64,000 bases of DNA from Chitinophagaceae bacterium IBVUCB1 (lineage in GTDB: Bacteria > Bacteroidota > Bacteroidia > Chitinophagales > Chitinophagaceae), in contig NFUW01000002.1 in NCBI GenBank assembly GCA_002127285.1, positions 381,744-445,743 on the forward strand. Direction: 5' to 3'. The notes under the pieces are model-generated. The model searched no databases. It saw only the letters and a program-made list of their open reading frames with translations, and was not told the origin of the DNA. The position numbers and the translations under genes were made by a program. Of the stretch, positions 1 through 64,000 are shown one piece after another. The first letter of the stretch is position 1; every line of letters begins with the position of its first letter.

Positions 1-380
1 GTGCAGAGGGTATCAAGATAAAAGTTGGTGGCCGTTTAGGTGGTGCGGAAATCGCTCGTTCAGAAGAGTTCAAGCAAGGTCGTACACCATTGCACACATA
101 CCGTATGGATATTGATTACGCATCTGTATTCTCTCTGACGGTATATGGTAAAATCGGTATAAAAGTTTGGATATGTAAAGGTGAAGTACTGGGCAAGCGC
201 GACTTGAACCCTAACTTCTCTGCAGGTTCAGACAACCGTGGCAATGCAGCAGGCGGTGGTCGTCCGGAAGGCGGACAGCGCGGTGGTGAAGGTCGTGGCG
301 AGCGTCGCGGTGGCGGTGAGCGCCGTGGTGGTGGTGAAGGTCGTGGCGGCGAACGTCGTGGCGGTGGCAAAGGCCGTTAA
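1..380 (+). CDS. rpsC: 30S ribosomal protein S3, 3' part (5' end outside window)
   Basis: S3 binds the head of the 30S subunit near the mRNA entry channel. The frame is open from base 3 and gives 125 residues: the C-terminal S3 domain with [30 protein letters not shown] and [20 protein letters not shown], which are family hallmarks. After DLNPNF the protein continues into a Gly/Arg/Glu-rich tail of about 50 residues (roughly 229-380) with five RGG tripeptides, likely disordered and RNA-contacting. It lies upstream of rplP in the normal S10-cluster order. The internal TTG at 90 is not a start. Confidence 0.97.
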
Positions 381-420
381 TTTGTAAAATAATTAGAGCA
401 ACTATTTAAATATTGTAACA

Positions 421-843
421 ATGTTACAACCAAAAAAGACGAAACATCGTAAAGCGCACAAAGGCAGAATTAAAGGTAACGCACAACGCGGTGCTATGAT
501 TGCTGCAGGTTCATTCGGGCTGAAAGCGCTTGAACCTAAGTGGATAAACAACCGCCAGATAGAAGCTGCGCGCCAGGCACTTACCCGCCACATGAAGCGT
601 GAGGGTAACGTATGGATACGCATATTCCCCGACAAGCCCATTACCCGCAAGCCTGCAGAGGTGAGGATGGGTAAAGGTAAGGGTAGCCTCGAATTCTGGG
701 CAGCCGTTGTGCATCCGGGACGCATCATGTTCGAAATTGATGGTGTACCAATGCAGGTAGCTAAAGAAGCACTGGAACTGGCAGCACAAAAATTACCTAT
801 CAAAACCAAATTCGTAGTTCGCAGGGATTACGTTGAGGCTTAA
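421..843 (+). CDS. rplP: 50S ribosomal protein L16
   Basis: L16 helps shape the A site and peptidyl-transferase region of the 50S subunit. The 140 residues cover the whole family length, with [15 protein letters not shown] at the N terminus, [16 protein letters not shown] in the middle and [17 protein letters not shown] in the tRNA-contact loop. The ATG at 421 gives the canonical N terminus. It follows rpsC by 40 bases in the order rpsC-rplP-rpmC-rpsQ expected for the S10 operon. Confidence 0.98.
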
Positions 844-915
844 TAAAAGTAAAATTAGGTTTGCCGCTTTTAGTAACGGGTTGCAAATCGTAATAAATAA
901 CAAATAGAAATTAAA

Positions 916-1128
916 ATGGCAAAAGCAAAAAAAGCGAAAGTTGACGATTACCGTTCGCTGGATAACGAAGCGCTGACAGGCAAAATCAGCGACGAAGAGC
1001 TGCGTTTGAAAAAAATGAAGTTCAGCCATGCGGTAAACCCAATTGAAAATCCGCTTACTATTCGCCAATTGCGCCGTACCATCGCGCGTATGAAGACGGA
1101 ACAACGCAAAAGAGCATTAGGTTTCTAA
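916..1128 (+). CDS. rpmC: 50S ribosomal protein L29
   Basis: L29 sits at the polypeptide exit tunnel next to L23. The 70-residue product has a lysine-rich N terminus, the helix-turn pattern with EELRLKKMKFSHA, and the typical end IRQLRRTIARMKTEQRKR. Length and position between rplP and rpsQ fit the family. The N terminus (AKAKKAKVDDYRSLDNEAL) is a little longer than in E. coli L29. Confidence 0.96.
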   Translation: MAKAKKAKVDDYRSLDNEALTGKISDEELRLKKMKFSHAVNPIENPLTIRQLRRTIARMKTEQRKRALGF

Positions 1129-1143
1129 GTAAATTTTTTATAG

Positions 1144-1410
1144 ATGTCAACAACGACTGAAAGAAAAAGCAGAAAAACCCGTATCGGGATTGTGAGCAGC
1201 AGCAAAATGGAAAAAACCATTACAGTAGCTGTAGAGCGTAAGGTGAAACACCCGATATACGGAAAGTTCGTTAAGAAAACGACTAAATTCCATGCGCACG
1301 ACGAAGCCAGCACTGCAGGTGTAGGCGATACTGTACGCATTATGGAAACACGCCCGCTTAGCAAAACTAAACGCTGGCGCCTGGTAGAAATTATTGAAAA
1401 AGCTAAGTAA
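1144..1410 (+). CDS. rpsQ: 30S ribosomal protein S17
   Basis: S17 is a primary 16S rRNA-binding protein with an OB fold. The 88-residue sequence shows [25 protein letters not shown] in two stretches, then [19 protein letters not shown] and [22 protein letters not shown], all standard for the family. The start lies 15 bases after rpmC, and rplN starts 13 bases downstream, so the three are almost certainly co-transcribed. Confidence 0.97.
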
Positions 1411-1423
1411 TCTTAATTAAGAG

Positions 1424-1792
1424 ATGATACAACAAGAATCGAGGCTGAACGTGGCTGATAACAGCGGTGCAAAAGAAGTGCTTTGCATCCGTGTGTTGGG
1501 TAACTCTGGCCAGGACTATGCCGGTATCGGAGATAAAATAGTGGTAACCGTTAAGGATGCGTTACCTGGTGGCGGTATCAAAAAAGGTACTGTATCTAAA
1601 GCTGTTATCGTTCGTACCAAAAAGAAATTACGTCGCAAAGACGGTTCATATATCAATTTTGATGACAATGCGGTTGTATTGCTCAACAACTCTGACGAAC
1701 CTCGCGGTACCCGAATCTTCGGGCCGGTTGCCCGCGAACTGCGCGATAAGGGCTATATGAAAATTGTTTCGTTAGCACCGGAAGTATTGTAA
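1424..1792 (+). CDS. rplN: 50S ribosomal protein L14
   Basis: L14 forms inter-subunit bridges on the 50S surface. The product has the usual 122 residues and starts [19 protein letters not shown]. Later hallmarks are [23 protein letters not shown] and [13 protein letters not shown]. It opens the spc cluster order rplN-rplX-rplE-rpsN-rpsH-rplF-rplR-rpsE-rpmD-rplO-secY, complete and on one strand here. Confidence 0.98.
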
Positions 1793-1854
1793 AATTTGTT
1801 GTACCTTTGCCGCCCGTTTGGGGCTGCATAGCCGCAACGCTAAAAAATAACATT

Positions 1855-2193
1855 GTGAAACAAAGATTTCAACCAAAATTCAACATCAAAAAAGGTGATA
1901 ACGTGGTAGTAATTGCCGGCGACGATAAAGATCGCAGCAAGCCACGCAAGGTGTTGGCTGTTTACCCTCTTAAAAGCCGCGTGCTGATAGAAGGCGTAAA
2001 CATGGTAACGAAGCATCTGAAGCCAAATGCACAAAACCCGCAGGGTGGTATCGTGCAGGAAGAAGCTGCTATACACATCTCAAACGTTATGTTGTGGGAT
2101 GCAAAAGCCAAAGCACCCGCACGCATCAAGCGCGAGCGTCTGGAAAAAGGTTTTAAACGTGTATCTAAAAAATCAGGGGAGGAAATTAAATAA
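1855..2193 (+). CDS. rplX: 50S ribosomal protein L24
   Basis: L24 starts 50S assembly and lies at the tunnel exit. I place the start at the GTG at 1855 ([25 protein letters not shown], 112 residues), because the KOW motif begins right after it as in other L24 proteins. The open frame reaches back to a TTG at 1807, but those 16 extra residues resemble no L24 N terminus. Its stop overlaps the rplE start by one base (TAATG), implying translational coupling. Confidence 0.93.
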
Positions 2194-2768
2194 TGGCAAC
2201 GACTACATATACACCTCGCTTACAGAAGAAGTATAAGGACGAAGTAGTGCCTGCTTTGATGAAAAAGTTTGGCTATACAACCGTTATGCAGTGCCCCCGT
2301 CTGGTTAAGATATGTCTGAACCAAGGTGTGAAAGGTTCTGTATCTGATAAGAAAATGATAGACGACGCTGTAACTGAAATGACTAACATATCTGGTCAGA
2401 AAGCAGTTGCTACACTGTCTAAGAAAGATATATCAAACTTTAAGCTGCGTAAGGCGATGCCTATAGGCTGCCGCGTTACACTGCGTCATACAAATATGTT
2501 TGAATTTCTGGATCGTTTCGTATCAGTTACGCTGCCACGTGTACGCGACTTCAAAGGCATCAACGATAAATCGTTCGATGGTCGTGGCAACTACACAATG
2601 GGCGTTACTGAACAAATCATATTCCCTGAAATCAACATAGACAAGGTAGCACGCATCAGCGGTATGGATATAACTTTCGTTACTACAGCACGTACTAACG
2701 AAGAAGCTTACGAACTGCTGAAAGAACTAGGCCTGCCTTTCAAAAACATTAAAAAAGACAATAACTAA
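2193..2768 (+). CDS. rplE: 50S ribosomal protein L5
   Basis: L5 anchors 5S rRNA in the central protuberance and contacts P-site tRNA. The 191-residue product has the L5 N-terminal helix ([19 protein letters not shown]), the core RDFKGIN[21 protein letters not shown], and the C-terminal [20 protein letters not shown]. It shares one base with the rplX stop. A purine-rich run at about 2176-2182 could serve as a ribosome site. Confidence 0.98.
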
Positions 2769-2774
2769 TAATAA

Positions 2775-3044
2775 ATGGCTAAAGAATCAGTAAAAGCCCG
2801 CCAACGCAAACGCGAAGCAATGGTTGCTAAGTACGCAGATAAGCGTGCTGCCCTGAAAGCTGCCGGTGATTATGCTGCTTTGGATAAACTTCCAAAGAAT
2901 TCATCTGCGGTTCGCTTGAAAAATCGTTGCCAGCTTACCGGACGTCCTAAAGGTTATATGCGTCACTTCGGTATCTGCCGTAACATTTTCCGCGATATGG
3001 CATTGGATGGCAAAATACCAGGTGTACGTAAAGCAAGCTGGTAA
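2775..3044 (+). CDS. rpsN: 30S ribosomal protein S14 (zinc-free type)
   Basis: S14 is a head protein of the 30S subunit. At 89 residues, with only two cysteines in [19 protein letters not shown], this is the longer C-minus form without the four-Cys zinc ribbon. The end [18 protein letters not shown] is fully typical. It lies 6 bases after rplE. The 80-base gap to rpsH contains a small possible hairpin (tcggg/cccga near 3063-3082) without a T-run. Confidence 0.97.
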
Positions 3045-3124
3045 TTCAATAACGTTTCAAGGTCGGGCGGTGTACTACCCGAAACCAGACACAATTAAAT
3101 ACTTTACAAAACTTAATTAAAGAA

Positions 3125-3523
3125 ATGGTAACAGATCCAATAGCAGACTACCTTACCCGCATCCGTAACGCACAAATGGCGCGCCATCGTATAGTTGAGA
3201 TACCAGCGTCTAACGTTAAAAAGCGCATCACTGAAATACTGTACGATAAAGGCTATATCCTGAAGTACAAATTTGAAGATGACAGCAAACAAGGTATCAT
3301 CAAGATAGCATTGAAGTACAATGCGCAAACTAAAGAGCCTGCCATCAAAGCATTGGAGCGTGTTAGCCGTCCGGGTCTGCGCCAGTATGCTAAGCCTGCT
3401 GAAATAAAGCGTGTGATGAGTGGTTTGGGTATTGCCATCGTTTCTACATCAAAAGGTGTAATGACTGATAAAGAAGCGCGTGCAAACAATGTAGGTGGCG
3501 AGGTAATGTGCCATATTTATTAA
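3125..3523 (+). CDS. rpsH: 30S ribosomal protein S8
   Basis: S8 binds the central domain of 16S rRNA; in enterobacteria it also represses the spc operon through its own mRNA. The 132 residues begin MVTDPIADYLTRIRNA and end with the conserved KGVMTDKEARANNVGGEVMCHIY. No E. coli-like S8 operator is evident upstream of rplE here, so regulation by S8 cannot be claimed. About 100 bases separate it from rplF. Confidence 0.98.
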   Translation: MVTDPIADYLTRIRNAQMARHRIVEIPASNVKKRITEILYDKGYILKYKFEDDSKQGIIKIALKYNAQTKEPAIKALERVSRPGLRQYAKPAEIKRVMSGLGIAIVSTSKGVMTDKEARANNVGGEVMCHIY

Positions 3524-3622
3524 TAGATTGAACCAAACAGTGCCCGATACATTAAGCCGGTTCCTATACAGGCTGACGAGGTTGGGATACTGAAACAATA
3601 AAACAAGTAAAAAGATTTTACG

Positions 3623-4177
3623 ATGTCTCGTATAGGTAAAAAACCGGTAATAGTAGCAAAAGGTGTAACAGTAACTGTTTCTCCTGCTAACGAAGTAATC
3701 TTCAAAGGCCCTAAAGGTGAATTGAAGCAAGCTATAGACCGCGATATTAAAGTAGAAGTAGTAGGTGAAGAAGTAGTTATTACTCGTCCTACAGACCAGA
3801 TACGCCACCGTGCATTGCATGGTTTGTACCGTGCTTTGTTGCAAAACATGATGGTAGGCGTAACTGAAGGTTTCAAAACAGAACTGGAACTGGTGGGTGT
3901 GGGTTATCGTGCTGCCGTTACAGGCCAGCAAATAGATATGGCACTTGGTTTCTCTCACAATATCATCTTCGATTTGCCGAAAGAAATCAAAGCCGCAGCA
4001 ACTGCTGAAAAAGGACAGAATCCTAAAATCATTCTTGAGTCAATTGATAAACAATTGCTGGGTGCCGTAGCTGCTAAAATACGCAGCCTGCGCAAACCTG
4101 AGCCGTACAAAGGAAAGGGTGTTCGCTTCGCCGGTGAGGTTGTTCGCCGTAAAGCAGGTAAGTCAGCAGGTAAGTAA
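3623..4177 (+). CDS. rplF: 50S ribosomal protein L6
   Basis: L6 lies near the sarcin-ricin loop and factor-binding site. The 184-residue sequence starts MSRIGKKPVIVAKGV, has the duplicated L6 fold, and ends with the signature ESIDKQLLGAVAAKIRSLRKPEPYKGKGVRF. It is followed by a perfect-length hairpin at 4183-4210 before rplR. Confidence 0.98.
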   Translation: MSRIGKKPVIVAKGVTVTVSPANEVIFKGPKGELKQAIDRDIKVEVVGEEVVITRPTDQIRHRALHGLYRALLQNMMVGVTEGFKTELELVGVGYRAAVTGQQIDMALGFSHNIIFDLPKEIKAAATAEKGQNPKIILESIDKQLLGAVAAKIRSLRKPEPYKGKGVRFAGEVVRRKAGKSAGK

Positions 4178-4182
4178 TAAAG

Positions 4183-4210
4183 ATTATCATCCGCCCGTGC
4201 GGGTGATAAT
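4183..4210 (+). other. Hairpin in the rplF-rplR spacer
   Basis: A 12-bp stem (4183-4194 with 4199-4210, one T-G wobble) closes a four-base loop CCGT. There is no uridine run behind it, so it is not a classic terminator. It may stabilise an mRNA end, or be an attenuation or processing site within the ribosomal protein transcript. Confidence 0.6.
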
Positions 4211-4286
4211 TATATTTATAAATTTTGTAAACATTCCGGTAGCCACAAAGCCACAAGCCGCGTGAGCCCGTAAAAAACAGATAAAA

Positions 4287-4646
4287 ATGTCATTAGATCC
4301 AAAAGTACTCCGCCGTCAGAAATTGCGTTGGCGCATACGTGCCAAAGTTGTTGGCACTGCAACAAAGCCTCGCCTTTCTGTATTCCGCAGCAACAAGGAT
4401 ATTTATGTACAACTGATAGATGATGCTACAGGCACTACGCTGGCTGCCGCTAATTCTCGTCAGAAGGACATCGCTGCGCAAAAAGGTACAAAATCTGAAA
4501 AAGCAGCATTGGTAGGCAAAGCACTTGCACAAAAAGCAATTGCATTGGGCCTTGAAAACTGCATCTTCGACCGTGGTGGTTATTTATATCACGGACGTGT
4601 TAAGTCTGTAGCTGACGGCGCACGCGAAGGTGGTTTGAAATTCTAA
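4287..4646 (+). CDS. rplR: 50S ribosomal protein L18
   Basis: L18 binds 5S rRNA together with L5. The 119 residues show [20 protein letters not shown], the middle [18 protein letters not shown], and the standard end [26 protein letters not shown]. The 109-base spacer before it holds the 4183-4210 hairpin. Confidence 0.98.
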
Positions 4647-4727
4647 TTTGTTCTAAATAGTAAACTTAAAAGTATTGATTGTGATATAAGCTAACAGCTA
4701 AGCATCACATCAGCAATAGAAATAAAT

Positions 4728-5246
4728 ATGGCGAAGACACAATTTAATCGCGTAAAAGCCGGAGACCTGGAACTGCATGAAAAGGTAGTGGCTATCAACC
4801 GTGTGGTAAAAACCACAAAAGGTGGCCGTGCATTCAGCTTTTCTGCACTGGTGGTAGTGGGTAACGGACAGGGTGTAGTAGGCCACGGTCTGGGCAAAGC
4901 TAAAGAAGTACAGGAAGCTATCACTAAAGGTATAGACGACGCTAAGAAAAACCTGATAAAAGTACCCGTAATGAACGGTACTATCCCTCACGAACAGCTT
5001 GCTAAAGAAGGTGCTGCTAAGGTGCTTATAAAGCCGGCCGCACACGGTACGGGTGTAATAGCAGGTGGTAGCATGCGTGCTGTATTGGAAGCTGCAGGTG
5101 TTACAGACGTATTGTCTAAATCACTTGGCTCTGCTAACCCGCATAACGTGGTAAAAGCTACATTCGTGGCTTTGGGTATGCTGCGCGAGCCTGTTGCTGT
5201 AGCTAAAGAACGCAACATAAGCCTGAAAAAAGTATTCAACGGTTAA
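4728..5246 (+). CDS. rpsE: 30S ribosomal protein S5
   Basis: S5 contributes to decoding accuracy at the 30S neck. The 172 residues carry the S5 N-terminal double-strand RNA-binding domain ([40 protein letters not shown]), followed by the C-terminal lobe with [22 protein letters not shown]. The length fits the family and the position between rplR and rpmD is standard. Confidence 0.98.
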
Positions 5247-5299
5247 TTAACTGTTGGTTTAGTAAATTGAATATTAACTTTTGAATTATAAATAGCGTC

Positions 5300-5485
5300 A
5301 TGGCTAAGATTAAAATTACACAGACGAAGAGCGGAATAGACCGTCCTGAGCGCCAAAAGCGTACGCTGATAGCACTGGGCCTGCGTAAAATGCATGCTAC
5401 TGTAGAAGTAGAAGCTACGCCCCAGATATTGGGAATGGTTCGCACCGTTAATCATCTGGTGAAAGTAGAAGAAGTAAAAGCTTAA
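5300..5485 (+). CDS. rpmD: 50S ribosomal protein L30
   Basis: L30 is a small 50S protein. The 61 residues include [40 protein letters not shown] and the end [15 protein letters not shown], all matching bacterial L30. It lies between rpsE and rplO in standard spc order. Confidence 0.96.
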
Positions 5486-5542
5486 TTATTAACTGATTTG
5501 CGAGCGGTTTTACATTCCGCGCAAGTTCAAAAATTGTAAACT

Positions 5543-5989
5543 ATGCAATTGCACAATCTTAAACCTGCAGAAGGTTCAGTACAAAAAGTAAAACGTATCG
5601 GTCGTGGTGAAGGTAGCGGACATGGCGGTACCTCTACACGTGGTAACAAAGGTGCTCAGTCTAACACCGGTTACAGCCGCAAAGTAGGTCATGAAGGTGG
5701 CCAGATGCCTATCCAGCGCCGTATGCCAAAGCGCGGTTTCAAAAATATAAACCGTGTAGAATACAAAGTATTCAACCTTGGTCAGCTGGATTTTCTGATA
5801 GAAAAATATGGTATCCAGGAGTTTTCTCTGGACAACCTCTATATCAATGGGCTCATCAGCCGTACCGACATCGTTAAGATACTCGGCGCAGGCGAAATGA
5901 AGACCAAAATGGTATTCAAAGTAAACGCAGTGAGCGAGAAAGCCAGGCAAGCAATAGAAGCTGCCGGCGGCTCGGTTGAACTGGTTTAA
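5543..5989 (+). CDS. rplO: 50S ribosomal protein L15
   Basis: L15 is an early 50S assembly protein. The 148 residues have the basic, glycine-rich N-terminal extension (RIGRGEGSGHGGTSTRGNKGAQS) that threads into 23S rRNA, then GGQMPIQRRMPKRGF and a globular C-terminal half. It is followed immediately by a strong terminator-like hairpin (6005-6034) before secY. Confidence 0.98.
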   Translation: MQLHNLKPAEGSVQKVKRIGRGEGSGHGGTSTRGNKGAQSNTGYSRKVGHEGGQMPIQRRMPKRGFKNINRVEYKVFNLGQLDFLIEKYGIQEFSLDNLYINGLISRTDIVKILGAGEMKTKMVFKVNAVSEKARQAIEAAGGSVELV

Positions 5990-6004
5990 TATCATTCTGA
6001 CTCG

Positions 6005-6034
6005 AAAAGACGCATTTGGTAAAATGCGTCTTTT
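6005..6034 (+). terminator. Terminator or attenuator between rplO and secY
   Basis: A perfect 13-bp stem (6005-6017 with 6022-6034) closes a GGTA loop. The 3' arm ends in TCTTTT and is followed by ATCGTTTATT. This has the form of an intrinsic terminator, so part of the ribosomal protein transcription probably ends before secY-map. Confidence 0.8.
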
Positions 6035-6077
6035 ATCGTTTATTCGCATTTCATTTTTTGATTAACTACAGTTCCAA

Positions 6078-7424
6078 GTGAAGAAACTAATTGAAACGCT
6101 TAAGAATATATGGAGTATCGAAGAGCTCCGTAAGCGAATCCTATTTACTATCCTTTTAATTGCCATCTACCGTGTAGGTTGTGGCATTACATTGCCGGGT
6201 ATTAATCCTCAAATGCTTTCGCTTGATAGCGGTGAGGGTGGTCTGCTTGGCTTGTTCAACATGTTTGCAGGCGGTGCATTCAGCAAAGCATCCATATTCG
6301 CATTAGGCGTTATGCCTTATATCTCCGCATCTATCTTTATGCAATTGGCAGGTATTGTTATACCCCAGTTTGCTAAAATGCAGCGCGAAGAGAGCGGACG
6401 TAAGAAAATGAACCAATATACACGTTATTTGACGGTGTTGGTTACTGCATTTCAGGCAAGTGCTTATGTGGCATACCTGCGTACGCAAACAGCGGCTGCT
6501 ATTGTACCCGAATTTGGTGCATTCATGTTTTGGTTATCAACGGTAGTTGTATTGACTGCGGGTACATTGTTCGTAATGTGGATGGGTGAAAAAATTACTG
6601 ATAAAGGTATTGGTAATGGTACATCGCTCATTATCATGGTAGGTATCCTAGCTCGTTTCCCCGAGTCTGTATTGCAGGAGTTTTTTGCCCGCAACGTAGG
6701 TGGTGGCGGTGGTCTTTTGATATTCCTGATAGAGATTGCCATTTTCATTGCAGTTATAGTTGGCCTGATACTGCTTACTCAGGGTACACGTAAAATACCA
6801 TTGAACTATGCACGCCGTATTGTAGGTAGCAATAATGCTGCTAAAGAAGTAAGTGGCGCAAGGGATTTCATACCATTGAAAGTAAATTCTTCCGGTGTTA
6901 TGCCTATCATTTTTGCACAGGCTATTTTGTTTATACCTGCTACATTGGTAGGCTTTAGCCAAAACGAAACTGCGCAAGGCTTTGTAAGGGCTATGTCAGA
7001 TCCCCAGTCTTTATGGTACAATATCACTTACGCAGTATTGGTTATAGCATTCACTTATTTCTACACTGCATTGATATTCAACCCGACTGAAATGGCGGAT
7101 AACCTGAAACGTAATAACAGCTTTATTCCCGGCGTTAAGCCAGGCGAGCCTACTGCCGATTATATTGCTACTATTATGGATCGTATTACATTGCCTGGCG
7201 CTATCTTCTTAGCTGTCGCTGGTATATTGCCAGGTATCGCAGGATTGTTCAAAGTAACAAGTGGTTTCGCATCATTCTTCGGTGGTACTTCAATGCTTAT
7301 CGGTGTGGGTGTTATCCTTGATACTTTGCAGCAAATAGAGAGCCACTTGCTTATGCGTCAATATGATGGCTTGATGAAAACAGGTCGCATCATGGGTCGC
7401 CAAAGTGCAGGTGCTTCGGTTTAA
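6078..7424 (+). CDS. secY: Preprotein translocase subunit SecY
   Basis: SecY forms the protein-conducting channel of the inner membrane with SecE and SecG. The 448-residue product has ten hydrophobic segments. The N terminus is typical: ELRKRILFTILLIAIYRVG, then plug-region residues. Later hallmarks are GIGNGTSLIIMVGI, PLKVNSSGVMPIIFA and FNPTEMADNLKRNN. The start is GTG at 6078 (MKKLIETLKNIWS). map begins 16 bases after its stop. Confidence 0.98.
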   Translation: MKKLIETLKNIWSIEELRKRILFTILLIAIYRVGCGITLPGINPQMLSLDSGEGGLLGLFNMFAGGAFSKASIFALGVMPYISASIFMQLAGIVIPQFAKMQREESGRKKMNQYTRYLTVLVTAFQASAYVAYLRTQTAAAIVPEFGAFMFWLSTVVVLTAGTLFVMWMGEKITDKGIGNGTSLIIMVGILARFPESVLQEFFARNVGGGGGLLIFLIEIAIFIAVIVGLILLTQGTRKIPLNYARRIVGSNNAAKEVSGARDFIPLKVNSSGVMPIIFAQAILFIPATLVGFSQNETAQGFVRAMSDPQSLWYNITYAVLVIAFTYFYTALIFNPTEMADNLKRNNSFIPGVKPGEPTADYIATIMDRITLPGAIFLAVAGILPGIAGLFKVTSGFASFFGGTSMLIGVGVILDTLQQIESHLLMRQYDGLMKTGRIMGRQSAGASV

Positions 7425-7440
7425 TTTTGATAAATACGTA

Positions 7441-8280
7441 ATGATACATATAAGAAGCAAAGACGAAATTGAATTAATACGTAAAAGCGCTTTAACAGTC
7501 ACTGCCACCTTAACACAGGTGGCAAACTTTTTAAGGCCCGGTATTACTACGGCTGCTATTGATAGAATGGCGGAAGAGTTTATACGCGATAATGGCGGTA
7601 TTCCATCGTTCAAAGGCTATGGGCCATCTTATTCGCCATTTCCTGCTTCGCTATGCATATCTGTAAACGAGGTAGTAGTGCATGGCTTCCCCAGTAATTA
7701 TGAGCTAAAAGATGGTGATATTATATCGGTTGATTGCGGTGTGTACATGAACAGTTATCATGGAGACCACGCTTATACCTTTGCCATAGGTAATGTAAAG
7801 CCTGAACTTTTGAAACTGATGCGTGTTACCAAAGAGTCGCTTGCGAGGGCAATAGCTGAGGCACACGAAGGCAATAGGGTGGGTGATATATCTTTCGCCG
7901 TAGAAAACTATACTGCGCGTGAGCATGGTTATGGCGTGGTGCGCGAACTGGTGGGGCATGGAGTGGGTAAGAAATTGCACGAAGATCCACAAGTGCCAAA
8001 TTATGGCAGGCGTGGTGATGGTAAAAGATTGAAAGAAAACATGGTATTGGCTATTGAGCCTATGATAAATCTTGGTACAAGAGATGTATTAACGCTGGAA
8101 GATGGCTGGACCATAGTGACAGCAGATGGTAAACCATCCGTCCATTATGAGCATACTACAAGGGTTGGCAAAAACAAGGGTGAAGCATTGTCAAGTTTTG
8201 CGCCCATAGAAGCCGCTGAATGGGCTAATAAGGAGCTTAATACAGGACATTTAGATACTATTGAAGTAGTTGCCTTATGA
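7441..8280 (+). CDS. map: Methionine aminopeptidase, type I
   Basis: Removes the N-terminal methionine from new proteins. I place the start at ATG 7441 (MIHIRSKDEIELIRKSA, 279 residues); the open frame extends upstream into the secY end without family resemblance. The metal ligands of the pita-bread fold are visible: the Asp residues in VDCGVY and GDHAYTF, His in VGHGVGKKLHEDP, Glu in AIEPMINLG and Glu in HYEHTT. It is the last gene of the spc cluster here; a strong terminator follows instead of infA. Confidence 0.97.
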   Translation: MIHIRSKDEIELIRKSALTVTATLTQVANFLRPGITTAAIDRMAEEFIRDNGGIPSFKGYGPSYSPFPASLCISVNEVVVHGFPSNYELKDGDIISVDCGVYMNSYHGDHAYTFAIGNVKPELLKLMRVTKESLARAIAEAHEGNRVGDISFAVENYTAREHGYGVVRELVGHGVGKKLHEDPQVPNYGRRGDGKRLKENMVLAIEPMINLGTRDVLTLEDGWTIVTADGKPSVHYEHTTRVGKNKGEALSSFAPIEAAEWANKELNTGHLDTIEVVAL

Positions 8281-8286
8281 TATTAT

Positions 8287-8309
8287 AAAGCCCCGAAATT
8301 CGGGGCTTT
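8287..8309. terminator. Bidirectional terminator between map and lgt
   Basis: A 9-bp GC-rich stem (8287-8295 with 8301-8309, AAAGCCCCG paired with CGGGGCTTT) has a five-base loop. It has A-run and T-run flanks, so it can work for map on the plus strand and for lgt on the minus strand. Confidence 0.88.
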
Positions 8310-8315
8310 ATTGTG

Positions 8316-9389
8316 CTATACTGTAATGCTTGCTTTTTTTCTGTTGAATATTACTAAACCAATACCTATCAATACTAGTGAGAAAGATATAACCTCTGCC
8401 TGTGTAGGATGTATAAAGCCCCAATCGTACTTTACATTCACCCGTATCTTTTCTATAGTAAAGCGTTCCAATCCGTTAAATATCAGGTAGATACCAAACA
8501 TCGTCCATGCTGTGTGGATGCGCTTGCGTATAGACCAAAGGAAGAAGAAGATGCCCGTACAAACAATAGCCTCATACAGTGAAGTAGGAAACACCCCTAC
8601 AGGTAATACGCCGCAATAATTGCCCGTACACCCTGCTAAGGCTACTCCTTCATTGTTTACATTATGGGCATAGTTCATTGCCACTGCCCAGTCGGGTAGC
8701 CACGATGGTGCTACCACTGGCGTATGCGGCACATTGGCAAGGCTTCCGAAGTTGTTTACAAAATATGGATGGGCTACATTCAGCATTTTTTCAAACTCGC
8801 CAGCTACTGCCAAACGCAGCGTTCCATCGGGTTGTGTTATATATGCACTGTTGAATATACCCCAGTCTCCATCTCCCGAAAAATGACAGCCTAAACGCCC
8901 GATGCCATAAGCCAGTATCAACGCAGGTGCAGCGGCATCGCACAAATGCTTAAAGCCTATCTTGTGTTTTCGGGAATAGAATATCAATGATATGGTAGCA
9001 ACTATCAGCCCGCCATAGAAAGTAAGCCCAGAGCGAGAAAAAATATTACCTATCGGGTCTTGCACAAAGCTATCCCAGTTTTCAAAAAAGCTAAACAGTT
9101 TAGCACCACCTAAACCCGCAATAGCACATATAATTACAATCTCTCCCACACGCTGGTGCGGTGCTACCCATACCTTTTTTACTTCACCTGTTTTTTTATC
9201 CTTTTGCTTCGATAGCTTAGGGTGTAGTAAACCTTGCTGCTCCTTACGTTTTAGCTCTTGTGTTATAACCCATGCGGCAGCTATAAAGGCAAGTGCTACG
9301 AACAAACCGAATACTTGAAATATACCCAAGAAATCGGGCATTGGAGTGCCTGTAAGCTGTTCAAGAAAAAACTGAAAATTAGGATACAT
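8316..9389 (-). CDS. lgt: Prolipoprotein diacylglyceryl transferase (divergent Lgt)
   Basis: Lgt transfers a diacylglyceryl group from phosphatidylglycerol to the lipobox cysteine of pre-lipoproteins in the inner membrane. The 357-residue product has several membrane segments and Lgt-like blocks: SGLTFYGGLI (about 119-129), GIGRLGCHFSGDGDWG, FPTSLYEAI and NGLERFTIEKIRVN. It is longer than E. coli Lgt, with an insert between the third and fourth blocks. The His of the usual HGGL motif is replaced by Tyr (Y125). The window encodes several lipoproteins needing this activity, so either this is a variant Lgt or a second Lgt exists elsewhere. Confidence 0.85.
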   Translation of the reverse strand: MYPNFQFFLEQLTGTPMPDFLGIFQVFGLFVALAFIAAAWVITQELKRKEQQGLLHPKLSKQKDKKTGEVKKVWVAPHQRVGEIVIICAIAGLGGAKLFSFFENWDSFVQDPIGNIFSRSGLTFYGGLIVATISLIFYSRKHKIGFKHLCDAAAPALILAYGIGRLGCHFSGDGDWGIFNSAYITQPDGTLRLAVAGEFEKMLNVAHPYFVNNFGSLANVPHTPVVAPSWLPDWAVAMNYAHNVNNEGVALAGCTGNYCGVLPVGVFPTSLYEAIVCTGIFFFLWSIRKRIHTAWTMFGIYLIFNGLERFTIEKIRVNVKYDWGFIHPTQAEVISFSLVLIGIGLVIFNRKKASITV

Positions 9390-9451
9390 GCGGGTAAAAT
9401 TAATTGTTTTGCTGCATAGCAGTATGTACCGGTTGTTAAATGTTATAAATG

Positions 9452-10333
9452 CTATGCAATAGCCTGTAGCACATTAATAATCATATTATCTACAGCAGCT
9501 TGCATATTGGTAGAAAAAGTTTTTGTTGCCCTGTTGTTGATAACGGTACTTACAGACAGGCAATGATGGTTCATCACTTTGCCCAAGCCATATAGTGCTG
9601 ATGTTTCCATCTCAAAATTAAGTATGTGCATATTACGGCTATTGAAAGTTGCCAATGCATCTATCAGATTGGGCTGGCTGATGGGTATGCGCAAAGCCCT
9701 TGCTTGCGGACCATAAAATCCGGGTGTGGTAATTGTGATGCCGTGCAAAAAATTACTGCCAAAGTGTTTGCGTAGTTGTATGGATGCCTCTGCAATATAA
9801 GGGGTAATATGTGTGTTTTGTAATCGGGTGTGCAAACCAAATTCGTGTAGTATAAATTGCTCATCCGCATTATTGGGTAGCTTGTAATAGTGCATCAGGT
9901 TATCCAGCCCGATGGCGTACGACGAAACGATGTGGCTATCAACGGGTACATCGGGCTGCAAAGCACCACAAGTACCCAGCCTGATGACGCGCAAGCTGGT
10001 AGTCTGCTGTTTTTCGCTCCGTATTTTGAAATCAATATTTACCAATGCATCCAGTTCATTCATTACTATGTCTATATTGTCTGTACCTATACCCGTACTA
10101 ATGACAGATATATTTCTTTTGCCAATAGTACCTGTATGCGTAATGAACTCTCTATGTTGCGTTTTATATACTATCTTATCAAAATGTTTTGATACCTGCG
10201 CAACCCTTGCGGGGTCGCCAACAAGCAGCACGGTATCTGCTATTTGTTTGGGTTTCAGGTTCAGGTGGTAGATGGCGCCGCTTTTATTTATTATCAGTTC
10301 AGATGCACCTAATGTATGCTGCGGCAGGTTCAT
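9452..10333 (-). CDS. Nucleoside phosphorylase (uridine phosphorylase-like)
   Basis: A 293-residue PNP_UDP_1 family protein, expected to split nucleosides with phosphate in pyrimidine or purine salvage. Visible family blocks are LLVGDPARV near the N terminus (phosphate-binding Arg), VISTGIGTDNIDIVMNEL, RLGTCGALQPDV, and NFEMETSALYGLG, the Glu-Met-Glu ribose-binding motif. The last motif and the length favour uridine phosphorylase, but the substrate is not certain. It is monocistronic or follows no clear partner; lgt is 62 bases downstream. Confidence 0.85.
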   Translation of the reverse strand: MNLPQHTLGASELIINKSGAIYHLNLKPKQIADTVLLVGDPARVAQVSKHFDKIVYKTQHREFITHTGTIGKRNISVISTGIGTDNIDIVMNELDALVNIDFKIRSEKQQTTSLRVIRLGTCGALQPDVPVDSHIVSSYAIGLDNLMHYYKLPNNADEQFILHEFGLHTRLQNTHITPYIAEASIQLRKHFGSNFLHGITITTPGFYGPQARALRIPISQPNLIDALATFNSRNMHILNFEMETSALYGLGKVMNHHCLSVSTVINNRATKTFSTNMQAAVDNMIINVLQAIA

Positions 10334-10353
10334 TTTATTTTGTTTTATTGTTA

Positions 10354-10383
10354 TTGTAAAGAAACGATTTTTTACTACATTTG
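10354..10383 (+). promoter_or_regulatory. Bacteroidota promoter of tRNA-Cys
   Basis: TTG at 10354-10356 and TACATTTG at 10376-10383 are separated by 19 bases, an exact match to the phylum consensus TTG-N19-TAnnTTTG. The tRNA starts 14 bases after the second box, as expected for a short 5' leader. Confidence 0.85.
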
Positions 10384-10396
10384 CAATCCCTCGTGC

Positions 10397-10467
10397 GGTC
10401 CTGTGGCCGAGTGGCTAGGCAGAGCTCTGCAAAAGCTCGTACAGCGGTTCGAATCCGCTCGGGACCT
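10397..10467 (+). tRNA. tRNA-Cys (anticodon GCA)
   Basis: A full 71-base cloverleaf can be folded. The acceptor stem is GGTCCTG with CGGGACC, the D stem GCC with GGC, the anticodon stem GAGCT with AGCTC around loop CTGCAAA, and the T stem AGCGG with CCGCT around TTCGAAT. The anticodon GCA lies at 10429-10431. The discriminator is U, the identity base for Cys. CCA is not encoded. A promoter lies directly upstream and a hairpin terminator directly downstream, so it is a single-gene unit. Confidence 0.96.
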
Positions 10468-10480
10468 CTACCAGATACAA

Positions 10481-10507
10481 CAAAACGCCCGACAGACGGG
10501 CGTTTTG
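10481..10507. terminator. Terminator after tRNA-Cys
   Basis: An 11-bp stem (10481-10491 with 10497-10507) with a five-base loop ACAGA. The 3' arm contains TTTT. Because the arms are A- and T-rich at their ends it can also serve the convergent minus-strand gene ending at 10512. Confidence 0.85.
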
Positions 10508-10511
10508 CTAT

Positions 10512-11180
10512 TTAATTTGCTTGCTTACCAAAAAACCTTTCAAATGCTCTGTTCAAATGTTTTGCTTTGGGTATGTAGTAGCTGTTTGTTTTTTTAGAGA
10601 TATATACATAGCGAACGCCTGATTTTTTATTGTACAAAGGACCAGATAGTTTCTTTCCATTCGGTTGGGGTTTGGGTACGGGTTTGTAATCAGGAGTCAG
10701 CACTAACAATTTTTTACGGATTCCACTTGAATGGAATACAGCTTCACTCGATTCGTGACCGGGACCAATATTGTACCCGTATTTTACAATTCTGTATTCA
10801 TTATGAGTAATAGGTGGAAAATGAACCGGACGCAGGTTTTTGTCTAATAAGATAGCCTCTATACTTCTTTCAAGAATATGATTTGCATTAGTATCGTAGA
10901 AATAATAAACAGGGCAGAAATTGAAATTGTCGTTAAAGTCTGCTATTATCTTAGTGTTTACAGAATCGGCTTCAGCCAATAGCATATCGCCATATGCTGT
11001 GTTGCCTGCTTTTTTGTACATAGATGCCTGTCTTGAGCCTGTATATAGCTCTACCAATATTATTTTAGGAGTTTGCAAAGCATTGCTTGTATCTGGCTTG
11101 TTTCCTGCATTTGCACCAGAAGAAAAGCAGAGCATAGTGCAAATGCTAATTGCACATACATATAGGTTGGTATATTGCAT
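10512..11180 (-). CDS. Putative secreted protein, unknown function
   Basis: I do not recognise the family. I start it at the ATG at 11180 (222 residues), which gives a signal peptide (MQYTNLYVCAISICTMLCFSSGANAG) with a likely cleavage after ANA. The longer frame to 11237 would run through the terminator hairpin at 11194-11225. The mature part has a line KIILVELYTGSRQASMYKKAG, a central aromatic region, and a basic C terminus (KKLSGPLYNKKSGVRYVYISKKTNSYY). It is probably periplasmic or outer-membrane associated. Confidence 0.7.
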   Translation of the reverse strand: MQYTNLYVCAISICTMLCFSSGANAGNKPDTSNALQTPKIILVELYTGSRQASMYKKAGNTAYGDMLLAEADSVNTKIIADFNDNFNFCPVYYFYDTNANHILERSIEAILLDKNLRPVHFPPITHNEYRIVKYGYNIGPGHESSEAVFHSSGIRKKLLVLTPDYKPVPKPQPNGKKLSGPLYNKKSGVRYVYISKKTNSYYIPKAKHLNRAFERFFGKQAN

Positions 11181-11193
11181 TTGGTAAAAATAA

Positions 11194-11225
11194 ACAATCC
11201 TGCCCGTTAATTCAGGCAGGATTGT
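11194..11225 (-). terminator. Terminator downstream of the DUF2723 gene
   Basis: An 11-bp stem (11194-11204 with 11215-11225) with a 10-base loop. Read on the minus strand it is followed by TTTATTTTTACC. It lies 22 bases past the stop of the gene ending at 11247. Confidence 0.82.
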
Positions 11226-11246
11226 ATTCAATCTCAAGACTGTATA

Positions 11247-14200
11247 TTAGAATTGAATTTTCTGGGTTACGCGTTGGTTAATGATGGTTAATTTTGCTTC
11301 CAGTTCATTAGCTACTGCCATATCCCCACTGTTTTTCGCAATGTTAGCAAGTATATTGATAATTGTAGCATCGCGTTGCACTTCGTTTCTTAATGCGGAT
11401 GCTCTAGTGTCGCTGAGCGATAATGCGTAGTTAATATTATCCTCACAGTTTTTCACCACTTTTTTAGTGAGCGCTGCAGCTTTTTTCTTCTCGCCGCAGT
11501 GGTAGTAAGACATAGCTATATAATAAGCTGTAAGGTCGTAGAAGTAAGAGCGCTCTGTAATGCTTTTCTGTACTTTATCCAACACAGCTATCCCTTCATC
11601 TTTCCTGTTGTTGGCTGCCAGTTCAGAAGCAAGCCTGCTTCCATTCATTCTGTAGGCAGCAAACATCAGCCTGTTTTTCTCGTCAAAGTAAACGTCGTTG
11701 CGGTCAGCATTACCCCATATATACTCTTTGTTAAAGAGACGAAGGCTTTTAGCAATGTCAATAGATCCCATTTCTTGTTGAGTAGCTTTTAACGAGTCGG
11801 TCAATCTGTATGGCATTAGCCTGTACACCAAGCCTTCCATGCGCAGATAGTCATCTAAGCCTTGATAATTTTCTCCTTGCAAGAATCCACCAAAGTAGAT
11901 GGGTCTGTTCCAGCCTTGCCCGGCTATGGCTGCTATGATGTTCAGTGTTGCCAAATCATCCTTGATAGCAACATTTTTAGGGAATTTGAATTTTACATCA
12001 GTTACAATCTTATTAGTATCAGCCGCATTAATTAATCCGCGCTGTACTAATTCTGATTTGCTTAAGGCCGGCAAGAAGAAATTTTGTGTTGGTATGTAGT
12101 TTACCATTTCACCGCTTTGTGTTTTTAGCTTGTTTTGCGGATCTTCACTTGCCATGAATTTGCAAACATCGGTAAGGTTCAGGTACTTGTCTTGTGGTAT
12201 TTGCGGGTTGGCATAGTATTGCATGTAGTTGCCATTATCGCCTATATAGTTTTTCTTTTGCCAAAGCATTGGCACTGGCATCGCGTCATTTATTCTGTAG
12301 TTTAGTTGGTCTATGTACCAATCAATGCCCAACAAACTCAGGTTGATAACCCGCACGTCTCGGCGAATACCTTCAATTTCCTGCAGGTACCATACAGGGT
12401 AAGTGTCATTATCGCCGTATGTAAACAAGATGGCATCTTTCTCGCACGATTGCAATACGTTGTAGGCAGTAGCGCGTGCCAGCGTTTTCTTAGAGCGGTC
12501 GTGGTCGTCCCATTCTTCACTTGCCATCAGAGTAGGTACTGCCAGCAGGCACAATGCAATAGCAGCATATGCACCACTCGCTCCTTTTACGGCACGTTGC
12601 AGCCATTCATTCACCATAAGCACTCCTAAGCCTATCCATATAGCAAAAGCGTAAGTAGAGCCTGCAAATGCGTAGTCGCGTTCACGGGGCTGCTGTGGTG
12701 TCATGTTCAGATAGATGGCAATTGCTATACCTGTAAAGAAGAAAAGTGTTGCCGTTACTACTCCGTCTTGCTTGTTCCTGTTAAATTGATAAACTAAGCC
12801 CAGCACGCCCAAAATAAACGGCAGCATATACAACTTGTTATTTGCAGGGCTATGTTTACCTTGTTTAGCGTCATTCACCAATCCGTCCGACATCTTTTTC
12901 TGGTCGCCTAAGCCAAGCAGGTTTTTATCTATTACATTAATACCTGTAATCCAGTTGCCATTCCTTGCATTACCATTGCTATTACCTTGCAGGTCATTCT
13001 GCCTGCCAGAATAGTTCCACATAAAATAACGCCACCACATCCAGTTGATATGATAACCAAAGAAGAAACTCAGATTATCTGATGTTGTAGGCGATTCACC
13101 TTCTTCAAGCCCAAGATAGTCGCGGTAGTATTGTTTATGGGCGGGGTCGTTATAATCCCAAATTCTGGGGAAAAACCTTTTGTCGGATGCATCAAAAGTA
13201 GGTTCTATTTTTTTACCTACTTCTTCATAGTAGTCTTTCCCGTTCTTTTTAGATTGGGCATATTGTATGCCTTTGTCTTTGTACTCAATATTTTCCTGAG
13301 GTATATCAAAATCAGGTCCGAATAATAAGGGTTGTTGCCCGAATTGTTCGCGTTGTATATACGAGGTAAGGCTGATGGCATTATCGGGGTTGGTCATGTC
13401 TATTGCCACATCTGCACGAGAACGTATGATGGGTGCGAGGTAACTAGAAAAACCAATGACAATAAAAGTTACACACAGCACACCTGTATGCACCAAATAC
13501 CAATTCTTCTTTTTAGCAAACATCAGCAGCCATACCAATAGCCCTACTATCAATACTACTGCTACTAATGCGCCACTATCAAACGGTAAGCCTAAGTCAT
13601 TGACAAATAGCAGGTCGAATTTTGAAGCCAGTATGGGTACGCCCTGCAATACGCCAAACTGCACGAATGCCAGTAATACACAACCAATCAGGAATGCAGA
13701 TATGGCTCCGGATGTAGTATGCTTGTAACGTTTGAAGTAATAAACCATAGCAACCGCCGGTATAGCCAGCAAGTTTAGCAAGTGGATACCAACCGTCAAG
13801 CCCATCATATAAGCGATGAATACCAACCACCTGTCGGCGTATTTGGTATCAGCAATATGCTCCCATTTCAGGATTGCCCAGAATACCAGTGCCGTAAACA
13901 GGGAGGAGGTTGCATATACCTCTGCCTCAACGGCAGAGAACCAGAATGTATCGGAGAATGTATATGCCAATGCACCTACAAGCCCGGCACCCATTATCAG
14001 GGTTGTTTGCAGCCCGTTGGGTTCTTCATCTTTTCCTGTTGTCAGTTTTTTGGCAAAGTGGGTGATAGTCCAAAACAGGAAAAGGATGGTTAATCCGCTT
14101 GCTATGGCAGACCATGCATTTATCATCATGGCTACTTTTTCTACATTGCTGCCGGCCAGCAGGCCAAACATACGCTGTATCAGCATGAACAATGGCGCAC

Positions 14201-14354
14201 CCGGAGAGTGGCCTACTTCCACTTTGTAAGCGCAGGACAGGAACTCGCCACAGTCCCAAAAGCTTACGGTAGGTTCCATAGTCATCAGGTACACCGTCGT
14301 GGCTATGATACCTGTTATCCAACCTGTCAGGTTGTTAATCTTGCGAAAATTCAT
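11247..14354 (-). CDS. DUF2723 family multi-pass membrane protein (GT-C-like)
   Basis: A 1035-residue inner-membrane protein of the DUF2723 family, which is widespread in Bacteroidota and distantly related to protein O-mannosyltransferase-type GT-C enzymes. The N terminus holds MEPTVSFWDCGEFLSCAYKVEVG, the family hallmark with the acidic loop expected to bind metal and sugar donor, followed by about a dozen hydrophobic segments. The middle carries NMTPQQPRERDYAFAGSTYAFAIW and TYGDNDTYPVWYLQEIEGIR, also typical. The last 200 residues look like helical repeats (NRKDEGIAVLDKVQKSI, YHCGEKKKAAALTKKV). The acceptor is unknown. A TATTTTTG box lies upstream at 14380-14387 and a terminator follows at 11194-11225. 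Confidence 0.9.
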   Translation of the reverse strand: MNFRKINNLTGWITGIIATTVYLMTMEPTVSFWDCGEFLSCAYKVEVGHSPGAPLFMLIQRMFGLLAGSNVEKVAMMINAWSAIASGLTILFLFWTITHFAKKLTTGKDEEPNGLQTTLIMGAGLVGALAYTFSDTFWFSAVEAEVYATSSLFTALVFWAILKWEHIADTKYADRWLVFIAYMMGLTVGIHLLNLLAIPAVAMVYYFKRYKHTTSGAISAFLIGCVLLAFVQFGVLQGVPILASKFDLLFVNDLGLPFDSGALVAVVLIVGLLVWLLMFAKKKNWYLVHTGVLCVTFIVIGFSSYLAPIIRSRADVAIDMTNPDNAISLTSYIQREQFGQQPLLFGPDFDIPQENIEYKDKGIQYAQSKKNGKDYYEEVGKKIEPTFDASDKRFFPRIWDYNDPAHKQYYRDYLGLEEGESPTTSDNLSFFFGYHINWMWWRYFMWNYSGRQNDLQGNSNGNARNGNWITGINVIDKNLLGLGDQKKMSDGLVNDAKQGKHSPANNKLYMLPFILGVLGLVYQFNRNKQDGVVTATLFFFTGIAIAIYLNMTPQQPRERDYAFAGSTYAFAIWIGLGVLMVNEWLQRAVKGASGAYAAIALCLLAVPTLMASEEWDDHDRSKKTLARATAYNVLQSCEKDAILFTYGDNDTYPVWYLQEIEGIRRDVRVINLSLLGIDWYIDQLNYRINDAMPVPMLWQKKNYIGDNGNYMQYYANPQIPQDKYLNLTDVCKFMASEDPQNKLKTQSGEMVNYIPTQNFFLPALSKSELVQRGLINAADTNKIVTDVKFKFPKNVAIKDDLATLNIIAAIAGQGWNRPIYFGGFLQGENYQGLDDYLRMEGLVYRLMPYRLTDSLKATQQEMGSIDIAKSLRLFNKEYIWGNADRNDVYFDEKNRLMFAAYRMNGSRLASELAANNRKDEGIAVLDKVQKSITERSYFYDLTAYYIAMSYYHCGEKKKAAALTKKVVKNCEDNINYALSLSDTRASALRNEVQRDATIINILANIAKNSGDMAVANELEAKLTIINQRVTQKIQF

Positions 14355-14379
14355 GTAGCTATAATAATTTGACAGGCAA

Positions 14380-14387
14380 CAAAAATA
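14380..14387 (-). promoter_or_regulatory. Candidate promoter box of the DUF2723 gene
   Basis: On the minus strand this reads TATTTTTG, matching TAnnTTTG, about 26 bases upstream of the ATG at 14354. I see no well-spaced TTG box, so support is partial. Confidence 0.5.
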
Positions 14388-14473
14388 GAAAAATACAAGT
14401 ACGCACCTAATGCACTCAACGGAATTAACATATTTATATGTTTATTCCTTGCTATGTATAGCCGTTGGTTAAT

Positions 14474-14908
14474 CTATACCAGCAGCAAGTGTGCGTTTTT
14501 CAGCTTGTCGGTTTCTACCGTTTGTGCCAGTTGCACATCGGGCAAGTTGCGCAGCAGTTGTATGATGGTAGCGGCTTTTTCATCGCAGCCAGCGCACTCT
14601 ACCATCCATAGATAGTCCAGTTGTTTTATTTCGGGTAGCAGTGGTTCGTTCTCACTCTTCATGCGGTATATGGCATAGCGGCCCCCATTCAGCGGCAGGC
14701 AGTATTCGTAAAAATGAAAATGGTGTACCTCTCCTTTTATCTCTACTACAGGGTCGCTCTCGGGTTTGCGCACAAAGTCCATATCCAGCATACGGTTTAC
14801 AATACCGCAAAACCTTTGCGATGCCAATGGCGATACAATACCGATAAGCGCCGTGTCGGAAAAAAAGTTTTCCTGCACCTGCTCCATATCCAGTATAAAC
14901 TTTGCCAT
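14474..14908 (-). CDS. IPExxxVDY family protein
   Basis: A 144-residue member of the small Bacteroidota family named after its IPExxxVDY motif, seen here as LLPEIKQLDYLWMVEC. The function is not known. The start is taken at ATG 14908 (MAKFILDMEQVQENFF), which matches how family members begin; 17 upstream residues in the open frame are rejected. Two cysteines follow the motif (ECAGCDE). The gene is divergent from the SPFH gene; the 65-base spacer contains TACATTTA on the minus strand and TATATTTC on the plus strand, both one base off the promoter consensus. Confidence 0.8.
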   Translation of the reverse strand: MAKFILDMEQVQENFFSDTALIGIVSPLASQRFCGIVNRMLDMDFVRKPESDPVVEIKGEVHHFHFYEYCLPLNGGRYAIYRMKSENEPLLPEIKQLDYLWMVECAGCDEKAATIIQLLRNLPDVQLAQTVETDKLKNAHLLLV

Positions 14909-14973
14909 TATTATAAATGTATTGCGCTTCAAATTTCGGGCATATTCGTATATTTCCAAATAAATCGAAATCT

Positions 14974-15906
14974 ATGTTTGCCCTTATTTCTCTTGGTGTG
15001 CTTGTAGTGCTGTTGTTGTTCTGCCTTGTAACGGTGCAGCAAGGCACGGTAGCCGTTATTACCATCTTTGGCAAGTACAGGCGTGTATTGCGCCCCGGCC
15101 TCAATTTTCGCATACCCTTTATCGAGCAGATATTCAAGCGCATATCGTATCAAAACCGCAGTATCGAGTTGAAGTTTCAGGCCATCACGCAAGACCAGGC
15201 AAATGTCAACTTCTCTGCCATGTTGTTGTATTCTGTGCTGAACGAGGAGAACGAAACGATACAGAGCGTAGCTTTCAAGTTTGTGGACGAGCGCAGTTTT
15301 ATGCAGGCACTCATCCGCTCTGTAGAGGGTGCGGTGCGCGCGTATGTAGCTACCAAAAAACAGTCGGAGATATTGCAGCTACGCACCGAAATCATATTTC
15401 ATGTAAAGGAACAATTGGATAAACAATTAGAAGGTTGGGGCTACCATTTGCTCGACCTGCAACTGAACGACATCGCATTTGACGAAGCCATCATGCGCTC
15501 TATGGCGCAGGTAGTGGCATCTAACAACCTGAAAGCTGCCGCCGAAAACGAAGGACAAGCCTTGCTGATAACCAAAACCAAAGCGGCAGAGGCAGATGGC
15601 AATGCCATCAAAATATCGGCAGAGGCCGAAAGGCAGGCAGCGCAACTGCGCGGGCAGGGTGTGGCTTTGTTTAGAGAAGAAGTAGCGCGTGGTATGGCAT
15701 TAGCAGCCAAAGAAATGCAGACCGCCAATCTGGATGCATCTTTCATCCTCTTTTCCATGTGGACGGATGCCATCAAGCATTTTGCCGAAAACGGCCATGG
15801 CAATACCATCTTCCTCGATGGCTCTAACGAAAACCTGCAACGTACCATGCAGCAACTCTTGTCGCTGACGCAGCAATCTGCCATTGTAAAAAATCAGGGC
15901 GGATAA
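14974..15906 (+). CDS. SPFH/band-7 (stomatin-like) membrane protein
   Basis: A 310-residue stomatin/prohibitin-family protein with one N-terminal membrane segment (MFALISLGVLVVLLLFCLVTV). The SPFH domain follows directly (QQGTVAVITIFGKYRRVLRPGLNFRIPFIEQ). After it comes an alanine/glutamate-rich coiled coil (about 190-260: AENEGQALLITKTKAAEADG). Such proteins scaffold membrane microdomains and protease complexes. The start is ATG 14974; 19 upstream residues were rejected. No NfeD-type partner gene is adjacent, unlike many bacterial stomatin operons. Confidence 0.88.
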   Translation: MFALISLGVLVVLLLFCLVTVQQGTVAVITIFGKYRRVLRPGLNFRIPFIEQIFKRISYQNRSIELKFQAITQDQANVNFSAMLLYSVLNEENETIQSVAFKFVDERSFMQALIRSVEGAVRAYVATKKQSEILQLRTEIIFHVKEQLDKQLEGWGYHLLDLQLNDIAFDEAIMRSMAQVVASNNLKAAAENEGQALLITKTKAAEADGNAIKISAEAERQAAQLRGQGVALFREEVARGMALAAKEMQTANLDASFILFSMWTDAIKHFAENGHGNTIFLDGSNENLQRTMQQLLSLTQQSAIVKNQGG

Positions 15907-15925
15907 TAAAGTATAGGTTATTTTT

Positions 15926-15956
15926 GCAGCCTTACAGCCGTTTGGCTGCTTTTTTC
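15926..15956 (+). terminator. Terminator after the SPFH gene
   Basis: GCAGCC (15926-15931) or CAGCC (15935-15939) can pair with GGCTGC (15944-15949), followed by a run of six T. The two alternative 5' arms give the same 3' arm. It separates the SPFH gene from purA. Confidence 0.72.
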
Positions 15957-15976
15957 TTATTAATAAAAACTTCGGG

Positions 15977-16006
15977 TTTGTTTCTATTACATATCCGTTA
16001 ATTTTG
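15977..16006 (+). promoter_or_regulatory. Bacteroidota promoter of purA
   Basis: TTTG at 15977-15980 and TAATTTTG at 15999-16006 are 18 bases apart, a full consensus match. Transcription would start about 6-8 bases later, leaving a leader of only about 10 bases before the ATG at 16024. Confidence 0.8.
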
Positions 16007-16023
16007 GGCGCGAAATTTTTTTT

Positions 16024-17289
16024 ATGGTTGATGTTTTGCTCGGTTTGCAGTGGGGAGATGAGGGTAAAGGTAAGATAGTAGATTACCTGGCCGCTAACTA
16101 CGATATAATAGCACGTTTTCAGGGTGGCCCCAATGCAGGGCATACGCTATATGTAAACGGCAACAAAGTAGTGCTGCACACCATACCATCGGGCGTGTTT
16201 CAGCCGCATTGCCTCAACCTGATAGGTAATGGTGTAGTAATAGACCCCGTAACCCTGCAAAAAGAAATAAATACCATTGTGGCTTTGCAGCCCGATGTAT
16301 TGTCGCGTTTATACGTATCGCACCGTGCGCACCTGATAGTGCCTACGCACCGTGCGCTTGATGCAGCGTCTGAAGCAGCTAAAGGCAGCCAGAAGATAGG
16401 TTCTACCCTCAAAGGTATAGGCCCCGCGTATATGGATAAAACAGGCCGCAATGGCCTGCGTGTGGGCGATGTATTGAGCAAAGACTTCAACGACAAATAC
16501 AACCGCTTAAAAGAAAAGCACTTACAGATATTATCTCAATACGAGCAGCAGGTAGATTGGCAGGCATGGGAAGAACAATTCTTTGCTGCCGTTGAGTTTC
16601 TGCGCACTTTGCAGATAGTGAATGGCGAATACTGGCTGGATAACCACCTGAAAGCAGGCAAGAAAGTGCTGGCAGAGGGTGCGCAGGGCAGTATGCTGGA
16701 TATAGACTTCGGTACTTACCCCTTTGTTACATCGTCCAACACCATTACGGCGGGCGTATGCAGTGGTTTGGGCATTGCCCCGTCGAGGGTAGGAGAGGTG
16801 TATGGCATAACAAAAGCCTACTGCACCCGTGTAGGTGGTGGCCCGTTCCCTACCGAGCTGGAAGACGAAACAGGCGAAGCACTGCGCAAAGCAGGCAACG
16901 AATTTGGTGCTACTACCGGCCGCCCACGCCGCTGTGGCTGGATAGACCTTGTGGCACTGCGCTATGCGGTGATGCTGAGTGGTGTTACCAAACTCATCAT
17001 TACCAAGGCCGATGTGATGGATAGCTTTGACCCCGTAAAGATGGCCACCGCATACAAGATAGACGGTGTGGAAACACAAGAACTGCCTTACGACCTGTGC
17101 AGTGTGCAGGTAGAGCCTGTATATAAAACATTTGCAGGGTGGGAGCAGCCCATTGGCGAGTGTAAAACATACGATGATACACCGCAGGTATTCAAAGATT
17201 ATTGCAGCTTTATACAGCAATATATTGGTACAAAAATTGCGTTTGTTTCTAACGGTACAGGACGAGACCAGTTGTTACAAATTCCTTAA
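16024..17289 (+). CDS. purA: Adenylosuccinate synthetase
   Basis: Joins IMP and aspartate with GTP to make adenylosuccinate, the first step from IMP to AMP. The 421-residue protein starts VDVLLGLQWGDEGKGKIVDYLA (GTP-binding and catalytic Asp), then FQGGPNAGHTLYVNG with the catalytic His. It also carries GSTLKGIGPAYMDKTGRNGLR, AEGAQGSMLDIDFGTYPFVTSSN and TTGRPRRCGWID, all signature blocks. It has its own promoter and is followed by a short spacer. Confidence 0.98.
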   Translation: MVDVLLGLQWGDEGKGKIVDYLAANYDIIARFQGGPNAGHTLYVNGNKVVLHTIPSGVFQPHCLNLIGNGVVIDPVTLQKEINTIVALQPDVLSRLYVSHRAHLIVPTHRALDAASEAAKGSQKIGSTLKGIGPAYMDKTGRNGLRVGDVLSKDFNDKYNRLKEKHLQILSQYEQQVDWQAWEEQFFAAVEFLRTLQIVNGEYWLDNHLKAGKKVLAEGAQGSMLDIDFGTYPFVTSSNTITAGVCSGLGIAPSRVGEVYGITKAYCTRVGGGPFPTELEDETGEALRKAGNEFGATTGRPRRCGWIDLVALRYAVMLSGVTKLIITKADVMDSFDPVKMATAYKIDGVETQELPYDLCSVQVEPVYKTFAGWEQPIGECKTYDDTPQVFKDYCSFIQQYIGTKIAFVSNGTGRDQLLQIP

Positions 17290-17375
17290 TAAAAAAATTA
17301 TGTATCAGATACCCAAAAAAAATTTGGGAATTTGGATAAACTATTAAAATTTTACGTCATTAACGGATAAGTGCT

Positions 17376-17822
17376 ATGAAATCAGGTTCAAGCAAAAAAG
17401 ATACGACAAGCAAAAAAAGCGCACCCGCAAAAGCGGCCCCGAAAAAAGCATCTTCAAAGCCTGCTAAAAAGGTAGATGAAGATGATGAAGACGAACTGGA
17501 CGAGGAAGAGACGCCCAAGAAAAAAGTTGCTGCTAAGAAAACGACAGCAAGCAAAGCGAAGAGCAAAGACGATGACGATGATGATGACGATGATGATGTA
17601 GATGATGAGGATATGGACGATGATGGCTTTGGCGAAGAGGAAGAAGATTACGATATAGACAAAGACTTTGAAGAATTTGACTTGCCGAAATCTAAAACCA
17701 AAAGCGGCGGCGGCAAAAAATCATCTAAAGATGATGATTTTGATGTGGACGATGATTTCAAAGACCTTGGCTTCTTTAGCGAAGACAGTGGCGGATTTGA
17801 CGACGATGATGATGATTTTTAA
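17376..17822 (+). CDS. Low-complexity, highly charged protein (Lys/Ala then Asp/Glu)
   Basis: A 148-residue protein without a recognisable fold. Residues 1-35 are Lys/Ala/Ser-rich, like histone H1 or SWI-type tails. From about residue 34 there are acidic blocks alternating with Lys/Ala blocks. There is a run of ten Asp near residues 65-74, and the protein ends DDDDDDF. It is almost surely disordered; it might bind nucleic acid, basic proteins or divalent metals. The acidic arm recalls the delta subunit of Firmicutes RNA polymerase, but there is no folded N-terminal domain. It starts 86 bases after purA; pabB starts 17 bases after it. Confidence 0.75.
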   Translation: MKSGSSKKDTTSKKSAPAKAAPKKASSKPAKKVDEDDEDELDEEETPKKKVAAKKTTASKAKSKDDDDDDDDDDVDDEDMDDDGFGEEEEDYDIDKDFEEFDLPKSKTKSGGGKKSSKDDDFDVDDDFKDLGFFSEDSGGFDDDDDDF

Positions 17823-17839
17823 TCATTAAACGCAGGCTA

Positions 17840-19129
17840 TTGCAAAGACAAACAGCAACATTCGACATTGCCGCAGGGCGATACGATATACTGAAACACG
17901 AAATGCTGAACTGGGCACAACAGTTCAGCATTTTTCTTTTTCTTGATAGCAATAGCTATACCGATACGTATAGCCGCTACGAGTGCATGCTGGCCATTGG
18001 CGCGCACGAGCATGTAGCTTTTACTTCATTGGCAGATGTGCAGCAATGGCACGATGCACACAAAGACTGGCTTTTTGGACATATAGCCTACGATTGCAAA
18101 AACGAACTGGAGCCCAAACTATCATCTCGTCACAATGAAAAATTGGCTTTCGCTCCACTGTATTTTTTCTGTCCCGAGATTGTATGTACGGTCAATACAG
18201 ATAAAACAAAACTGACGATAGAGAGTGTGGGTATTACCCCGCTCGAGGTGTATAAGTCTATGCTCTTTGCCATGCCCGATGAAGAACCTGCCCTGCTGCC
18301 CAAATTGTCTTTTACACAGCGTATAGATAAAGCCAAATACCTGCAAACGATAGATGCACTGCGCAGCCACATCAAAGAAGGCGACTGCTACGAAATCAAT
18401 TTTTGCAACGAGGGATATTGCACGGGGGCAGATGTAGCACCGCTGCAAGTCTATTACGCGCTCAATAAATTATCGCCCGCGCCTTTTGCAGCGTTTTACA
18501 GAAATGATGAATCGTACCTAATGTGTGCCAGCCCCGAACGGTATTTGCGCAAAGCGGGTAGTACCATTACATCACAACCCATCAAAGGCACTGCCAAGCG
18601 TGGTGCCGATGCGTTGGAAGACGAAGCGCAGAAACAAGCATTGCAAAACAGCATAAAAGACCGTGCAGAGAATGTGATGATAGCTGACTTGGTGCGCAAC
18701 GATATAGCCCGCAGTTGCGAAACGGGTAGTGTGCGTGCATACGAATTATTTGGCATCTACACCTTTCCGCAAGTACACCAGATGATAAGTACCATCAGCG
18801 GCACACTGCGCAGCGATGCGGTTTTTACAGATGCTATCCGTTACAGCTTCCCGATGGGTAGCATGACGGGCGCACCCAAAATAAAAGTGATGCAACTGAT
18901 AGACAGGTACGAGCAAACCCGCCGCGAATTGTTTGCCGGCACGGTAGGTTATATAACACCTGCTGCTGATTTCGATTTCAACGTCATCATCCGCAGTCTG
19001 TTTTACAATGCCGATGCTCAATACCTGTCTTACCAAACAGGCGGAGCTATTACATACGATAGCACCCCCGAACAGGAATGGGAAGAAATGCGTCTGAAAG
19101 CGTGGGCGTTGGAAAGGATATTTAGTTAG
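17840..19129 (+). CDS. pabB: Aminodeoxychorismate synthase component I / anthranilate synthase-like
   Basis: A chorismate-utilising enzyme of 429 residues, expected to aminate chorismate for p-aminobenzoate (folate). The C-terminal half holds the catalytic blocks CYEINFCNEG, SPERYLR, PIKGTAKRG, DRAENVMIADLVRND, SFPMGSMTGAPK and GGAITYDSTPEQEWEE. I use the TTG at 17840, because the segment TATFDIAAGRYDILKHEMLNWAQQF looks like family sequence; ATG 17903 is the alternative. No trpG/pabA amidotransferase is adjacent. The stop overlaps the convergent lipoprotein gene by 8 bases. Confidence 0.85.
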   Translation: MQRQTATFDIAAGRYDILKHEMLNWAQQFSIFLFLDSNSYTDTYSRYECMLAIGAHEHVAFTSLADVQQWHDAHKDWLFGHIAYDCKNELEPKLSSRHNEKLAFAPLYFFCPEIVCTVNTDKTKLTIESVGITPLEVYKSMLFAMPDEEPALLPKLSFTQRIDKAKYLQTIDALRSHIKEGDCYEINFCNEGYCTGADVAPLQVYYALNKLSPAPFAAFYRNDESYLMCASPERYLRKAGSTITSQPIKGTAKRGADALEDEAQKQALQNSIKDRAENVMIADLVRNDIARSCETGSVRAYELFGIYTFPQVHQMISTISGTLRSDAVFTDAIRYSFPMGSMTGAPKIKVMQLIDRYEQTRRELFAGTVGYITPAADFDFNVIIRSLFYNADAQYLSYQTGGAITYDSTPEQEWEEMRLKAWALERIFS

Positions 19130-19331
19130 TCAGCCTGCAATTATAAGTGCCGTCGTCAGCATTCGGAGGATCATTGCGGGATGTGCATTTTTTCTTAGCT
19201 CTATCTGCATTCATGGCTTTAACAGGTGATGTAAATTCTCCACCCCATCCGCTCTCGCAGGTACAGTTATAAGATTTGCTGCAAGAAGTTAAGAGTAATA
19301 GCGCGACTGCAAGAGGTAGTAGCATCTTCAT
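19122..19331 (-). CDS. Small Cys-rich lipoprotein (family member 1)
   Basis: A 69-residue putative lipoprotein. Its signal peptide ends in a lipobox LLTSC (lipid Cys 17). The mature part is only about 52 residues and contains Cys 23, 25, 49 and 65. The spacing C-x3-Y-x-C-x-C after the lipid Cys and the A-x3-C further on recur exactly in the genes at 26807 and 40118. Four mature cysteines could form two disulfides or bind metal. ATG 19331 is the start; Met 3 is an alternative. The function is unknown. Confidence 0.72.
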   Translation of the reverse strand: MKMLLPLAVALLLLTSCSKSYNCTCESGWGGEFTSPVKAMNADRAKKKCTSRNDPPNADDGTYNCRLTN

Positions 19332-19881
19332 TTTAACTCAGGTTTTAGATTAAGTATAAAATTAGATAACAATCTTCTAAAACAAAGATGTTCTGCAAGG
19401 ACACCCAGCATAGCAGTTTTTACATTTTTTGTTTTCCGTTGTAGCAATTTGTTATAAAAACAACTCATTCCGTTAGATTGCTTCGTGCTCACAACGGCAT
19501 GAGCGATTAGCATTCCTTAGCTTGGCAGTACAGTAGTAATGTAGTTTAATAGATAGCCTCAGCCATCCGCAGGTAACTGATGGCTGTACCCTTTTCTTTG
19601 TTTCTTTCTTTTGGATAAGCAAAAGAAAGAAAGGAAGCGTGGGTAAGAGCATGGCAAACAACTCGCAACAAGCAACCACTCATTCCGTGAGGTTGCTTCG
19701 CTATCACTCACAAAGACGAATAATTTTTAATCATGTAGCTGCAAACCAATAAATACTGTTCAGAGAACGGAGTTTTATCTTTAGTTCAGGGTGCCCCGCG
19801 GAACATCCTGAACAGCATAATAGTATGCCGATTTTTTAGTTTGGCAAATAATTTGCTTTACATCTGCAAAAAACCAACAAG
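19332..19881. repeat. 550-base non-coding stretch rich in palindromes and a direct repeat
   Basis: No credible gene. It contains an imperfect direct repeat (about 19463-19496 and 19678-19713, both ACTCATTCCGT then TTGCTTCG). There are three hairpins: 19560-19567 with 19579-19586; a perfect 13-bp TTTCTTTCTTTTG arm at 19601-19613 with 19620-19632; and 19784-19793 with 19804-19813 (GTTCAGGGTG/CATCCTGAAC). This mix looks like REP-type or miniature-element remnants. Whether they recur elsewhere in the genome cannot be seen here. Confidence 0.55.
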
Positions 19882-20577
19882 TTGAAAAAGCTATTCCTCT
19901 TTTCCGTACTCGCAGTATCATTAACGTATAGTTGCAAAAAAGTAGATTCAAACGATCTGAAAGAGACCGTGCCTTACTACCAGTCTTACAGCGTCTATTT
20001 CGATAAGGATGCTAACAGTACTGAGGCATCTGCCACATTTAGGGTAAGGGATGCAAACGCCACAAGGGTAGAACTATCAAACGGTGCAAGCGTTACGGCA
20101 AATGGCACGGCGGGTACTACCCACTTCCTGTCGCCAACTGACTACAAGTGGACTTTTACGGGCATCAAAGATGTAAGCTTTGTGCTCAATAAAAATGGTG
20201 GTGCAGTATTGACGAATACTGCTCAACTTGCAGATATTAACCCTATCAATTTCGGCACAAGTTTCCCCGCATCTGCAAACAAGTCAGCAGGTTTCAGCTT
20301 TACTTGGGGCAGCATACCCATAGCCAATGGCGAAACACTAACTGTAACCATCAGCACACCAGACTCTGCATCTGCCAAAACCAAAATTTACAACGCTACT
20401 AATAGCAATCAAACGGTAACCTTTACCCCCGCAGATATGCAGCATATGGCTACAGGCACCATGACGGTTGAAATGATACGTTACAAATCAAAAGAATTAG
20501 ATGCCCCCGATGGTACATCTACCGGCAGTATAGCCTTGCGATACAGGCTCAGCAAACAAATACCGCTCAACCCATAG
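19882..20577 (+). CDS. Putative outer-surface lipoprotein, unknown function
   Basis: A 231-residue protein starting at TTG 19882 (MKKLFLFSVLAVSLTYSCKK). LTYSC acts as a lipobox, with Lys-Lys right after the Cys. The mature part is rich in Ser, Thr, Ala and Asn, and has beta-type patterns such as ATFRVRDANATRVELSNG, DYKWTFTGIKDVSFVLNKNG and GETLTVTISTPDSASAKTK, suggesting one or two beta-sandwich domains. I recognise no family. A terminator follows at 20590-20620. Confidence 0.72.
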   Translation: MKKLFLFSVLAVSLTYSCKKVDSNDLKETVPYYQSYSVYFDKDANSTEASATFRVRDANATRVELSNGASVTANGTAGTTHFLSPTDYKWTFTGIKDVSFVLNKNGGAVLTNTAQLADINPINFGTSFPASANKSAGFSFTWGSIPIANGETLTVTISTPDSASAKTKIYNATNSNQTVTFTPADMQHMATGTMTVEMIRYKSKELDAPDGTSTGSIALRYRLSKQIPLNP

Positions 20578-20589
20578 AGTAAGCACATA

Positions 20590-20620
20590 AAAAAACGCGG
20601 ACTTCATATCCGCGTTTTTT
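20590..20620. terminator. Bidirectional terminator
   Basis: An 11-bp perfect stem (20590-20600 with 20610-20620) has A6 on one side and T6 on the other. It sits between the plus-strand gene ending at 20577 and the minus-strand gene ending at 20628. Confidence 0.92.
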
Positions 20621-20627
20621 AGTTTCC

Positions 20628-21050
20628 TTACTTCGCCGTTATCACATCCTTGCCGCTTAGCTTATTTACATGGCAGCAGTCGGCATTAATGGCAAATGGT
20701 TCTCTCACCACTTCTTTGCCGCCCTTAGTACCTATAAAGTAAAAGGTATCACTCATGTTTTGCATCTTGGTCAGGTAGCCATCGTCCAGCACCACATAGC
20801 TGCTGTCGTACCACATCATGGGTTGCTGGCTGCGGTATATATCACCGTTGGTTTTGCGTTGGCTATAGGCATCGTCAAGCACCACCGCCCTGCCATTGGC
20901 ATCTACCACTTTGGTATTTATCATAGCAAACATAGCTGTACAAGCCACCCTCTCGCAGCCTGTATGGCTATGACGGTGCTTGTGGCAAGAAGATGATGTA
21001 GTGATGATATAACAAATAGCCAATATAGCAGCATATATTGTAGTACGCAT
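20628..21050 (-). CDS. Putative secreted or lipid-anchored protein with His-rich N terminus
   Basis: A 140-residue protein. It has a hydrophobic signal (TTIYAAILAICYIITTSSSC), then HKHRHSHTGCERVAC, a dense His/Cys cluster that may bind a transition metal. SSSC is a weak lipobox, so lipidation is uncertain. The rest includes MFAMINTKVVDANGRAVVLDDAYSQRK, which looks like a carboxypeptidase-regulatory-type beta strand pair, and DDGYLTKMQN. It ends in NADCCHVNKLSGKDVI with a Cys-Cys-His. I do not know the family. Confidence 0.7.
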   Translation of the reverse strand: MRTTIYAAILAICYIITTSSSCHKHRHSHTGCERVACTAMFAMINTKVVDANGRAVVLDDAYSQRKTNGDIYRSQQPMMWYDSSYVVLDDGYLTKMQNMSDTFYFIGTKGGKEVVREPFAINADCCHVNKLSGKDVITAK

Positions 21051-21566
21051 TGGTAGTTTTTTTACTGTATATGCAAAACTAATGCCAGTTATCTATTAAG
21101 TAACGAAATTGTATTAACAAAACAATTATTTTGCGTATATTTGCTATTAATAAATCAAGCTCTTTATCATGCTGCCTTATCATTTTAACACGGGTAAACT
21201 TCAAATGAATCCCGATTGATATATGTTGCCAAAATACACCCAACAAAAAACGGCAACAAAACGAAACATTTTTGTTAACGGAATTGGTTTACTGGTACTT
21301 ACAGATGTATATTTTATATAACTGTTGCCTGTTCTGCCCACCCATGTTTCGCTAAGCATCGAATATCGTTTTATATGCTATGTAATGTTCGCAAAACCAA
21401 ATCTGGGTAAATCATATAAATCCAATTAATCATGGTTCAGATATCCCGCTTCAATTCACCCGTGTGGATAAATGCACCCTGCCTGTCCCTGCCTTTTTCG
21501 TTATTTTGTATAGCAGGTATTTTGGTAATCCTTGCAATCCATTAATCGAGATAATACAGGTTCAAA
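21051..21566. other. 516-base non-coding stretch upstream of dnaE
   Basis: No gene of normal size. A TATATTTG box lies at 21136-21143 (plus strand), followed 25 bases later by a 16-codon open frame at 21169-21219 (MLPYHFNTGKLQMNPD). No terminator hairpin was found. It may hold a long dnaE leader, a leader peptide or a small RNA; none is proven. Confidence 0.4.
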
Positions 21567-24500
21567 TTGAAGTTTTCCCATTTACATAATCATACCCAGT
21601 TCTCCTTGCTCGATGGCGCATCATCTATCGGCAGGCTATACGACAAAGCCGCGAAAGACCGGATGCCCGCCATGGCCATAACCGACCACGGCAATATGTT
21701 TGGCGTGTTCGAGTTTGTGTCTCAGGCTTGGAAGAATACCAAAGTAGTAGGCAAGCGAGAGGATGGTAAAGACATTGTAGAACCGGTGGTGAAGCCAGTC
21801 ATAGGCTGCGAGTTCTATCTGGTAGAAGACAGGACGAAACGCCAGTTCAGCCGCGATGAAAAAGATGCCCGTTACCACCAGTTGCTATTGGCAAAAGACG
21901 AAACAGGCTACCGCAATCTGGCAAAGCTATGCTCGCTGGGTTATATGGAAGGGTTGTATGGCAAATACCCCCGTATAGACCGTGAACTGGTAGAGAAGTA
22001 TCATGAGGGATTGATAGCCACTACCTGCTGCCTCGGCGCGCAAGTGCCACGGACCATATTGAAGAAGGGCGAGGAAGAAGCCGAAAAAGTGTTTCAATGG
22101 TGGCACAATCTCTTTGGCGATGATTACTATGTAGAAGTGCAACGGCACGATATACCCGAGCAGATAAAAGTAAACGAGGTATTGCTGAAGTTTGCCCGCA
22201 AGTATAATGTACCCGTCATAGCATCCAACGATTCGCATTATGTAGATAGGGAAGATGCCAATGCGCACGATATATTGTTGTGCATCAACACGGGCGAAAA
22301 GCAAAGTACGCCTACCAATAAAGACTTTGCAGACGATGACGAGCAGCGACCCAAAGATACCCGCTTCGCTTTCTACAACGACCAGTTCTACTTCAAGAAC
22401 ACCGACGAGATGTCGAAGCTCTTTGCCGACCTACCCGAGGCGATTGATAATACCAACCTGATAGTTGATAAGATAAAGCCCATGAAGCTGGAGCGGGAGA
22501 TACTATTACCCCACTTCAAAGTACCCGAAAACTTTAAAGACGATCAGGACGGTTATCTGGAATACATCACTTGGGAAGGTGCAAAGGAACGCTACAAAGA
22601 ACTGACGCCTGAGATAGAAGACCGCATCAAGTTCGAGTTGTTTACCATCCGTACGATGGGCTTTGCAGGCTACTTTCTCATTGTTAGCGACTTCATCAAA
22701 GCAGGGCGCGATTTGGGGGTGTTTGTAGGGCCGGGGCGCGGCAGTGCGGCAGGCAGCGCGGTGGCATATTGTATTGGTATTACCAATATAGACCCCATCA
22801 AATACAACTTGCTGTTTGAGCGTTTCCTTAACCCTGAGCGCAAGAGCATGCCCGATATAGATACCGACTTTGACGACGTAGGCAGGCAGAAAGTGATAGA
22901 CTATGTGGTAGATAAATATGGCAAGAACCAAGTGGCGCATATCGTTACCTATGGTACGATGGCTGCCAAAATGAGCATCAAAGATGTAGCCCGCGCGCTC
23001 GACCTGCCACTGCCCGATAGCAACGCGCTGGCAAAGCTGGTGCCCGAACGCCCCGGTATAGCACTGAAGCGTGTGCTGCATGCCCCTGTAAAAGGTGATG
23101 GCAGTCTGGAACAGAAAGAGGGCTTAGGAGCGGAAGAACTGGAAGGAGTGAACAAGCTGCGAGAGATATACAATGACGAAAAGCTGCTGCAAAGCAAAGT
23201 GCTGCACGAGGCCGAAAAGCTGGAAGGCTCTGTACGCAATACGGGCATACACGCTGCGGGCATCATCATAGCACCCAAAGACCTGACGGAACTGATACCC
23301 GTAGCCACCACCAAAGATGTGGACTTGCTGATAACGCAATACGAAGGTGGCATCATTGAGAATGCAGGCGTTATCAAGATGGACTTTTTGGGACTCAAAA
23401 CCCTGACAATCCTTAAAGATGCACTGGCACTCATCAAGCGAAACTATGGCTTGGAGATAGACCTCGATACCATACCGTTGGACGATGCAGCTACTTATGA
23501 GCTATACCAGCGTGGAGAAACCAATGGTACGTTTCAGTTTGAAAGCCCGGGCATGCAGAAGTACCTGCGCGAGTTGAAGCCCGACAAGTTTGACGACCTG
23601 ATAGCCATGAACGCCCTGTACCGCCCCGGCCCGCTGGAATACATACCCAACTTCATCAAGCGGAAGCATGGTGAAGAGGCGATTGTGTACGATGTGGACG
23701 ATATGAAGGAATACCTGGAAGAGACCTATGGTATTACCGTGTATCAGGAGCAGGTAATGTTGCTGTCGCAAAAGCTGGCAGGCTTTAGTAAAGGCGATGC
23801 AGACGTGCTTCGCAAGGCAATGGGTAAGAAGCAAAAAGCTGTACTCGATAAAATGAAAGGGCAGTTTGTAGAGGGTGCAAAAGCAAAAGGCCACCCTGAA
23901 GACAAACTGAATAAGATATGGACAGACTGGGAGGCATTTGCCCAGTATGCTTTTAACAAATCACACTCTACCTGTTATGCTTTTGTGGCATATCAGACGG
24001 CTTATCTCAAAGCGCATTACCCTGCCGAGTTTATGGCGGCGGTACTCAACAACCAGGGCAATATCGATAAGATAAAGTTCTACATGGAAGAGTGCCAGCG
24101 TATGGGCTTGCAGGTATTGGGGCCCGATGTTAACGAAAGCCTGAAAGGCTTTGCCGTTAGCGGCGAACGGGTGATACGCTTTGGCATGAACGCCATAAAA
24201 GGTGTAGGCGAGGCTGCGGTAGAAGACGTTATTGCCGAGCGGGAGAAGAACGGTAAGTATGCTACTGTATATGATTTCATAGCCCGCATCAATCAGCGCA
24301 CAGTCAATAAGAAATCGCTGGAAAGCCTTGTACTGGCAGGCGCGTTGGATTGCTTTACAGATATGCACCGTGCGCAGTACTTCTATATGCCGCCAACAGA
24401 CCCCATAAGTGGTTTGGAGCGTTTGGTACGCTTTGGCAATCAGGTGCAGGCAAGTACCTCTATGGCCACCAGCAGCCTGTTTGGCGATGCTGCCATGCCC

Positions 24501-25184
24501 GATGTAAAGCCGCCACAAATGCCGCTTTGCGAGCCATGGGCACTGCCCGAATTATTAGACAGAGAGAAAGAAGTAGTAGGCATCTACCTGAGCGCACACC
24601 CGCTGGATGGTTATAAGTTCGAGATGGAGCATTATGGTTTTACGCCCATCAGCGATATAGAGAAGCTGCGCGGGCGTACCATACGCATAGCAGGGTATGT
24701 AACTGATGCCGCCCACATGACGACCAAAAAAGGTAGCAAATTCGGCAAGCTGGTACTGAATGATTACAGTGGCCATCAGGAGATAGTGTTTTGGGAGAAC
24801 AACTATGTACAGTATAGCAACTATATAGACAACGGGCAGAAACTGCTGATAACGGGTATGTACCAGGAACACAAATACCGTCCGGGTGTGATGGAGTTTC
24901 AGATACAGGGTATCTCGTTACTAGACCAGGTACGGAAGAGTATGACAAGGCGTGTGAACCTGCACATACCGCTTGGCAAGATAGATGACGTACTGGCGCA
25001 ATTCATATATGATAATGTGAAGCAGCACCCCGGCCATACCGAACTGACCATTACCGTATGGGATGAAGAAGCCGATACCACCGTGAAGCTGCGTACCAAT
25101 GGCATGAAAGTGGAACTGAACGACAGCCTGATACAGTTTATGACAGGTACAGAAACGGTGGAATATAAGGTGGAAGTAGGGTAG
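21567..25184 (+). CDS. dnaE: DNA polymerase III subunit alpha
   Basis: Replicative polymerase of 1205 residues. The N-terminal PHP domain shows SHLHNHTQFSLLDGASS and AITDHGNMFGVFEF. The C-family catalytic motif PDIDTDFDD is at about residues 429-437, preceded by GPGRGSAAGSAVAY. Later come MNALYRPGPLEYIP, YQEQVMLLSQKLAGFS, the helix-hairpin-helix region (NAIKGVGEAAVEDVI) and a C-terminal OB domain (RIAGYVTDAAHMTTKKG). The start is TTG 21567 (MKFSHLHNHTQ), fixed by the PHP motif. It is preceded by a 516-base non-coding leader. Confidence 0.98.
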   Translation: MKFSHLHNHTQFSLLDGASSIGRLYDKAAKDRMPAMAITDHGNMFGVFEFVSQAWKNTKVVGKREDGKDIVEPVVKPVIGCEFYLVEDRTKRQFSRDEKDARYHQLLLAKDETGYRNLAKLCSLGYMEGLYGKYPRIDRELVEKYHEGLIATTCCLGAQVPRTILKKGEEEAEKVFQWWHNLFGDDYYVEVQRHDIPEQIKVNEVLLKFARKYNVPVIASNDSHYVDREDANAHDILLCINTGEKQSTPTNKDFADDDEQRPKDTRFAFYNDQFYFKNTDEMSKLFADLPEAIDNTNLIVDKIKPMKLEREILLPHFKVPENFKDDQDGYLEYITWEGAKERYKELTPEIEDRIKFELFTIRTMGFAGYFLIVSDFIKAGRDLGVFVGPGRGSAAGSAVAYCIGITNIDPIKYNLLFERFLNPERKSMPDIDTDFDDVGRQKVIDYVVDKYGKNQVAHIVTYGTMAAKMSIKDVARALDLPLPDSNALAKLVPERPGIALKRVLHAPVKGDGSLEQKEGLGAEELEGVNKLREIYNDEKLLQSKVLHEAEKLEGSVRNTGIHAAGIIIAPKDLTELIPVATTKDVDLLITQYEGGIIENAGVIKMDFLGLKTLTILKDALALIKRNYGLEIDLDTIPLDDAATYELYQRGETNGTFQFESPGMQKYLRELKPDKFDDLIAMNALYRPGPLEYIPNFIKRKHGEEAIVYDVDDMKEYLEETYGITVYQEQVMLLSQKLAGFSKGDADVLRKAMGKKQKAVLDKMKGQFVEGAKAKGHPEDKLNKIWTDWEAFAQYAFNKSHSTCYAFVAYQTAYLKAHYPAEFMAAVLNNQGNIDKIKFYMEECQRMGLQVLGPDVNESLKGFAVSGERVIRFGMNAIKGVGEAAVEDVIAEREKNGKYATVYDFIARINQRTVNKKSLESLVLAGALDCFTDMHRAQYFYMPPTDPISGLERLVRFGNQVQASTSMATSSLFGDAAMPDVKPPQMPLCEPWALPELLDREKEVVGIYLSAHPLDGYKFEMEHYGFTPISDIEKLRGRTIRIAGYVTDAAHMTTKKGSKFGKLVLNDYSGHQEIVFWENNYVQYSNYIDNGQKLLITGMYQEHKYRPGVMEFQIQGISLLDQVRKSMTRRVNLHIPLGKIDDVLAQFIYDNVKQHPGHTELTITVWDEEADTTVKLRTNGMKVELNDSLIQFMTGTETVEYKVEVG

Positions 25185-25230
25185 TGGTGGATATTATGTG
25201 ATTATCTTATACCTGTATTACACCCCATTA

Positions 25231-25262
25231 TTGGATGGTATGGCGGAATGGTGTTAACTTTG
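25231..25262 (+). promoter_or_regulatory. Bacteroidota promoter of trxA
   Basis: TTG at 25231-25233 and TAACTTTG at 25255-25262 with 21 bases between. The trxA ATG is 44 bases further on. Confidence 0.75.
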
Positions 25263-25305
25263 TGTTTTCTTATTTTAAACTGAATACTTAAAAAACAACA
25301 GTAAA

Positions 25306-25623
25306 ATGGCAGCAGTATATACCGATGCGAATTTTGATGCAGAAGTACTGAAGACAGACAAATTGAGTGTGATAGACTTTTGGGCACCATGGTGCGGCCC
25401 TTGTCTGGCATTAGGCCCAACCATCGAGGCGCTGGCTACAGAGTATGATGGCAAGGTGAACATAGGTAAGGTGAATGTGGACGAGAACCCCAACCTGTCT
25501 ATCAACTACGGTATCACAAGCATACCTGCCGTCCTGTTCATCAAAAACGGACAGGTTGTTGACAAGCAAGTAGGTGCAGCACCCAAAGGCGTATTTGAAA
25601 AGAAGATACAGTCGCACATGTAA
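25306..25623 (+). CDS. trxA: Thioredoxin
   Basis: A 105-residue cytosolic thioredoxin, the general disulfide reductant for ribonucleotide reductase and others. The active site FWAPWCGPC lies near residues 25-33 and the cis-proline in TSIPAVLFIKNGQVV. There is no signal peptide. The residue after CGPC is Leu rather than the usual Lys/Arg. It has its own promoter and a terminator at 25648-25671, so it is a single-gene unit. Confidence 0.95.
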   Translation: MAAVYTDANFDAEVLKTDKLSVIDFWAPWCGPCLALGPTIEALATEYDGKVNIGKVNVDENPNLSINYGITSIPAVLFIKNGQVVDKQVGAAPKGVFEKKIQSHM

Positions 25624-25647
25624 TTGAGTGTGTCTATATAGTTTCAG

Positions 25648-25671
25648 AAGCCCCGCTAATATGCGGGGCTT
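25648..25671. terminator. Terminator after trxA
   Basis: A 9-bp stem AAGCCCCGC (25648-25656) with GCGGGGCTT (25663-25671), then TGTTATTT. It also faces the convergent minus-strand gene ending at 25687. Confidence 0.88.
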
Positions 25672-25686
25672 TGTTATTTAGCTGGT

Positions 25687-26733
25687 TTATTGTCTCTGTT
25701 TATTATAAGCATCTATCTTCTTGTTCATTACACGAAACCATAGTGGTGGTATGGTAGCCAGTAGCATACTGCCCGGGTAGCCTGTTGGCAGTTGCGGCGA
25801 GCTATCGTGGTGGCGTAGTAACTGATATTTGCGGCTGGCAAGGTAGTGGTGATCGCTATGGCGGCTTAGCTCAAACAGCATGATGCGCCCTACTATGTGG
25901 TCGCTGTTCCAGCTATGGTGTGGCATGGCACGTTCGTAGTTGCCGTTACCTGTCGGTTTTCTATACAGCCCGTAGTGTTCTATATAGTTCACCGTTTCCA
26001 GCAGCAGTATGCCTATCAGGGCGGCTATCATAAAATAGCTCAGCACTATCCATCCAAACAGGTATGCTATGGCACACAAGAAGCCCAGTTGTATCAGTTG
26101 ATAATGCAGCATTTCGTTTTGCAGCCATGTTTTGCCTTTTTTCTTTTGTTCTTCCTTAGCTATAGCCCATGCTTTTCGGTACACACCCGTTATGCTTCTG
26201 AACCAGAAAAAGTATAATGGCTCGTTTCGGCGTGCGCTGCTTGGGTCAGTTGGTGTGCCTACATATTTATGATGCCCCCTGTTGTGCTCTATAAAAAAGT
26301 GCATGTATAGCGATGATAGCAGCAGCATCCTTGCCATTACCTGCTCTGTTTTGTTTACCCTATGCCCCAGTTCGTGCCCTACGTTTATGCCCATCACGCC
26401 GCACATCAGCCCCATTACAACAATGCGCCCTATGGTATCACTTGTGCTTAGACCTGCATCGTTTATGTGTGTCAGAAACTGATACAGCACTGCGTATTGT
26501 ATAGGTACTATACTGTAGAGTATCATATCGTATATCTTGTCGTCTTTGGCTACGGCTTCTTCCTGCGCATCAAGGTTGCTATGGTCGGGTGGTAGCAGTA
26601 GTTCCAGCAGGGGTATCATCACAAATGCAAATACTACGGGCAGCCATGTTGCTACGCCTGTATAGCCAAAGCTATACCATGCACCTGCATTAAACAGTAA
26701 CGGTATGCAATACTTTATGATGCGAATATTCAT
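25687..26733 (-). CDS. AlkB-type membrane di-iron hydroxylase (alkane 1-monooxygenase-like)
   Basis: A 348-residue membrane protein with about six hydrophobic segments. It has the full set of His motifs of the alkane hydroxylase / fatty-acid desaturase superfamily: GHELGHR, EHNRGHHKYV, NYIEHYGL and LSRHSDHHYLASRKYQ. NYIEHYGL is characteristic of AlkB-type enzymes, which oxidise terminal methyl groups with oxygen and electrons from rubredoxin. No rubredoxin or reductase gene is adjacent, so the electron donor and substrate (alkane, fatty acid or other lipid) stay open. Confidence 0.88.
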   Translation of the reverse strand: MNIRIIKYCIPLLFNAGAWYSFGYTGVATWLPVVFAFVMIPLLELLLPPDHSNLDAQEEAVAKDDKIYDMILYSIVPIQYAVLYQFLTHINDAGLSTSDTIGRIVVMGLMCGVMGINVGHELGHRVNKTEQVMARMLLLSSLYMHFFIEHNRGHHKYVGTPTDPSSARRNEPLYFFWFRSITGVYRKAWAIAKEEQKKKGKTWLQNEMLHYQLIQLGFLCAIAYLFGWIVLSYFMIAALIGILLLETVNYIEHYGLYRKPTGNGNYERAMPHHSWNSDHIVGRIMLFELSRHSDHHYLASRKYQLLRHHDSSPQLPTGYPGSMLLATIPPLWFRVMNKKIDAYNKQRQ

Positions 26734-26754
26734 CGTACACTAAATTACATAAAA

Positions 26755-26782
26755 AAGCCTCTGTAAGTTTTTACAAAGGCTT
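26755..26782 (-). terminator. Terminator of the Cys-rich lipoprotein gene
   Basis: A 12-bp stem with one mismatch (26755-26766 with 26771-26782). On the minus strand it is followed by TTTTTT. It lies 24 bases after the stop of the gene ending at 26807. Confidence 0.82.
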
Positions 26783-26806
26783 ATGTATAATGTATTATAA
26801 CGCTGA

Positions 26807-27061
26807 TTAATAACGAAGGTCGCAATCGTATTGAACAACTGCTTTCTTCCCCAAATAGTCTTCCTGACGTTCGTAATAAACACATTGTCTTGCTGCATCC
26901 TCTTGATTTACAGAACGTATCGTATTACGCGATGTGGCTTTGTTTACAACCTGTCCGTCAACTACATAGCTGACTTTGCAGGAACATTCATATTCCTTTT
27001 TGCAAGAGCTGAATACCACAAGGGCTAATAGTATAGTAGCAAGGCTGTATATCTTTTTCAC
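26807..27061 (-). CDS. Small Cys-rich lipoprotein (family member 2)
   Basis: An 84-residue putative lipoprotein: signal MKKIYSLATILLALVVFSSC with lipid Cys 20, then KKEYECSC. Mature cysteines are at 26, 28, 60 and 80. The lipid Cys-x3-Tyr-x-Cys-x-Cys spacing, the Ala-x3-Cys (Ala 56, Cys 60) and the C-terminal Cys-Asp-Leu match the products at 19122 and 40118. It is a single-gene unit with its own terminator. The function is unknown; an envelope anchor for disulfide or metal chemistry is one option. Confidence 0.78.
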   Translation of the reverse strand: MKKIYSLATILLALVVFSSCKKEYECSCKVSYVVDGQVVNKATSRNTIRSVNQEDAARQCVYYERQEDYLGKKAVVQYDCDLRY

Positions 27062-27127
27062 AAGCTGAAGTTTAAGATTTCAGTAAAAATATCATTCCCG
27101 TGTCAAAAAAACAAGCATTAAACCGTA

Positions 27128-27325
27128 TTACCTGCTTTTAATGGTAGCCAGCATTTCGCGATGCCGTTTTTCGGCGCGCCTGTTTTGTAAGTCCAGTACC
27201 GCCCATATAGCGGCAGGTAGCCAGCCTATCAGCGTTATTTGCAGCAGCAGGCATACGATGCCCCTCAGTATGCGCCCCCTTAGCAGAAATGAGAGCCATG
27301 GTAACAATATGGCAATAAGTATCAT
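27128..27325 (-). CDS. YqaE/Pmp3-like small membrane protein
   Basis: A 65-residue protein with two hydrophobic helices: LIAILLPWLSFLLRGRI and LLLQITLIGWLPAAIWAVL, followed by a basic tail. The ILLPxxxFLxRG and GWxPAxxWA pattern resembles the UPF0057 (YqaE/Pmp3) family of stress-linked membrane peptides. The ATG at 27325 is chosen over an upstream TTG at 27346. It is divergent from ffh; only about 90 bases separate the two starts. Confidence 0.7.
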   Translation of the reverse strand: MILIAILLPWLSFLLRGRILRGIVCLLLQITLIGWLPAAIWAVLDLQNRRAEKRHREMLATIKSR

Positions 27326-27380
27326 GTAGTAAAGATAAGAAAACAAGGGTTACGCACTTTCTCCGTATGGCGGTTTTCTG

Positions 27381-27388
27381 TAACTTTG
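27381..27388 (+). promoter_or_regulatory. Promoter box of ffh
   Basis: TAACTTTG, a perfect TAnnTTTG box, 26 bases upstream of the ffh ATG. The upstream box is degenerate (TTTC at about 27358-27361), so support rests on the proximal box. Confidence 0.6.
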
Positions 27389-27414
27389 CCATCCTTTCTG
27401 AAGAAACAGAGTAT

Positions 27415-28749
27415 ATGTTTGAAAATCTTAGTGAACGCCTTGAAGGCGCGTTTAAACAGCTAAAAGGCGAAGGCCGCATATCTGAAATAAACGTAGCCGC
27501 TACTATCAAAGAAATACGCCGTGCATTGGTAGATGCCGATGTGAACTTTAAGATTGCCAAAGAATTTACCGACAAGGTAAAAGACAAGGCAATGGGCGAA
27601 AAAGTGCTGACAGCCGTATCGCCGGGGCAGTTGATGGTGAAGATTGTAAAAGACGAACTGGCAGAGCTGATGGGCGGTACAGAGGCTGAAATAGACCTCA
27701 ACAGCAAACCAACCGTTATACTGATAGCGGGTTTGCAGGGTTCGGGTAAAACCACCTTCAGCGGCAAACTTGCCAATTTTTTGAAGAGTAAGAAAGGGCG
27801 CAATCCACTACTGGTAGCAGCAGATATATACCGCCCTGCGGCTATGGACCAGTTGCAAGTACTGGGCGAACAGATAAAAGTACCTGTATATAGCGAACCC
27901 GAAAATAAAGACGCGGTAGCCATAGCCCAAAATGCCATAGCCGAAGCCAAAAAGAATGGCAATAGCGTGGTGATAATAGATACTGCTGGCCGTTTGGCGG
28001 TAGATGAGGCCATGATGGCCGAGGTTGCCAATATAAAAGCAGCCGTGCAGCCGCAAGAGATACTGTTTGTTGTTGACTCTATGACGGGGCAGGATGCTGT
28101 GAACACTGCCAAGGCTTTCAACGACAGGCTCGACTTTACGGGTGTGGTACTGACTAAACTGGACGGTGATACACGTGGTGGTGCTGCGCTTACCATCAAG
28201 TATACGGTAGATAAGCCCATCAAGTTTGTGAGCATGGGCGAAAAGCTGGATACGCTGGATGTGTTTTACCCCGAGCGTATGGCACAGCGCATACTGGGTA
28301 TGGGCGATATTACAACCCTTGTAGAGCGTGCACAGGCACAGTTTGACGAAGTGCAGGCCAAAAAGCTGGAAAAAAAGATACGTGCCAATAAATTTGACTT
28401 TGAAGACTTTAAAGAGCAGCTTAACCAGATAAAGAAAATGGGTAATATCAAAGACCTGCTGGCTATGATACCCGGTGTGGGCAAAGCCATCAAGGATATT
28501 GATATATCTGATGACGCGTTTAAGGGCATTGAAGCTATCATCAACTCTATGACACCCTACGAGCGCAATAACCCCGATGTGATAGACGGCAGCCGCCGCA
28601 AGCGTATAGCCAAGGGCTGCGGCAAGGATATAGCTGACGTAAACGCATTCATGAAGCAGTTTGACCAGATGCGCCAGATGATGGGGCAGATGAACAAGAT
28701 GAAAGGCATGATGCCGGGCATGGGTATGCCCATGATGGGTAAAAGGTAA
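27415..28749 (+). CDS. ffh: Signal recognition particle GTPase Ffh
   Basis: The protein component of SRP, which brings ribosomes making membrane proteins to FtsY. The 444 residues hold the N domain (ENLSERLEGAFKQLKG), the G domain (P loop GLQGSGKTT at about 106-114, VIIDTAGRL, TKLDGDTRGGAAL) and a methionine-rich M domain ending MNKMKGMMPGMGMPMMGKR for signal-sequence binding. The start is ATG 27415; the open frame extends 16 codons upstream over the promoter box. The rpsP gene follows after about 195 bases. Confidence 0.97.
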   Translation: MFENLSERLEGAFKQLKGEGRISEINVAATIKEIRRALVDADVNFKIAKEFTDKVKDKAMGEKVLTAVSPGQLMVKIVKDELAELMGGTEAEIDLNSKPTVILIAGLQGSGKTTFSGKLANFLKSKKGRNPLLVAADIYRPAAMDQLQVLGEQIKVPVYSEPENKDAVAIAQNAIAEAKKNGNSVVIIDTAGRLAVDEAMMAEVANIKAAVQPQEILFVVDSMTGQDAVNTAKAFNDRLDFTGVVLTKLDGDTRGGAALTIKYTVDKPIKFVSMGEKLDTLDVFYPERMAQRILGMGDITTLVERAQAQFDEVQAKKLEKKIRANKFDFEDFKEQLNQIKKMGNIKDLLAMIPGVGKAIKDIDISDDAFKGIEAIINSMTPYERNNPDVIDGSRRKRIAKGCGKDIADVNAFMKQFDQMRQMMGQMNKMKGMMPGMGMPMMGKR

Positions 28750-28870
28750 TACAACCTGAATCTATATTTGTGAACGGGCGGCTGATGCTGCCCGTTTTTC
28801 ATTAGTATTGATTTGTTTATGTATTTCAAGCAAAAAGCTTGTTAAAACGGATAAATAAGGTGGCGTTCTT

Positions 28871-28900
28871 TTGCAGTTTTCATTTTTTTATTTATTTTCG
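28871..28900 (+). promoter_or_regulatory. Candidate promoter of rpsP
   Basis: TTG at 28871-28873, 19 bases, then TATTTTCG at 28893-28900, one mismatch from TAnnTTTG. The rpsP ATG lies 45 bases further on. Confidence 0.6.
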
Positions 28901-28944
28901 CCATCCTTAAATTTATTGTTTAACACAAATAATTTCTATTATTT

Positions 28945-29472
28945 ATGTCAGTTAAGATTCGTCTGCAACGACACGGGTCTAAGAAGCGCCCGTTCTACTT
29001 CATCGTAGCTGCCAACAGCGTAGCTCCCCGCGATGGTAAATTCATTGAAAAAATCGGTACTTACAACCCATTGACTGTTCCTGCAACAGTAAGGTTGAAC
29101 CGCGAACGCGCATTGTACTGGATGCAAGAAGGTGCACAACCTACTAACACTTGCCGCCGTATATTGTCTTTCAAAGGTGTACTGTATCTGAAGCACCTGA
29201 TGCGTGGTGTAAGCCTTGGCTTATTTGACGAAAAAGCTGCATGGGAAAAATTTGAAGGCTGGAACAGCGAGCATGAGCAATTAGTAGCTAAACGCGAAGA
29301 AACTCACCGCCTGCACAAAGCTGAAAAACGCCATGCTGCTATGAGTGAGTCTGTACGCAAAGTAGAAGAGAAACTGGCTGCACAAGCTGCCGCTCAAGTA
29401 GCTGAAGCAGAACAAGATGCTGCTGAAGGTGAAGCGGAAGCTGAAGCACCTGCTGAAAATCAAGAAGGTTAA
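28945..29472 (+). CDS. rpsP: 30S ribosomal protein S16 with Ala/Glu-rich extension
   Basis: The first 80 residues are the S16 fold ([54 protein letters not shown]). The product is 175 residues, about twice the E. coli length. The extra part is a charged helix followed by an Ala/Glu-rich tail ([34 protein letters not shown] in parts). Such long S16 proteins are usual in Bacteroidota. It stands alone, without rimM or trmD next to it, and a terminator follows. Confidence 0.97.
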
Positions 29473-29501
29473 TACTGTTTTTGAACACAGCATAAAATTT
29501 T

Positions 29502-29532
29502 AAGGCAACGTAGCAATACGTTGCCTTTTTTA
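29502..29532 (+). terminator. Terminator after rpsP
   Basis: A 9-bp stem AAGGCAACG (29502-29510) with CGTTGCCTT (29519-29527), followed by a T-run. Confidence 0.9.
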
Positions 29533-29562
29533 ATGCAAAAGGTATTATTTTAGGCACGCCTC

Positions 29563-30309
29563 ATGGACAAAGAATACGAGTCGCTGTACCATACCGAAGA
29601 AGAAACTAACTGGTGGTTTGTATCACGCAGAGATATGCTGCTGAAATACATGGACAAGTATGGCATAGCTAAAGACGCTAAAATACTGGATATAGGTTGT
29701 GGCGGCGGTACGTTTACCGCTTTGCTGCACGATAAAGGCTATACCAACCTGTATGCGCTTGACTATAGCCCCGAGGCAATAGAACAAGTGAAGAAAAAGG
29801 GCATACCCAATGCCTTTGTGATGGATGGGCATCATCCCGAATTTGAAGAAAATACATTCGACCTGATAATAGCTTCCGATTCGCTGGAGCATTTGGAGCA
29901 TGATGAAACAGCACTCAAAAACTGGCACCACGTCCTGAAGCGTGGGGGCAAAGCATTTATCTTAGTGCCGGCATACAATTTTTTATGGAGCGAACATGAT
30001 GATGTCAACTACCACTTCAGGCGATATACTAAAAACGGCTTAGCCAACAAAGTAACACAGGCGGGCTTTAGCGTATTGTATAAAGGGTATAACTATGTGC
30101 TGCTATTTATACCCACAGCCATTGTGCGTATTGCACAAAAGTTGTTGAAACCCAAAAGAAAGAAAGAAGATGCTGACGGGCAGATACTGCTCTTACCACG
30201 TTGGGTAAATAAACTTTTAACTGTGTTTCAGATTGCGGAAAACAGCCTCAGTAAGCATATCAGTTTCCCGTTTGGTGTTAGTGCGGTAGTGATTGTAAGC
30301 AAGCAATAA
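29563..30309 (+). CDS. Class I SAM-dependent methyltransferase
   Basis: A 248-residue methyltransferase. The SAM-binding motif ILDIGCGGGTFTALL lies at about residues 45-60 and the acidic end of strand 2 is YALDYSPEA. DLIIASDSLEHLEHDETALKN and LKRGGKAFILVPAYNFLWSEHD are typical of the UbiE/methyltransf_11 group. The C terminus contains a hydrophobic stretch (YVLLFIPTAIVRIAQ), so it may touch the membrane. It leads a run of envelope-related genes (GT-C protein, acyltransferase). The substrate is unknown. Confidence 0.82.
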   Translation: MDKEYESLYHTEEETNWWFVSRRDMLLKYMDKYGIAKDAKILDIGCGGGTFTALLHDKGYTNLYALDYSPEAIEQVKKKGIPNAFVMDGHHPEFEENTFDLIIASDSLEHLEHDETALKNWHHVLKRGGKAFILVPAYNFLWSEHDDVNYHFRRYTKNGLANKVTQAGFSVLYKGYNYVLLFIPTAIVRIAQKLLKPKRKKEDADGQILLLPRWVNKLLTVFQIAENSLSKHISFPFGVSAVVIVSKQ

Positions 30310-30365
30310 GGTTATCAGCATATAAACCATTATTTTTATCAGGTATTTAATTGACTGTGTAGATT

Positions 30366-32321
30366 ATGACGATTATACAAGCTAATACTGCCAATGCAGA
30401 GCATAAGTTGTGGCGACAGCTATTTTATGCTATCAGTATTGCCATCCTTGTGCTGATGCCTTTTATCAGTAAAGACTACGGACAGAGCGGGGATGAATGG
30501 ATACAGATAGACTATGGCAAGCATATTTGGGATTACTTTACCAAAGGCGATGAGCAGGCACTGGACTATACCAACAAACAACTGCAATTCTCTAACCAGC
30601 AATACTATGGCGGCTTCTTCGACTTTATGATGGAAGCCATGCACCAAATGATGCCCTCAGTACCTATACTGGTGCTGCGCCATTTTTTCAACGCACTGCT
30701 TGGCGCATTGATGATGATATTTACAGGTCTGCTGGCAAGGCGGCTTACGGGCAAATGGCAAGTGGGCTTAGTGGCTTTATTATTCATCCTGTTTTCTCCG
30801 CGCATATTTGGCGAGAGTATGAATAACCCTAAAGACATACCTTTTGCTACGGGTTTCATTATTGGTATATATTACTTAGTAGCCATATTGCAAGATTTTC
30901 CTGCTAAGGCGTGGCGACATGCCATAGGCTTGGGGCTTGGCTTTGCCATAGCTTTTGGTGTGCGTGCAGCGGGTGGTATATTATTGCTGGCATACTTTGG
31001 CTTATTTACCATACTATACTATGTGCTAAACAAAGACAGGCGTACACTGATAACTGCCGATAGTAATAAACTGGCTAAGAAACTTGTAATGGTATTGGCG
31101 GCAGGCATAGCAGGCGGTTATGTAATAGGCATCAGTACGTGGCCTTGGGGCTTGCAAAGTCCTATCAGCAATCCGTTGGAGTCGTTGGAAGGAATGACAA
31201 ACCGCGAAATACAACTACGTGTATTGTTTGAGGGTGTGTACAGGATGAGTACAGCTATGCCTTGGTACTACGAGTTTAAGTGGATATTCATTACCAATCC
31301 GTTGATAGTATTGGCAGGCTTCCTGTTATTCATAGCCTTGTTTACCAAACTGAAAGAGCGTTACGGTTTATTCGCATTTGTATTGGTAGTATTCGGTGCT
31401 TTGTTTCCTATACTGTATATGATATACAAACACTCTACGGTGTATGATACATGGCGACACGTATTCTTCGTATATCCTTTTTGGGCTATAGCAGCAGCTA
31501 TGGGTTGGGATGCAGTGGGCACATTTATCAAGAATGAAAAAATAAAATGGGTACCCACTGCCGTGGCTATTGCTGGGCTATTACCTGCTATAGTATGGAC
31601 TGTACGCAGCCATCCCAACCAATATACCTACTTCAATGAATTGGCAGGTGGCGTAAAAGGAGCGTATGGTTATTACGACCTTGACTATTATCAAAACAGT
31701 GGAAAGCAAGCAGCAGACTGGATGCTGAAAAATCTGAAACCCATACAGGGCAAGAAAATACTGGTACGTTCAAACATGGTGGGCTTTGATAAATACTTTG
31801 CCAAAGACACTAACTGGATTGTTTATGACTACGGCCGCTATACAGAACGCCACCATATTGATTGGGATTATTACGTAGCCTATCCGCGCTATATAAGTGC
31901 CAAACTGATGCAGGACAATAACTGGAAATTTCAGAACACCGTACATAAGGTAAGTATAGATGGCAAGCCGTTGTGTGTTATCATCAAACGCAATAGCACG
32001 GCAGGTATAGCAGCTTACGAAGCGTACGAGAAGAAAGACTATGCTACCGCAGAGCAGTTATATGCAGCGTATATTGCAACAGATAATACAGATGAATTTG
32101 CGTACTTCAACTACGCCATATCATTAGCTTCTACAGGGCAGATGGACGCAGCTATTACCGCAATGGAAAGAGCTACGAAATTAGACCCTGAAAGGGTAGA
32201 GTTTTACGATGTACTGGCACAACTGTATCAGGCAAAAGGTAATATGGAAGGCGTTCAGCGTGCGCAGTCTATGAAGAACGAAATACTGATGCAGCAACAG
32301 GAAACTGCGGGCGATGAGTGA
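30366..32321 (+). CDS. GT-C membrane glycosyltransferase-like protein with C-terminal TPRs
   Basis: A 651-residue membrane protein with roughly ten hydrophobic segments. It begins with a cytosolic stretch, and the first luminal loop carries QSGDEWIQIDYG, in the position of the acidic catalytic motif of GT-C/PMT-like enzymes. NNPKDIPFA and the WRHVFFVYPFWAIAAAMGW helix support the ArnT/GT39-like assignment. The last 100 residues are tetratricopeptide-like (YEAYEKKDYATAEQLYAAYIA, FAYFNYAISLASTGQMDAA). Probably an envelope glycan or glycolipid modifier. The acyltransferase starts 20 bases later. Confidence 0.78.
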   Translation: MTIIQANTANAEHKLWRQLFYAISIAILVLMPFISKDYGQSGDEWIQIDYGKHIWDYFTKGDEQALDYTNKQLQFSNQQYYGGFFDFMMEAMHQMMPSVPILVLRHFFNALLGALMMIFTGLLARRLTGKWQVGLVALLFILFSPRIFGESMNNPKDIPFATGFIIGIYYLVAILQDFPAKAWRHAIGLGLGFAIAFGVRAAGGILLLAYFGLFTILYYVLNKDRRTLITADSNKLAKKLVMVLAAGIAGGYVIGISTWPWGLQSPISNPLESLEGMTNREIQLRVLFEGVYRMSTAMPWYYEFKWIFITNPLIVLAGFLLFIALFTKLKERYGLFAFVLVVFGALFPILYMIYKHSTVYDTWRHVFFVYPFWAIAAAMGWDAVGTFIKNEKIKWVPTAVAIAGLLPAIVWTVRSHPNQYTYFNELAGGVKGAYGYYDLDYYQNSGKQAADWMLKNLKPIQGKKILVRSNMVGFDKYFAKDTNWIVYDYGRYTERHHIDWDYYVAYPRYISAKLMQDNNWKFQNTVHKVSIDGKPLCVIIKRNSTAGIAAYEAYEKKDYATAEQLYAAYIATDNTDEFAYFNYAISLASTGQMDAAITAMERATKLDPERVEFYDVLAQLYQAKGNMEGVQRAQSMKNEILMQQQETAGDE

Positions 32322-32341
32322 TGGCAGCAACAGCTAATTAA

Positions 32342-33451
32342 TTGGTACAGACAAGCGAACATACCACAACACAAAGGCATCATTTTCACACATTTGATGC
32401 CTTGCGTTTTTTTGCCTGTTTCAAAGTATTTCTGCATCACTTGCCCGTTGTAGCATTCCCGTGGTTTAATATTGTAAAGAAGGGTGGTGGTATTGGGGTG
32501 CAATTCTTTTTTGTATTAAGCGGCATTTTGATAACCTATATCATTTGTGAAGAAAAGCAGCGTACAGGCGGGCTGAACCTGAAACATTTTTTTATGCGCA
32601 GGGTGTTGCGTATATGGCCACTGTTCTATTTAGCCATTTTCATTGCTTTTATTACGCCATACTTGCTTGGTATCATACACCTTAATAGTTCAGCAGCAGG
32701 TTACGAGCCCGATTGGTTGGTGTCTGCCTTGTTTCTTGAAAACTATAAAATGATATGGACGGGCGATGTGCCCAATGCCTCGCCATTGGGTGTTATGTGG
32801 TCTTTGTGTATAGAGGAGCATTTTTATATCGTGTGGGGTTTGCTGCTTTACTTCCTACCGTTTAAACACCTTCACCGTTTGATAGCTGTATGTTTAGCAA
32901 TAGCAATTGCAGCACGTATTTTTTTTGTACAATATGGATTAAGCACCAGCGATTTGCTCACCAATATTGATTTATTTGCCTACGGAGCCATACCTGCATA
33001 TTTATTGATTGCTCATAAAGAGCGTTTACATAGTTGGGTAGGGGGCATACCACTGTATGCTAAACGCTTATTCACTTTGGTATTGATTGCAGTGGTAGTG
33101 TTGTTCTCTCAACTGAATGGCGATGCACCTTTTGTATGGGCAAGCAGCATACTCGGATTGCTCTTTGCTATGCTGATAATATTAACCCTACCACCCGATA
33201 CTAAGTTCAGGATAAAGGACGGGAGCATCATCAGCAAGCTGGGTATTTATACCTATGGTTTCTACATCTACCATACACTTGTTATCAATTTGCTGAATCG
33301 TGTGTTTGAGAAAATGCAATACAGCCTCGATGTGTGGTATTGGGCTATTGTATTTGTATCAGTTAGTTTTTTACTATCCATACTTTGCAGCTACCTATCG
33401 TATCATCTGTACGAAAAGCAATTCCTGAAACTGAAACGTTACTTCAGGTAA
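32342..33451 (+). CDS. Acyltransferase family 3 (OafA/YrhL-like)
   Basis: A 369-residue protein with about ten membrane helices. The conserved start FDALRFFACFKVFLHHL contains the catalytic His region of the family, then FFVLSGILITYI, RRVLRIWPLFY and MWSLCIEEHFYIVWGL with the Glu motif. The start is TTG 32342, since no ATG precedes the FDALR motif. Such enzymes O-acetylate or O-acylate surface sugars. It sits 20 bases behind the GT-C gene, which suggests a shared glycan target. Its stop abuts the stop of the convergent hydrolase with no spacer. Confidence 0.9.
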   Translation: MVQTSEHTTTQRHHFHTFDALRFFACFKVFLHHLPVVAFPWFNIVKKGGGIGVQFFFVLSGILITYIICEEKQRTGGLNLKHFFMRRVLRIWPLFYLAIFIAFITPYLLGIIHLNSSAAGYEPDWLVSALFLENYKMIWTGDVPNASPLGVMWSLCIEEHFYIVWGLLLYFLPFKHLHRLIAVCLAIAIAARIFFVQYGLSTSDLLTNIDLFAYGAIPAYLLIAHKERLHSWVGGIPLYAKRLFTLVLIAVVVLFSQLNGDAPFVWASSILGLLFAMLIILTLPPDTKFRIKDGSIISKLGIYTYGFYIYHTLVINLLNRVFEKMQYSLDVWYWAIVFVSVSFLLSILCSYLSYHLYEKQFLKLKRYFR

Positions 33452-34768
33452 TCAGTCTTTTACTATCCTGAATATCGCTTTGTTGTCTTCATCTTGTATT
33501 TGCACTTGGTATATGCCTGTTGATATATCGTTAATAGGCAGGGTGTATGTGTTGTGCAACTTGGTTTTGTGAATAATCAACCTGCCCGTCATATCGCACA
33601 ACGATATATTGTATGGTTTATTCGTTGCAGGGTTGATGGTAATATAGTTGTGTGCAGGGTTGGGGTACACTTGCCAGTAAGTATCTGTTGCAGTAGTAGT
33701 AGCTATACCAACAGGTGCGCAAAAAATGTTTTTCAACTTGCCCCATAGTTCATTGTCAAAAGCTGTAATAGCAGCAGCAGGGAATCCTGCATCATTGCCC
33801 ATGCGCACAATAACCATATTGTATGATGGGATGACATATAATTTCTGGTCGTTTTTGCCTAAGCCTGCATACATATCTGCGGGTGCATTAGGTGTTGTAT
33901 TGCCCGGGAAAACAAGTTGACTGCCTGGCAGCATATGGCTTGTTTTGCCATTCAGCCATGTCAGGTAGCCATAGCTCATGTTTATACTTTGCGACGTGGT
34001 TGTCATTTGCCGCAGATAGGCAGTGTCTTTTAACAATGTGTCAGTATTCCAAACACCTTTGTTCAATAGCAGCAAGCCATACCTTGCCATATTGCGTGCT
34101 ATGCTGTAATATGTCCGGTTAAAAGAATCAACGCCAGTGCCGGGTAGCCATAAGCCAAAAATGCCTGTACGGTTTCTGAATTGGGTATTGAAGAAAGTAG
34201 TGAAATTGCCTGTTGCGTTATCTACTACCTCGTGTAGCAAGGTATAGGGTGCATTGTGGTATGCCCATCTGCTGCCTGCATTAGCTTTATAGACAAGGCA
34301 AGCAGGTTGCGTGCAATTATCATTGCCAAAGTTATCATCCAAGCCTGTCGTCATGGTTAGTTGGTGGCGTATTGTAATGGCTTGTTCTTGTGTGGTGGTT
34401 AGTGATGTCCATCCCGTACCGAGGTATTTGCTTGTAGTATCGGTTATCTTTAGGTAGCCTTGTTCCTGTGCTTGCCCAACAAGAAATGCAGTCAATGTTT
34501 TGCCTGCACTTGCCCAATACCATACACTGTCTTTGGTAAAAGTGCCGAAGTATTTTTCAAACGCAATCTTACCGTCTTTGAGTACAATAAATGCTTTGGT
34601 ATTTTTTTGTTGCAGGTAGTCGTATGTAGCTTGCAGGCTATCTAAGCACCAGCCTTGAGATGCGGGAGATATGGTATCCCAAACAGGAGAGGCGATGGGC
34701 GGAAAATATAATTGCCCGTGCGTGTACTGCGATAATAAAAAAAGAAAAACGAGTAAACGTAGTTTCAT
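33452..34768 (-). CDS. Secreted serine hydrolase (beta-lactamase/DD-peptidase fold) with T9SS sorting domain
   Basis: A 438-residue protein with a signal peptide (MKLRLLVFLFLLSQYTHG) and a class C beta-lactamase-like domain. WYWASAGKTLTAFLVG gives the Ser-x-x-Lys motif, and RYGLLLLNKG and YGYLTWLNGK follow. The last 80 residues form a type A T9SS C-terminal domain (YPNPAHNYITINPA, CDMTGRLIIHK, STGIYQVQI). It is expected to be exported through the outer membrane and cut or anchored at the surface. The substrate is unknown (ester, amide or D-peptide). Confidence 0.88.
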   Translation of the reverse strand: MKLRLLVFLFLLSQYTHGQLYFPPIASPVWDTISPASQGWCLDSLQATYDYLQQKNTKAFIVLKDGKIAFEKYFGTFTKDSVWYWASAGKTLTAFLVGQAQEQGYLKITDTTSKYLGTGWTSLTTTQEQAITIRHQLTMTTGLDDNFGNDNCTQPACLVYKANAGSRWAYHNAPYTLLHEVVDNATGNFTTFFNTQFRNRTGIFGLWLPGTGVDSFNRTYYSIARNMARYGLLLLNKGVWNTDTLLKDTAYLRQMTTTSQSINMSYGYLTWLNGKTSHMLPGSQLVFPGNTTPNAPADMYAGLGKNDQKLYVIPSYNMVIVRMGNDAGFPAAAITAFDNELWGKLKNIFCAPVGIATTTATDTYWQVYPNPAHNYITINPATNKPYNISLCDMTGRLIIHKTKLHNTYTLPINDISTGIYQVQIQDEDNKAIFRIVKD

Positions 34769-34817
34769 TGCCTGTTTACATATGAGACAATGAAATTATG
34801 AAATAGTTTAATGCAGA

Positions 34818-34916
34818 TTAGTTATTCATTACAATGAAGACACCGATAACTATATATATACAAACCAATGCTATCGTCATCCATTTCGGCTTTTGTGTAG
34901 TTTGTTTCAGGGGCAT
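34818..34916 (-). CDS. 32-residue single-span membrane peptide
   Basis: A very short frame with ATG at 34916 and TAA at 34818-34820. It encodes a basic N terminus (MPLKQTTQKPKW) followed by a clean membrane helix (MTIALVCIYIVIGVFIVM) and Asn-Asn. The positive-inside pattern and the absence of polar residues in the helix are unlike a random frame. It sits in the otherwise empty 337-base gap between the T9SS hydrolase and the MauE-thioredoxin gene. I see no consensus promoter. The function is unknown. Confidence 0.5.
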   Translation of the reverse strand: MPLKQTTQKPKWMTIALVCIYIVIGVFIVMNN

Positions 34917-35105
34917 TTTGTAAGACATAAGCAAATCAATTAGCGTTAACCTGTTTTATTGTATCGGCACAATATTTTAACATAACGTTTGGTGTGCTTA
35001 AATATTGTATCGTACACGAGGTTTTTTATTAAAACCTGTATGGTGTAAAACAATTATTACGCCAAAATAAAAGCAGTTAGGTTAATTCAATATTAACTGA
35101 CAGTA

Positions 35106-36044
35106 CTATGGCTTTTGCAGCCATTCTTCTATTGCCGATTGATTGAGCAGTACATAATTGGTTTCTGCCTCTACCCAGCCGTCTTTGATATAGTATATGA
35201 CTGGCCAGCTAAAACCTGCTATGGCTGTAAAATCATCTGCTTTCAGCCGCGTGTATGGTATGTTTTGCGCTTTGGTATTTTTCCAGAAATCAGCAAGATA
35301 TTCGTCTTTGCCTGCAATTATCATGTATAATGGCAGCTTAGGGTTCTTCTGTAGCATGATGTGCATTTTGTAAGCAGCCATACGGCAATGCGGGCAAGAC
35401 AGGCTAAAAAATGCTATTACATGCTTGCCTTTATACAAATCAACCTTTGGTGCATCCGTTTTGCCTGCTGCATACAGAGCAGCCATATCTAACTGGAAAC
35501 GTCCTTTTTTCAGCCATTGTGGTTGGTTGTCGGGTATAGGGTAGTATATGAATGGTGAGGCTACAGCAATCGCACAAACTACTAAAGGTATCCATTTCAA
35601 CGTGCTTACAACCAATTGTTTATGAAGTCTTAGTAACAACCACAAGGCAATAATCAAAAACAGATTTTTGACCAAAGAAGTAGATGGGCTCATCCAGATA
35701 GCATCGCCAAAACAACCGCAATTAATATCGTTGCCTGCATACACCCATAGGTAAACTAAGTATATGCTGAATATGATGGTTAGTAATATGGCAGATTTTA
35801 ATACCCATTTGCCTTTGCCCCAAATATGTGCCATTATCAACACCCCTAAGGCAAATTCAAGCCCTATCAATGCCCTGCCTGCTAATGCCGCCAATAGCCA
35901 AGGTAGCTTTACATATTCTACTATTGTATATTGAAAGCTCTCAAAACTCTCGAGTGTATAAATTTTTGTAAAGGCAGAGTAGATAAACAATGCGCCTACA
36001 GCTACTGAAAGCAGGATAAGTAAAACTGCTGAAACCTTTTTCAT
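35106..36044 (-). CDS. MauE/DoxX membrane domain fused to thioredoxin-like domain (copy 1)
   Basis: A 312-residue inner-membrane protein. Residues 1-165 form a MauE/DoxX-type domain with four or five helices and the Cys pair NCGCFG (about 108-113). After a last membrane segment (about 150-170), a periplasmic thioredoxin-like domain carries SLSCPHCRMAAY (CPHC at 217-220) and a cis-proline in FSWPVIYYI (P281). MauE proteins assist disulfide formation in methylamine dehydrogenase. The fusion suggests electrons pass between the membrane Cys pair and CPHC. It is a paralogue of the product at 39144. The rpsT terminator lies upstream. Confidence 0.82.
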   Translation of the reverse strand: MKKVSAVLLILLSVAVGALFIYSAFTKIYTLESFESFQYTIVEYVKLPWLLAALAGRALIGLEFALGVLIMAHIWGKGKWVLKSAILLTIIFSIYLVYLWVYAGNDINCGCFGDAIWMSPSTSLVKNLFLIIALWLLLRLHKQLVVSTLKWIPLVVCAIAVASPFIYYPIPDNQPQWLKKGRFQLDMAALYAAGKTDAPKVDLYKGKHVIAFFSLSCPHCRMAAYKMHIMLQKNPKLPLYMIIAGKDEYLADFWKNTKAQNIPYTRLKADDFTAIAGFSWPVIYYIKDGWVEAETNYVLLNQSAIEEWLQKP

Positions 36045-36079
36045 CGCAAAAAAGAAACCTGAATGGGGTATAAATAAAA

Positions 36080-36101
36080 AGCCCGGAATTGCGTCCGGGC
36101 T
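36080..36101 (-). terminator. Terminator of rpsT
   Basis: An 8-bp stem (36080-36087 with 36094-36101). On the minus strand it is followed by TTTTTATTTAT. It is 26 bases past the rpsT stop. Confidence 0.85.
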
Positions 36102-36126
36102 CTAAAAATAATATAAAAGCGATGAA

Positions 36127-36381
36127 TTATGCTATTGCATTCACTTTATTAACGATACCTGATTTCAGGTTGCTCGCTTTGTTTTTGTGTATAACATTGC
36201 GCTTAGCCAACTTATCTATCATAGATATCACTTTTGGCAATTGCTCAGCAGCTTGGTTTTTATCTGTAATGGCTAAAAGTGTACGTATAGCGTTACGGGT
36301 AGTTTTACCGTAATAGCGGTTACGATCGCGGCGCTTTTCACTCTGACGTACGTCTTTTTTGGTTGCTTTATGATTTGCCAT
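36127..36381 (-). CDS. rpsT: 30S ribosomal protein S20
   Basis: S20 is a small helical primary binder of 16S rRNA. The 84 residues are Lys/Arg/Ala-rich: MANHKATKKDVRQSEKRRDRNR, then KTTRNAIRTLLAITDKNQA and KLAKRNVIHKNKASNLKSGI. It has an exact promoter upstream and a terminator downstream, so it is monocistronic. Confidence 0.96.
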   Translation of the reverse strand: MANHKATKKDVRQSEKRRDRNRYYGKTTRNAIRTLLAITDKNQAAEQLPKVISMIDKLAKRNVIHKNKASNLKSGIVNKVNAIA

Positions 36382-36408
36382 TTATATACTTATTTATTTA
36401 AAGGACTG

Positions 36409-36440
36409 CAAAGGTAAGGCAAAATTGGATATAGCCAAAA
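36409..36440 (-). promoter_or_regulatory. Bacteroidota promoter of rpsT
   Basis: On the minus strand: TTTTG (ending at 36436), 19 bases, then TACCTTTG (36416 down to 36409). This is a full consensus match. The ATG at 36381 is 27 bases downstream. Confidence 0.88.
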
Positions 36441-36456
36441 TATTTTCCCTGAAAAA

Positions 36457-37554
36457 TTACATGTTTTGCGCACTGAAAACAGCTTTGCTTTTCCTTATGA
36501 GGTATTCTTTTTTAGCCATAAAGGCATCTACTTTGTCTTTGGGTATGCGCAGGCTATACATTTCGTCGGGATAGGCTTGGTATTCAAACAGTTCGTAGTC
36601 CTCGTTCCAGTTATCCATCTGTCTGGCATCCAGCCCCAGTTCAAGCACCATCAGGTCCATGCTCAGTGGGTCTTTTATTTTCAGGATGGCCATATTTTGC
36701 AATTCTTCCTGCGTAAAGCGGGGCTTGGCTGGTGCTGCGCCAGCTTTGGCAGCTACAGCCGTATTGTCTTCCTTGCCGATAAACTTGCCGACATTCTCGA
36801 AAATGGTAGCTGTAGCTATAAATGCCAACACATGCCCTTGCGTTTCTTTGGGCAAATACTTCTTTATATCCCAAAAATTATTGCTACCTGTGCGTTCTAT
36901 AGCTCTTTTAACAGGCGTAGGGCCGCTATTGTATGCGGCTACAACCAACAACCAATCGTTCAGTTCGTCGTACAGATAGGTGAGGTATTTGGCTGCTGCA
37001 TTGGTAGATTTGTACCAATCTTTTCTATCGTCTCTGCCTTTACTCACTTTCAGCCCCATCAGGCGGGCTGTAGGTGCCATCAGTTGCCAAGGGCCTACTG
37101 CTCCTGCACGGGAAATAGCGTTGTTATTCAGTGCAGATTCTATAACGGCGAGGTATTTCAGTTCTTTAGGTATTTCGTGCTTTTGCAGCACGTTTTCCAT
37201 CAGTGGAAACTGTTTATTGCTCCGGTCTTGTACTACGTTAATGGTTTTGTTGTGGGAACGGGAATATTTATTTACAAACTCGTTGACATAACCAGACATG
37301 GAGCCGTAATACTCGGACTGATGTGCAAGTGGCACGGGTTTGTAAACTTTGGGGCCTGGTTTAGTAATTTTAGGCATTGCCAAAGCTATAGGCAGTGCAG
37401 GTGGGTTTGTTTTTCCCTTTTTTATAACGATGACTGTATCTACACGGGCTATCTTATTCTTATTGGCAGCAGCATTCCTGCGCGACTCTTGCCCTAAGGC
37501 CAGTGTGGCGAACATCGTAAAAACAGATGCTAACAGTATATATTTTGTTGGCAT
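36457..37554 (-). CDS. Lytic transglycosylase (MltD/SLT-type)
   Basis: Cuts peptidoglycan glycan strands in the periplasm. The 365-residue protein has a signal peptide (MPTKYILLASVFTMFATLALG) and then a goose-type SLT domain. The catalytic Glu is in YLAVIESALNNNAISRAGAVGPWQLM, and AAYNSGPTPVKRAI follows. Downstream of the SLT domain is a helical region without a clear LysM repeat; MltD of E. coli has LysM domains, so this is a shortened or divergent form. Confidence 0.9.
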   Translation of the reverse strand: MPTKYILLASVFTMFATLALGQESRRNAAANKNKIARVDTVIVIKKGKTNPPALPIALAMPKITKPGPKVYKPVPLAHQSEYYGSMSGYVNEFVNKYSRSHNKTINVVQDRSNKQFPLMENVLQKHEIPKELKYLAVIESALNNNAISRAGAVGPWQLMAPTARLMGLKVSKGRDDRKDWYKSTNAAAKYLTYLYDELNDWLLVVAAYNSGPTPVKRAIERTGSNNFWDIKKYLPKETQGHVLAFIATATIFENVGKFIGKEDNTAVAAKAGAAPAKPRFTQEELQNMAILKIKDPLSMDLMVLELGLDARQMDNWNEDYELFEYQAYPDEMYSLRIPKDKVDAFMAKKEYLIRKSKAVFSAQNM

Positions 37555-37640
37555 TTATTAATGCGTGTTTTTAAGAAATTACAAAATAGCATTTAGCACC
37601 CATGTATCCAAGTGCCTGTAGATACGGATAGAATGGAGGC

Positions 37641-37856
37641 TTACTCAGCTTTCTTTTCCTTAATACCTGCTTCTATCTCGCTTTTAACGCCCTCTTTAGC
37701 GTCGTTGAACTCGCGGATACCTTTACCTATACCGCGTGCCAATTCTGGGATTTTCCTGCCACCGAAGAATATGATGACAACTAACAATATGATGATCCAC
37801 TCCGCACCACTCGGCATCGAAATCAATAACTGTGGATTAATCGCTGATAATAACAT
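37641..37856 (-). CDS. tatA: Twin-arginine translocase subunit TatA/E
   Basis: TatA oligomerises to make the pore for folded proteins. I use ATG 37856 (71 residues). The short periplasmic N terminus precedes a helix EWIIILLVVIIFFGGRKIPELARGIGKGIREF, with the FGGRKIPELA hinge and amphipathic helix typical of TatA. A Lys/Glu-rich tail ends the protein. An upstream frame to 37886 overlaps the promoter box at 37889. tatC is not next to it. Confidence 0.92.
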   Translation of the reverse strand: MLLSAINPQLLISMPSGAEWIIILLVVIIFFGGRKIPELARGIGKGIREFNDAKEGVKSEIEAGIKEKKAE

Positions 37857-37888
37857 AATCAGTTGTTTTGTGAAATTAACGAACAATA

Positions 37889-37896
37889 CAAAAGTA
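37889..37896 (-). promoter_or_regulatory. Promoter box of tatA
   Basis: TACTTTTG on the minus strand, 33 bases upstream of the ATG at 37856. No clear upstream TTG at standard spacing. Confidence 0.5.
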
Positions 37897-38012
37897 AGGT
37901 TAAATCATGATTAACTGATGTTAAATTATAACCTTTAATTGTATGATAGGGTAAAATACAGTTTTCATAGGCAGGAAGCGAGTTATTAAACAATACATAT
38001 ATGTGTAACTGC

Positions 38013-39113
38013 TTATTGCCCGTTCAGGCTGTTTTTTAATTGTGCGGTCATACCAGATGTATAGGTTTGCCAACGCTCAATGACTTGTTGCATATCACTT
38101 GGCAATTCGGAGTTGAACTGAACCCATTCACCCGTTGTTGGGTGCTTAAAGCCCAGTTCCTTAGCATGGAGTGCATGGCGGGGCAGCATTTTGAAGCAAT
38201 TTTCTACAAACTGCTTGTATTTGGTAAATACCGTACCCTTTACAATATAATCGCCTCCATAGGTAGCATCGTTAAATAGCGGATGTCCGATAGACTTCAT
38301 GTGCACACGTATCTGGTGGGTGCGGCCTGTTTCCAGCCTAAGTTCTATCAGGGTTACATAGTTGAAGCGTTGCAATACTTTATAGTGGGTAATAGCTTCT
38401 TTGCCATAATCGCCATCGGGGAAGGTGTCCATGATTTTACGAAAGCGCAGGTTGCGTCCCACATGCACATTGATGGTGCCTTCGTCTTCGTCAAAATTGC
38501 CCCAAACCAATGCTATGTAACGGCGGTGCACGGTATGCTTTTTGAACTGCGCCCCCAAATTGCTCATAGCAGCTTCTGTTTTAGCAATTACTAACAGCCC
38601 GCTGGTGTCTTTGTCTATGCGGTGCACAAGCCCTACGCGGGGCAAGGCACTGTTTTCAATATCTTCTACCTTCAAATACCAAGCAAGCCCGTTTACCAAT
38701 GTGCCAGTATAATTACCACAACCGGGATGCACTACCATGCCATCAGGTTTGTTGATAATCATCAGGTCATCGTCTTCGTAAACGATATTCAGGGGCATTT
38801 CTTCAGGCACTACTTCGTCCGGTATATCACCCCTGTTATCAAAAACGATAATCTCGTCGTTGGTGCGTATTTTATAGTTCGATTTGGTTGGCTGTCCGTT
38901 GACTGTTATCAACCCAGCATCTATCGATTGTTGTATTTTATTGCGGGTAGCACCTTCTATACGCATCATGATATATTTATCTATGCGCATACTTTCTTGC
39001 CCACGGGTGATGGTGAGGCGCAGCTTTTCTACAGGTGTAATATCACCTTCCTGTTCACTTTTTTCGGGGTCGTCATCGTCCCATATTTCTTCCAGTTCGT
39101 TATCTGTCTGCAT
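38013..39113 (-). CDS. RluA/RluD-family pseudouridine synthase
   Basis: Converts specific uridines of 23S rRNA to pseudouridine. The 366 residues start with an acidic segment (ELEEIWDDDDPEKSEQEGD), then an S4 RNA-binding domain (RIDKYIMMRIEGATRNKIQQSI). The catalytic block LVHRIDKDTSGLLVIAKTE contains the active Asp, and RTHQIRVHMKSIGHPLFND is present too. The S4 plus catalytic layout favours RluD, but RluC-like specificity cannot be excluded. A TAACTTTG box lies at 39139-39146. Confidence 0.92.
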   Translation of the reverse strand: MQTDNELEEIWDDDDPEKSEQEGDITPVEKLRLTITRGQESMRIDKYIMMRIEGATRNKIQQSIDAGLITVNGQPTKSNYKIRTNDEIIVFDNRGDIPDEVVPEEMPLNIVYEDDDLMIINKPDGMVVHPGCGNYTGTLVNGLAWYLKVEDIENSALPRVGLVHRIDKDTSGLLVIAKTEAAMSNLGAQFKKHTVHRRYIALVWGNFDEDEGTINVHVGRNLRFRKIMDTFPDGDYGKEAITHYKVLQRFNYVTLIELRLETGRTHQIRVHMKSIGHPLFNDATYGGDYIVKGTVFTKYKQFVENCFKMLPRHALHAKELGFKHPTTGEWVQFNSELPSDMQQVIERWQTYTSGMTAQLKNSLNGQ

Positions 39114-39138
39114 TGTAGGTATTGCTAAAAAAGCAGTG

Positions 39139-39146
39139 CAAAGTTA
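39139..39146 (-). promoter_or_regulatory. Promoter box of the pseudouridine synthase gene
   Basis: TAACTTTG on the minus strand, 26 bases upstream of the ATG at 39113, overlapping the stop of the upstream MauE-thioredoxin gene. No good TTG box is visible. Confidence 0.5.
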
Positions 39147-40088
39147 GTCTTTCAGCCAGTCTTTTATATCAGCAGGGTCTAATTGCAGGTAAGTGGCTTC
39201 TCGTTCTATAGTACTGTTATTGATCCAATAGATAGCAGGTACGCCATCGCCTGCCATTTCTCTGAAAGCCTCTGTGTCTTTATACAACAAGAAAGGTAAA
39301 TCGTCTGCTTTAGTTTCTTCAAAAAATTCTTTTTGTTGCGATGGGTGTCCGCTGATAACGAGGTATATCGGTATATCGGGCGATTGTTTTTTGATAATAT
39401 GCAACATATAAGCAGCTTTTCTGCAATGCGGGCAGGTAAGGCTCATATAAGCCACTATGTGTTTGCCATTGCGCAGTTCTTTATTAGGCACATTGGTGCT
39501 GTCGGCATACAATGGTTGCAGGTTGATGGGGGTATTTACTACTTTGGCTTTGTTATTGGCATTAAGTGGGGCAACTATAAACGTAGCTACCAAGCCTACC
39601 ATAGCCAATAAGGCTGCCAGCCATTCCTGATTTTTATAAGGCTTTATGGGGTAGATGAATAGCAGTAATATACAAGACGCAATCATGGCAATGTTCTTCC
39701 AGATAGCCTGCATTGGGTTCATATACAGCCATTCGCCAAAGCAACCGCAGTTGCCCGTATTGCCTTGTTGTATGATGAGTACGACGAGGTAGATGGTGAG
39801 CATGGCTAAGAAGCCAATCGTAATAGGGTAGGTTACTTCTTTCAGGTATATATGAAACAGCAGAAACCCGCCTATCAAAAACTCGATACCAATGAACAGA
39901 TGTGCTATAACCGAGGCCCAAAGTATATTGCCGATACCCATGCCTATGAATGTCCATTCAAATGGTTCAATATCTATCAGCTTGGTAATGGCAGAAATAA
40001 AAAAAACTGCTGCCAATGATAGCAGCAGTAATAAACCTGTGATGCGTTTTATGTAAAATATTGCGTTCTGTCTGTTTGCCTGTGCCAT
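39144..40088 (-). CDS. MauE/DoxX membrane domain fused to thioredoxin-like domain (copy 2)
   Basis: A 314-residue paralogue of the product at 35106. It has four or five helices with GNCGCFGEWLYMNP (NCGCFG at about 113-118), a further helix at about 158-174, then a periplasmic thioredoxin fold with MSLTCPHCRKAAYMLH (CPHC at about 219-222) and cis-proline in DGVPAIYWI (P284). The Cys residues are conserved in both copies while much of the rest differs, which points to redox function. The gene follows the Cys-rich lipoprotein gene (stop 40118) by 29 bases with no terminator between, so the two are likely one operon. Confidence 0.84.
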   Translation of the reverse strand: MAQANRQNAIFYIKRITGLLLLLSLAAVFFISAITKLIDIEPFEWTFIGMGIGNILWASVIAHLFIGIEFLIGGFLLFHIYLKEVTYPITIGFLAMLTIYLVVLIIQQGNTGNCGCFGEWLYMNPMQAIWKNIAMIASCILLLFIYPIKPYKNQEWLAALLAMVGLVATFIVAPLNANNKAKVVNTPINLQPLYADSTNVPNKELRNGKHIVAYMSLTCPHCRKAAYMLHIIKKQSPDIPIYLVISGHPSQQKEFFEETKADDLPFLLYKDTEAFREMAGDGVPAIYWINNSTIEREATYLQLDPADIKDWLKD

Positions 40089-40117
40089 GTGTAGATGGCA
40101 AAAATAGTGATTTCTGT

Positions 40118-40366
40118 TTAGTACAGTTTGCAGGTTTCAACCGACTTGATGCCGTCTTTTTCTGACTGAGAAGAGTTGCTTTCGCATTTGCTGGCAGCTT
40201 TCTTCTTGGTGTCGCTTACCTTGTATTCTTTGATAGTAGTATCTGGCAGACCCGGCTGTCCTGTATATACTATGGTACACTGACAAATATATTCGCGCCT
40301 GCAAGAGCCCAAACCTAACACTAATAATATTGCTAAAGCCAGTAATGTACCGGTACGGATTTTCAT
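40118..40366 (-). CDS. Small Cys-rich lipoprotein (family member 3), upstream of MauE-thioredoxin fusion
   Basis: An 82-residue putative lipoprotein from ATG 40366; a GTG three codons upstream is possible. The signal MKIRTGTLLALAILLVLGLGSC gives lipid Cys 22. RREYICQC places Tyr 26, Cys 28 and Cys 30 at the same offsets as in the products at 19122 and 26807. Cys 61 (with Ala 57 four before it) and Cys 79 complete the pattern. It is the first gene of a probable two-gene unit with the redox fusion at 39144, which makes that protein a natural partner. The function is unknown. Confidence 0.78.
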   Translation of the reverse strand: MKIRTGTLLALAILLVLGLGSCRREYICQCTIVYTGQPGLPDTTIKEYKVSDTKKKAASKCESNSSQSEKDGIKSVETCKLY

Positions 40367-40513
40367 GAAAAACACTATTTAACGGTTGAAGATAAAAGTA
40401 AAAATTCATTTGCACAACTCATAACGGTTTAATTGCATGGGTTTTTTAGCAAAGATTTATTTCATGCTCGGCATATTTAGGCATAATTTTATTGCAAAGC
40501 CACCCCGACAGGC

Positions 40514-41422
40514 ATGATGAATATTACACAACAGAACCTTTCAGACAATCTGGAGCTAATAGCTAAGCAAGTAGTAGAAGGCTTTATTATAGGGCTGCAC
40601 AAAAGTCCGTTTCATGGCTTTTCGGTAGAGTTTGCAGAGCATAGGCTCTATAATCAGGGTGATGCCCTGCGACATGTAGATTGGAAAGTATATGGCCGTA
40701 CCGATAAACTGTTTGTAAAAAAATATGAGGAAGAAACCAACCTGCGTTGTTGTTTAGTGGTAGATACTTCTGCGTCTATGCAGTTTGCAGCAAAAGATGG
40801 CGGAATGCGCAAGATAGACTTTGCCTGCCTTGCTTCAGCAGGGTTGATACAGCTGCTCAAAAGGCAGTTAGACGCATCGGCGTTAGCATTATTCAGCAAC
40901 GGGCTTGATTATTTATCTGATTGCAGAAGCGCACATAGCCACTACAGGATGCTGACTAATGAACTGGAAAAGCAACTGAAAGCCACACCTGCCCAACAGC
41001 CTACCAATGCAGCCAAAGCACTGCACGACGTGGCAGAACAAATGCACCGTCGCTCATTGATTGTGGTTTTTAGCGATATGATGGATGATGCGGAACATAT
41101 TGATGAGCTTTTTGCCGCATTGCAACACCTGAAATACAATAAACATGAGGTGATATTATTCCACATCATGGAAGGCAATAAAGAGGTTGAATTTAACTTT
41201 GATAATCGTCCGTATGAATTTGTGGATATGGAAACTGGCGAGAAACTGAAACTGCAACCGAATCACATCAAAGAGCAATACACACAACAGGTATCGTCAT
41301 TCAGGAAAGAAGTTGAAAACAAATGCCATCAGTATCATATAGATATGGTAGAAGTTGACCTGAGTCAGCCAGTAGAACAGGTGTTGTATGCCTTTTTGCT
41401 GAAAAGAAATAAAATGCTGTAA
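40514..41422 (+). CDS. DUF58 domain protein
   Basis: A 302-residue protein of the DUF58 family, a von Willebrand A-like fold often encoded beside MoxR ATPases. Family blocks are GFSVEFAEHRLYNQGDALRHVDWKVYGRTDKLFVKKYEEE, then LVVDTSASMQF, the MIDAS-like DxSxS metal site, and VVFSDMMDDAEH. No MoxR gene is adjacent here. It has no signal peptide and is probably cytosolic. Met 1 and Met 2 are both possible starts. Confidence 0.88.
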   Translation: MMNITQQNLSDNLELIAKQVVEGFIIGLHKSPFHGFSVEFAEHRLYNQGDALRHVDWKVYGRTDKLFVKKYEEETNLRCCLVVDTSASMQFAAKDGGMRKIDFACLASAGLIQLLKRQLDASALALFSNGLDYLSDCRSAHSHYRMLTNELEKQLKATPAQQPTNAAKALHDVAEQMHRRSLIVVFSDMMDDAEHIDELFAALQHLKYNKHEVILFHIMEGNKEVEFNFDNRPYEFVDMETGEKLKLQPNHIKEQYTQQVSSFRKEVENKCHQYHIDMVEVDLSQPVEQVLYAFLLKRNKML

Positions 41423-41438
41423 AAATCAATAATTTTGC

Positions 41439-41446
41439 TACCTTTG
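41439..41446 (+). promoter_or_regulatory. Promoter box of the yceD-rpmF-plsX operon
   Basis: TACCTTTG, with CTG 19 bases upstream (41417-41419) in place of TTG. It predicts an untranslated leader of about 130 bases before the ATG at 41584, long compared with other genes in the window. Confidence 0.6.
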
Positions 41447-41583
41447 CACCCCATTGAAGTTTTTTGAAAAGGTGCAGGTATAAGCTGTTATTTAAGTAGT
41501 TGATTTTGAGCTGGTTGTGTGTGTTAGAAAAATAGTATTTGTACTGAATAGGGGAGTGGTTGCGTAAAACAGGCTAAGCGAAG

Positions 41584-42150
41584 ATGAAACATAATCGTGA
41601 ATTTGAAATAGCGTGGCAGGGTTTGAAGCCCGGAGTACATACGTTTCAGTACGAGCTTAGCGACCGTTTTATACAGGAAAAAGGCAAGGAAGATGCTGAT
41701 TTTAAAGATCTGGATGCACTAGTAACATTGCGTTTCGATAAAAAAAACAATTTCTTTCTTTGTCATTTCGATATAGATGGCAGTGTAACCGTAGCTTGCG
41801 ACAGATGCGGAGATGAATTTAAGATGAGGCTTTGGGACGAGTTTGACCTTGTTATAAAGCTGACCGGAGCGGAAGAAGCAGAAGAAACTGAAGAAGACGC
41901 TGATGTAGTTTTTATACCACGCAGCGAGACGGTGGTGGACATTAGTGGGTGGATATACGAATTTGTGATGCTGAGCATACCGCTACAACGTGTACACGCC
42001 GACAAAGCAGATGGTAGTGCAGGGTGCAACCCCGAAGTACTGGCACTGTTAAACAAACTCGCAGAACCTGAAGACGCACCTAAGAATGATATTTGGAAAG
42101 GCCTTGAGGCTTTGAAAGATAAGAAAGAAAATAAACGTAAAACGAAGTAA
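41584..42150 (+). CDS. yceD: YceD family protein (DUF177, 23S rRNA accumulation)
   Basis: A 188-residue DUF177/YceD protein. In E. coli and plants the family is linked to 23S rRNA accumulation. The family centre TVACDRCGDEFKMRLWDEFDLVI is present, with an acidic loop (AEEAEETEEDADVVFI) and then VVDISGWIYEFVMLSIPLQRVH. A second metal-type Cys pair, found in some members, is reduced to AGCNPE. It is followed 12 bases later by rpmF, the standard gene pair. Confidence 0.9.
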   Translation: MKHNREFEIAWQGLKPGVHTFQYELSDRFIQEKGKEDADFKDLDALVTLRFDKKNNFFLCHFDIDGSVTVACDRCGDEFKMRLWDEFDLVIKLTGAEEAEETEEDADVVFIPRSETVVDISGWIYEFVMLSIPLQRVHADKADGSAGCNPEVLALLNKLAEPEDAPKNDIWKGLEALKDKKENKRKTK

Positions 42151-42162
42151 AATTTAGATACA

Positions 42163-42375
42163 ATGCCAAATCCTAAAAGACGCCACTCTCAGCAACGCGG
42201 TGCTAAACGACGTACGCACTACAAGGCAACTGCTGAAACATGGAGTGTAGATTCAGCAACAGGAGAAACTCACTTGCGCCACCGTGCACATTGGGTAGAA
42301 GGTAAATTGTACTATCGCGGTAATGTAGTGATAGACAAAGCACCGGCAACTGCTGAAGGCGAACAAAATCAATAA
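42163..42375 (+). CDS. rpmF: 50S ribosomal protein L32
   Basis: A 70-residue L32 starting [21 protein letters not shown], with [21 protein letters not shown]. The usual zinc-binding cysteines of L32 are absent, so this is the zinc-free form. It lies between yceD and plsX, as in many bacteria. Confidence 0.96.
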
Positions 42376-42392
42376 CGAACTTCAACCTCTGA

Positions 42393-43352
42393 ATGAAGAT
42401 AGGGTTCGACATCATGGGGGGCGATTATGCTCCCGAAGAAGCCATCAAAGGTGTTCAACTTTACTTTCAGCAGGAAACAGATAGTTCTGTTCATCTTTTG
42501 CTGATAGGTGATGCACAAGCTGCATCGCCTTATATGTCTTTGTTAGAACCATACAAAGAGCGTTATACATTCATCCCGTCTACCGAGGTGATAGGTATGC
42601 ACGAGCATCCCACCAAGGCGTTGAAAGAAAAGCCCAATTCAAGCATCGCTATAGGCTTTGGCTTATTACAAATGCAAAAAGCAGATGGCTTTTGCAGCGC
42701 AGGCAATACGGGTGCTATGATGGTAGGTGCTATGTATAGTGTCAAAACCATTGATGGTATTATCCGCCCTACTATAGCATCGCCCATACCGCGTACAGAT
42801 GGCAAGTTCAACCTGCTGTTGGATGTGGGCATTAATGCAGATTGCAAAGCAGAGCATTTAGTGCAGTTTGCAGAGATGGGTTCGCTGTATGTAGAGAAAG
42901 TATATGGTGTTGACACTCCCAAAATAGGTTTACTTAATCTGGGTGAAGAAGAAGGTAAAGGCAACCTGCTGGCACAAGCAACCTATCCTTTGTTGAAAGA
43001 ACATAAAGACCTGAACTTTATAGGTAATGTAGAGGGCAGGGATGTGTTTAAATACAAAGCAGATGTGATAGTATGTGAAGGCTTTGTGGGAAATGTAATA
43101 CTGAAAACAACAGAGTCTATCTACGATATTTTCCATGGAGAGCGAGGTGTAAAAGATAGTGTGCTGGATAACTATAATTTTGAGATATACGGCGGTACAC
43201 CGATATTGGGTGTTAACAGCCCTGTTGTGATTGGTCATGGTATATCTCGCGCATTAGCGTTTAAGAATATGATAGACGTTACCAACCGGATTACTGCTTC
43301 TAATTTGGTAGGTGCATTCAAAACACATTTTGCAGAACAAATAGTAAAATAG
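42393..43352 (+). CDS. plsX: Phosphate acyltransferase PlsX
   Basis: Makes acyl-phosphate from acyl-ACP for phospholipid synthesis. The 319 residues start MKIGFDIMGGDYAPEEAIKG, with ALKEKPNSSIAIGFGLLQ, FCSAGNTGAMMVGAMY, LLDVGINADCKAEHLVQFA, NLGEEEGKGN and CEGFVGNVILKTTE, all family signatures. In many bacteria fabH follows; here a terminator follows instead. Confidence 0.97.
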   Translation: MKIGFDIMGGDYAPEEAIKGVQLYFQQETDSSVHLLLIGDAQAASPYMSLLEPYKERYTFIPSTEVIGMHEHPTKALKEKPNSSIAIGFGLLQMQKADGFCSAGNTGAMMVGAMYSVKTIDGIIRPTIASPIPRTDGKFNLLLDVGINADCKAEHLVQFAEMGSLYVEKVYGVDTPKIGLLNLGEEEGKGNLLAQATYPLLKEHKDLNFIGNVEGRDVFKYKADVIVCEGFVGNVILKTTESIYDIFHGERGVKDSVLDNYNFEIYGGTPILGVNSPVVIGHGISRALAFKNMIDVTNRITASNLVGAFKTHFAEQIVK

Positions 43353-43378
43353 AACGGATAATATAAAAATATTGAGAA

Positions 43379-43402
43379 GCCCTGCATATGCAGGGCATTT
43401 TT
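43379..43402 (+). terminator. Terminator after plsX
   Basis: A perfect palindrome GCCCTGCATATGCAGGGC at 43379-43396, followed by ATTTTTA. Confidence 0.88.
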
Positions 43403-43444
43403 AATTGTACTCGATGCTTAACTTTAGCTATCAGTATAAAGCAT

Positions 43445-44095
43445 ATGCAGCGGATATATTGCCTTAGCGGATTGGGTGCAGACGAACGGATTTTTGCCAA
43501 TATTAAAATTGAGGGCGCAACGCTTGTTCACCTGTCTTGGCCAGCATACGATGAGCACGATGAATTGCCCTGTTATGCGCAAAAAATGTCTGCATTAATA
43601 AAAGAAGACAACCCGATATTACTTGGGGTATCGTTTGGCGGTATGCTGGCGGTAGAGATAGCCAAGCTACGCGATGTAAAAAAAGCCATTATCGTATCGA
43701 GTGCGAAGAACAAGGGAGAAGTGCCGCACTTCGGCAGGTTTATGAAGTTTTTGGTAATGAAACAAATAGTGCCTGCATCATTCTATACTTGGCCTAATCG
43801 GTTTGTGTTAAAGCTGTTTGGAGCATCAACTGATGAAGAAAAAGAAGTTTTGAGAGGTGTGCTTACAACATCAGATGGTCATTTGGTTCGATGGGCAATG
43901 AAAGCTATACAGCTATGGCAAAACACTAATTGCCCTCCGCAAGTAGTGCATATACATGGCGATGCAGATAAGGTAATTACACCTCAATATATACATGCTG
44001 ACTATTGGATAAAACAAGGCTCGCACATTATGATATACAACAAATCGGACGAAATAAATGCTATTATTCAACGAGAATTAAAGCAATGGCTATAA
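43445..44095 (+). CDS. Alpha/beta-hydrolase-fold protein, catalytic His not evident
   Basis: A 216-residue protein starting at ATG 43445 (MQRIYCLSGLGADERIF). The nucleophile elbow is LLGVSFGGMLAVEIA and a probable acid residue lies in VVHIHGDADKVITP. In the position where the catalytic His is expected, the sequence reads IMIYNKSDEINAII, with no GH pair; the nearest His is in QGSHIMIY. It may be a hydrolase with a shifted His or a non-enzymatic fold. It overlaps the next gene by 10 bases, so the two are translationally linked. Confidence 0.75.
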   Translation: MQRIYCLSGLGADERIFANIKIEGATLVHLSWPAYDEHDELPCYAQKMSALIKEDNPILLGVSFGGMLAVEIAKLRDVKKAIIVSSAKNKGEVPHFGRFMKFLVMKQIVPASFYTWPNRFVLKLFGASTDEEKEVLRGVLTTSDGHLVRWAMKAIQLWQNTNCPPQVVHIHGDADKVITPQYIHADYWIKQGSHIMIYNKSDEINAIIQRELKQWL

Positions 44096-44622
44096 TCTAC
44101 AAATACATAGATACGCCACTGGGCAAGATGATAGGTGCTGCAACCAATGATGGTGTATGCCTCTTTGATTTTGAATACAGGCGCAGCTTGTCTAAAATAC
44201 AACAACGCATACAAGATGCATTGGGCATAGAATATGAAGAAGGTGAACACCCGACATTGAATCAACTTGAAAAAGAAGTGCACGAATATTTTGCAGGTGC
44301 ACGTAAAATATTTGATGTGCCATTGCAAATGATAGGCACTGTTTTTCAGCAAAAAGTATGGAAAGGGTTGCTGGATATACCTTATGGCGAAACACGCTCT
44401 TACAAAAAACAATCTATCTATCTGGGAGATGTAAAAGCTATACGAGCGGTGGCAACAGCCAATGGTCAAAATGGAATAGCCATCATCGTACCATGCCATA
44501 GGGTAATAGGTGATAATGGCAGTTTGGTGGGTTATGGTGGTGGCTTGCCCAAGAAAAAGTGGCTACTGGAGCATGAAGCAAAGCATAGTGGTAAGGATTT
44601 ACAAATTGATTTGTTTGAATAG
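44086..44622 (+). CDS. ogt: Methylated-DNA--protein-cysteine methyltransferase (Ogt-like)
   Basis: Repairs O6-alkylguanine by moving the alkyl group to its own Cys. The 178-residue protein starts MAIIYKYIDTPLGKMIGAATNDG. It carries TVFQQKVWKGLLDIPYGETRSY (DNA-binding helix-turn-helix) and GIAIIVPCHRVIGDNGSLVGYGGGLPKKKWLLEHE, with the acceptor Cys in PCHR. It overlaps the upstream hydrolase by 10 bases. There is no AdaA-like domain. Confidence 0.95.
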   Translation: MAIIYKYIDTPLGKMIGAATNDGVCLFDFEYRRSLSKIQQRIQDALGIEYEEGEHPTLNQLEKEVHEYFAGARKIFDVPLQMIGTVFQQKVWKGLLDIPYGETRSYKKQSIYLGDVKAIRAVATANGQNGIAIIVPCHRVIGDNGSLVGYGGGLPKKKWLLEHEAKHSGKDLQIDLFE

Positions 44623-44642
44623 TTGATATTGAGGTATCTTTC
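44615..44642 (+). promoter_or_regulatory. Candidate promoter of the GH5 gene
   Basis: TTG at 44615-44617, 17 bases, then TATCTTTC at 44635-44642, one mismatch from TAnnTTTG. It overlaps the end of the ogt-like gene; the GH5 ATG is at 44651. Confidence 0.45.
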
Positions 44643-44650
44643 GCAGCGAA

Positions 44651-45703
44651 ATGAAGAAAGGGATCATACTATTAGTTTGTTTGTTGCAAAGCGTATCGTT
44701 GTATGCGAGTGATAGCATCAGTTTCTACACCGAAAAGTCTCCTCGCTTGCGCGGCATGATGGTGCCTACCTACATGGGCGAAAAAGACTTGAGAGACCTT
44801 GCATCTTGGGGAGCAAACCACATACGTTGGCAGCTTACTTGGGGTGGCTCAGGTGCTGAGGCAGATAAAGCAGACAGAGTAGCATACAGACAATGGCTAA
44901 ACGGAGCATTGGAGCATCTTGACAAAATGCTGCCCATATGTAATGAACTGGGCATTAAAGTATTGATAGACCTGCATACGCTGCCAGGAGGCAGGATTGA
45001 TGGTTTCAACAATCGTATGTTTAGCGATAAAGGAATGCAAGACGAGTTTATAGATGTATGGAAGTATATTGCAGACAAGTACAAAGACAATAGTACCGTT
45101 TGGGGTTACGATGTAGCAAATGAGCCACAAGATGTAAAAGTAGCCAACGGTGCAGTCAACTGGCCTACACTGGCATCAATGGTGTGCCACGAGGTAAGGG
45201 CTATAGACGCTAAGCACCCCATCATTGTAGAAGCACGTGGGGGAGATGTAGGTACATTGGTCAAATTTCAAACTATAGATGTGCCGGGTTTGGTATATAG
45301 CTTTCATATGTATGTGCCGCATAGCTTTACACATCAAAATATCTATGGCAATACGAGGGATTTTCATTACCCTGGCTTTGTCGGCATCAAATGGTGGAAT
45401 ACCAAAGTTTTGAGAAAAGAACTGGAAAAAATAAGGGATTGGCAAATAGCAAATAATGCGCAGATATATGTAGGTGAGTTTAGTGCTATCAGGTGGGCGC
45501 CAAACGAAGATGCGCACGATTACCTGAAAGACTGTATTGATGTGTTTGAGGAATTCGGGTGGAGTTGGGCATACCATGCTTTCAGAGAATATCATGGATG
45601 GAGTGTAGAGCATGGCAACGTAAAAACTGATGAAAACCCTACCAAAGAGCCTACAAAACGTATGCAACTGTTTATGAAGGCGTTTAAGAAAAATGCTAAG
45701 TAA
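44651..45703 (+). CDS. Glycoside hydrolase family 5-like secreted enzyme
   Basis: A 350-residue exported protein (signal MKKGIILLVCLLQSVSLYA) with a GH5-type barrel. RGMMVPTYMGEKDLRDLASWGANHIRWQLTW is followed by GIKVLIDLHTLPGG, the acid/base in VANEPQDV, VYSFHMYVPHSFTHQ, and the nucleophile in IYVGEFSAIRW. GH5 enzymes cut beta-1,4-glucans or mannans. There is no T9SS domain and no binding module, so it probably acts in the periplasm on short sugars. Confidence 0.88.
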   Translation: MKKGIILLVCLLQSVSLYASDSISFYTEKSPRLRGMMVPTYMGEKDLRDLASWGANHIRWQLTWGGSGAEADKADRVAYRQWLNGALEHLDKMLPICNELGIKVLIDLHTLPGGRIDGFNNRMFSDKGMQDEFIDVWKYIADKYKDNSTVWGYDVANEPQDVKVANGAVNWPTLASMVCHEVRAIDAKHPIIVEARGGDVGTLVKFQTIDVPGLVYSFHMYVPHSFTHQNIYGNTRDFHYPGFVGIKWWNTKVLRKELEKIRDWQIANNAQIYVGEFSAIRWAPNEDAHDYLKDCIDVFEEFGWSWAYHAFREYHGWSVEHGNVKTDENPTKEPTKRMQLFMKAFKKNAK

Positions 45704-45767
45704 CACACTCGTGTTAAAGCAATAGTTAAAAATGACTATGCCAGCAAGAAACACATCTTTTTTTCGT

Positions 45768-45775
45768 TAATTTTG
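45768..45775 (+). promoter_or_regulatory. Promoter box of rnpB
   Basis: TAATTTTG, 6-8 bases before the likely RNA 5' end at about 45781-45783. No upstream TTG box at normal spacing. Confidence 0.6.
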
Positions 45776-45780
45776 TATGC

Positions 45781-46152
45781 AACTACAAGCCGGGTTATCG
45801 CTTTTGCACAGGCAAGAGAGGAAAGTCCGGACAGTATAGAGCAGCGCACCACCTAACGGGTGGGGGCTTGCGAAAGCAGGCTACAGACAGTGCCACAGAA
45901 AATAACCGCCTTTAGCAATAAAGGTAAGGGTGAAAATGTAGGGTAAGAGCCTACGCATGGTATTGGTAACAATATGATGGGGTAAACCTTGCGCACTGAA
46001 ATGCCGAATAGGCGTACATTTGAGGGCTGCTCGTCCGATAGTACGCGGGTTGGCAGCTACAGGTGATGTGTGAGCAGCATCGCAGATAAATGATAGCCGT
46101 CCCGGGACCATACGGGATTACAGAATCCGGCTTATAGGTTTGTGGTTGTTTT
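45781..46152 (+). ncRNA. rnpB: RNase P RNA (bacterial type A)
   Basis: The catalytic RNA that trims tRNA 5' leaders. The conserved 5' element GAGGAAAGTCCGGAC is at about 45815-45830, and the 3' partner ACAGAATCCGGCTTAT is at about 46119-46134. AAGCCGG near 45788 pairs with CCGGCTT near 46126 to make part of stem P1. Interior blocks such as GGGTAAACCTTGC (about 45979-45992) are also typical. The ends are approximate. A terminator follows at 46162-46201. Confidence 0.93.
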
Positions 46153-46161
46153 GGTTAAATG

Positions 46162-46201
46162 CAGAGCGCCGGGTTTTTAGCAAAGTCCGGCGTTCTGTTT
46201 T
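46162..46201 (+). terminator. Terminator after rnpB
   Basis: An 11-bp stem (46162-46172 with 46187-46197, one G-T pair) followed by TTTTTATTT. Confidence 0.88.
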
Positions 46202-46258
46202 TATTTAATAATACAGTGTAATATCCAGCCATCCTGCATACAGAGCGGGATAAGATAT

Positions 46259-46266
46259 TATCTTTG
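46259..46266 (+). promoter_or_regulatory. Promoter box of valS
   Basis: TATCTTTG, 29 bases upstream of the valS ATG. The upstream box is weak (CTG at 46234-46236). Confidence 0.6.
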
Positions 46267-46294
46267 CAATCTTATTTTTTATCAGAAGCAGTAC

Positions 46295-48928
46295 ATGGAA
46301 CTCAGTAAGAATTTTCAGCATCAGGAAGCGGAAAAGAATTGGTACGAACATTGGAACAATGCAGGTTATTTTAGCTCTACACCCGATGGCAGAGAGGCAT
46401 ATACCATCGTCATGCCCCCACCCAATGTAACAGGTGTGCTGCATATGGGCCATGCGCTGAATAATACAGTGCAGGATGTATTGATACGCCGTGCCAAAAT
46501 GCTGGGTTACAACACTACATGGGTGCCAGGTACAGACCATGCCAGCATTGCTACAGAGGCAAAAGTAGTAGCTATGCTGCGCGAGCAGGGTATAGATAAA
46601 AATAAACTAAGCCGTGATGAGTTTTTGCAATATTCATGGCAGTGGAAAGAGAAATATGGGGGCATCATCCTGACGCAATTGAAGAAATTGGGCTGCTCGC
46701 TTGATTGGGGGCGTACAGCCTTTACGATGGATGATAACTACTATGCCGCTGTTATGCGCGTGTTTACAGAGTTATACAATAAAGGCTACATCTACCGAGG
46801 TGTAAAGATGATAAATTGGGACCCAAAAGCAAAAACTGCGCTGAGTGATGAAGAAGTAATCTTTAAACAAACCAATTCTAAATTATACCATGTACGCTAT
46901 AAATTGGATGTAGAAGGTGAAGAGTGTATAACTATTGCAACCGTTCGCCCCGAAACTATTTTGGGCGATACGGCAATATGTGTACACCCCGATGACACAC
47001 GTTACGCTCATCTGAAAGGTAAGTTTGCTTTTGTGCCGCTTATCAATCGTCGTATACCCATCATCTTCGACGACTATATTGATATGGAATTTGGTACGGG
47101 TGCATTGAAAGTAACACCTGCGCATGACATTAATGACTATAATCTGGGTATAAAACATAAACTACCTGTTGTAGATACGCTGAACGATGACGGCACGATG
47201 AGTGAAGCTGCGCAACTATATGTAGGCGAAGACCGATTTGCAGTGCGCAAAAAGATTGTAGAAGACCTGAAAGCGGCAGGCAATTTTGTAAAGGAAGAAG
47301 AATATGGCAATCAGGTAGGGTATAGTGAGCGTACGGATGTAGTGATAGAACCACGCCTTAGTATGCAATGGTGGTGCAATATGCAAGAGCTTGCAAAGCC
47401 AGCGTTGGAAAATGTACTGAACGATAATATAGAATTTCACCCTGCTAAGTTTAAGAACCTGTACCGCCACTGGATGGAAAACATCAAAGACTGGTGCATC
47501 AGCCGACAGTTATGGTGGGGACAACGCATCCCTGCCTGGTACGATGCTGAGGGGAATGTCTATGTAGCGGAAACAGAAGCAGAGGCTTATGAGCAATACA
47601 AAGCAAAGAACCCTGCATTGGCATCAAGCAACCCTATGCTGAAGCAAGATGAAGATGTGCTTGATACATGGTTCAGCAGTTGGTTGTGGCCCATGGAAGT
47701 ATTTGATTGGAACAAGAACCCGAATAACGAAGAGTTGAAATATTATTACCCTACCAACACGTTGGTTACAGCACCTGAAATTATATTCTTTTGGGTAGCA
47801 AGGATGATAATGGCAGGCTATGAGTTTTTGGGAGATAAGCCATTTGACAAAGTGTACTTCACTGGTATAGTGCGTGATAAGCAGGGCAGAAAAATGAGTA
47901 AATCTCTCGGCAACTCGCCCGACTTGCTGCAACTGATAGAAGATAATGGCGCGGATGCAGTACGCTTTAGTGTTATGATATCATCGCCGGCGGGTAATGA
48001 TTTGTTGTTTGACGAAGGACAACTGGAACAGGGACGTAACTTCTGCAACAAAATGTGGAATGCACTGAAATTGGTAAAAAGTTGGGAAGGGCGTGTAGCA
48101 GATGGTGTGAGCGATGCAGAAGTAGGCTTTGCGATAGACTGGATGGAGAACCGAATGGCGCAAGTAGGGCAGGATGTTGCAGAGTTGATGAAAGACTTCC
48201 GTCTGAGCGAAGGGCTTAAAACCATCTATTCGCTGATATGGAACGACTTTTGTTCTTGGTATCTGGAATGGGTAAAGCCAGGGTTTGAGCAACCTATCTC
48301 AAAGCAAGTGTATCAGCGTACCGTTGCTATATACGAGCAGCTATTGCAGTTGCTGCATCCGTACATGCCGTTTATTACAGAAGAAATGTATCACCTGCTC
48401 ACTAACAGGCAAGCCGGTGATGATTTGATAGTAAAAGCGTTACAAGACAATGATGTAAGTAATACAGGTGCTTTGCAACAAGGAGCTATGCTGCAAGAAC
48501 TGATAACCGCTATACGCGATGCACGTAATAAAAACCAACTGAAACCCAAAGACACCATCAAACTATGGATAGATACGCAGGATAAGGCATTGTATGATAA
48601 AGTGCGGGATATATTGGCAAAGCAGGTAAATGCGACTGAAATAGGCTACACACAAGAGGCGAAGCAAGGCAGTATATCTATTGTAGTGCAAACAGATAAG
48701 CTGTATATTGAAACTACAGCCGCTAATGTAAATACAGATGCGCAAAAAGAACAATTGCAGAAGGAACTGGACTACCTGCAAGGCTTTTTGTTAAGCGTAG
48801 AAAAGAAGCTTGGCAACGAACGCTTTGTACAGAATGCAAAACCCGAAGTAGTAGAGGCTGAAAAGAAAAAACAAAGCGATGCAGAGGCTAAAATAAAAGC
48901 TATTGAAGAAAGTCTTAGTTTATTGTAA
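46295..48928 (+). CDS. valS: Valyl-tRNA synthetase
   Basis: Charges tRNA-Val. The 877-residue enzyme has the class I signature PPPNVTGVLHMGHALNN (HMGH at 50-53), the editing domain (TVRPETILGDTAICVHPDD), and KMSKSLGNSPD at about 533-543. It also has the anticodon-binding helical domain and a C-terminal coiled coil (KEQLQKELDYLQGFLLSVEKKLGNERFVQNA) that contacts tRNA. The length is normal. The next gene starts 12 bases later. Confidence 0.98.
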   Translation: MELSKNFQHQEAEKNWYEHWNNAGYFSSTPDGREAYTIVMPPPNVTGVLHMGHALNNTVQDVLIRRAKMLGYNTTWVPGTDHASIATEAKVVAMLREQGIDKNKLSRDEFLQYSWQWKEKYGGIILTQLKKLGCSLDWGRTAFTMDDNYYAAVMRVFTELYNKGYIYRGVKMINWDPKAKTALSDEEVIFKQTNSKLYHVRYKLDVEGEECITIATVRPETILGDTAICVHPDDTRYAHLKGKFAFVPLINRRIPIIFDDYIDMEFGTGALKVTPAHDINDYNLGIKHKLPVVDTLNDDGTMSEAAQLYVGEDRFAVRKKIVEDLKAAGNFVKEEEYGNQVGYSERTDVVIEPRLSMQWWCNMQELAKPALENVLNDNIEFHPAKFKNLYRHWMENIKDWCISRQLWWGQRIPAWYDAEGNVYVAETEAEAYEQYKAKNPALASSNPMLKQDEDVLDTWFSSWLWPMEVFDWNKNPNNEELKYYYPTNTLVTAPEIIFFWVARMIMAGYEFLGDKPFDKVYFTGIVRDKQGRKMSKSLGNSPDLLQLIEDNGADAVRFSVMISSPAGNDLLFDEGQLEQGRNFCNKMWNALKLVKSWEGRVADGVSDAEVGFAIDWMENRMAQVGQDVAELMKDFRLSEGLKTIYSLIWNDFCSWYLEWVKPGFEQPISKQVYQRTVAIYEQLLQLLHPYMPFITEEMYHLLTNRQAGDDLIVKALQDNDVSNTGALQQGAMLQELITAIRDARNKNQLKPKDTIKLWIDTQDKALYDKVRDILAKQVNATEIGYTQEAKQGSISIVVQTDKLYIETTAANVNTDAQKEQLQKELDYLQGFLLSVEKKLGNERFVQNAKPEVVEAEKKKQSDAEAKIKAIEESLSLL

Positions 48929-48940
48929 CTTTAGAATGCT

Positions 48941-49435
48941 ATGAAGCTAAAGTCGAAATGGATACTTACGGTTGTTTGTATGGCAGCTACCTTTTCTTTG
49001 ATTGCACAATCGCAAAACAAAGACGGTAAGGGTGGTGATGATAAAGCCAAAACAAAACCCAAGCCTAAACCGATACCCGTGTATCTGGGCAAGAGTAATC
49101 GGGATGGCGGTTTGATGCCCTACAGGCAGTTTAATGAACTGGTGGCACAAGGGCTTACATCAAAAGACTCGGCAGGAAAAGTATTTACCGTTACCTCCTT
49201 TATGCTCAACTACGGAGAGCGGAACCTATACGAAGACTCTGTTGGCAATCCGTTGATAGTAACCGATTATATGGCGCAGATGTGCGAGGGAGATACATTG
49301 GCTACGTTCTTGAAAAACAGCCTTACAGAACGCACAAAGCCCGGTGATACCGTTTATTTTGAGATGATATATGTAAAAGCCCCAGAGGGCTATGCTGCGC
49401 ATGGCAAGACCATGAAATTTGTGCTGACGAAATAA
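48941..49435 (+). CDS. Secreted protein with GldM-C-terminal-like domain
   Basis: A 164-residue exported protein: signal (MKLKSKWILTVVCMAATFSLIAQ), then a Lys/Pro-rich linker (KAKTKPKPKPIPVYLG), then about 110 residues. The end LKNSLTERTKPGDTVYFEMIYVKAPEGYAAHGKTMKFVLTK in pieces resembles the last beta domain of GldM/PorM, the periplasmic shaft of the type IX secretion and gliding machine. FTVTSFMLNYGERNLYEDSVGN also fits that domain. It lacks the membrane helix and other domains of GldM. The match is by eye. It could be a stand-alone partner of the T9SS or an unrelated beta domain. Confidence 0.55.
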   Translation: MKLKSKWILTVVCMAATFSLIAQSQNKDGKGGDDKAKTKPKPKPIPVYLGKSNRDGGLMPYRQFNELVAQGLTSKDSAGKVFTVTSFMLNYGERNLYEDSVGNPLIVTDYMAQMCEGDTLATFLKNSLTERTKPGDTVYFEMIYVKAPEGYAAHGKTMKFVLTK

Positions 49436-49486
49436 ATACACTATAGCTTATTCTTGTTGTTTAATCTGCTTTTACAGCCGTTTAAT

Positions 49487-49494
49487 TACTTTTG
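49487..49494 (+). promoter_or_regulatory. Promoter box right at the start of the DUF4105 gene
   Basis: TACTTTTG, with CTG 18 bases upstream (49466-49468). Transcription would start near 49500, which is the ATG itself, so the mRNA may have almost no leader. Confidence 0.5.
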
Positions 49495-49499
49495 CAATC

Positions 49500-50663
49500 A
49501 TGTTGTTTCGATATATAGCCCTGCTGGTATTAGTTAGTTTTTTTTATATCCCATCTCGTGCACAAGACACCATATTGCCGGATAATAGCCACCTGCAAGT
49601 AAGTTTGCTGACCTGCGGCACGGGCGAAGAGATATATGAAACCTTTGGGCATACTGCCATACGTATAGTAGATAGTGTAGCAGGTACGGATATGGTATAT
49701 AACTACGGTACATTCGATGGCTATGCAGAGAACTTTGAGCTGCAGTTTATGCGCGGCAAGCTATTATATTATGTTACTTGTTATCCATATTCAATTTTTG
49801 TAAAAGAGTACGAAGACTACAACCGCAGTATAGAAGAACAAGTGCTGCAAGTTAGCGGCGGGGCAAAACAATCCATTTCTCATTATCTTAAAAACAATGC
49901 CCTCGACGAAAATAAATATTATAAATACGATTTCTTTTTTGATAACTGCGCTACCCGCATCCGCGATGTATTCAGGTATGCGCTGGGTGTAAAGTTTCAG
50001 TATGCCAATGTATTGCCTAAAGAAGGCAACATCACTTTCAGGCAAATTATCAACCGCTATTTTTACCGTACACATGGCGAAAGAGTAGGGGTGAACCTGC
50101 TATTAGGTAGCCGTATAGACAAGCCCATGACCAACCTCGACATCATGTTCCTTCCCGATTATCTTCGAGATGGCTTGGCAGGTGCAACGCTGAAAGGTAA
50201 CCCCGTAGTGGCTAAAACACAGCAAGTACTTGGTGGTTCGTCGCATAAACCTGCTGGCTTTAATTGGGTGTTAGCTCTTACAATAGCAATAGGTTTATTC
50301 ACCATCATCGGTTTAATTATTCCTGCCATCAAACCAGTTGGTAGGGTTATGCAATTTATGGTCTTGTTTATTACAGGTTTATTAGGCTGCCTGATGCTGG
50401 TGATGTGGTTTGCTACAGACCATCAGGGTTGCCAAAACAACTATAATATATTATGGGCATTGCCAACCAATATCATTATTGCTTTTGCAGGCAAGCGAAA
50501 TAAAAGCAGGTATGCGATAATAGGCATACTACTCATATTCATATCACTTGCTTTGCACGTTTTTAAAGTTCAGGAACTGGCATTGCTGGAGCTATCGCCC
50601 ATATTACTGTCCTTACTTTTTATATATGGCAGCATGTATAGGAAGTCTAAAATACCTGCATAG
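49500..50663 (+). CDS. DUF4105 family membrane protein
   Basis: A 387-residue protein with a signal peptide (MLFRYIALLVLVSFFYIPSRAQ) and a periplasmic DUF4105 domain: LLTCGTGEEIYETFGHTAIRI, YNYGTFDGYAENFELQFMRGKLLYYV, YDFFFDNCATRIRD. The spaced His and Cys recall NlpC/P60-like cysteine peptidases, to which this family has been compared, but activity is not shown. Four or five membrane helices follow from about residue 255. The next gene starts within its stop codon (TAGTG). Confidence 0.85.
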   Translation: MLFRYIALLVLVSFFYIPSRAQDTILPDNSHLQVSLLTCGTGEEIYETFGHTAIRIVDSVAGTDMVYNYGTFDGYAENFELQFMRGKLLYYVTCYPYSIFVKEYEDYNRSIEEQVLQVSGGAKQSISHYLKNNALDENKYYKYDFFFDNCATRIRDVFRYALGVKFQYANVLPKEGNITFRQIINRYFYRTHGERVGVNLLLGSRIDKPMTNLDIMFLPDYLRDGLAGATLKGNPVVAKTQQVLGGSSHKPAGFNWVLALTIAIGLFTIIGLIIPAIKPVGRVMQFMVLFITGLLGCLMLVMWFATDHQGCQNNYNILWALPTNIIIAFAGKRNKSRYAIIGILLIFISLALHVFKVQELALLELSPILLSLLFIYGSMYRKSKIPA

Positions 50664-51469
50664 TGATAGTTAAAAATATATCAACCGGTAAGTCTTCTAA
50701 GCTATCGTACCGCATAACAGGACAAGGGCAGCCTATCATATTGTTGCATGGTTTCCCTGTTAGTGGTGCATTATGGTCGCCGGTATGGGATAGTTTGGCA
50801 AAAGACTATACCGTATTAATCCCTGACCTGCCAGGTGTTGGTAATAGCGATGCGATAGACGGATTGTCTATGGAGAATATGGCAGATGTCATGAAGCAAG
50901 TGCTTGATAATGAGGGTGTTGATAGTGCAGTAGTTGCAGGGCACTCTATGGGCGGCTATGTAGCTATGGAGATGGCATATAAGTATCCTGAAGCCATCAA
51001 AGGCCTTATGATGATACATTCTATAGCATCTGCAGATACAGAGGAAAAGAAAGAGCAGCGCCGTAAAGCAATTGCCCTGATAGGAAAAGGCGGTAAAGAA
51101 GCTTTTGTAAAGCAGATGATACCCACACTTTTTTCGCATGTTACGGTAGAAACCCATCCCGATATAGTAGCCAACCAATTGGCAGAAGCGCTGAAAACCC
51201 CTGCTCAGAGTCTGATAGCTTTTTACAATGCCATGATAAACAGGCAAAACAGGGTAGAAGTATTGCCAACAGCCACTTTCCCTGTATTTTGGGCAATAGG
51301 TAATGCAGATAATCTAATACCAAAAGAAAAGATAATGCAACAATCTATGCTGTCTTCCGTTAACTTTGTAGAGCTATATAAAGACAGCGGACATATGGCA
51401 ATGCTTGAAGAACCGGAACAGCTTACAGTAGATATGATTGAGTTTTCCAGTTATTGCCATGCATCATGA
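50663..51469 (+). CDS. Alpha/beta hydrolase
   Basis: A 268-residue hydrolase starting GTG 50663, sharing one base with the previous stop. The oxyanion region is IILLHGFPVSGALWSPVW, the nucleophile Ser is in VVAGHSMGGYVAMEM, the acid in AIGNADNLIPKEK, and His in KDSGHMAMLEEPEQ. All four match the esterase/haloperoxidase-like group. There is no signal peptide. The substrate is unknown. Its stop overlaps the next start (ATGA). Confidence 0.9.
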   Translation: MIVKNISTGKSSKLSYRITGQGQPIILLHGFPVSGALWSPVWDSLAKDYTVLIPDLPGVGNSDAIDGLSMENMADVMKQVLDNEGVDSAVVAGHSMGGYVAMEMAYKYPEAIKGLMMIHSIASADTEEKKEQRRKAIALIGKGGKEAFVKQMIPTLFSHVTVETHPDIVANQLAEALKTPAQSLIAFYNAMINRQNRVEVLPTATFPVFWAIGNADNLIPKEKIMQQSMLSSVNFVELYKDSGHMAMLEEPEQLTVDMIEFSSYCHAS

Positions 51470-53421
51470 TTATGAGAAAGCTATACATTGCAATATTAGC
51501 ATTCATATTTTGTTTCGGCACGCAGGAAACAAATGCAACGCATTTGGTAGGTGGAGAGTTTTTATACAGGTTTTTAGGAGAAGATTTAGCAGGTAACAAT
51601 CGATATGAAGTCACTTTATATATTTATCAAGACTGTTTGACAGGATTGCCGGATGTAATTGCAGAAGATAATCCCGCATACATCGGTATTTTTTCTAGGA
51701 CAGGGCAAGTTCTTTTGTTTGATAGCATCAGTAGTAACAATGCCATTCCTGTACCCCCTAACTTTAGTAATGAATGCGTTAATAATCCGCCTGCTACTTG
51801 CCTAAGACGCACAAGATTTGTTAAGACATATGTTGTGCCCAAAAGCACTTCGGGATATAGAATAATATATTCAAGGTGTTGCAGGAACGAAAGTATTACT
51901 AACATAAACAGACCGGGCGAAGTAGGTGCAACCTATTATTGTGATATCCCGCCTGTTAATATTGCAAGTAATAATAACAGCGCTGTTTTTAAAAATTATC
52001 CGCCACAAATAATATGCATCAATAATCCTTTAGCATACGACCATTCCGCAACTGATGTTGACGGTGATTCATTGAGTTATGAATTGTGTGATGCTTACCC
52101 AGGAGGTTCTCGCGCTAATTCAAAACCATATCCGTCATCAGGTATATTACCATCTCCAATCAGTGTCTTTGCTGATATCAGGAATAATCCGAGCTATGGC
52201 TACAGACCTGGCTATACTGCGCAGCGGCCTATGGGTGGTAGTCCTTTGATACAAATAGATTCAAAAACCGGTTTGTTGACTGGTACACCAAACCTAATGG
52301 GCAGGTATGTAGTGTCTGTATGTTGTCATGAGTGGAGGGGAGGGATTATCATCAATACAGTTCGTAGAGAGTTTCAGTTTGTTGTTACCAATTGCTCAAA
52401 AGCCGTAGTAGCAGACATACCGCAATTAAGTAATGAAAATAATACCTACATAGTAGAGTGTAAAGATAAAACAGTTGAATTCATCAATAAGAGTATAGGT
52501 GGTTTTGCTTATGCTTGGGACTTTGGGGTGTCTGGAGCAACATCAAGCGATTTTGCTCCTACATATACATATCCTGATACCGGTACTTATACTGTAACCT
52601 TGATAGTAAATAAAGGTAGCACTTGTCCGGATAGTATATCGAGGTTGGTGAAAATATACCCGACACACACTGCAGATTTTGAAGTACAAGGATTATTATG
52701 CCCTAAAACACCGATTAGTTTTGTTGATAGGTCGGAGGCAACATATAAACCTGTAACGAATTGGGAGTGGGCCTTTGGCGATGGTGCTACGTCACAAGTA
52801 CAAAACCCTATGCATAGTTTCAATGTTGGTGGAGATTATCCTGTAACGCTGACATCTACAACAATAAAAGGTTGCAGAGACGTAATTACTAAAAACGTAA
52901 AGGTCGAGGCATTTGTGCCATTTGCAGGTAATGATACTATAATTGTTAAAGGTGAAAGGATAAATTTCAAGGCATCGGGGGGTACAATATATAAGTGGAC
53001 ACCTGCCAACAACCTGAATGTTACTAATATACCTAATCCTATTGGTTTTTACCCAGACACGGGGATGTTCCGTTACAACGTACACATTAGTACGCCAATA
53101 GGTTGCGAAGGTGATGATTCCATCAGAGTATGGGTAGTTAATCAATCTTCACTTTTTGTACCCAGTGCTTTTAGCCCTAATGGAGACGGATTAAATGATT
53201 ATCTGAAATTATTGAGTGTTGGATATGCAAAAGTCAATTTTTTCAGGATATATAACCGTTTTGGTCAAGCAGTATTTGAAACCAATGACATATCTAAAGG
53301 CTGGGATGGAAGGCAGAATGGTAAAACTGCGGACATAGGAACCTATTTTTGGGTCATCTCTGTTACAGATAGGTTTGGTGCTGAAGAAATGATAAAAGGA
53401 GACGTAACACTAGTCAGATAA
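51466..53421 (+). CDS. Large secreted PKD-domain protein with T9SS type B sorting domain
   Basis: A 651-residue cell-surface protein. I use ATG 51466, which overlaps the previous stop by four bases (ATGA); ATG 51454 and 51472 are alternatives. The signal MRKLYIAILAFIFCFGTQETNA is followed by THLVGGEFLYRFLG. The central part holds two PKD domains (AYAWDFGVSGATSSDFAPTYT and NWEWAFGDGATSQVQNPMHSF). The C terminus is the gliding-motility-type sorting domain (VPSAFSPNGDGLNDYLK, IYNRFGQAVFE, GTYFWVISVTDRFG). It is likely an adhesin or structural surface protein. Confidence 0.88.
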   Translation: MIMRKLYIAILAFIFCFGTQETNATHLVGGEFLYRFLGEDLAGNNRYEVTLYIYQDCLTGLPDVIAEDNPAYIGIFSRTGQVLLFDSISSNNAIPVPPNFSNECVNNPPATCLRRTRFVKTYVVPKSTSGYRIIYSRCCRNESITNINRPGEVGATYYCDIPPVNIASNNNSAVFKNYPPQIICINNPLAYDHSATDVDGDSLSYELCDAYPGGSRANSKPYPSSGILPSPISVFADIRNNPSYGYRPGYTAQRPMGGSPLIQIDSKTGLLTGTPNLMGRYVVSVCCHEWRGGIIINTVRREFQFVVTNCSKAVVADIPQLSNENNTYIVECKDKTVEFINKSIGGFAYAWDFGVSGATSSDFAPTYTYPDTGTYTVTLIVNKGSTCPDSISRLVKIYPTHTADFEVQGLLCPKTPISFVDRSEATYKPVTNWEWAFGDGATSQVQNPMHSFNVGGDYPVTLTSTTIKGCRDVITKNVKVEAFVPFAGNDTIIVKGERINFKASGGTIYKWTPANNLNVTNIPNPIGFYPDTGMFRYNVHISTPIGCEGDDSIRVWVVNQSSLFVPSAFSPNGDGLNDYLKLLSVGYAKVNFFRIYNRFGQAVFETNDISKGWDGRQNGKTADIGTYFWVISVTDRFGAEEMIKGDVTLVR

Positions 53422-53516
53422 CAAGTAACGATATATATTGATGGCACGTATTTTACGTGCCATTTTTATGTTATCGCCCCTGTTACTATATCTTTATTGC
53501 CGTAAAGAACAGATGT

Positions 53517-54290
53517 ATGAATAAAACGGTATTGGTAACGGGTGCTACATCAGGCTTTGGCAAAGCAATAGCTACTGTGTTTGCACAGAATGGCTACGAT
53601 GTATGCATCACTGGCAGGAGAGCTGAAAGGCTCCGGTCGTTAAAGATGGAATTGGAGAGCGCTTATAAGGTTAGTATTACGACATCGTGCTTTGATATAA
53701 GAAACAGAAAAGAAGTAGAAGATGCGGTGGCAGTATTAAAGCAAAGCCATAGTACTATTGATATATTAGTCAACAATGCGGGGCTTGCAGCAGGGCTATC
53801 TACTATAGATGAGGGTGATGTGGATGACTGGGATGCGATGATTGATACCAATGTAAAAGGCTTGCTTTATGTTACAAGGCAGGTATTGCCCATGATGAAG
53901 GAAAAGGGCGGGCATATCTTTAATATTGGCTCTACGGCAGCAAAGCTGGTATATAAAAACGGCAATGTCTATTGTGCTACCAAGTTTGCCGTTGATGCGC
54001 TGAATCAAGCCATGCGTATAGACTTGCTGCCGTATGGCATTAAGGTAACGGGTATTCATCCGGGTATGGCGGAAACTGAGTTTTCAATCGTGCGCTTTAA
54101 AGGAGATGAGCAACGTGCTGCAAGTGTGTACAGAGGTTTTGAACCACTGCATGCGGAAGATATTGCCAATACAGTGTACTACTGTGCTACACTGCCTGCC
54201 CATGTATGCATCAACGATCTGACTATTACCTGCACCAATCAGGCAAATAGCGCTCATACCATTAAAGACGCTGAGCGAGTTAACAAATAG
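53517..54290 (+). CDS. Short-chain dehydrogenase/reductase (YdfG-like)
   Basis: A 257-residue SDR starting at ATG 53517. The cofactor motif VTGATSGFGKAIA is at about 6-18, and NNAGLAAGL, IFNIGSTAAKLVYKNGNVYCATKFAVDAL give the catalytic Ser, Tyr and Lys. GRRAERL after strand 2 suggests NADP. The family resemblance is to YdfG-type hydroxy-acid dehydrogenases. The thioesterase starts two bases after its stop, so they are co-transcribed. Confidence 0.92.
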   Translation: MNKTVLVTGATSGFGKAIATVFAQNGYDVCITGRRAERLRSLKMELESAYKVSITTSCFDIRNRKEVEDAVAVLKQSHSTIDILVNNAGLAAGLSTIDEGDVDDWDAMIDTNVKGLLYVTRQVLPMMKEKGGHIFNIGSTAAKLVYKNGNVYCATKFAVDALNQAMRIDLLPYGIKVTGIHPGMAETEFSIVRFKGDEQRAASVYRGFEPLHAEDIANTVYYCATLPAHVCINDLTITCTNQANSAHTIKDAERVNK

Positions 54291-54292
54291 CC

Positions 54293-54706
54293 ATGTACAC
54301 ATCAGTAACGGAAATAAGGGTACGCTATGGCGAAACAGACCAGATGGGTTATCTGTATTACGGCTACTACGCTTTGTATTACGAGGTAGGCAGGGCAGAG
54401 GCTATCAGGCAATTGGGCTTTACATACAGGCAACTGGAAGAGATGGGTATCATGATGCCTGTTATAGACTTGCACGCTCAATATTACCGCCCTGCTTTAT
54501 ATGACGACTTGATAACCGTTAAGACATTATTAAAAGAATTGCCAGATGGCAGCACAATCAAGTTTCATTCGGAGCTGTATTACGAACAACAACAATTACT
54601 GAACAAAGGTGTTACTACATTGGTGTTTTACGACCCGGTATTGAAACAAAAAGTAGCAATGCCCGATGAATTACGAAACAGGCTGCTGCCTTTCTTTACT
54701 AAATAA
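54293..54706 (+). CDS. Acyl-CoA thioesterase (YbgC/4-hydroxybenzoyl-CoA type)
   Basis: A 137-residue hotdog-fold thioesterase. RVRYGETDQMGYLYYGYYALYYEVGR contains the catalytic Asp-x-x-Gly-x-x-x region (with Tyr instead of the common His-Asn pair), and MMPVIDLHAQYYRPALYDD follows. It is in a tight row SDR - thioesterase - cinA. The substrate is probably acyl-CoA or acyl-ACP; not determined. Confidence 0.87.
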   Translation: MYTSVTEIRVRYGETDQMGYLYYGYYALYYEVGRAEAIRQLGFTYRQLEEMGIMMPVIDLHAQYYRPALYDDLITVKTLLKELPDGSTIKFHSELYYEQQQLLNKGVTTLVFYDPVLKQKVAMPDELRNRLLPFFTK

Positions 54707-54711
54707 CAAAT

Positions 54712-55974
54712 ATGGCAAATACCACTGCTTCCATCATAACAATAGGCGACGAACTGCTGATAGGGCAAACGATAGATACCAATTCTGCATGGATAGCAAA
54801 GCAACTCAACGGCATCGGGGTAGATATAATTAAAAGAGTAGCTGTAGGCGATAACAGGGAGGCTATTACACAAGCATTGGACAGGGCTATTGCAGAGGCA
54901 GGCATCGTATTGATAACAGGAGGTTTGGGTCCTACCGCCGATGATATTACTAAGCCCCTGCTGTGCGATTATTTTAATGGTAAGTTGATTGTTAATGAAG
55001 AAGTACTGCAACACGTAAAAGACATTTTTGCCAGGCGGAACAGACCTTTTTTAGAGCGTAATATGAAGCAGGCGGAAGTGCCAGATACCTGTAAGGTACT
55101 CTTCAACCCAATGGGTACTGCACCGGGGATGATGTTTGAGAAGAATGGTAGTATCATCATCGCCATGCCTGGTGTACCTTTTGAAATGATGGCTATTATG
55201 GAAACTGCTGTAATGCCTATGCTGAAAGAACAAATTGTCAGCGATGCTATCATTCATAAAACAACGATTACAGCAGGTGAGGGCGAGAGCTTTATTGCAG
55301 AGAAGATACAGGATATTGAAACGGCTCTGCCTGCTTATATCAAGCTGGCTTACCTGCCAAGCTTAGGGTTGGTGAAGCTGCGGCTTACAGCCAAAGGTGC
55401 AGATGCCGTGGTACTTGATGCAGAGGTGGCACAATGGCAGCAACGCATCGTACAGCGATTGCATGATATTGTAGTGGCAATGGAAGACATCAGCTTCGAG
55501 CAGATTACAGGTAATCTACTAAAAGAGAAAAAGGCTACACTTTGCCTTGCGGAAAGCTGCACAGGTGGTTATATATCGCACCTCATAACACAGGTTGCAG
55601 GCAGTAGCTCCTACTACAAAGGTGGCATTGTATCCTATCTGATAGAGATAAAGGAAAACCTGCTGGGTGTAAGCGAGGATAGCATCGTGCAAAACGGTGC
55701 AGTAAGCGAAGTAGTTGCCAATCAAATGGCAAGAGGTGCATTACAATTACTCAAAGCCGACTATTCACTTAGTATTACAGGCATATTGGATAAAGAACCC
55801 GTTGCTGGCGAAATAGCAGAGCCGGGTACGGTATGGATGGCAGTATCTGACGGGCAGCAAACAATAGCTAAAAAGTTTCGCTTTTTTCATGACAGGCAGC
55901 GCAATAAAGAGAGTGCTGCTACCATGGGTATGCTGATGCTTTGGAAATTCATAAACGGCAAACTGACAGCATGA
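54712..55974 (+). CDS. cinA: CinA family protein (competence/damage-inducible; NMN deamidase)
   Basis: A two-domain CinA of 420 residues. The N-terminal molybdopterin-binding-like domain has ASIITIGDELLIGQTIDTNSAWIA and LITGGLGPTADDITKP. The C-terminal amidase domain has CLAESCTGGYISHLITQVAGSSSYYKGGIVSY. The family recycles NMN and hydrolyses ADP-ribose. Its stop overlaps the aroK start (ATGA). Confidence 0.96.
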   Translation: MANTTASIITIGDELLIGQTIDTNSAWIAKQLNGIGVDIIKRVAVGDNREAITQALDRAIAEAGIVLITGGLGPTADDITKPLLCDYFNGKLIVNEEVLQHVKDIFARRNRPFLERNMKQAEVPDTCKVLFNPMGTAPGMMFEKNGSIIIAMPGVPFEMMAIMETAVMPMLKEQIVSDAIIHKTTITAGEGESFIAEKIQDIETALPAYIKLAYLPSLGLVKLRLTAKGADAVVLDAEVAQWQQRIVQRLHDIVVAMEDISFEQITGNLLKEKKATLCLAESCTGGYISHLITQVAGSSSYYKGGIVSYLIEIKENLLGVSEDSIVQNGAVSEVVANQMARGALQLLKADYSLSITGILDKEPVAGEIAEPGTVWMAVSDGQQTIAKKFRFFHDRQRNKESAATMGMLMLWKFINGKLTA

Positions 55975-56477
55975 TTTTTCTGATAGGGCTATCGGGTGTG
56001 GGCAAAACGCATTGGGCTGCAAAGCTGGCTGCTGCTAATGGTTGGTTGCATTATGATACAGATATTATTATAGAACAATTGGCTAACAAAACCACCAGCC
56101 AAATATTTGCAGAAGATGGTGAGGCTGCATTCAGACAGTATGAAAAAGATGTGCTGGGTGATATCATTCGCAAAAATGAAAAATGTATTGTGTCTTGCGG
56201 TGGTGGGTTGCCTGTGTTTTATGATAACATGAATAGTATGCTGAATGTGGGTTGTGTAATATACCTGCAAGCAAGCCCTGCATACATCGCAAAACAAGTT
56301 GCCGATACCGCAAACAACAGGCCATTACTACATGGCGATAGTCTGACAGATAAGCTCCAAACCATGCTTGAAGCCAGAAAAAAAATATATGAACGGGCTC
56401 ATTACGCAATAGACGCAGAACAAGCCACTATGGCTAACTTTGAAGAAATAATCAGCAAATGCACACAAACGCTATAA
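55971..56477 (+). CDS. aroK: Shikimate kinase
   Basis: Phosphorylates shikimate on the way to chorismate. The 168 residues start at ATG 55971 with a P loop FLIGLSGVGKTHWAAKLA, the shikimate-binding YDTDIIIEQLANKTTSQIFAEDGEAAFRQYE, then VSCGGGLPVF and NNRPLLHGD (lid Arg). GLSGVGKT replaces the more usual GxxGxGKS, but this fits the P-loop pattern. It starts in the cinA stop and overlaps the DUF423 gene by 19 bases. Confidence 0.92.
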   Translation: MIFLIGLSGVGKTHWAAKLAAANGWLHYDTDIIIEQLANKTTSQIFAEDGEAAFRQYEKDVLGDIIRKNEKCIVSCGGGLPVFYDNMNSMLNVGCVIYLQASPAYIAKQVADTANNRPLLHGDSLTDKLQTMLEARKKIYERAHYAIDAEQATMANFEEIISKCTQTL

Positions 56478-56854
56478 GAACGGGTGCTTTCTTTGCGGCA
56501 ATTGCCGTAATACTAGGTGCATTTGGCGCACACGCACTGAAACAGGTATTGACACCCGAACTGCTGCAAACTTTTGAAACAGGTGTCAGGTATCAGTTCT
56601 ACCATAGCTTCGCGCTATTGGCTACAGGTATTCTGTACGGCACGTTCGGGCATAAGCTGATAAAATATGCTGTTGTTTGTTTTGCAACAGGCATCATATT
56701 GTTCTCCGGTTCTATCTACGCATTGGTAATGCTGAAATCGGGCGGGCAGGTAGGTTTAGGTGGCTTAGGCATACTCACACCCATTGGTGGTTTGTTTTTC
56801 ATTCTTGGCTGGGTTATGCTGCTGATAGGCGTATCTGCTAAAAATAAGTCTTGA
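56459..56854 (+). CDS. DUF423 family membrane protein (YgdD-like)
   Basis: A 131-residue protein with four membrane helices. GAFFAAIAVILGAFGAHALK, YQFYHSFALLATGILY, LFSGSIYALVM and GGLGILTPIGGLFFILGWVML are hallmarks of DUF423. The function is unknown in the family. It overlaps the end of aroK by 19 bases, so the reading frame is well supported by homology but the first few codons are less sure. Confidence 0.9.
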   Translation: MHTNAIRTGAFFAAIAVILGAFGAHALKQVLTPELLQTFETGVRYQFYHSFALLATGILYGTFGHKLIKYAVVCFATGIILFSGSIYALVMLKSGGQVGLGGLGILTPIGGLFFILGWVMLLIGVSAKNKS

Positions 56855-56911
56855 GGCTGGGTAGCTTCCGTCAATATCATTAATTTCAGGTTATAAAAAC
56901 AAGGCAAGCAT

Positions 56912-57649
56912 ATGAGGATAGCTGCATTGATTTCCGCACCTAAGGGGGGAGCAGATTTTCCAGATAAACTGCTCTCTATTGTAAATGGCAAGTCGGTAAT
57001 AGAACATACTGTTGCATCGGCGGATGCCACAGGAATATTTACAGATATAGTAGTTGTTACGAACGACGATGATATAGAAGCGAAACTTGGTGAAACTGTA
57101 AAGGTTGTAAAAACAAAAAAATCTTTTGAAAACTATATAGAGCGATTGGCAGAAGTGTCTGTATTGACAGACGCCGATATGTTTGTATGCATACCTGCAG
57201 ACCATTTGCGTGTACATACTGCTACGCTCGAAAAGCTATTGCAATTATTTGAAGGTGCTGCAGGTAAAGATGTGCAGGTAGCATCTGTAGTGCAGAAGAT
57301 ACAGAAAGATGCAGAACAGGTAAAAGCAGATAAGAATACTGTGAAAGTAGTATTGGGGCTGCGTATGCACGCCTTGTATTTTTCAAGATATGCTATACCC
57401 TATATGCAGCACGATGAGGCAGGCTTTGCCTGTTATGAGCATATTAACATCATAGCCTGTAAAAAAGATGCTATGTTCAATTTTATACAATGGCCGCCAT
57501 CGCCACTGGAACGGGCGGAACAGATACACGCATTGCGTTTTGTAGAGAATGGTGTACAGATAAAAATGCTGATAGCACAATATCCATACATAAAAATGAA
57601 AACGGCTGCGGACTTACCTGCTGCCGAAGCATTTCTTAAAGCACAATAA
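56912..57649 (+). CDS. KdsB-like cytidylyltransferase homologue with lost active-site motifs
   Basis: A 245-residue homologue of CMP-Kdo synthetase. Shared stretches include NGKSVIEHTVASADATG, IVVVTNDDDIEA, ERLAEV, NTVKVVLG, HALYFSRYAIP, WPPSPLERAEQIHALRFVENG. Three key sites differ: the nucleotide loop PAR-x-x-S-x-R-x-P-G-K reads SAPKGGADFPDK; QGDEP reads IPADH; and the late VDTPEDL metal site reads MKTAADL. It is therefore probably not a normal Kdo activator: either a pseudo-enzyme or one with another substrate. The deacetylase follows 9 bases later. Confidence 0.78.
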   Translation: MRIAALISAPKGGADFPDKLLSIVNGKSVIEHTVASADATGIFTDIVVVTNDDDIEAKLGETVKVVKTKKSFENYIERLAEVSVLTDADMFVCIPADHLRVHTATLEKLLQLFEGAAGKDVQVASVVQKIQKDAEQVKADKNTVKVVLGLRMHALYFSRYAIPYMQHDEAGFACYEHINIIACKKDAMFNFIQWPPSPLERAEQIHALRFVENGVQIKMLIAQYPYIKMKTAADLPAAEAFLKAQ

Positions 57650-57658
57650 TCAATCCGT

Positions 57659-58426
57659 TTGCGCCCTTTTGTACTTGTAAATATCTTGTTTGTACTTGCA
57701 TTGCTGGGTATAGATATACTATACCTGACGGGCTATATAGCTTGGTGGTGGCTATTGGTTGTAATAGTTATATATCTGCACTTATTGGTTCTGGGTGCCA
57801 TCTACATCGGTTGGAATTTCTATCTCTATTCTCACAACAAAGGGAAGAGTACAAATGCCATCGCATTAAGTTTTGACGACGGACCTGCTGCTTGCACTGC
57901 TGCTATATTAGACGTGTTGAAACAGCAAAATGTACCTGCTGCTTTTTTTACTATTGGTAAAAACGCAGTGGCAAATCCTGATTTAGTAGCCCGTTGGCAT
58001 AGTGAGGGGCACCTGATAGGGAACCATAGTTACGAGCATGGTTTCAATTTTGATTGGAAGAGTGCTAAAGCCATGCTGCAGGAAATAAACAAAACCAACG
58101 AAGCGGTTAAAAATATAACAGGCGTAACGCCACTATTATTTCGCCCGCCTTATGGTGTTACCAACCCCAATGTGGCAAAGGCAGTAAGGCTGTCGGGTAT
58201 GCAATCGGTAGGGTGGAGTCTGCGTTCCTTTGATACGAAAGCAAAACATGGTGATGTATTAGTTGACAAACTATTGCGCATGGCAAAGGGTGGGGATGTT
58301 ATTCTTTTGCACGACTCAATGCCTGTAACGGCCGAAATTTTAACTGAATTCATTACAAAGGCTCGTGAAAAGGGTTTTACCTTTGTGCGCGTTGACGAAT
58401 TACTTGCTTTACAGGCTTATGTATAA
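57659..58426 (+). CDS. Polysaccharide deacetylase (NodB homology)
   Basis: A 255-residue protein from TTG 57659, with two or three membrane helices in the first 55 residues. A NodB deacetylase domain follows: LSFDDGPAACTAAIL (metal Asp), LIGNHSYEHGFNFDW (metal His pair), and LFRPPYGVTNP. Such enzymes remove N-acetyl groups from glycans, for example peptidoglycan or exopolysaccharide. DVILLHDSMPVTAEIL near the end contains the last conserved His. It overlaps the next gene by 8 bases. Confidence 0.9.
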   Translation: MRPFVLVNILFVLALLGIDILYLTGYIAWWWLLVVIVIYLHLLVLGAIYIGWNFYLYSHNKGKSTNAIALSFDDGPAACTAAILDVLKQQNVPAAFFTIGKNAVANPDLVARWHSEGHLIGNHSYEHGFNFDWKSAKAMLQEINKTNEAVKNITGVTPLLFRPPYGVTNPNVAKAVRLSGMQSVGWSLRSFDTKAKHGDVLVDKLLRMAKGGDVILLHDSMPVTAEILTEFITKAREKGFTFVRVDELLALQAYV

Positions 58427-59051
58427 ATATCTCTTTATTGTTTTTTGGTTGTCATCTGTAATGACTGTTGCACAGCCCAAAGGGTATAACGTAGTTAAAA
58501 ATACGGCTTCACTTCAACAGGCTATTGGCGCAAGTAATGCAGGCAAACAAACCATTCAAAGCGATTTTGTACAGGTAAAAAACATGGCACTGCTCGAAGA
58601 GAAGATAAAATCGAAAGGCAAATTTTATTACAAAAAAGAAGATAAAGTAAGGATAGAATATACCAGCCCGTTCAGTTATCTGATGGTGATGAACGGCAAC
58701 CAACTGATGGTAAAAGACGAACAAAAAACCAGCAAGATAAATACGAAGAACAGTAAGATGATGCAATCGGTAAACCGCATCATGATAGATTGTATGCGTG
58801 GCACCGTTTTTCAGAATACGGATTTTAAGGTAACAGCTTATGAAAGCGGCAATGGCTATTTGTTGTCCATGTTGCCCGCTACAGATGCTATGAAGAAGAT
58901 GTTTAAGCAAATAGATGTGTATATGGATAAGAAGACGATGGATGTCAGTCGGCTTACCATGACTGAATTGGGCGGTGACTATACCGACATGAATTTTACT
59001 AACACAAAACATAATACCCCGCTCGATGAGATGCTATTCAGGATTAAGTAG
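58419..59051 (+). CDS. LolA-like outer-membrane lipoprotein carrier
   Basis: A 210-residue periplasmic protein with a signal (MYKYLFIVFWLSSVMTVAQ). The LolA fold is seen in QTIQSDFVQVKNMALLEEKIKSKGKFYYKKEDKVRIEYTSPFSYLMVMNG in pieces, and MKKMFKQIDVYMDKKTMDVSRLTMTELGGDYTDMNFT. Being in a run with a lipoprotein and a hotdog dehydratase, it resembles the LolA paralogues of aryl polyene/flexirubin gene sets rather than the housekeeping LolA. It overlaps the neighbours on both sides. Confidence 0.8.
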   Translation: MYKYLFIVFWLSSVMTVAQPKGYNVVKNTASLQQAIGASNAGKQTIQSDFVQVKNMALLEEKIKSKGKFYYKKEDKVRIEYTSPFSYLMVMNGNQLMVKDEQKTSKINTKNSKMMQSVNRIMIDCMRGTVFQNTDFKVTAYESGNGYLLSMLPATDAMKKMFKQIDVYMDKKTMDVSRLTMTELGGDYTDMNFTNTKHNTPLDEMLFRIK

Positions 59052-59679
59052 TTTATTGTTAATTCTATTAGCATCGTGCAGCAATCCATACAAGGGGTTG
59101 CAACAAGTACCCGCCAACGGGCAAACAGCCTACCGATATAAGCCTGCCTTTCAAAAAGAAGTGTACAGGTGCAATGTAAACGGGCGTTTTCTGTTAAAAA
59201 AATTCCACCTGAGCGGCATACTATTTTTCAAAGAAATGAAAAATGGCACGGTACATGCTATATTCCAGAATGAGATGGGCTTTAGCTTTTTTGATTTTGA
59301 ATGGGATGAGCAAGGCAGGTTTAAAGTGAACAGCATTATAGAACAACTGAATAAACCAGCAATCGTTAAAACCCTGAAGAAAGATTTTAATTTATTGTTA
59401 ATGAACGAATTAGATAGTAATTCAGAAAAAATATATAGAGGACGTAGGGGTGAAGAGATGAATTACTGTTTTAGTTTAGGGGGTGGTGTAGCGTATTATA
59501 TAGTAAACGCAGGGAGACTGGACAGGATAGAAAATGCAGGTAAAAGAAAGAAAGTAATAACGATAAATGTGAAGGGTAAACAAGGCAATACCGTGATGCC
59601 GGATACCGTTTTGTTTACGCATCATAAAGCGAATTTTACGATTGGTTTACATAAAATGAGGGATTATGTTGATGAATGA
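59026..59679 (+). CDS. Putative lipoprotein of the LolA-dehydratase module
   Basis: A 217-residue protein with a lipoprotein signal (MRCYSGLSSLLLILLASCSN, lipobox LLASC). I recognise no domain. The mature part has VYRCNVNGRFLLKKFHLSGILFFKEMKNG and MGFSFFDFEWDEQGRFKVN, a beta-rich pattern that might be LolB-like in fold. It overlaps the LolA-like gene by 26 bases and the dehydratase gene by 14, so all three are almost surely expressed together. Confidence 0.78.
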   Translation: MRCYSGLSSLLLILLASCSNPYKGLQQVPANGQTAYRYKPAFQKEVYRCNVNGRFLLKKFHLSGILFFKEMKNGTVHAIFQNEMGFSFFDFEWDEQGRFKVNSIIEQLNKPAIVKTLKKDFNLLLMNELDSNSEKIYRGRRGEEMNYCFSLGGGVAYYIVNAGRLDRIENAGKRKKVITINVKGKQGNTVMPDTVLFTHHKANFTIGLHKMRDYVDE

Positions 59680-60025
59680 TTTTTATAGTATTGAATACCT
59701 GCTGCGAGAGCCAAACAGTTTCTCCTGCAAGATAGCTTTCAATACTCAACACGACATATTTAAAGGCCACTTCCCGAGCCAACCTGTAGTGCCGGGTGTG
59801 TGCATGATGCAGATGGTGAAAGAACTGCTGGAGCAACAGGTAGATAAAAACCTATGGATGCGCAATGCAGGGCAGGTAAAGTTTTTGCAACTGATAACAC
59901 CCGATGTGCAACCCGTTATCAATGTAAGCTGGCAACAGGAGGGTAAAGAGCTGAATGTAAATGCATCTTTCAAAAACGAAACGGCAGACCTCTTTAAGCT
60001 ATCTGGCAATTTTGAAACCAAATAA
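59666..60025 (+). CDS. FabZ-like hotdog 3-hydroxyacyl-ACP dehydratase
   Basis: A 119-residue hotdog-fold protein. HDIFKGHFPSQPVVPGVCMMQMVKELLEQ carries the FabZ/FabA signature H-x4-GHFP-x-x-P-x-x-PG. The catalytic Glu/Asp is expected in the following helix. It is shorter than housekeeping FabZ. Its position behind a LolA-like carrier suggests a role in a specialised acyl or polyene pathway. Met 1 or Met 3 could be the start. Confidence 0.82.
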   Translation: MLMNDFYSIEYLLREPNSFSCKIAFNTQHDIFKGHFPSQPVVPGVCMMQMVKELLEQQVDKNLWMRNAGQVKFLQLITPDVQPVINVSWQQEGKELNVNASFKNETADLFKLSGNFETK

Positions 60026-60104
60026 TTATTGTAACTTAGGTTTTATAGTATTTACAGGATATGATGTTCATATCCTTTTTTATTGCCTGTTAAAAAATAC
60101 ATGT

Positions 60105-60224
60105 ATGGGTACAATAGCCATTGGGGCAATCGTATTGTTGGTATGCGCAGGGCTGCTCTATGTTAGCCTGAAGTTGTATAAAGCCCTGATAGAGGGCAAG
60201 TTTGAAAATAAAAAGCCCGATTAA
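60105..60224 (+). CDS. 39-residue single-span membrane protein
   Basis: A short frame from ATG 60105: MGTIAIGAIVLLVCAGLLY, a membrane helix, then VSLKLYKALIEGKFENKKPD, a basic tail. A candidate promoter (TTG at 60012-60014, 17 bases, TAACTTAG at 60032-60039) lies upstream. Its stop overlaps the convergent DUF2520 gene by 4 bases. The function is unknown. Confidence 0.5.
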   Translation: MGTIAIGAIVLLVCAGLLYVSLKLYKALIEGKFENKKPD

Positions 60225-60994
60225 TTTTTTTTCAGGTGCATCTCTGCGATAGATGCTGATACTGCCTTGTATATTTCTTGCCAGTCTGTATGTTGCTGCA
60301 ATAGTTGCAGATGCTTTTCTTGCGTTTCAGTATCGCCACGCTTGGCAGGACCAGTCTGGGTAGTTTCGGGCGAGTTGTTTTCTATACGGCTGACCGTTTG
60401 CTGAATGATAGGTAATAACAATGAGAAGGGTAGTTGCTGATCATCGCAAATGCGTTTGGCAATACTGAAGAGATGATTGCTGAAATTGTTGCTGAAAACG
60501 GCTGTCAGGTGCAGCATCTGGCGTTGTGCGCTATCGGCGTTATATACAATATCCGTAAAGCTGTTAGCTACCTGCAATAGTAGTTGTTGGCTTGCGGCAT
60601 TATTCGTTTCATATACAGTAGGTATTTGTCTTGTTTGCGGCAGGTTGTTTTTTGTTATAGAATAGACAGGCCACAATACACCGTAGTTAATAGCTGCATC
60701 CTGCAACACTTCTATACCTACAGCCCCCGCCGTATGGCACAGTATTGTGTTTTTAAGAGATAGGCTTTTGCATACTTCAGCTATCGCATGGTCTGATATG
60801 GCCATGATGCATACATCCGCATCATCTTGTACGCCTGCATCAAGGCTTTTACCCGTACTGTTTACCTCATCTGCTAATGCAGTTGCTTTTGCCATATCCC
60901 TGCCGTAAACAGCAACACATTCAGTGCCTGCTTCAAATAGCTTTTTAGCCATAAACCATGCCGTATTGCCCGTACCAATGATGCTGTACCTCAT
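60221..60994 (-). CDS. Rossmann-like / DUF2520 protein
   Basis: A 257-residue protein. The N-terminal NAD(P)-binding fold (YSIIGTGNTAWFMAKKLFEAG) resembles the F420-dependent reductase / ProC group. A C-terminal helical DUF2520 domain follows (HLTAVFSNNFSNHLFSIAKRI, SPETTQTGPAKRGD). TGPAKRGD and NNFSNHL are family marks. The substrate is unknown. It is the last gene of a minus-strand operon 62996-60221 and starts inside the plsC stop (ATGA). Confidence 0.87.
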   Translation of the reverse strand: MRYSIIGTGNTAWFMAKKLFEAGTECVAVYGRDMAKATALADEVNSTGKSLDAGVQDDADVCIMAISDHAIAEVCKSLSLKNTILCHTAGAVGIEVLQDAAINYGVLWPVYSITKNNLPQTRQIPTVYETNNAASQQLLLQVANSFTDIVYNADSAQRQMLHLTAVFSNNFSNHLFSIAKRICDDQQLPFSLLLPIIQQTVSRIENNSPETTQTGPAKRGDTETQEKHLQLLQQHTDWQEIYKAVSASIAEMHLKKN

Positions 60995-61746
60995 GCAAGT
61001 GCATCTTTATGTTGTACATAATACGCTTCCATAATGCCATGTACTTTTTCTTTAAGGCTTGCAATATCTTCAAGCGTCAGCCCTTGCGTGGGTATTGGTT
61101 CAAGAAAATGGAAGTGGATGGTTTTGGGCCTTGCCCATAGCTTTTTGTCGTGTGGCAGTATAATACCCGTGTTGAAGATAATACCGGGGATGATGGGCTT
61201 TTGCGCTTTGATGGCAGTGATGAATGCGCCATCATAAAAGCGTTGCAGGGGTTGATTGGTTTTGTTGCGCGTACCTTCGGGGTACAGGCATAGATGTATG
61301 CCCGCATCCAGTATTTCCTGCATTTTTGTAAAGCTCTCTCTGCGGCTGTTTTCTTCTTTCCTGTTTACCAGTATAGAGCCTGCCCTATATATCACCCCGA
61401 ATAATGGGATTTTAGACATTTCAACTTTTGCCAGTGTTTTATTTGGTCCGGGTATCCATGGCGATGATACGGGTATATCTACTAAAGAATTGTGATTGGT
61501 AACAACTACATAATTTTCGCCAGCTTTAAAATTTTCCGCGCCTTTTCGCCTGATAGGGCAGCCAACCAATGGCATAAAGAAGCCCATCCACGCCCTGAAT
61601 ACAGGATGCAATGCGTTACTCTTTGCAGGTTCGTTCAGCAATGATATTATCCATATCGGGATGAATACCACCATCATGGTAGCTATGAAAAACAGCATAC
61701 CAACTATAAAATATACCCTGCCTGCTATGTTTGATATGATGTTCAT
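60991..61746 (-). CDS. plsC: 1-acyl-sn-glycerol-3-phosphate acyltransferase
   Basis: Makes phosphatidic acid at the inner membrane. The 251 residues include an N-terminal membrane segment (YFIVGMLFFIATMMVVFIPIW), the catalytic HX4D in TNHNSLVDIPV, and the glycerol-phosphate motif LYPEGTRNKTN. IIPGIIFNTGIILP is also typical. It overlaps ung and the DUF2520 gene by four bases each. Confidence 0.94.
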   Translation of the reverse strand: MNIISNIAGRVYFIVGMLFFIATMMVVFIPIWIISLLNEPAKSNALHPVFRAWMGFFMPLVGCPIRRKGAENFKAGENYVVVTNHNSLVDIPVSSPWIPGPNKTLAKVEMSKIPLFGVIYRAGSILVNRKEENSRRESFTKMQEILDAGIHLCLYPEGTRNKTNQPLQRFYDGAFITAIKAQKPIIPGIIFNTGIILPHDKKLWARPKTIHFHFLEPIPTQGLTLEDIASLKEKVHGIMEAYYVQHKDALA

Positions 61747-62420
61747 GTGTTCAGATTCCAGTCTATGGGTTCAATGCCGTTATTGGCGAGCCATTGATTG
61801 GCCTTGCTGAAATGCTTGCAGCCCATAAAGCCATTGTATGCCGATAAAGGAGACGGGTGTGCTGCCGTCAGTATCAGATGTTTGTTTCGGTCTATCAATT
61901 CCTGCTTGCTTTTTGCAAAGCTACCCCAAAGCATGAAAACAACCTTATCCTTATTGTCTGATATGTTTTTGATAACCGCATCTGTAAACAAATGCCATCC
62001 AATTTTGCTATGGCTCATAGGCATGTTTTGCTCTACCGTCAGCGATGCGTTTAGTAATAATACACCTTGCTTTGCCCATTTTTCAAGGTTGCCATGCGGT
62101 GGTATGTCTATACCCAAGTCTTCTTTCTGCTCTTTGAAAATATTGACCAGAGATGGTGGTGCAGCAATACCGTGTGGTACCGAAAAGCTAAGCCCGTGTG
62201 CCTGATTGGGGTTGTGGTAAGGGTCTTGCCCCAGTATCACCACTTTTACGTTGTTAAAGGGTGTTGTGTCAAATGCATTGAAGATATACTTGCCTTGCGG
62301 ATAAATGATTTTGCCTGCGGCTTTTTCATTTTTCAGAAAACTGACGATTTCGGCAAAATAGGGCTTAATAAACTCTGTATGTAATACAGACTTCCAGCTA
62401 TCATCTATTTGCACCTGCAT
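61743..62420 (-). CDS. ung: Uracil-DNA glycosylase
   Basis: Removes uracil from DNA. The 225 residues hold VVILGQDPYHNPNQAHGLSFSV with the catalytic Asp, GVLLLNASLTVEQ, and the end motif AAHPSPLSAYNGFMGCKHFSKAN with the catalytic His. All are family 1 UDG marks. The gene begins three bases after the stop of the secreted-protein gene upstream and ends in overlap with plsC. Confidence 0.97.
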   Translation of the reverse strand: MQVQIDDSWKSVLHTEFIKPYFAEIVSFLKNEKAAGKIIYPQGKYIFNAFDTTPFNNVKVVILGQDPYHNPNQAHGLSFSVPHGIAAPPSLVNIFKEQKEDLGIDIPPHGNLEKWAKQGVLLLNASLTVEQNMPMSHSKIGWHLFTDAVIKNISDNKDKVVFMLWGSFAKSKQELIDRNKHLILTAAHPSPLSAYNGFMGCKHFSKANQWLANNGIEPIDWNLNT

Positions 62421-62423
62421 GCT

Positions 62424-62996
62424 CTACTTACCTTTTTGGGGAACGTAACGAGGGTTGCTACTTTGCGTTTTGGCAGGAGTTTTAGTATTGTTGTTTATTG
62501 GAGCAGTAGGTTTGGCGGCAGGTCTGTTGCCCGCAGCAGGCTGCATGATGGAGAAACTGCCACAAAGATTTTTAGTGCCTTTCACCTGCGATAGTATTAC
62601 CAGATACAAGTCTGTTTTTTCGGGTACAAAAGAGTAGATAACGAAATTGGTCATGGCTGGATTTTTCAGGATACGCTCGTCAATTTTTTTGTCCTCGCCG
62701 TCGTACACTTCAAAATTCAACCTGTTGGCTTCTTTGCTGCCTATGAATACCATTTGATAGAGTATGCCTTTTTTCAGGTGAACGGCAATGGGTGTTGGCT
62801 GGCGCGATTCCATATTTATCATCGCGTCTTTAAAAATCTCTAAGCCCTGTGCTTTAAAATCCTGTTTTATCTGCTCTGATTGCAGCCTGATGTTTTTATC
62901 GTTGCAACCTAATGATGGTAATATCTGTGCATGTGATAGAGTGCTGCAAAGCGTGAAACAACTAAGTATTATGGCGGCAAATATATGTTTGCGCAT
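62424..62996 (-). CDS. Secreted protein, unknown function
   Basis: A 190-residue exported protein (signal MRKHIFAAIILSCFTLCSTLSHAQ). The middle looks like a beta-sandwich (PIAVHLKKGILYQMVFIGSKEANRLNFEVYDGEDKKI, FVPEKTDLYLVILS), similar in style to PPC-type domains. Two mature cysteines (GCNDK and LCGSF) may pair. The C-terminal 40 residues are Pro/Ala/Asn/Thr-rich and likely disordered. It leads the ung-plsC-DUF2520 operon. Confidence 0.75.
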   Translation of the reverse strand: MRKHIFAAIILSCFTLCSTLSHAQILPSLGCNDKNIRLQSEQIKQDFKAQGLEIFKDAMINMESRQPTPIAVHLKKGILYQMVFIGSKEANRLNFEVYDGEDKKIDERILKNPAMTNFVIYSFVPEKTDLYLVILSQVKGTKNLCGSFSIMQPAAGNRPAAKPTAPINNNTKTPAKTQSSNPRYVPQKGK

Positions 62997-63072
62997 ACAG
63001 TATCTTTAATTATTAGCTAAGATAATGGAAAACTATCAGCTTTTTTAATGCTGAAACGTTATTGTATCGTTA

Positions 63073-63402
63073 TTACACTCCTTTGGTCTTCGAGAATATA
63101 TTGATAACCAATACCCCCGCAGCTATTAAAGCCATACCAATGATAGCAGGCAAATCGGGCACTTGCTTGTAAAAATAGATACCCGCGATAGTTACCAGTA
63201 CTATACCCACGCCCGACCATATGGCATAACTAATGCCAACAGGCATCACCTTTACCGTGATGCTAAGAAAATAGAAAGCCAATGCATAGCCTACTACTAC
63301 CAATATACTGGGCCATAATTTGGTAAACCCCTCAGATGCTTTGAGGCTGCTGGTAGCTACAACTTCTGATACGATGGCTATGAACAGATACACATACTTC
63401 AT
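63073..63402 (-). CDS. SMR-family small multidrug efflux protein
   Basis: A 109-residue four-helix transporter of the EmrE/QacE type: MKYVYLFIAIVSEVVATSSLKASEGF with the essential Glu 13, then ISYAIWSGVGIVLVTIAGI and the end helix LPAIIGMALIAAGVLVINIF. Members export cationic drugs or guanidinium. No paired SMR gene is adjacent, so it probably forms a homodimer. A TAACTTTA box is present just upstream. Confidence 0.93.
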   Translation of the reverse strand: MKYVYLFIAIVSEVVATSSLKASEGFTKLWPSILVVVGYALAFYFLSITVKVMPVGISYAIWSGVGIVLVTIAGIYFYKQVPDLPAIIGMALIAAGVLVINIFSKTKGV

Positions 63403-63433
63403 GCAGTAAAGTTAGCAATAAAGCTGCCTGTAG

Positions 63434-64000
63434 TTATAATATTTCGGCGACGTGCTTTTCTATATTACTGGCTATTTTTTCCATCGGCAGGTCGTTACTG
63501 TCTTTGCCAAAAGGGTCTTCAATTTCTTCGGCTATCAGTTCAAGACTACCTAATACATAAAATACCACGGATACTACCAATACGGACAAATAACCCAACG
63601 AGAATGAATAAGCAATAGGCAGCGTCATGATATATATAAAGATAAACTTCTTGATAAACGCACTATAAGAGTATGGGATAGGTGTATTCTTTATACGCTC
63701 GCAGGCACCGCTAATATCTGTAAACGACGATAGCTCATTATTGATAAAATACAATTGCTCTCCTGTTATTTTCTTTTCATTGTACAGTTGCATAGCCCTT
63801 GTCATGATGGCTTTCGCTACCTGATTGGGTGTATGTTTATCCGTATCAATGTTTTTTAATTCCGGATGTTCTTCTTCGTCCAGTGTGTAGCGTGTAGCTT
63901 CTGCCTGCAAGTGGTCTTTCAGTACAAAAGCAAACATCGGTATGGCTTTGCGAAAGAAATCGCGGTTGTTCTCATCCGAATCATCGAGCAGGGTGTGGAG
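63434..64000 (-). CDS. Bestrophin-like (UPF0187) channel protein, 5' part outside window
   Basis: The frame stays open to the window edge, giving 188 residues of the C-terminal part. FAFVLKDHLQ, YFINNELSSFTDISGACERIKNTPIPYSYSAFIKKFIFIYIMTLPI and DPFGKDSNDLPMEKI match bacterial bestrophin homologues, which are pentameric ion channels. IPYSYSAFIKKF is a core family block. The N-terminal membrane helices lie beyond 64000. It follows no terminator, and the SMR gene starts 31 bases after its stop. Confidence 0.87.
   Translation of the reverse strand, partial: LHTLLDDSDENNRDFFRKAIPMFAFVLKDHLQAEATRYTLDEEEHPELKNIDTDKHTPNQVAKAIMTRAMQLYNEKKITGEQLYFINNELSSFTDISGACERIKNTPIPYSYSAFIKKFIFIYIMTLPIAYSFSLGYLSVLVVSVVFYVLGSLELIAEEIEDPFGKDSNDLPMEKIASNIEKHVAEIL

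Follow-up and report, generated by a model that had tools for sequence, protein, structure and literature searches.

A MauE-thioredoxin fusion and its neighbouring CxC lipoprotein in Chitinophagales: a possible thiol oxidase and client

Why should the gene of a short cysteine-rich lipoprotein lie directly upstream of the gene of a membrane protein that carries two thiol motifs of its own? The question was raised by a 64,000-nucleotide stretch of the genome of Chitinophagaceae bacterium IBVUCB1, which we refer to in full as the window. The answer we favour, and to which we give about an even chance, is that the membrane protein, a MauE-thioredoxin fusion, may act as a DsbB/VKOR-like thiol oxidase and that the lipoproteins with a CxC motif may be its clients, receiving two disulfides. 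The following features of the window are referred to in the text:

40118–40366, reverse strand: CxC lipoprotein gene, an ORF of 82 amino acids with the lipobox cysteine Cys22, then C28, C30, C61 and C79
40089–40117, reverse strand: intergenic gap of 29 bases between the lipoprotein stop and the start of fusion A
39144–40088, reverse strand: MauE-thioredoxin fusion A, 314 amino acids; MauE with CGC (C114, C116), a further helix and a TlpA/ResA-like domain with CPHC (C219, C222)
40006–40029, reverse strand: terminator-like hairpin (10-bp stem, 4-nt loop, then T7) inside the coding start of fusion A
35106–36044, reverse strand: fusion B, a 312-amino acid paralog with 34% identity to fusion A, CPHC and CGC kept
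26807–27061, reverse strand: second CxC lipoprotein of the family in the window (profile match)
19122–19331, reverse strand: third CxC lipoprotein of the family in the window (profile match)

The list of ORFs agreed with the first-pass annotation in placing the lipoprotein gene upstream of the fusion gene on one strand, 29 bases away, and the CxC (C28-x-C30) reported for the lipoprotein was present. Divergent from the lipoprotein gene is a DUF58 gene (40514–41422, forward strand), which is kept in many relatives, some of them without a fusion in between. Downstream of the pair, past an RluD-type gene, is a TatA/E-like gene (37641–37886, reverse strand). No mau structural genes were recognised by eye among the ORFs listed for the window.

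The lipoprotein was read from the ATG at 40366 (82 amino acids), an in-frame GTG at 40375 being a possible alternative start. It has the lipobox of bacterial lipoproteins (...LGLGSC22), with Cys22 invariant in 29 orthologs, and lipidation is predicted. Alignment of these 29 sequences revealed C22, Y26, C28, C30, Y34, G39, A57, C61 and C79 to be invariant. A profile of 49 sequences detected nine lipoproteins of the family in this genome (E ≤ 0.001), three of which are in the window; apart from the one upstream of fusion A, the remaining eight adjoin neither fusion. Members share the lipid cysteine, often followed by K-K-D-Y-x, the CxC, then an alanine and a cysteine, and a last cysteine near the C-terminus, with little else in common. 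Among 143 distinct profile hits, none had a substitution in any of the five cysteine columns, where gaps were the only departures; 135 had all five cysteines. The invariant cysteines are therefore the lipid cysteine and an even number, four, in the mature part. No histidine or acidic residue is invariant alongside them, and an aspartate and a glutamate are nearly invariant among close orthologs.

Searches for relatives of the lipoprotein gave little. The window protein matched no Pfam or NCBIfam family at E ≤ 1, the family had no match among PDB sequences at E ≤ 1, and the 49 members scanned singly against Pfam gave scattered weak matches only. The NCBIfam model PG1828 matched 18 of the 49 (best 9.4e-6), but the example inspected reached 18.5 of 50 bits over residues 1–25, which are the signal peptide. 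The structural model, of middling confidence (pLDDT 78.5), has the order strand-strand-helix-strand-strand; Foldseek returned no match at E ≤ 0.001 and the best VIA score was Z 4.1, which falls short of proof of a new fold. The family is multi-copy and apparently undescribed. Small cysteine-rich lipoproteins of a CxxC type, and not CxC, were also seen adjoining tandem CxC genes or a fusion (L242, 2411–2590; L215, 1164–1433).

Analysis of fusion A revealed a match to Pfam MauE (PF07291) of 60.2 bits against a cut-off of 27 (3.3e-16). Neither a VKOR domain (E ≤ 1) nor a DsbB domain was among its Pfam matches, and its score to the BT_3928 family (NF045576), 44.4 bits, lay below the cut-off of 250. 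The AlphaFold model built from 67 sequences (pLDDT 93.0) has a TlpA/ResA-like thioredoxin fold at residues 182–313 (Z 13.1, 3.1 Å over 128 residues to 4grf), an assignment by fold only, the Pfam thioredoxin models remaining below their own cut-offs. Structure matches of this part include TlpA complexes with the copper chaperone Sco. The cysteine motifs are NCGCFG (C114, C116) and CPHC (C219, C222), and C114, C116, C219, H221, C222 and P284 were invariant in the 67 fusion sequences, P284 being at the cis-Pro position of the thioredoxin fold. We take CPHC to be a DsbA-like motif, and the title of PDB 3c71, found in the structure search, calls it so.

Counted in hand-set segments, Lys and Arg occurred at the N-terminus as well as in loops 2 and 4 and were absent from loops 1 and 3. 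This favours an N-in topology in which both the CGC and the CPHC domain face the periplasm, with modest support from so few charges. The first-pass annotation had described NCGCFG as a membrane cysteine pair and CPHC as periplasmic. The pair is present, but it is predicted to lie between the third and fourth long membrane helices, probably on the periplasmic side, and not within a helix. The periplasmic CPHC agrees, with the same modest support, with the loop charges and the AlphaFold model.

Fusions came from surveys of the family (147 genomes), the phylum (395) and the order (248), and from a scan of named genomes (the best 80 of at least 506 relatives). Those with a profile score of at least 240 formed the main group, and fusions with less than 300 bp of upstream DNA were left out. 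A CxC lipoprotein gene was found on the same strand within 300 bp upstream of 86 of the 141 distinct main-group fusions, a sample that includes the best 80 of at least 506 relatives, leaving 55 of 141 with no adjacent CxC lipoprotein; after thinning at 80% identity the proportion was 71/114. None of 26 lower-scoring MauE-thioredoxin-like proteins, which include three from the same order (L078, L235 and L236), had one upstream. These counts include L244, placed in the main group by hand despite its low score, and become 85/140 and 1/27 without it. L244 (3109–4107, family f74) is a strongly diverged MauE-thioredoxin-like gene right after a CxC lipoprotein gene and was missed by the order search at its cut-off. 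In L234 (f68), left out for its short upstream DNA, the CxC lipoprotein gene overlaps the fusion start.

Five near matches were rejected by motif, namely L112 (a spurious ORF), L082, L086, L201 and L215. In L082, L086 and L201 a 169-amino acid lipoprotein without CxC occupies the usual place of the CxC lipoprotein upstream of the fusion, and in L215 another cysteine-rich lipoprotein lies 68 bp upstream. As the CxC filter requires cysteines, cysteine-less variants beside fusions would be missed. Two contigs labelled Azovibrio and Phycisphaerales (L097 and L151) carry fusions of the Chitinophagales kind and are probably mis-binned metagenome contigs.

Pairing was present in families f1, f57, f62, f70, f72 and f74 of the same order and in f7, of the same class but another order. 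The paired lipoproteins were very divergent and numbered from one to at least three in tandem. Among neighbours of at least 100 amino acids within 1.5 kb, no protein family exceeded 26 of the 114 fusions, a count not strictly like that of the lipoproteins, since BLAST clusters defined these neighbours, as against profile and motif for the lipoproteins. The commonest were DUF58 (26/114) and an RluD-type synthase (24/114), which occurred in no coded family except f1; 12 of the DUF58 loci and 13 of the RluD-type loci lack a family label. On a quick tree of 138 MauE-thioredoxin-like proteins, in which 48 of 135 inner branches were weak, the pairing trait changed 18 times. The conserved neighbourhood on which the two-gene proposal depended thus extends well beyond the genus (86/141 vs 0/26), with divergent lipoproteins and in some cases with both fusion paralogs. 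Its recurrence in many distantly related bacteria suggests that lipoprotein and fusion work together.

Fusion B lies about 4 kb from fusion A and in this genome has the S20 gene, and no lipoprotein, as its neighbour. For its relatives in G136, G050, G094 and G033 the distance to an upstream CxC lipoprotein is 53 to 150 bp, so that 4 of the 18 tree rows of the fusion B clade show a CxC lipoprotein directly upstream and 14 do not. One lipoprotein of this genome (L003) resembles, by eye, that beside fusion B in G136, as if it had once been paired with fusion B and was separated here.

The first-pass annotation saw no terminator between the two genes. This is correct for the 29-base gap itself, where nothing terminator-like was found; inside the fusion gene, however, lies a 10-bp stem followed by T7 (40029–40006), a hairpin which in the coding-strand scan begins 59 nt after the A of the fusion A ATG. 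More widely, plain co-transcription of the pair is put in doubt by 36 of 71 thinned pairs, which have a terminator-like site in the gap or in the first part of the second gene (lipoprotein stop to fusion start +150). As controls, stretches later in the same genes gave 11/426 and random stretches of the same lengths 5/426. Since neither control was drawn from gene junctions, which are richer in terminators, the enrichment points to a first gene that is frequently closed by a terminator and not to an unusual arrangement. By hand count on the 138-protein tree, sites outside the fusion A clade (19/24 pairs) were mostly before the start codon, and of those within it (17/47 pairs) 15 fell, like that of the window, in the first part of the coding sequence. 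The clade A protein reads LLLLxLAAVFF at this point, and the hairpin is therefore partly forced by coding. Synonymous shuffles of the first 160 nt of 72 genes gave 4.7 expected sites against 23 observed, although some of the 23 genes probably start farther downstream and the rows share ancestry; the same kind of control for the window fusion gene alone gave P = 0.03 in a single uncorrected test. Similar hairpins with changed bases were seen in relatives, for example L040, L093, L095 and L114.

A terminator-like site at the junction makes equal co-transcription doubtful, and the simplest reading of these sites would be that more lipoprotein than enzyme is made. A Bacteroidota-type promoter consensus gave a weak signal: it occurred upstream of the lipoprotein in 6 of 71 pairs, between the genes in 2 of 71 and in 7 of 870 random windows. 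At the locus described here it was absent from the 150 bases upstream of the lipoprotein gene and present once inside that gene.

The lipoprotein ortholog was found in 31 of the 147 family genomes, each of which also belongs to the 33 that carry a fusion. It lies away from any fusion in 12 of the 31 (5 kb apart in G089) and in several of these 12 it remains beside DUF58 (L039, L042, L060 and L062), which indicates that the lipoprotein does not need the fusion as a neighbour. A ValS tree covering 80 of the 147 family genomes, among them 30 of the 33 with a fusion, shows only two changes each for fusion and lipoprotein; the second change is, for the fusion, a gain in G100 and, for the lipoprotein, its lack in G144 (69% complete). 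The tree yielded two independent pairs (sign test p = 1), too few to reach significance. On this tree the joint presence of both genes in family genomes amounts in essence to a single inherited event and carries little weight. In G100 the fusion clusters with an f62 sequence, in conflict with the position of the species, and a CxC lipoprotein lies 753 bp upstream of it; this single case fits a joint transfer of the two genes.

At order level (E ≤ 1e-6) a CxC lipoprotein was present in 42 of 45 genomes with a fusion and in 19 of 203 without, a comparison that is partly circular because part of the input to profile A3 was lipoproteins adjoining fusions in these very genomes. For this count three of 48 genomes with the MauE part only (G704, G544 and G579) were left out, partial or split fusions (G632, G638, G663 and G674) were kept, and G571 was counted as fusion-less although it holds L244. 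At E ≤ 0.001 the lipoprotein was detected in 48 of the 203 genomes in which no fusion was found. The 19 of 203 argue against an exclusive tie.

DsbB and VKOR are missing or sparse in the family genomes surveyed. DsbB was detected in none of the 147 family genomes at E ≤ 1e-4, in a search whose control was positive in 6 of 14, and the genome described here gave no VKOR match at E ≤ 1e-5; the fusion is therefore a candidate oxidase. VKOR was present in 27 of the 147 and absent from 120. It occurred in 2 of the 33 fusion genomes, compared with 25 of the 114 others. The idea that the fusion replaces VKOR was rejected: 89 of the 147 genomes have neither, so the fusion is not a general substitute, and the tree test was empty. 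A DsbD-type protein, a reducing route, is present in this genome.

We infer the redox direction, the quinone, the client relation and the expression ratio alike, and the scheme would run as follows. The fusion would be an inner-membrane thiol-disulfide catalyst of the MauE (and MauD) kind, acting like DsbB or VKOR together with a DsbA-like domain. Its periplasmic CPHC domain would take electrons from the cysteines of exported proteins and pass them to the CGC pair of MauE, from which they would move on, probably to quinone. The neighbouring CxC lipoprotein would be a client, its four mature cysteines joined pairwise in two disulfides, and family members encoded elsewhere in the genome may be further clients. 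Owing to the terminator-like site early in the enzyme gene, lipoprotein would be produced in large excess over the enzyme.

This oxidase and client reading fits best with four unvarying mature cysteines, a membrane catalyst with CPHC and genomes with no DsbB and mostly no VKOR. Against it stand the nearest folds of the thioredoxin part, TlpA and ResA, which are often reductases, and an electron flow whose direction is unreadable from sequence. The first-pass annotation had proposed a thiol relay, in which the tethered lipoprotein would be a redox carrier shuttling electrons between the fusion in the inner membrane and more distal clients. A CxC can act as a reactive redox pair, and the conserved pairing and invariant cysteines would suit such a carrier; we nevertheless regard it as unlikely, since a carrier needs one reactive pair, yet all four mature cysteines are equally invariant and look structural, and the lipoprotein model has no thioredoxin-like fold among the matches listed and no reliable match at all. 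A dedicated one-to-one relay also sits poorly with nine family members in the genome, eight of them away from both fusions, and with an ortholog that is not beside the fusion in 12 of 31 family genomes.

The same four invariant cysteines could form a site for copper, zinc or a similar metal, with the fusion as a TlpA/ResA-like reductase keeping them metal-ready. The closeness of the thioredoxin part to TlpA/ResA, including the TlpA complexes with Sco, points that way. However, CPHC is an oxidising type of motif, the DsbD-type protein already gives a reducing route, and the cysteines are accompanied by no invariant histidine or acidic residue, though the aspartate and glutamate are almost invariant in close orthologs; we judge a metal site quite improbable. 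It is also very doubtful that the genes lack a functional tie and merely stayed together in a slowly rearranged block. Such a block (DUF58, lipoprotein, fusion, RluD) is indeed kept in many loci of the bacterium's own family, and the two changes each on the ValS tree amount to one inherited event; but other coded families keep a CxC lipoprotein beside the fusion without DUF58 and RluD, the paralogous fusion B has its own in four relatives, and so does the G100 fusion, out of its species position.

In its widest form, the oxidase and client reading would describe a dedicated oxidative system for undescribed multi-copy cysteine lipoproteins in Chitinophagales and their neighbours, with MauE-thioredoxin fusions in the role of DsbB/VKOR, paired with lipoproteins lineage after lineage, and with the ratio of lipoprotein to enzyme set by an intrinsic terminator that one subclade has shifted into the enzyme coding start; this we put forward tentatively, as possible rather than probable. 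A conserved MauE-thioredoxin enzyme with a small partner would be a direct handle on extracytoplasmic disulfide formation in these bacteria. The lipoprotein, with about 60 mature residues, is a defined candidate client for measuring oxidation, reduction or metal loading.

Several known systems resemble the pair in part. VKOR-thioredoxin fusions and DsbB/DsbA combine a helical membrane thiol catalyst with a periplasmic thioredoxin-like domain, and MauD is thioredoxin-like. Fusion A likewise joins a helical membrane thiol catalyst to a periplasmic thioredoxin-like domain, but its membrane part is MauE, with one CGC pair, and not VKOR or DsbB. It shares the fold of TlpA/ResA over residues 182–313 and differs from them in its CPHC motif and in being joined to MauE. 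The BT_3928 family (NF045576) has a MauE-like N-terminal part, and a related longer protein is encoded elsewhere in this genome (L009); fusion A itself scores 44 bits against the cut-off of 250.

The MauE and MauD proteins of methylamine dehydrogenase maturation (van der Palen 1997, as cited in PMC7794033) are alike in pairing a MauE-type membrane domain with a partner, MauD, in the service of a small cysteine-rich exported protein. Here the two are one fused protein, the partner is a lipoprotein with four mature cysteines, and no methylamine dehydrogenase genes were recognised in the window. According to PMC7794033, mauE homologs occur in three Streptomyces candidate RiPP cluster families found by decRiPPter, each of which includes a precursor with eight or more cysteines; one family also has a mauD homolog, and MauE is speculated to form disulfides. 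These clusters are alike in that a mauE homolog adjoins a short cysteine-rich precursor gene, a precedent of the same kind which we counted in favour of an oxidase and its client; they differ in the number of precursor cysteines and in that the portion consulted mentions neither a lipoprotein nor a fused thioredoxin (PMC7794033). No description of the lipoprotein-fusion pair was found in searches of one open-licence library.
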